DNA from: Clostridiales bacterium | GTDB taxonomy: Bacteria; Bacillota; Clostridia; Peptostreptococcales; T1SED10-28 | Length of the DNA: 13,233 bases | Direction of reading: 5' to 3' | Assembly (NCBI GenBank): GCA_007134725.1 | Contig: SLKF01000090.1 | Location: 1-13,233 of the forward strand | Shown here: positions 1 through 13,233 of the stretch, piece by piece | Position numbering within the stretch: position 1 is the first letter of the stretch | Layout of the letters: every line of letters starts with the position of its first letter | Program-made: the position numbers and the translations under genes | Notes under the pieces: generated by a model | Seen by the model: the letters and a program-made list of their open reading frames with translations, nothing else | Told to the model about the DNA's origin: nothing | Databases searched by the model: none

Positions 1-44
1 AAAAGGAAGAAAAGAGAAGGAATAGTCTCTTTTCTTCCTTTTTT
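1..44. terminator. Bidirectional hairpin terminator at the left edge
   Basis: Positions 1-17 and 26-42 form a perfect 17-bp inverted repeat around an 8-nt loop. A T-run (39-44) follows on the plus strand, and the A-run at 1-4 gives U residues to a minus-strand transcript. The hairpin lies about 55 nt past the stop of the minus-strand BrkB gene, so it probably ends that transcript. It may also end a plus-strand gene lying to the left of the window. The stem is almost purely AAGGAAG-like with few GC pairs. Confidence 0.8.
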
Positions 45-97
45 GTCGTTTAGAAGGTTAGCGGCTGTTCACTTATGGAAGTTTTAGGATTGAAAAA

Positions 98-1192
98 CTA
101 AAGCTGATCTCTTCCAAGTCTGGACAGAACCACATTCACTTCCCCGCCGACAATGACTATAATGCTGCTGATATAGAGCCATAAAAGAACCACCACAATA
201 CTTCCGAGACTTCCATAAACGTTGGAATAATTGGAAAAATTATTGACGTAGAATGAAAATCCTAAAGAGGCAAGCAGCCAAAACACGACGGTGAACAAAG
301 CTCCCCAAAAAACATTTTTGAATTTTAGTTGTTGATTCGGAGCGAATTTATAAAACATCATAAAAAATAAAACCATGATGATAATGGGAATGGGAAACCG
401 GAGCCAACTCCAAAGATCAATAAAATAACCGGAAAGTCCAAAAAAGTCAAAAACATAAGTCCCTAAAATTTCTCCGAAAACGATGAAGAAAAAGGCGGAA
501 AGAATTACTATGGGGACACCGAGGGTGGTTAAAAGTGCCACAGCCTTGACTTGGAAAAAGTTTCGGGTTTCCTCTACGTTGTAAGCGGTATTCACACCTT
601 TGATTAAGGCGTTGGCCCCTTTCAGAGAACTCCAAAGTGCGGCAGCCACACCGAAGGAAAGAAGGGCACCGCTACTACCGGTAAAGACCTCTTCGATGGT
701 ACCAAAAATCAATTCGTGGGCTTCCTCGGGCAATATGCTTTCCAAGGTAAGGATAATTGCTTCATATTCCAAGGGGGTATACTGCAGAACGCTTAGTAGA
801 AAAATAAAGAAAGGGAACAGAGCTAAAAGCAGATAATATGTAGTTTGAGCTCCTAAATCCGGCACCTTATCATTTTTAATATTATCAAATAAAGATTTAA
901 AGAATGTTTTGAAGTCCTCCCTAAAGCTCTGAGGAAGAGTCTGCTCTTCTCCGGAAAAATCAACAGGATCATCAGAATGTTTTTCGGAGGAACCATTTAA
1001 GATTGTATCTGATTTTTTGTGATGGGTTTTTCTTAGATTTTTAGACGCTTTTTGAGGATTTACGATGCGATCCAGGTTTTGTTTAAGATCCAGTACTCTG
1101 AGGATTAATTGGATCAGGATTATAATCAGGACGAAAATTCCTAATAAAAACAGAAACCAAAGCATTCTATCCGGAGAAATGGCAGTAAACAT
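98..1192 (-). CDS. YihY/BrkB family membrane protein with N-terminal extension
   Basis: Polytopic inner-membrane protein of the YihY/virulence factor BrkB family (older 'ribonuclease BN' annotations are regarded as wrong). Its transport or other role is not established. The 364-residue product has an extra N-terminal membrane helix (about 11-34), a charged hydrophilic linker (about 38-95) rich in Lys and Asp/Glu, then the BrkB domain from about residue 100. The family motif region PDLGAQTTYYLLLALFPF is at about 110-128, several further hydrophobic segments follow, and a GGEVNVVLSR-like end closes the domain. Typical family members are nearer 280-300 residues and lack the anchored extension. 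The start is supported by an AGGAAGGA ribosome binding site at 1197-1204. It begins 25 nt downstream of the HTH-TPR regulator gene on the same strand, so the two are probably cotranscribed. Confidence 0.88.
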   Translation of the reverse strand: MFTAISPDRMLWFLFLLGIFVLIIILIQLILRVLDLKQNLDRIVNPQKASKNLRKTHHKKSDTILNGSSEKHSDDPVDFSGEEQTLPQSFREDFKTFFKSLFDNIKNDKVPDLGAQTTYYLLLALFPFFIFLLSVLQYTPLEYEAIILTLESILPEEAHELIFGTIEEVFTGSSGALLSFGVAAALWSSLKGANALIKGVNTAYNVEETRNFFQVKAVALLTTLGVPIVILSAFFFIVFGEILGTYVFDFFGLSGYFIDLWSWLRFPIPIIIMVLFFMMFYKFAPNQQLKFKNVFWGALFTVVFWLLASLGFSFYVNNFSNYSNVYGSLGSIVVVLLWLYISSIIVIVGGEVNVVLSRLGRDQL

Positions 1193-1217
1193 AATATCCT
1201 TCCTTTCTTTTTTGAAA

Positions 1218-2135
1218 CTACAAGTATAGGGGCATTTTAAAAATTTCCCGACAGTTTTCTAATAATTTTGCGGATAATAGTGGATGGCCATAAGCCTTGG
1301 AAAGGCTTATGGCAAGATCAATAGATGTTGAATAATCCTCCTGATCCAGTCGGAATTTGATAATACCCTGATTGTAATACAGGAGATTCAGACCGTTGTA
1401 ATTCCGATTGCTTTGACAGGATGTAATTCCTTCTCTTACCACGGTCAAGGCTTTTTCATATTCCGTGGCCCGGATATAAACCGTGGATAAATTATGGCAT
1501 ATTTTGGGGAAAATTCCATCGTTTTTATCGGAAGAAAGATGACAGAATTCCAAGATTTCCACATAAGCCTTTTCGCGTTGGAGTTTGTTCAGCACAAAGG
1601 CGATATTCATTAGAATTCGAACTTCAAAGGTGGAGTAAACAAAGTCTGAATAGGTTTCCACAGAAAAAGCGGGGATGGTTCTTCGAAGTCCTTCAATCAA
1701 TTCTTCTAAAGCTTTAGAAGGATCGCCCTCTTTCTTATATAATAGCACCGCCTTGGAAAGGTGGATCAGCTGATGAATCAGGACTTTAAAATAGGATTGG
1801 GAGGAATTTTCCAGCAAACTTTCCAGTTCAAGAATTTCTTTGGTTAAGGAATCAATTTCATCCTTATCAAATTTCAGCTCCAGGCGATTGTAGACTTCAT
1901 TGAATAGCAGACTATGATCTATACGATATTGAGAAAATAATAAAAGAAGGTCTTCTTTGTAGAGAGAAGACAGAATTTCCAGGGTTTCAAATTTAGGGAT
2001 GACCTTTCCTCCCTCTAAGCGTCTTAGGGTGGAAGGATTAATCCCGGTTTGTTCATAAACTTCATTTTGACTAAAATTAAACTTTAATCGAATATCTTTT
2101 AATTTACAACCGAAATTGATCAGATTGAAATCCAT
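1218..2135 (-). CDS. HTH-TPR transcriptional regulator, RRNPP (PlcR/Rgg-like) type
   Basis: Cytoplasmic transcription factor of 305 residues. An XRE/HTH_3 DNA-binding domain occupies about residues 8-64: FSQNEVYEQTGINPSTLRRLEGGK covers the recognition helix and the classic 'RxLExGK.xP' turn. The rest is all-helical with TPR-like repeats (about 75-300), for example the ATEYEKALTVVREGI helix pair near 223-237. This layout and length match RRNPP-family receptors such as PlcR, which bind an imported peptide in the TPR pocket. The gene diverges from a small secreted-peptide gene carrying a duplicated octapeptide, which strongly suggests that peptide is its ligand. The start is set by AAAGGAG at 2142-2148, 6 nt before the ATG. 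The regulator could instead be a peptide-independent XRE-TPR repressor. The fold is well supported; peptide sensing is inferred from context. Confidence 0.85.
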   Translation of the reverse strand: MDFNLINFGCKLKDIRLKFNFSQNEVYEQTGINPSTLRRLEGGKVIPKFETLEILSSLYKEDLLLLFSQYRIDHSLLFNEVYNRLELKFDKDEIDSLTKEILELESLLENSSQSYFKVLIHQLIHLSKAVLLYKKEGDPSKALEELIEGLRRTIPAFSVETYSDFVYSTFEVRILMNIAFVLNKLQREKAYVEILEFCHLSSDKNDGIFPKICHNLSTVYIRATEYEKALTVVREGITSCQSNRNYNGLNLLYYNQGIIKFRLDQEDYSTSIDLAISLSKAYGHPLLSAKLLENCREIFKMPLYL

Positions 2136-2359
2136 AGGCGTCTCCTTTGTTGATATTTTTATCTATAGAATATTTACCTATAAAAATGAGTTTAAAACAA
2201 ATTATGGTGAAATTAATGGGGAAGTCATTTTCCATTTGCAATAATCGTGCCAAAATAGGCGCAGAGCACCGCGCATCCATGCCTGCTGTAATTGTAGAAG
2301 GATTATTATATTATAAAATTAAGCAATATTCTAAATAATTATAAAGGAGGCTAGTTCAA
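2136..2359. promoter_or_regulatory. Divergent control region between regulator and peptide genes
   Basis: A 224-nt noncoding interval shared by the divergent regulator and peptide genes. It holds an imperfect dyad, TATAG-N9-CTATA, at 2164-2182, close to the regulator start and a plausible operator, although PlcR boxes proper (TATGNAN4TNCATA) differ from it. It also holds a second inverted repeat at 2215-2223/2228-2236 (AATGG...CCATT, pairing with two G-U pairs as RNA). AT-rich stretches such as TATAAA at 2312-2317 could serve as a -10 element, but no matching -35 is evident. That fits a promoter needing an activator. Plus-strand reading frames in the interval have no ribosome binding site. 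Confidence 0.4.
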
Positions 2360-2560
2360 ATGAAAAGATTTATCGCTGTCAGTATGATCATTACCGGTTT
2401 TTTCCTAGCATTCATTGGTGGGGGGATGGAAATAAACGGTGGAAAAGGGGATGACGGATTGATTGAATGGAACTGTTTACCAATTGAAGAGGAAGTGGCA
2501 GGCAGGGAAGACGACGGTCTGATTGAGTGGAATGACTTTACCGTTGAGGAGTATTCTTAG
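2360..2560 (+). CDS. Secreted peptide-pheromone precursor with duplicated DDGLIEWN
   Basis: A 66-residue precursor I do not recognise by name. The N-terminus is a Sec-type signal: Lys2-Arg3, a hydrophobic core at 4-19, then GGG. The remainder is acidic and contains DDGLIEWN at residues 31-38 and again at 51-58, exactly 20 residues apart. A looser repeat continues to residue 45 and residue 65 (x-x-x-[IV]-E-E). Outside the octapeptide the copies diverge (CLPI versus DFTV), so the conserved core is the likely mature signal or contains it. The start has an excellent AAAGGAGG at 2343-2350, 9 nt from the ATG. It is divergent from an RRNPP-like regulator and 47 nt upstream of an HD-GYP gene with no terminator between. 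Together these say quorum-sensing propeptide. An antimicrobial peptide or RiPP precursor is less likely, since no modification or transport genes lie nearby. Confidence 0.8.
   Translation: MKRFIAVSMIITGFFLAFIGGGMEINGGKGDDGLIEWNCLPIEEEVAGREDDGLIEWNDFTVEEYS
2450..2533 (+). repeat. Two in-frame copies of an 8-codon signal-peptide core
   Basis: Codons 31-38 (2450-2473) and 51-58 (2510-2533) of the peptide gene encode the same octapeptide, with a 60-nt period. Five of the eight codons differ (GAT/GAC, GGA/GGT, TTG/CTG, GAA/GAG, AAC/AAT) and every difference is silent, whereas flanking codons differ in amino acid. This pattern indicates selection on the peptide sequence after an old duplication, not a recent DNA duplication. 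Confidence 0.9.
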
Positions 2561-2607
2561 TAGGGAATATTTGAGTTGCCACATAAAAAGGGAAGGGAGG
2601 AGATTTC

Positions 2608-3369
2608 ATGGGATCTATTATCAAAGAACATAATCATCATCTGAAAGGCGGCTATAGCGGTTTGGTAGATGTTGCTACGGGTAAAACTCATGGGAATGTC
2701 TTCTCTTCCATGACAAAAGAAGGGATCGGGGAACAAGAGACAGTATTAGAGTACCGGGGGATATTGAGCGGAGCTCCAATGGGGATATCTGGGAAACAAA
2801 TTGATGTTAAAATGGGTGTTGGAAGTTTGATTTTAGAACATACATTAGAGACGATTAAAGGCCGCTTTAACGATCAAATCATGCATTTGGAAAACGTAGA
2901 ACGCTATAGCATAGAGATTGGGAAAGCTATGGACTTGAGGGATGATGATTTGACAACTTTAGGTATGGCGGCGAAAATGCATGATATCGGTAAGGCTTTT
3001 ATCGAACAGGGAATTTTAAATAAACCTCAAAAGCTGACGGAAGAGGAAATAGAAGAGATTAAAAAACATCCGGAAATCGGGTATTGGTTACTTAAAGCCG
3101 ATAAAAGATACCGAAAGCTTGCACAGTATGTTCGACATCATCATGAGCATTGGGATGGAAATGGGTATCCCGGGGGATTAAAGGGCGGAGAAATACCACT
3201 GTTTTCACGGATCATTGCCATATCCGATGCCTATGATGCAATGACTACAGAACGGGTGTATCAGAAAACCAAAACTCGGAAGGAGGCCATCCGGGAACTG
3301 ACTCTCTACTCCGGCAGCCAGTTTGATCCGAAAATAGTAAAGATTTTTGTGGAGATGGTGTTAAGTTAA
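2608..3369 (+). CDS. Soluble HD-GYP domain protein (putative c-di-GMP phosphodiesterase)
   Basis: A 253-residue cytoplasmic protein with no membrane segment. Residues 1-85 match no domain I recognise; about 90-253 are an HD-GYP domain. Visible motifs are HDIGK (125-129), HP (154-155), HHHE (177-180), DGNGYPGG (183-190), SDAYDAMT (206-213) and FDP (239-241). HD-GYP enzymes hydrolyse cyclic-di-GMP (some act on cGAMP) with a two- or three-metal site. The position that normally carries the first metal-ligand His, in the 'ExxxHxxR' helix, appears here as Asn96 with Met92 in place of Glu, so activity may be altered. The start has GGGAGGAG at 2595-2602, 5 nt from the ATG. The gene lies 47 nt after the peptide gene with no terminator between and one right after it, so the two form an operon and this protein is the probable output of the peptide system. 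Confidence 0.88.
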   Translation: MGSIIKEHNHHLKGGYSGLVDVATGKTHGNVFSSMTKEGIGEQETVLEYRGILSGAPMGISGKQIDVKMGVGSLILEHTLETIKGRFNDQIMHLENVERYSIEIGKAMDLRDDDLTTLGMAAKMHDIGKAFIEQGILNKPQKLTEEEIEEIKKHPEIGYWLLKADKRYRKLAQYVRHHHEHWDGNGYPGGLKGGEIPLFSRIIAISDAYDAMTTERVYQKTKTRKEAIRELTLYSGSQFDPKIVKIFVEMVLS

Positions 3370-3394
3370 TGCAGCGTATGTGCATCGAAAGGAT

Positions 3395-3436
3395 AAAACT
3401 GCTAAGAACTGAAGGATTCTTCTTAGCAGTTTTTTT
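3395..3436 (+). terminator. Rho-independent terminator after the HD-GYP gene
   Basis: AAAACTGCTAAGAA at 3395-3408 pairs perfectly with 3420-3433 around an 11-nt loop, and a T-run covers 3430-3436. It begins 25 nt after the HD-GYP stop codon and closes the peptide/HD-GYP operon. The following 3437-3510 is A-rich noncoding sequence. Confidence 0.92.
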
Positions 3437-3514
3437 ATGCAAAAAATCGAAAAAGAAAAAGAAAAGTCTGAATATACATAAAAAAAGAACTTTTAGCAAC
3501 GAGAAAGTATTCCT

Positions 3515-3542
3515 TTAAGACTTCATCGGTTCAGCGTATAAT
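3515..3542 (+). promoter_or_regulatory. Probable sigma-A promoter for the YgjV-GNAT/selenoprotein operon
   Basis: A perfect -10 TATAAT at 3537-3542 with TTAAGA (4 of 6 to TTGACA) at 3515-3520, spacer 16 nt. It would start transcription near 3549, about 63 nt before the chosen start codon at 3612, and it lies after the upstream terminator. Confidence 0.6.
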
Positions 3543-3611
3543 AGATAGGGTATGTTAAAAGTATACAGTGAAAACAGTGTTTATGTATTAGAATAGATGG
3601 AGGATAAAAAT

Positions 3612-4253
3612 ATGTTTGGAATAGAATGGATAGAATGGGTGGGTTATTTAGCCTCGGTACTGATTTTAGTTTCCCTATTGATGAGTTCCATTGTAAAACT
3701 TCGGTGGATCAATTTAGCGGGGGCAGGAATATTCGCAATCTATGGATTTTCCATCGGAGCTCTTCCGGTAGGGGTAATGAACTTGGGAATCGTAATGATT
3801 AATATTTACTATTTAAGGAAAATTTATGCACGCAAAGAATATTTTCATATGGTCCCCGTAGATAAAAACACCCAGTATTTTAATTATTTTTTGGATTTTT
3901 ATCAGAAGGATATTGAAAAGTACTTCTCCCATAATGACTTTAAAGTGGAAGATACCACCGTGGGGCTTTATATTTTAAGAAATCTGGTGCCCGCAGGGGT
4001 CTTTCTTGCAACAGAAAAGGGCGAAAGCACTTTGAAAATACAATTGGATTTTGTGATTCCCGAGTATCGGGATTTTAAAATCGGGAACTATATTTTTGAA
4101 GACCGAAAGGACTATTTTCTGAATTTGGGATACAATACCTTTCACAGCTATGGGGTTAATGAAAAACATGAAAACTATTTGGAAAAAATGGGTTTTAAAA
4201 AAATTGATGAGGAGAAAAATTTATTCGAAAAAGTGATTCAGCAACATTCTTAG
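3612..4253 (+). CDS. YgjV-like membrane domain fused to a GNAT-type acetyltransferase domain
   Basis: A 213-residue protein in two parts. Residues about 8-70 form three membrane helices in a YgjV-like arrangement (WIEWVGYLASVLILVSLLMS, then SIVKLRWINLAGAGIFAIYG, then the MNLGIVMINIYYLRK segment). Residues about 85-208 resemble a GNAT N-acetyltransferase: FVIPEYRDFKIGNYIF (147-162) corresponds to motif A, the acetyl-CoA pyrophosphate loop in degenerate form. The tail GYNTFHSYGVNEKHENYLEKMGFKK is typical of the GNAT C-terminal strand-helix-strand. The substrate is unknown; the enzyme would sit on the cytoplasmic membrane face. An ATG at 3597 is also in frame, but GGAGG at 3599-3603 lies 8 nt ahead of the ATG at 3612, which I chose. 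The gene ends 15 nt before the selenoprotein start, so they form an operon. Confidence 0.75.
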   Translation: MFGIEWIEWVGYLASVLILVSLLMSSIVKLRWINLAGAGIFAIYGFSIGALPVGVMNLGIVMINIYYLRKIYARKEYFHMVPVDKNTQYFNYFLDFYQKDIEKYFSHNDFKVEDTTVGLYILRNLVPAGVFLATEKGESTLKIQLDFVIPEYRDFKIGNYIFEDRKDYFLNLGYNTFHSYGVNEKHENYLEKMGFKKIDEEKNLFEKVIQQHS

Positions 4254-4260
4254 AAGGTGG
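4254..4260 (+). promoter_or_regulatory. Ribosome binding site fixing the selenoprotein start
   Basis: AAGGTGG at 4254-4260 lies 8 nt before the ATG at 4269. The site supports translation beginning upstream of the in-frame TGA rather than at the internal ATG at 4326. The only candidate site for that internal ATG is GGAGG at 4319-4323, just 2 nt away and too close to be efficient. Confidence 0.75.
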
Positions 4261-4268
4261 TGGCTTAA

Positions 4269-4667
4269 ATGTTAAATGAGTATGTGAGGACCTATTATCA
4301 AAAAGGACATAATTGAGCGGAGGCTATGTTGCTAGGTGGCAACGAGTATTATAAATTGAATCTGAATGCGGAGACTTTTCGAGTCATGGCCGGTTTCGGT
4401 GGAGGAATGGCTACAGGAGAACTTTGTGGAGCCCTTAGTGGTGGTGTGGCTCTCCTTGGGGTTCTCTTTACTCCGGAACGGGGCTATGATGATGGAAAAG
4501 TAAAAGAGGCGACAAAGGATTTTGTTGAATCCTTTAGAGCACAATTATCTTCTGACAACTGTGAAGTTCTTAAGGATCTGTTCCGGGAAGAAGAAATAAA
4601 ATGTATTCCTGTGGTGGAAAAGGGCGCCGAGATTCTTGAAAAGATCATAAACAAGTATCAAAGGTGA
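4269..4667 (+). CDS. C-GCAxxG-C-C family redox protein, selenocysteine at UGA (Sec16)
   Basis: Read through the TGA at 4314-4316, the frame gives 132 residues of the C-GCAxxG-C-C probable redox protein family (about 140 residues, four conserved Cys, CGAxxG motif). The sequence shows QKGHN-U-AEAM at 11-20, matching the family's G-x-N-C-A-E-A start, then GGGMATGELCGALSGG with Cys53 in CGALSG (53-58), Cys98 in SSDNCEV and Cys112 in IKCIPV. The TGA falls exactly where the first conserved Cys belongs. A small stem-loop begins 10 nt after it, as a bacterial SECIS should. The ATG at 4269 has its own ribosome binding site 15 nt after the previous gene. A conventional gene caller would start at 4326 and lose the first redox residue. 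The exact redox partner is unknown. A nonsense mutation is possible but unlikely given position and hairpin. Confidence 0.87.
4314..4316 (+). other. In-frame UGA, predicted selenocysteine codon
   Basis: TGA in the frame 4269-4667, flanked by codons for GHN and AEA. Conserved coding on both sides matches the family, and the residue normally here is the first invariant Cys. The gene's true stop is a second TGA at 4665-4667, which has no comparable hairpin directly after it. Confidence 0.85.
4327..4344 (+). promoter_or_regulatory. Candidate bSECIS hairpin for Sec insertion
   Basis: GTTGC (4328-4332) pairs with GCAAC (4339-4343), extended by a U-G pair (4327/4344), around the 6-nt loop UAGGUG. 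The apical loop begins 17 nt after the UGA and carries G residues with a following U, as in known bacterial SECIS elements bound by SelB. It lies inside the coding sequence, as in other bacterial selenoprotein genes. Confidence 0.68.
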
Positions 4668-4703
4668 GAGCTTTCATGGCTTAATTATTAGTGTGATATT
4701 CAT

Positions 4704-4765
4704 AGGGATAAAAAAACAGGAAGTCCAAAATACAATTTGGATTTCCTGTTTTTCTATTTATCCCT
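4704..4765. terminator. Long bidirectional terminator between convergent genes
   Basis: An inner stem, 4712-4729 with 4736-4753 (18 bp with one G-U pair, 6-nt loop), is extended outward by AGGGATAAA (4704-4712) matching TTTATCCCT (4757-4765). T-runs occur on both strands. It lies between the selenoprotein gene ending at 4667 and the tldE gene ending at 4795 and can stop transcription from both sides. Confidence 0.88.
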
Positions 4766-4794
4766 GTTTTTTCCATCAAGGGTACTTAGCTTTT

Positions 4795-6111
4795 TTATTT
4801 CCCCAAAATGGTAGCTTCTTTAAAGAGCACCATAGGAGAATACCCCATATGATAGAATATACTTCGCATAACTTCGTAATGGGTACCGACAGCTTCCACA
4901 TTCTTAAACAGATCGTAGATATTACCCGTAATCATAGCACCTTTTACTTTGCCTTGAAGTTTACCATTTTCAATGAGATAGCCGGAAGAAATATTCAAGG
5001 AGAAATCTCCCCGGTTGATATTTCCTGTGTGGGCCCCCATGACCCCGGTGATTAAAAGCCCTCGTTTGATGCCCTTTAGAATCAGTTCATCCTCCTGATG
5101 ATCCCCCTCAATGATGAGATTCGTATCAAACACCGAAGGGGTGTCTTCGATTTCCTTTGAAAAAAGTGTTCGTTTAAGAGCATTTCCCGTGGGCTCCTGG
5201 GTAAGTTTTTTCCCCTGAGTGATGTTTACAAGGTAGTTCTTCAAAACTCCCTTTTCATAGAGCACCGTATTCTTCGCCGGAGTTCCCTCATCATCAAACA
5301 AGCAGGTATTAACTCCAAAAGCCATTTTGCCGTCATCTCGGATTGTAATTTTATCTGAAAAGAGTTTTTCTCCGATTTTGTCTTTCAAAGGGGAAGTGCC
5401 TTTTAAAACATTACCACCGTTGACCCCTCCTAACACACGAAGCATTAAAGCCCCCATCACATTTCCGGAAAAGATCACCGGCATTTTTTCATTTTCCATG
5501 GTAAGGGTGTTTTTTTCCAGACGGTGGGTTTCAATTAAACGATCAAGATCCCCATCGGAAACCTCCGCCACTTTCCCGGAAGAATATTCCTTGGAACTTC
5601 CCATAAATCCTTTTTCCGTCAAAGTGTATAGAGAAAGAGAAAAATTGGAATAGTCATAGACTTCATTAAAACCGGCACTGTTTAATAAAGAGATTCGTTT
5701 GATATTCTTATGAACTCGAACTCCCGCAGGGATATCCGGTGCTTTTGCTTTTAAGCGTTCGGATAAGTCGAAAGCCATTTTTGTTAAGTCCTCAGTGCTT
5801 AGCTGATCCACCTCGGGAGAAAAAGAAAAAACCATTCGAGGAGGGACGTTGGGAAATGTAATGGCATGGGACTTTTGGTTTTCTAAGGCAATAAGGGCCC
5901 GATCCACTAGGGTATCATCTTCTAAAGAGGTGGATACGGCGGCTCCCATCAGACCGTTTTTTGTAAGCCTTAAGGCGACTTCCCGCTTTTTATCGGCATT
6001 AATTCCTTTGAGTTTCCCCAGTTTTATATCCACAGAAGTACTGTGAACATCCCGCTTGTAGACTTCGCCACCATCGGCTGCAGCCAAGGCTTTATTAAGT
6101 AATTGTCGCAT
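4795..6111 (-). CDS. tldE: TldE/PmbA-type subunit of the TldD/TldE metalloprotease
   Basis: A 438-residue cytoplasmic protein of the peptidase U62 family. TldE (PmbA) pairs with TldD to form a heterodimeric zinc protease; in E. coli the pair completes microcin B17 processing and degrades CcdA. The sequence shows the family's C-terminal signatures: FDDEGTPA at 272-279, followed by the TVLYEKGVLKNYL strand, and GDFSLNISSGYLIENG at 368-383. As expected for TldE there is no HExxxH zinc site; that residue set is in the upstream partner. The start has AGGAGG at 6120-6125, overlapping the end of tldD. Only one nucleotide separates the tldD stop from this ATG, indicating translational coupling. Length is normal for the family. 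It ends just before a convergent terminator. No modified-peptide precursor is seen close by, so the substrate is open. Confidence 0.93.
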   Translation of the reverse strand: MRQLLNKALAAADGGEVYKRDVHSTSVDIKLGKLKGINADKKREVALRLTKNGLMGAAVSTSLEDDTLVDRALIALENQKSHAITFPNVPPRMVFSFSPEVDQLSTEDLTKMAFDLSERLKAKAPDIPAGVRVHKNIKRISLLNSAGFNEVYDYSNFSLSLYTLTEKGFMGSSKEYSSGKVAEVSDGDLDRLIETHRLEKNTLTMENEKMPVIFSGNVMGALMLRVLGGVNGGNVLKGTSPLKDKIGEKLFSDKITIRDDGKMAFGVNTCLFDDEGTPAKNTVLYEKGVLKNYLVNITQGKKLTQEPTGNALKRTLFSKEIEDTPSVFDTNLIIEGDHQEDELILKGIKRGLLITGVMGAHTGNINRGDFSLNISSGYLIENGKLQGKVKGAMITGNIYDLFKNVEAVGTHYEVMRSIFYHMGYSPMVLFKEATILGK

Positions 6112-6112
6112 A

Positions 6113-7465
6113 TTACTGTCCTCCTATTCCCATATTTTTGATCTTGATCGGTGCGGAGCCTTTCCCTGACTGAATTAGAATTTGTCCGCCTTTTCCGCAT
6201 CCTCCGGCCTTGGAAAAAGTAACTTGCTCGCCGACCATTTCGATGTTCTTTAAAGTGGTGAAGAGATGTCCCGTCAGGGCCAGATCCCGAACCATGCCGG
6301 TAATTCTACCCTTTTCAATACGGTATCCACCCTGTACGGCGAAGGTAAAGGTTTCTCCGCTGGTTTGTCCACCGGCAGACCCGAATAGATACATTCCATC
6401 ATCAATAGAGGTGATCATATCATTTAGGCTGCTTTTGCCTTGATCAATATAAATATTGCCCATACGAACGATGGGGGTGAATCCAAAATTCTTTGCCCTG
6501 GCATGTCCCGTAGGTTCTTCATCCATAAAGCTGGCACTTTCCAGGGAGTGAAGACGTCCCCTTAGTTTCCCGTCTTTGATTAATGAGACCGGACGGGCTT
6601 TCGTACCTTCATGATCATACACGTAACTTCCGGGATGACCTAACCGGGTAGGGTCATCGATTACATTAAAGTTTTCCATTGCAAAGGTGGCACCCAGTGC
6701 CATGGTGTTGGCCAGGGTTTCATTCCCGATTAAATTATCGGCTTCACTGAGATGACCGAAGGCTTCGTGAATAAAAAGACCACCCACATCACTGTCTAAA
6801 ATCACATCATAATTTCCACCTTTAACCGGTTCAGCGTCTAAAAGATCAATAGTTTGATCAACTTTATCTAATACATCATATTCTTTGTCTAAAAGCTCAC
6901 CATAATCCTCGTTACCACCGAAGGATAGCCGGGTAAGCTGAGTGATCTCTCCCCGCTTAGCGGTAATACGAAAGCTCATGCCGCAGATCAGTTCTTCTTG
7001 TTGCACCTCCGCCCCATGATTGTTTAAAATTAATGTGTCGGTAAATTGCTCATAGTATTGGGACTCCAAGTCTACAATTTCGGAGTTGTTTAAAATCAGT
7101 TTCCGGTATTTTTCCAGCAGCTCTTTTTTCTCGGCAATCGGAAGAGCTCGTGGGTCCGCTTTGGGAGAAACGGTTATATGGGCCACATTTGTAGGAATCC
7201 GTTTCAGCTTTTCTTTGCCCGGGTTTAAGTCGCTGGCGGTTTTGGCTTCCTGAAAGGCCAGGGTGATATCCTTGGGATCTGTGAAGGCGAAGCTTCCAAA
7301 TCCTCCACCGGAAAGCACACGAACATTTCCACCGCTCTTTTTAACTATGGATACTTCATCAATTTCCTCCATGCCGCCTTTGATGGTGGTATGGGAAAAA
7401 TCTTGAAAACGTAGGTCACAAAAATCTCTTATGAGTAACGCTTCTTTGAAATACTGTTTATCCAT
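6113..7465 (-). CDS. tldD: TldD-type catalytic subunit of the TldD/TldE metalloprotease
   Basis: A 450-residue cytoplasmic zinc peptidase subunit. The metal site HEAFGH (233-238, HExxxH) is followed by the family's SEAD, the third ligand is probably Cys423 in GGCGKGGQ (421-428), and GSYVYDHEGTKA lies at 279-290. The frame is open further upstream to an ATG at 7528, but AAAGGAGG at 7472-7479 lies 6 nt before the ATG at 7465. The added 21 residues also resemble untranslated leader, so I start at 7465. It is the first gene of a tldD-tldE operon, driven by an extended -10 promoter near 7519-7527. With TldE it would degrade unfolded or small peptides entering the central cavity of the heterodimer. 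Confidence 0.93.
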   Translation of the reverse strand: MDKQYFKEALLIRDFCDLRFQDFSHTTIKGGMEEIDEVSIVKKSGGNVRVLSGGGFGSFAFTDPKDITLAFQEAKTASDLNPGKEKLKRIPTNVAHITVSPKADPRALPIAEKKELLEKYRKLILNNSEIVDLESQYYEQFTDTLILNNHGAEVQQEELICGMSFRITAKRGEITQLTRLSFGGNEDYGELLDKEYDVLDKVDQTIDLLDAEPVKGGNYDVILDSDVGGLFIHEAFGHLSEADNLIGNETLANTMALGATFAMENFNVIDDPTRLGHPGSYVYDHEGTKARPVSLIKDGKLRGRLHSLESASFMDEEPTGHARAKNFGFTPIVRMGNIYIDQGKSSLNDMITSIDDGMYLFGSAGGQTSGETFTFAVQGGYRIEKGRITGMVRDLALTGHLFTTLKNIEMVGEQVTFSKAGGCGKGGQILIQSGKGSAPIKIKNMGIGGQ

Positions 7466-7518
7466 CTTTTTCCTCCTTTTGCCCGGGAAATATTCCGGAC
7501 CACTATTAATCCGATTTA

Positions 7519-7527
7519 ATTGTATCA
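7519..7527 (-). promoter_or_regulatory. Extended -10 promoter element for tldD-tldE
   Basis: On the minus strand TGATACAAT gives an extended -10 (TG-N-TACAAT), about 55 nt before the tldD start. No good -35 is present 17 nt upstream, which is tolerable for an extended -10. It sits in the 324-nt divergent interval between tldD and hflX. Confidence 0.45.
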
Positions 7528-7624
7528 CGGCTATATATTTAGGGCCAGGAAATATTTGAAAACATTAAAATATTATAAAATTTTCCAATAACAGCAAAAA
7601 AGATCGAAGTGAGGATTTTCTTTA

Positions 7625-7633
7625 TGTTACAAT
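7625..7633 (+). promoter_or_regulatory. Possible extended -10 promoter for hflX with a long leader
   Basis: TGTTACAAT (TG-N-TACAAT) would start a transcript near 7640 and give a leader of about 150 nt. A second TATAAT at 7727-7732 lies closer to hflX but lacks a -35 at 16-18 nt. The rest of the interval 7466-7789 holds the tldD promoter, an AT-rich stretch (7543-7600), and a leader segment with alternative pairings (7640-7686). I see no terminator or tRNA in it. Confidence 0.35.
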
Positions 7634-7742
7634 ATGAGTAAGGATTTGTATCGGTCTGAAGGAGTAGGTCGAATCCTTCGAAAGACGCTTTTAATTATTG
7701 ATAACAATCGATAAAATGGAGTTCTATATAATCTGTAGTAGC

Positions 7743-7768
7743 AAAACTATAGTTATAAAAAATAGGAA
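7743..7768 (+). repeat. Upstream copy of a direct repeat flanking hflX
   Basis: AAAACTATAGTTATAAAA followed by AATAGGAA, ending 21 nt before the hflX start codon. A near-identical segment (one substitution and one inserted C) lies just after hflX at 9077-9103. The sequence covers part of the hflX 5' leader. Confidence 0.6.
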
Positions 7769-7789
7769 AAACATAAAGGAGAGGATTGT

Positions 7790-9064
7790 ATGAGTAACAA
7801 ATATAAGGCCCTGATTGTGGGAGTTAACTTAAATTCACGGAAGAACTTTGAGGAATCCATGGAAGAACTGAAAAACCTAACGGAAGCCTGTGACTATGAA
7901 GTGGCAGGGCGAATGGAACAAAACCTGAAATCCATTCATCCTGCCTATTATATGGGAACGGGGAAAGTAGAGGAGCTAAAGCCCTATTTAGAGGAATTGG
8001 AAATTGATGTGGTGGTCTTTAATGATGAACTCAGTCCTATGCAACTGAAAAATATCGAAAAAGCTTTGGATATCATTGTACTAGATCGTACCAGTTTAAT
8101 ATTGGAGATATTTGCGAAACGGGCGAAAAGCAAAGAAGCAAGACTCCAAGTGGATGTGGCCCAACTTCAGTATATCCTTCCAAGACTTAAGGGAGCCTAT
8201 GAGGCATTAGGACGTCAGGGTGGCGGTGCGGGACTTAAAAACCGTGGTGCCGGAGAGAAAAAAATCGAGCTGGATCGAAGAAGAATTGAAGATCAAATTA
8301 CGGAACTTCAAAAGCGTTTAAAAGAAATCAGCACAAAAAGAGAAGTTCAGCGAAAACGCAGGGCAAAAAGCGGCATGCCCATGGTGGCTCTTGTGGGTTA
8401 TACCAACGCGGGAAAATCCACATTGATGAACGAAGCCGTGGAAAAGTATGGGGGGGATGATTCGAAAAAAGTCTGGGTAAAGGATATGCTTTTTGCCACA
8501 TTGGATACCTCTATTCGAAAAATCGAATTACCGAATCAAAAATCCTTTTTGCTTTCCGATACCGTAGGATTTGTCAGCAACCTTCCGCATAATCTGATTA
8601 AAGCATTCCATTCCACCTTAGAAGAAGTCCGGGAAGCGGACCTACTTCTACATGTGGTGGATATTTCAAATCCGGATTACCGTGAACAAATGAATATTAC
8701 GGAGGAAACCTTAAAAAAGATCGGGGCCTTGGATATTCCCATGCTATCGGTATACAACAAAGGAGATTTAACCGATGTTGAAATACCTAAATTGATTGAG
8801 GATAAAGTCTACATCTCTGCAAAAGAACATATCGGATTGGAAATCCTGATGGAGGCCATTGAAGGGAAAATATTTAAAAGCTATAAAAAAGCCAAGTTCT
8901 TAATTCCCTTTAGTGAAGGAGAAGTAGTCTCCAACTTAAACCAGAATGCCACGGTGCTTAGTCAGGAATACAAAGCGGAAGGTACCTTACTAGAGGTAGA
9001 GTGTAGAGAACAGGATTATGAAAAATACCGTAAGTATATCGTATCAGAAGATATAGCGGAATGA
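7790..9064 (+). CDS. hflX: Ribosome-associated GTPase HflX
   Basis: A 424-residue GTPase of the Obg-HflX group, which binds the large ribosomal subunit and can split stalled 70S ribosomes during heat or antibiotic stress. The N-terminal HflX domain covers about 1-190, ending in the signature GGGAGLKNRGAGEKK (144-158) and the coiled-coil linker LDRRRIEDQITELQKRLKEI. The G domain shows G1 GYTNAGKST (203-211), G3 DTVGF (257-261), G4 NKGD (323-326) and G5 SAK (343-345). A short C-terminal domain follows, of normal length. The start is backed by AAGGAGAGG at 7776-7784. The gene stands alone, divergent from tldD, with a leader that could be regulatory and a repeat-rich tail before padR. Confidence 0.95.
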   Translation: MSNKYKALIVGVNLNSRKNFEESMEELKNLTEACDYEVAGRMEQNLKSIHPAYYMGTGKVEELKPYLEELEIDVVVFNDELSPMQLKNIEKALDIIVLDRTSLILEIFAKRAKSKEARLQVDVAQLQYILPRLKGAYEALGRQGGGAGLKNRGAGEKKIELDRRRIEDQITELQKRLKEISTKREVQRKRRAKSGMPMVALVGYTNAGKSTLMNEAVEKYGGDDSKKVWVKDMLFATLDTSIRKIELPNQKSFLLSDTVGFVSNLPHNLIKAFHSTLEEVREADLLLHVVDISNPDYREQMNITEETLKKIGALDIPMLSVYNKGDLTDVEIPKLIEDKVYISAKEHIGLEILMEAIEGKIFKSYKKAKFLIPFSEGEVVSNLNQNATVLSQEYKAEGTLLEVECREQDYEKYRKYIVSEDIAE

Positions 9065-9076
9065 TTAGCATGCAAT

Positions 9077-9103
9077 AAAACTATAGTAATAAAACAATAG
9101 GAA
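9077..9103 (+). repeat. Downstream copy of the direct repeat flanking hflX
   Basis: AAAACTATAGTAATAAAAC followed by AATAGGAA, matching 7743-7768. It begins 13 nt after the hflX stop and runs into a tandem array of CAATAGGAA-like units. It may be a remnant of local duplication. Confidence 0.6.
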
Positions 9104-9159
9104 CAATCAATAGGAAAAAACAATAGGAACTAAACAATAGGAAAAAATAATAGGAAAAA
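9096..9159 (+). repeat. Five-unit tandem array of an AATAGGAA motif
   Basis: TAGGAA occurs at 9098, 9111, 9124, 9138 and 9151, spaced 13, 13, 14 and 13 nt, each preceded by [CA]-A-A and usually followed by A-runs. The array lies between hflX and padR just upstream of a TATAAT (9160-9165). I see no coding potential in it. It could be a slippage-prone spacer or a protein-binding region. Confidence 0.8.
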
Positions 9160-9199
9160 TATAATGCTAAAGAAAATTATTCAGTTAAACTGAACAGTT
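9160..9199 (+). promoter_or_regulatory. padR -10 element and palindromic operator
   Basis: TATAAT at 9160-9165 is followed by a perfect dyad, TTCAGTT-A-AACTGAA, at 9180-9194. A further CAGTT half-site at 9195-9199 makes the order CAGTT, AACTG, CAGTT. This falls in the early transcribed region, ending just before the ribosome binding site at 9201-9205. A bound repressor would block transcription, which fits PadR autoregulation. No clear -35 is visible because the upstream segment is the repeat array. Confidence 0.55.
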
Positions 9200-9211
9200 A
9201 GGAGGTATATT

Positions 9212-9697
9212 ATGAATCGTGATCCCTATTTGCCCTTGACCGAAACCGCATATTATACTTTAGTGGCGTTATTAGAACCTTGCCATGGGTATAAAATACT
9301 TAATAAGGTAAAAGAACTCAGCGATGGCCAGGTTCATTTAGCTCCGGGGACCCTATACGGGGCTTTGGAGAATTTAGCCAAGCAGGGCTTAATCGATTTA
9401 ATTGAAGAAGTAGGCCCTCGTAAGAAAGTTTTTCAAATTGCGGAAAAAGGACGGGAAGTATTAGAAAAAGACAGAAAAAGGCTTATTCATATGACCAATC
9501 TACTGGCAGGAGAAAAGGAGCTATTCATTTCCTCGGAAAAGATCCCGGTCAAGGAAAACAAAAGTCCCGATGAAGTCATAATGAATAAGGAAGAGAAAAA
9601 TCAAAAGGTAAACCCTGGGGATAGAATCATTAGCCCTGAACCGATAAACTCAAGTCAAAATAAAAAGAAAAAAAGAGAAGAGGATTTATTTTACTAA
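9212..9697 (+). CDS. PadR family transcriptional regulator with charged C-terminal tail
   Basis: A 161-residue DNA-binding protein. Residues about 8-90 are the PadR winged helix: LTETAYYTLVALLEPCHGYKI (9-29) with the typical HGYKI, APGTLYGALENLAKQGLI (44-61) as recognition helix and start of wing, and RKKVFQIAEKGREVL (70-84). PadR proteins are usually repressors released by a small molecule. The short helix after residue 84 suits the small subfamily-2 type, but residues 105-161 form an unusual Lys/Glu-rich, probably disordered tail. Ribosome binding site GGAGG lies at 9201-9205. A perfect palindrome directly upstream suggests autoregulation. The next gene, the LtaS-like sulfatase, follows after 148 nt and shares the ACAGTTAGGA leader sequence, so it may be a target. 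Confidence 0.9.
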   Translation: MNRDPYLPLTETAYYTLVALLEPCHGYKILNKVKELSDGQVHLAPGTLYGALENLAKQGLIDLIEEVGPRKKVFQIAEKGREVLEKDRKRLIHMTNLLAGEKELFISSEKIPVKENKSPDEVIMNKEEKNQKVNPGDRIISPEPINSSQNKKKKREEDLFY

Positions 9698-9737
9698 GCA
9701 TGAAACTTTAACAGTGGCGGCATCGTCTAGAAATAAT

Positions 9738-9801
9738 AGAACTCCTCATGGTGATAAGAAATTTATTTAAGGGAATATTCTTTAAAATCAGTGGGAGTTC
9801 T
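9738..9801 (+). ncRNA. Structured leader hairpin upstream of the LtaS-like gene
   Basis: AGAACTCC (9738-9745) pairs perfectly with GGAGTTCT (9794-9801). Inside, TGAT/ATCA (9752-9755/9787-9790) and AAGAA/TTCTT (9756-9760/9778-9782) pair, leaving an internal loop, a 4-nt bulge and a large apical loop. No strong U-run follows, so it is not an ordinary terminator. It could be a cis-acting leader of the sulfatase gene or a weak attenuator between padR and that gene. No known riboswitch class is recognised. Confidence 0.35.
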
Positions 9802-9845
9802 TGCTTATTTCAGAACAAAAAACCCTACAGTTAGGATGATTTGAA

Positions 9846-11936
9846 ATGGAGAGAAATAGCAAAAAAAAACGACGAGAGATTTACCGGGATAAAAGTAAGA
9901 ACGAGAATAATACTACCCGGAGTTTTTCTATGTTTTTTTTGTTTCTATTTTTATGGGCAGGTATATTTTATCTGGAGACGATTATTCGCATGGGCACAAC
10001 GGGCAACGTACTTACCTGGGGTCTGTTTTTCTCCTTGATTTTTGGGGGGGTGGCGGCAGCGATCATTTATGGTGTCGTATTTCTGTTGGAAGCTAAACCC
10101 CGAAAAATAATTCTTGGCATAATTTTGTTTTCCCTCGGTTTTATTTTTGCTTCTCAAATAGTATATTTCAACATGTTCGGCACTTTTAACACGATTTACT
10201 CCATAAGGCATGCAGGACAGACCACAGAATTTTGGCGAGAGGCCTTACATGGTATAGGAAACAGTTGGTATTTTGTGCTCTTATCCTTTTTACCTTTCTT
10301 GCTTTATTTATTTATCGGAAAAAAAATTAAGAAATCACCGAAAAGAACCCCCTATAAACTGGGGTTTATTCTGATGATTGCAGTAATGCTTCATTTTATT
10401 GGAGTGGGAGTGGTACACACTCAGGACCAGGGAGAAAATTCTCCCTATAATCTTTACTATAATATTCACTATCCTCAGTTTGCTGTTGATAATTTAGGCT
10501 TAATTACCTATACCCGACTAGATGCCCAAAGACAGATTACCGGTTGGAATCCCGGTTTTGTAGGAGAAATGCCTGAGGAGTTTGAAGAGGATTTGGAAGA
10601 AGAACAGGAAGAAGGCCGAAGGGAAGAAAATAACAATAGTGATGAAGAGAGAGATTTAGACGAGACCGAGGAAGTAGAACCGGAGGCACCGGTGGAATAC
10701 AATGTCTTAAATATCGATTTTGAAGAGTTGATGGATGAGGAGAGCCGGGAAGAAATTCTTGAACTGCATCAATATTTCAGTAATCAGGCTCCCAGTGAAA
10801 AAAATGAATATACAGGAAAATATGAAGGTCATAATTTAATTGTTCTTACCGGAGAGGCCTTTTCCCACCTGGCCCTCCATGAGGAAGTAACCCCTACCCT
10901 CTATAAACTGGTTCATGAAGGGTACCATTTCGAGAATTTCTATACCCCCATATGGGGAGTCAGCACCTTGGACGGAGAATACGTTGCCAACACCGGATTA
11001 ATTCCCAAAAGTGGGGTATGGAGTTTTCGAGAGTCCAGCAACAATGCCATGCCCTTTGCCTTAGGGAATCAGTTCCGGAAGTTGGATTATGAGACAAGAG
11101 CGTACCATAACCACACCTATACTTACTATGACCGTCATTTATCCCATCCCAATCTTGGTTATATCTACCAGGGAATCGGAAATGGCTTGGATATTACTAA
11201 AACCTGGCCGGCCTCAGACCTGGAAATGATGGAAGTCAGTATTCCGGAATATATTGAAAATGTACCTTTTCATACCTATTATCTGACCATGAGCGGACAT
11301 TTACTATACAGTTTTGAAGGAAACAATATGGCGCAGAAAAATCGGGACGTGGTGTCTCACCTTCCCTACTCTACCCAGGCCAGAGCTTACTTAGCCACCC
11401 AGGTAGAACTGGATCGGGCCATGGAGTATTTGCTGGATCAACTGCAAGAACAGGGAATTGCAGAGAACACCTTGATTGTTATGAGTTCCGATCACTATCC
11501 CTATGGGCTGGATCACGAAACTATAGAAGAGCTTCAGGGAGAGTCGGTGGACAAGAACTTTGAACTTTATCGTAATGCCTTGGTTTTATACAACCCGGGA
11601 ATGGAAGGCGAAGTTTTTACAGAACCGGCATCCAGCTTGGACATCATGCCCACGGTATCGAACCTGATGGGATTAGAGTACGATTCCCGGCTATTTATGG
11701 GGCAGGATTTATTTTCCCATCGAGAGCCCTTGGTGATTTTTCAAAATAGAAGTTTTATTACGGATAAAGGAAGATACAATGCGGAAACCGGGGAATTTAT
11801 TCCCAAAGAAGGGGTAGAGGTACCGGAGAATTATCAGGAGCAGATTTCCAACCAAATCAGCGCAAAATTTTATTTCTCTGCAAGAATTCTGGACCTGGAT
11901 TATTACAGTATCATTGAAAATGCCTTGGAAGAATAG
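9846..11936 (+). CDS. LTA-synthase-like membrane sulfatase (phosphoglycerol transferase family)
   Basis: A 696-residue membrane protein. Five hydrophobic segments (about 29-47, 55-81, 88-108, 141-158, 171-190) precede an extracellular sulfatase-fold domain (about 325-640). Catalytic landmarks of LtaS-type enzymes are visible: Glu337 in TGEAFS, the nucleophile Thr374 in GVSTLDGEY (371-379), MSGH (482-485), and the metal pair Asp549-His550 in SSDH. Such enzymes move glycerol-phosphate from phosphatidylglycerol to build lipoteichoic acid or a related polymer. Between the membrane part and the enzyme lies an unusually acidic linker (about 241-284, Glu/Asp-rich). The start has AGGA at 9833-9836 with 9-nt spacing. 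An overlapping frame (9841-10038) is a shadow. The exact product (primase, synthase or other phosphoglycerol transfer) cannot be told from sequence alone. Confidence 0.9.
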   Translation: MERNSKKKRREIYRDKSKNENNTTRSFSMFFLFLFLWAGIFYLETIIRMGTTGNVLTWGLFFSLIFGGVAAAIIYGVVFLLEAKPRKIILGIILFSLGFIFASQIVYFNMFGTFNTIYSIRHAGQTTEFWREALHGIGNSWYFVLLSFLPFLLYLFIGKKIKKSPKRTPYKLGFILMIAVMLHFIGVGVVHTQDQGENSPYNLYYNIHYPQFAVDNLGLITYTRLDAQRQITGWNPGFVGEMPEEFEEDLEEEQEEGRREENNNSDEERDLDETEEVEPEAPVEYNVLNIDFEELMDEESREEILELHQYFSNQAPSEKNEYTGKYEGHNLIVLTGEAFSHLALHEEVTPTLYKLVHEGYHFENFYTPIWGVSTLDGEYVANTGLIPKSGVWSFRESSNNAMPFALGNQFRKLDYETRAYHNHTYTYYDRHLSHPNLGYIYQGIGNGLDITKTWPASDLEMMEVSIPEYIENVPFHTYYLTMSGHLLYSFEGNNMAQKNRDVVSHLPYSTQARAYLATQVELDRAMEYLLDQLQEQGIAENTLIVMSSDHYPYGLDHETIEELQGESVDKNFELYRNALVLYNPGMEGEVFTEPASSLDIMPTVSNLMGLEYDSRLFMGQDLFSHREPLVIFQNRSFITDKGRYNAETGEFIPKEGVEVPENYQEQISNQISAKFYFSARILDLDYYSIIENALEE

Positions 11937-12032
11937 CCGTCAAGATATGGCAATGATAATGGAGCTCCATGGTATAAATGAGGAGTTTAGGGTAAATAGG
12001 GAAAGAGAGATAAAAATGAAAGGAGCTTGATT

Positions 12033-13025
12033 ATGGAAAAAAACTTTAAGGCTTTAAGAATTATGGAAGATGGAGATCAGTATAGGAGAAAAATAGAAAA
12101 TCAAAAAATTTCGGATTTGCCGGAAGGGGACACCATTGTAAAGGTACAATATTCCTCATTGAATTATAAAGATGCTCTTTCCAGCATAGGCAATAAAGGG
12201 GTGACCCGAAACTATCCCCATACTCCGGGAATCGATGCTGCGGGAACCATTGTAGAAAGCAGCAACCCGAAATTTACTGAAGGAGAAGAGGTTATCCTTA
12301 CGGGTTATGATCTGGGAATGAATGCCGACGGAGGTTTTGGCGAATACATCCGGGTACCTTCGGAGTGGATCGTTAAAAAGCCGGAAGGTCTGGACCTTAA
12401 GGAAAGTATGGTATACGGAACCGCGGGCTTTACCGCAGCCCTTTCCGTCTATAAGTTGACGGAAACCGTAGATAAGGAAGCGGGAGAAATCCTGGTGACC
12501 GGAGGGACCGGAGGGGTAGCAAATATTGCTACGAAGATTCTGGTAAAGCTGGGCTATGAGGTTGTGGTGGCTACAGGAAAAGTAGATAGCCAAAAAGATG
12601 AGCTCTTAGGTCTCGGAGTTAAATCCGTGGTCTCCAGAGAGGAAATTCAAGATCCCAAAGGAAAAGCCATGCTGAAATCCCGATGGGCCGGAGTGATTGA
12701 TACCGTAGGAGGCAGTAGCCTGGGAGACGTCATGAAAAGCATACAGTATAACGGAGCGGTAACTACCTGTGGGAATGTTGCAGGAGATAAATTTGAAAGT
12801 TCCGTTTATCCCTTTATTTTAAGAGGGATTACCCTCTATGGGATTGATTCGGTTCAGTGCCCAATGGAGCTAAGACTTAAAATTTGGGAGAAATTAGCGG
12901 GACCCTGGAAGGCGGATAATCTTCAGGCCATGGTTCAGGTTGTGAGTCTGGAAGAAATCGAAGAAAAAATCGATGAAATGCTGGCGGGTAAAAAAGTCGG
13001 TCGGGTTATTTTAAAGCATAACTAA
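12033..13025 (+). CDS. YhdH/AcuI-type NADPH quinone oxidoreductase (MDR superfamily)
   Basis: A 330-residue cytoplasmic oxidoreductase of the zinc-free medium-chain dehydrogenase superfamily, YhdH/YhfP branch. AcuI of this branch reduces acryloyl-CoA to propionyl-CoA with NADPH; others are annotated as quinone reductases, so the substrate is uncertain. The sequence shows SSLNYKDALS (41-50), PHTPGIDAAGTI (62-73), the GGFGEYIRVP segment (100-109), the Rossmann loop VTGGTGGVANIA (155-166), CGNVAG (246-251) and RGITLYGIDSV (264-274), all in family order. A TTG at 12027 is in frame, but AAGGAG at 12020-12025 gives proper 7-nt spacing only to the ATG at 12033. The 96-nt gap from the sulfatase gene has no terminator, so cotranscription is possible. 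A strong terminator follows. Confidence 0.92.
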   Translation: MEKNFKALRIMEDGDQYRRKIENQKISDLPEGDTIVKVQYSSLNYKDALSSIGNKGVTRNYPHTPGIDAAGTIVESSNPKFTEGEEVILTGYDLGMNADGGFGEYIRVPSEWIVKKPEGLDLKESMVYGTAGFTAALSVYKLTETVDKEAGEILVTGGTGGVANIATKILVKLGYEVVVATGKVDSQKDELLGLGVKSVVSREEIQDPKGKAMLKSRWAGVIDTVGGSSLGDVMKSIQYNGAVTTCGNVAGDKFESSVYPFILRGITLYGIDSVQCPMELRLKIWEKLAGPWKADNLQAMVQVVSLEEIEEKIDEMLAGKKVGRVILKHN

Positions 13026-13053
13026 TTTAAAACATATATTTTTCAAAAACCTT

Positions 13054-13094
13054 AAAAGCCATGACCATCTTAAATGATGGTCATGGCTTTTTTT
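13054..13094. terminator. Bidirectional terminator between convergent genes
   Basis: AAAAGCCATGACCATC (13054-13069) pairs perfectly with 13076-13091 around a 6-nt loop, with T-runs on both strands (13088-13094 on plus; complement of the A-run at 13054-13057 on minus). It lies between the oxidoreductase gene and the minus-strand gene ending at 13134. Confidence 0.95.
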
Positions 13095-13133
13095 AAAAAC
13101 ATTACATAATCCTACAGAGATACATGAAAGGAA

Positions 13134-13233
13134 CTAAGAAATTTTTTCCGGTTCCGGATATTCTTCCCCAAAGGTTTCCACGGTTACGGTTTGTATCCGT
13201 TGATCTTCTAAGGGACGGTCTGTCATTGTTCTT
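13134..13233 (-). CDS. C-terminal end of a probable cyclophilin-type peptidyl-prolyl isomerase (partial)
   Basis: Read on the minus strand the last 33 codons end in ...DRPLEDQRIQTVTVETFG followed by EEYPEPEKIS and a TAG at 13134-13136. The 'DxPLEDxxIxxxTV' strand followed by a short acidic YPEPEK tail is typical of the C-terminus of clostridial cyclophilin-type (PpiA/PpiB) prolyl isomerases, which catalyse proline cis-trans isomerisation. The catalytic core lies beyond the window, so the call rests on the tail alone. It converges on the YhdH-like gene and shares the terminator at 13054-13094. Confidence 0.6.
   Translation of the reverse strand, partial: RTMTDRPLEDQRIQTVTVETFGEEYPEPEKIS

Follow-up and report, generated by a model that had tools for sequence, protein, structure and literature searches.

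The window, i.e. the whole stretch of 13,233 nt analysed here, is one contig of an assembly from the genus Isachenkonia; its features of interest are listed in Table 1. The regulator gene and the 66-aa gene are divergently oriented, and the HD-GYP gene follows 47 nt past the latter on the same strand. An earlier note, made from the letters alone, had read the locus in this way (HTH-TPR regulator, divergent 66-codon repeat gene, HD-GYP gene, 47-nt gap, one terminator), and open reading frames, Pfam matches and hairpin folding agree with it. The hairpin within positions 3396-3440 folds at -15 kcal/mol, a value equalled by 0 of 200 shuffles, and is not in the output of a pattern scan for terminators; between the propeptide and HD-GYP genes no terminator was found. 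The suggestion that the BrkB gene may belong to the same unit fits the gene order within the genus, where it adjoins the regulator in all four genomes that contain the regulator (4/4), but the gene was seen in none of the other fetched loci. BrkB may be part of the cassette, a point that we leave undecided.

Table 1. Features of the regulator-propeptide-HD-GYP locus in the window.
Feature	Position	Strand	Basis
HTH-TPR receptor/regulator, PlcR-like, 305 aa	1218..2135	-	ORF, Pfam, structure
Propeptide-like gene, 66 aa: basic start, hydrophobic stretch, acidic tail	2360..2560	+	10 database homologues; profile match in 5/5 genus genomes
Putative pheromone repeat 1, DDGLIEWN, residues 31-38	2450..2473	+	Repeat comparison
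Putative pheromone repeat 2, DDGLIEWN, residues 51-58	2510..2533	+	Repeat comparison
Stand-alone HD-GYP domain protein, 253 aa, predicted cyclic-dinucleotide phosphodiesterase	2608..3369	+	Pfam, 4mcw/5z7c matches, motifs
Intrinsic terminator of the propeptide/HD-GYP operon	3396..3435	+	Hairpin folding versus shuffles
Candidate operator, inverted repeat CGCGCATCCATGCCTG, perfect core GCATNNATGC, 5/7 pairs overall	2270..2285	.	Conservation, position
Weak -35 element CTGTAA, abuts candidate operator	2286..2291	+	3/6 matches
-10 element TATTAT, 17-nt spacer	2309..2314	+	5/6 matches; TTATAT there in 5/5 genus sequences
Propeptide Shine-Dalgarno AAAGGAGG	2343..2350	+	Present in 5/5 genus sequences
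BrkB/YihY-family membrane protein, starts 25 nt after regulator	98..1192	-	Domain match; gene order

The regulator and its family

The regulator matches HTH_3 with 37.4 bits (cut-off 23) and TPR_2/TPR_8 weakly; its match to RNPP_C (PF18768), at 18.8 bits, lies under the curated cut-off of 26.5, and an NCBIfam scan returned no family name for either regulator or propeptide. The claim of an RRNPP-like receptor gains from the modelled fold: three PlcR structures rank first in a structure search, with an alignment that spans both HTH and TPR regions at 16% identity. PlcR surfaced by structure only; the sequence-profile search against the PDB, of which 60 of 83 matches were listed, brought up chiefly designed TPRs and XRE domains, with ComR as the sole RRNPP protein recognised among the matches listed. 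RRNPP/RRNPPA receptors are described as cytosolic TPR proteins of 250-500 aa, often with an N-terminal HTH, and the regulator has 305 aa and an HTH_3 domain above the cut-off. It is PlcR-like, and not filed as a member of the PlcR subfamily proper.

Homologs of the regulator were found in four of the five genus genomes; in the fifth, the locus runs into a contig end. A broader search matched 23 of 60 genomes, many of these weakly, and in one set of 22 loci three (L050-L052) match only over a short HTH stretch. In the literature on RRNPP systems in the relatives' genera, PMC10075063 is the only work among the matches listed that names RRNPP. Its excerpted text reports 21 novel candidate RRNPP subfamilies, and the receptor family of our regulator may already be among them.

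Propeptide repeats and neighbouring mini-genes

For the 66-aa protein there is no Pfam family, and its signal-peptide-like basic start and hydrophobic stretch were judged by hydropathy only. The two DDGLIEWN copies have the same protein sequence although 5 of their 24 bases differ, so that their likeness seems to be maintained by selection and not to stem from a recent duplication. An exact 6-aa repeat arises in 8 per 100000 shuffles of the tail, and all ten database homologs found still have the core DGL[IF]EWN at both places, which rules out a lone artefact or chance repeat. Across the five genus genomes, the repeat codons show 16 replacing and 63 silent-only differences in 160 codon pairs, the leader codons 110 and 45 in 280. 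In two genomes (G001 and G002), whose regulators are sisters in the tree (96/98), isoleucine is changed to phenylalanine in both repeats. A viral origin was considered and rejected: of 42 candidate stretches in viral contigs, 0 were confirmed. With 66 aa and a distance of 224 nt from the regulator, the gene lies inside the range for propeptide genes given in the excerpts of PMC10075063 (10-100 aa, at a distance of -60 to 400 bp).

The presence of a propeptide-like gene extends well beyond the genus. Before filtering, the receptor profile matched 102 open reading frames, a number that counts redundant loci as well; after duplicates, matches of 60 bits or less and frames with a missing N-terminus had been dropped, 65 relatives with 250 nt or more upstream were left. 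Beside 40 of these 65 regulators lies a divergent mini-gene that is signal-peptide-like and preceded by a Shine-Dalgarno sequence, versus 3 of 160 control genes (frames of at least 200 aa from the same loci, with at least 300 nt upstream), by criteria that were set after inspection of some loci and applied identically to the controls. The 65 are related rather than independent, and the four genus orthologs are counted four times; without them, the count is 36 of 61. The remaining 25 of the 65 fail the test. The count includes a few doubtful mini-genes (L094, L109, L039, L034), while real-looking ones were missed at L038 and at L100, the latter of which had been excluded because of an overlap. 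The test that the earlier note had set against its own reading, namely relatives consistently lacking an adjacent peptide gene, thus gave the opposite outcome.

Of the 41 tails, 25 contain the motif [DEN][DEG][DGE]x(0,1)hydrophobic, versus 22% of shuffled tails; 16 lack it as written, several of which carry a DIP or DVP variant. Tandem motif copies occur in seven of the 41 (the four genus orthologs, L040, L100 and L117), and the tail at L038 contains six complete copies and a seventh that is cut. These data also bear on another view of the 66-aa protein, as a secreted or membrane protein with a role of its own (cell-surface, bacteriocin-like or toxin-like) next to an HTH-TPR protein that senses another thing. 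The tails without the shared motif would fit this, as would the conserved NDFTxEEY past the second repeat, which suggests constraint beyond the octapeptide. We nevertheless consider it very improbable, given the recurrence of signal-peptide-like mini-genes beside PlcR-like regulators, the acidic motifs, their tandem repetition and the parallel residue change in both repeats.

Candidate operator and promoter

Among 41 loci (the 40 with a mini-gene, and L100), 23 have a 16-bp inverted repeat with 6-7 of 7 pairs at 64-86 nt before the propeptide start. In 200 shuffles, the mean number of loci with a repeat at the same place is 2.8 and the maximum 8, and 11 of 208 control genes have one; perfect repeats occur at 9 of the 41 loci versus 0 of the 208 controls. 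The window and three further loci (L002, L003, L004) are outside these 23. The window's own repeat has only five of seven pairs, and 98% of shuffles do as well; its pairing is unremarkable, and the candidate operator there rests on conservation and position. A 21-bp form at 2268-2288 occurs with 0-1 mismatches only at the cassette locus, in all five genus genomes. A wider regulon reached through this form was considered and rejected: the other hits of the genome-wide search, which covered the genus-specific 21-bp form, have 3 mismatches and number three (G004 has two, G000 one), all inside open reading frames.

Over the 23 loci, the more alike two recognition helices are in sequence, the more alike are their operators (Mantel r 0.52, p 0.0004; partial p 0.0002); TPR identity shows no such relation to the operators (r 0.10, p 0.16). 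A pattern linking D/E in the helix with G/A in the operator was noticed afterwards in the list of the 23 loci.

What is harder to read is the sign of control. The dyad is centred at about -44, upstream of the -35 and -10 elements and not over them; at 17 of 26 loci it is -44, a clustering that is partly built in because the search was confined to -3..+5 nt of the dyad end. In place, the 16-bp candidate dyad of the window resembles the PlcR box, described in the excerpts of PMC2464732 as a 16-bp palindrome before the sigma-A -35; its sequence is different. Such a position is activator-like, and the -35 of the window is weak. At four loci (L033, L005, L039, L040), however, a good -35 (TTGAAA, 5/6 matches) lies beside the dyad, so that an activator may not be needed there. 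The regulator could hence be a repressor relieved by the peptide, as in TprA/PhrA, rather than an activator like PlcR/PapR. We regard this as a real possibility, if short of an even chance; it concerns the same network and is a sub-question of the preferred reading, not exclusive of it. Of the proposal that the regulator controls the operon, the part that stands is a candidate operator at the right place; the control itself is inferred.

The HD-GYP gene and a proposed quorum-sensing cassette

The HD-GYP protein matches HD_5 with 121.8 bits (cut-off 27.2) as well as the structures 4mcw and 5z7c, and was aligned to 4mcw. The HD, H, HH and GYP motifs are present in six of six cassette members, and in L002 Asn replaces the Asp of HHE-x2-DG before GxGYP. 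The family signature over the HD_5 domain is thus present, and hydrolysis of c-di-GMP or cGAMP is predicted. In all five genus genomes the gene follows the propeptide at the locus, and I. alkalipeptolytica possesses a second, diverged regulator-propeptide-HD-GYP cassette (L110), in which an unassigned 104-aa open reading frame lies between propeptide and HD-GYP. Together with the regulator in four of five genomes, this favours the proposed three-part unit. In 393 genomes, with at most 6 candidates scored per genome, the HD-GYP search gave six matches of at least 250 bits, all inside such cassettes; the remaining eight reach 175-180 bits in frames of 788-1092 aa.

Outside the genus, no HD-GYP partner was found in the fetched loci (flanks mostly 1.5-4 kb), and the idea of HD-GYP as a family-wide partner was rejected on this basis; the downstream genes there differ. 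A search for homologs beside small secreted genes and HD-GYP genes, as the earlier note had suggested, therefore bears out the first association, and the second in Isachenkonia only. This restriction would suit a true RRNPP pair in which HD-GYP is a passenger or secondary recruit and the main targets lie elsewhere, as for PlcR. Yet the linkage in every genus genome across a short gap, with the only terminator found after HD-GYP, the diverged second cassette with an HD-GYP of its own and the confinement of the near-exact operator form to the locus make this unlikely.

The genus genomes contain 8-25 GGDEF and 2-11 c-di-GMP-I riboswitch matches each. SBP_bac_5 matches number 3-9 per genome in all five, and such proteins may serve the proposed import of the peptide.

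A quorum-sensing pathway with an HD-GYP phosphodiesterase as its last step is known from the Rpf/DSF system (RpfG) of Gram-negative bacteria, which has a fatty-acid signal and a two-component relay and controls HD-GYP by phosphorylation. In the cassette, by contrast, control of HD-GYP is apparently transcriptional. The earlier note knew of no described system that pairs the three parts, and neither did we find one among the papers listed on RRNPP with HD-GYP or c-di-GMP, or on quorum peptides in Firmicutes; the one paper on RRNPP with HD-GYP concerns a phage protein. PlcR/PapR of the B. cereus group, the best structural match, likewise combines HTH and TPR with a propeptide under the regulator's control; excerpts of PMC2464732 list 45 controlled genes, including one GGDEF protein, and 28 active boxes. 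Here, in contrast, the propeptide is divergent, there is one site per genome, and the proposed output is an HD-GYP protein inside the peptide operon. Two works on the PlcR regulon and c-di-GMP gave no direct link in their excerpted text. TprA/PhrA of S. pneumoniae involves a PlcR homolog, an oppositely oriented gene for a Sec-exported peptide and import by oligopeptide permease, but has a lanthionine-peptide locus among its outputs, with no HD-GYP in the excerpts of PMC7595303. In clostridia, QssR of C. saccharoperbutylacetonicum represents RRNPP systems that act on motility and sporulation (PMC7206700, excerpts); excerpts of PMC12700828 assign it to the nine-TPR clan B, and the main text of PMC7206700 names c-di-GMP 0 times. 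RstA of C. difficile, likewise an RRNPP regulator, binds its own promoter at an imperfect inverted repeat and affects motility, but its cognate peptide is hypothesised, it binds several promoters, and excerpts of PMC6414698 mention no HD-GYP partner. For Rap3T/Phr3T and Rap105/Phr105, excerpts of PMC11343458 describe propeptides in which the pheromone unit is duplicated and which give rise to several mature pheromones. Unlike the present pair, these systems are phage-borne and belong to the Rap subfamily, which lost the HTH (PMC12700828, excerpts).

Based on gene order, conservation, predicted fold, operator position, helix-operator covariation and cassette linkage, all at the level of sequence, we favour, largely in line with the earlier note, an RRNPP-type peptide quorum-sensing cassette with c-di-GMP output, with a probability of roughly three in four. 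Export, maturation, peptide binding, the sign of control, catalysis and phenotype are steps that we infer. After export of the 66-aa precursor, trimming would release a short acidic peptide derived from its DDGLIEWN repeats; an oligopeptide permease would carry this peptide back into the cell, where it would bind in the TPR pocket of the PlcR-like regulator. The regulator would sit at the 16-bp inverted repeat directly next to the -35 of the propeptide promoter and, once peptide-bound, raise transcription, either as an activator or by lifting repression. The peptide would thereby promote its own production, and the HD-GYP enzyme would be induced along with it. Since this enzyme would lower c-di-GMP, crowding would move cells out of the sessile state that goes with high c-di-GMP.

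On balance, we lean towards a clostridial receptor family with modular outputs, in which acidic, sometimes multi-copy pheromones are combined with a divergent promoter, whose -35 directly adjoins a 16-bp operator, and with a helix-operator code able to insulate parallel channels. The Isachenkonia module would have captured a sensorless HD-GYP protein, making c-di-GMP turnover a dedicated output, and one cell may run two channels: G002 pairs DDGLFEWN with a GCATNNATGC-type operator and GERDIPALFS with CCCGACTNNAATCGGG.

The links between Gram-positive peptide quorum sensing and c-di-GMP that we found elsewhere are indirect, i.e. the GGDEF protein of the PlcR regulon (PMC2464732, excerpts) and, in the opposite direction, the raised plcR transcripts at high c-di-GMP in B. 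thuringiensis (PMC5816809, excerpts). With a predicted phosphodiesterase inside the pheromone operon, density could set c-di-GMP directly. The family gives predicted peptide-receptor-operator trios in anaerobic Clostridia, and the cultured I. alkalipeptolytica, with its two parallel cassettes, would make pheromone specificity and insulation approachable with short synthetic peptides.

Cassette layout and predicted propeptide

The window is the entire contig C55 of a 2.06-Mb source assembly that is about 80% complete. The divergent regulator, 66-codon gene, HD-GYP gene, 47-nt gap and terminator described in the earlier note were all recovered. The BrkB gene adjoins the regulator gene in all four Isachenkonia-genus genomes that contain the regulator.

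Features of the cassette and its surroundings in the window
Feature	Coordinates	Strand	Remarks
BrkB-family gene	98-1192	-	starts 25 nt past regulator
HTH-TPR regulator, 305 aa	1218-2135	-	gene calls and Pfam
Second conserved block, GCAATAATCGTGCCAAAAT	2238-2256		upstream of operator
Candidate operator	2270-2285		
Propeptide-like mini-gene, 66 aa	2360-2560	+	224 nt from regulator
HD-GYP gene, 253 aa	2608-3369	+	47 nt past mini-gene
Terminator hairpin		+	13-bp stem; after HD-GYP gene
C_GCAxxG_C_C gene	4269-4667	+	in-frame TGA at 4314-4316
TldD/PmbA-type metallopeptidase pair	4795-7528	-	adjacent genes

The mini-gene product begins with basic residues, continues with a hydrophobic stretch and ends in an acidic tail in which DDGLIEWN occurs twice. 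A search of 5.8 billion proteins returned ten homologues of 66-67 aa; all ten retain the core DGL[IF]EWN in both copies. The window's two copies show silent differences only, and the sister genomes G001 and G002 (support 96/98) carry DDGLFEWN in both, as if both copies had to fit one receptor pocket. TldD/PmbA-type metallopeptidases, encoded nearby, are of a kind able to process small peptides.

The C_GCAxxG_C_C gene extends upstream of its first ATG through the TGA, which sits where the first Cys of the family is expected. With this codon read as U, the frame reaches 90.1 bits, against a cut-off of 47.4, for TIGR01909, C-GCAxxG-C-C family (seleno)protein, and judging from the sequence the product is likely a selenoprotein. 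A tRNA-Sec exceeds the cut-off in three of the five genus genomes, but not in the window's own, 80% complete genome; a hairpin 3' of the TGA lacks significance, since 18 of 200 shuffles do equally well.

Regulator relatives and candidate operators

The search for relatives of the regulator drew on 60 genomes (23 matched at E 0.001, many only weakly), 393 genomes from the order (31 matched at E 1e-15), 20 fetched stretches, and 22 loci in named genome records (Tissierella, Catonella, Fusibacter, Anaerococcus and others). The earlier note had raised the question of whether such relatives consistently lack an adjacent peptide gene. They do not: 65 regulators had sufficient sequence upstream, and 40 of these face, at 20-300 nt, a divergent mini-gene that is preceded by a Shine-Dalgarno sequence and has a signal-peptide-like product, compared with 3 of 160 control genes; by the same criteria 25, Anaerococcus relatives among them, have none.

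Propeptide tails vary (e.g. GDGEIEWLAY, EDDGMIDWHSY, GEDIPRLYS, GEEDIPSLYS, EDDVPRIFS), and an acidic start with a hydrophobic core is common to many. The motif [DEN][DEG][DGE]x(0,1)hydrophobic is present in 25 of 41 tails, against 22% of shuffled tails, and DIP or DVP variants of it occur in several of the remaining 16. Visual inspection places an AxA-type cleavage site immediately before the acidic segment in several propeptides. Multi-copy tails include GEEDMIWLH (four copies) and GEDDLIRLH; in L038, where the propeptide occupies 1-280 and diverges from a regulator at 393, the latter forms six complete tandem units and a seventh cut by the contig end. The L117 propeptide, likewise divergent, contains GDEDIPGVW twice plus another acidic segment, a separate case of a duplicated pheromone.

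In the intergenic alignment of the five genus genomes, the conserved blocks are a dyad, the -10, the ribosome-binding site and one upstream block; GCAATAATCGTGCCAAAAT is largely kept in all five. At 0-1 mismatches, the dyad form CAGCAGGCATNNATGCRCGGT occurs once per genome, at the cassette locus, in 5/5; a reversed-pattern control yielded zero sites in these genomes, and three further similar sites, with three mismatches each, all lie within open reading frames. Across the family, 23 of 41 loci have a 7+2+7 bp inverted repeat with six or seven pairs at 64-86 nt ahead of the propeptide start (shuffle mean 2.8, maximum 8; control genes 11/208), and perfect repeats were found in 9/41 loci versus 0/208 control genes. 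The repeat frequently abuts the -35, its centre lying near -44 in 17/26, a position partly built into the search. Operator similarity tracks how alike the recognition helices are (r 0.52, p 0.0004; partial p 0.0002), but does not follow similarity of the TPR part (r 0.10, p 0.16). In a pattern noted after the test, helix D accompanies a G at operator position 4 in 14/15 cases and helix E an A in 4/5. Of the evidence that these regulators would bind these sites, this covariation is the strongest. Because the window dyad itself is imperfect (5/7 pairs, equalled by 98% of shuffles), conservation and position carry the operator claim there.

Proposed HD-GYP output and relation to known systems

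The literature already describes an RRNPP peptide gene oriented opposite to its receptor gene, as in our cassette (TprA/PhrA; PMC7595303), duplicated pheromones (PMC11343458), and, for PlcR, a 16-bp palindromic box ahead of the sigma-A -35, as well as one GGDEF protein within the regulon (PMC2464732). The candidate clusters of PMC10075063 may include this receptor family. In the literature searched, mostly at listing level, no description of an RRNPP receptor paired with an HD-GYP gene was found, in keeping with the earlier note, which knew no system pairing the three parts.

In other genera the gene after the propeptide differs: radical SAM in loci L105 and L039, DUF6765 in L042, and no close co-directional gene in others. 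In L039:970-3884, a propeptide-like ORF precedes genes for radical SAM and ABC transporter proteins, a possible peptide-modification cluster adjoining the same receptor type.

Within the genus, propeptide is followed by HD-GYP in all five genomes. The signature motifs HD, H, HH and GYP are all present in the HD-GYP protein, which aligns to the PDB phosphodiesterases 4mcw and 5z7c. A search of 393 genomes (E 1e-50, at most six candidates scored per genome) gave, among candidates scored, 14 matches in 10 genomes. Six reach at least 250 bits, each within a propeptide cassette; the other eight (175-180 bits) all lie in frames of 788-1092 aa, at least three of which also match GGDEF. The sixth cassette is a second one in G002, the Isachenkonia alkalipeptolytica genome (locus L110), ordered regulator, propeptide ending GERDIPALFSYEVEK, unassigned 104-aa ORF and HD-GYP; this cassette has a dyad of its own, CCCGACTCCAATCGGG. 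The sensorless HD-GYP therefore appears tied to the regulator-propeptide wiring.

The basis in sequence is architecture, conservation, predicted fold, a promoter-linked dyad, covariation and cassette linkage. We regard a receptor-pheromone pair as highly probable, and give the whole chain, including c-di-GMP output, a probability of roughly three in four. The propeptide would be secreted and trimmed, and the peptide re-imported and bound by the regulator, which would control propeptide/HD-GYP expression, probably by raising it; the HD-GYP protein would act catalytically. With 8-25 GGDEF matches in each genome and 2-11 to the c-di-GMP-I riboswitch, the genus very probably uses c-di-GMP signalling. 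The HD-GYP domain would have been captured as an output of the regulator-propeptide module.
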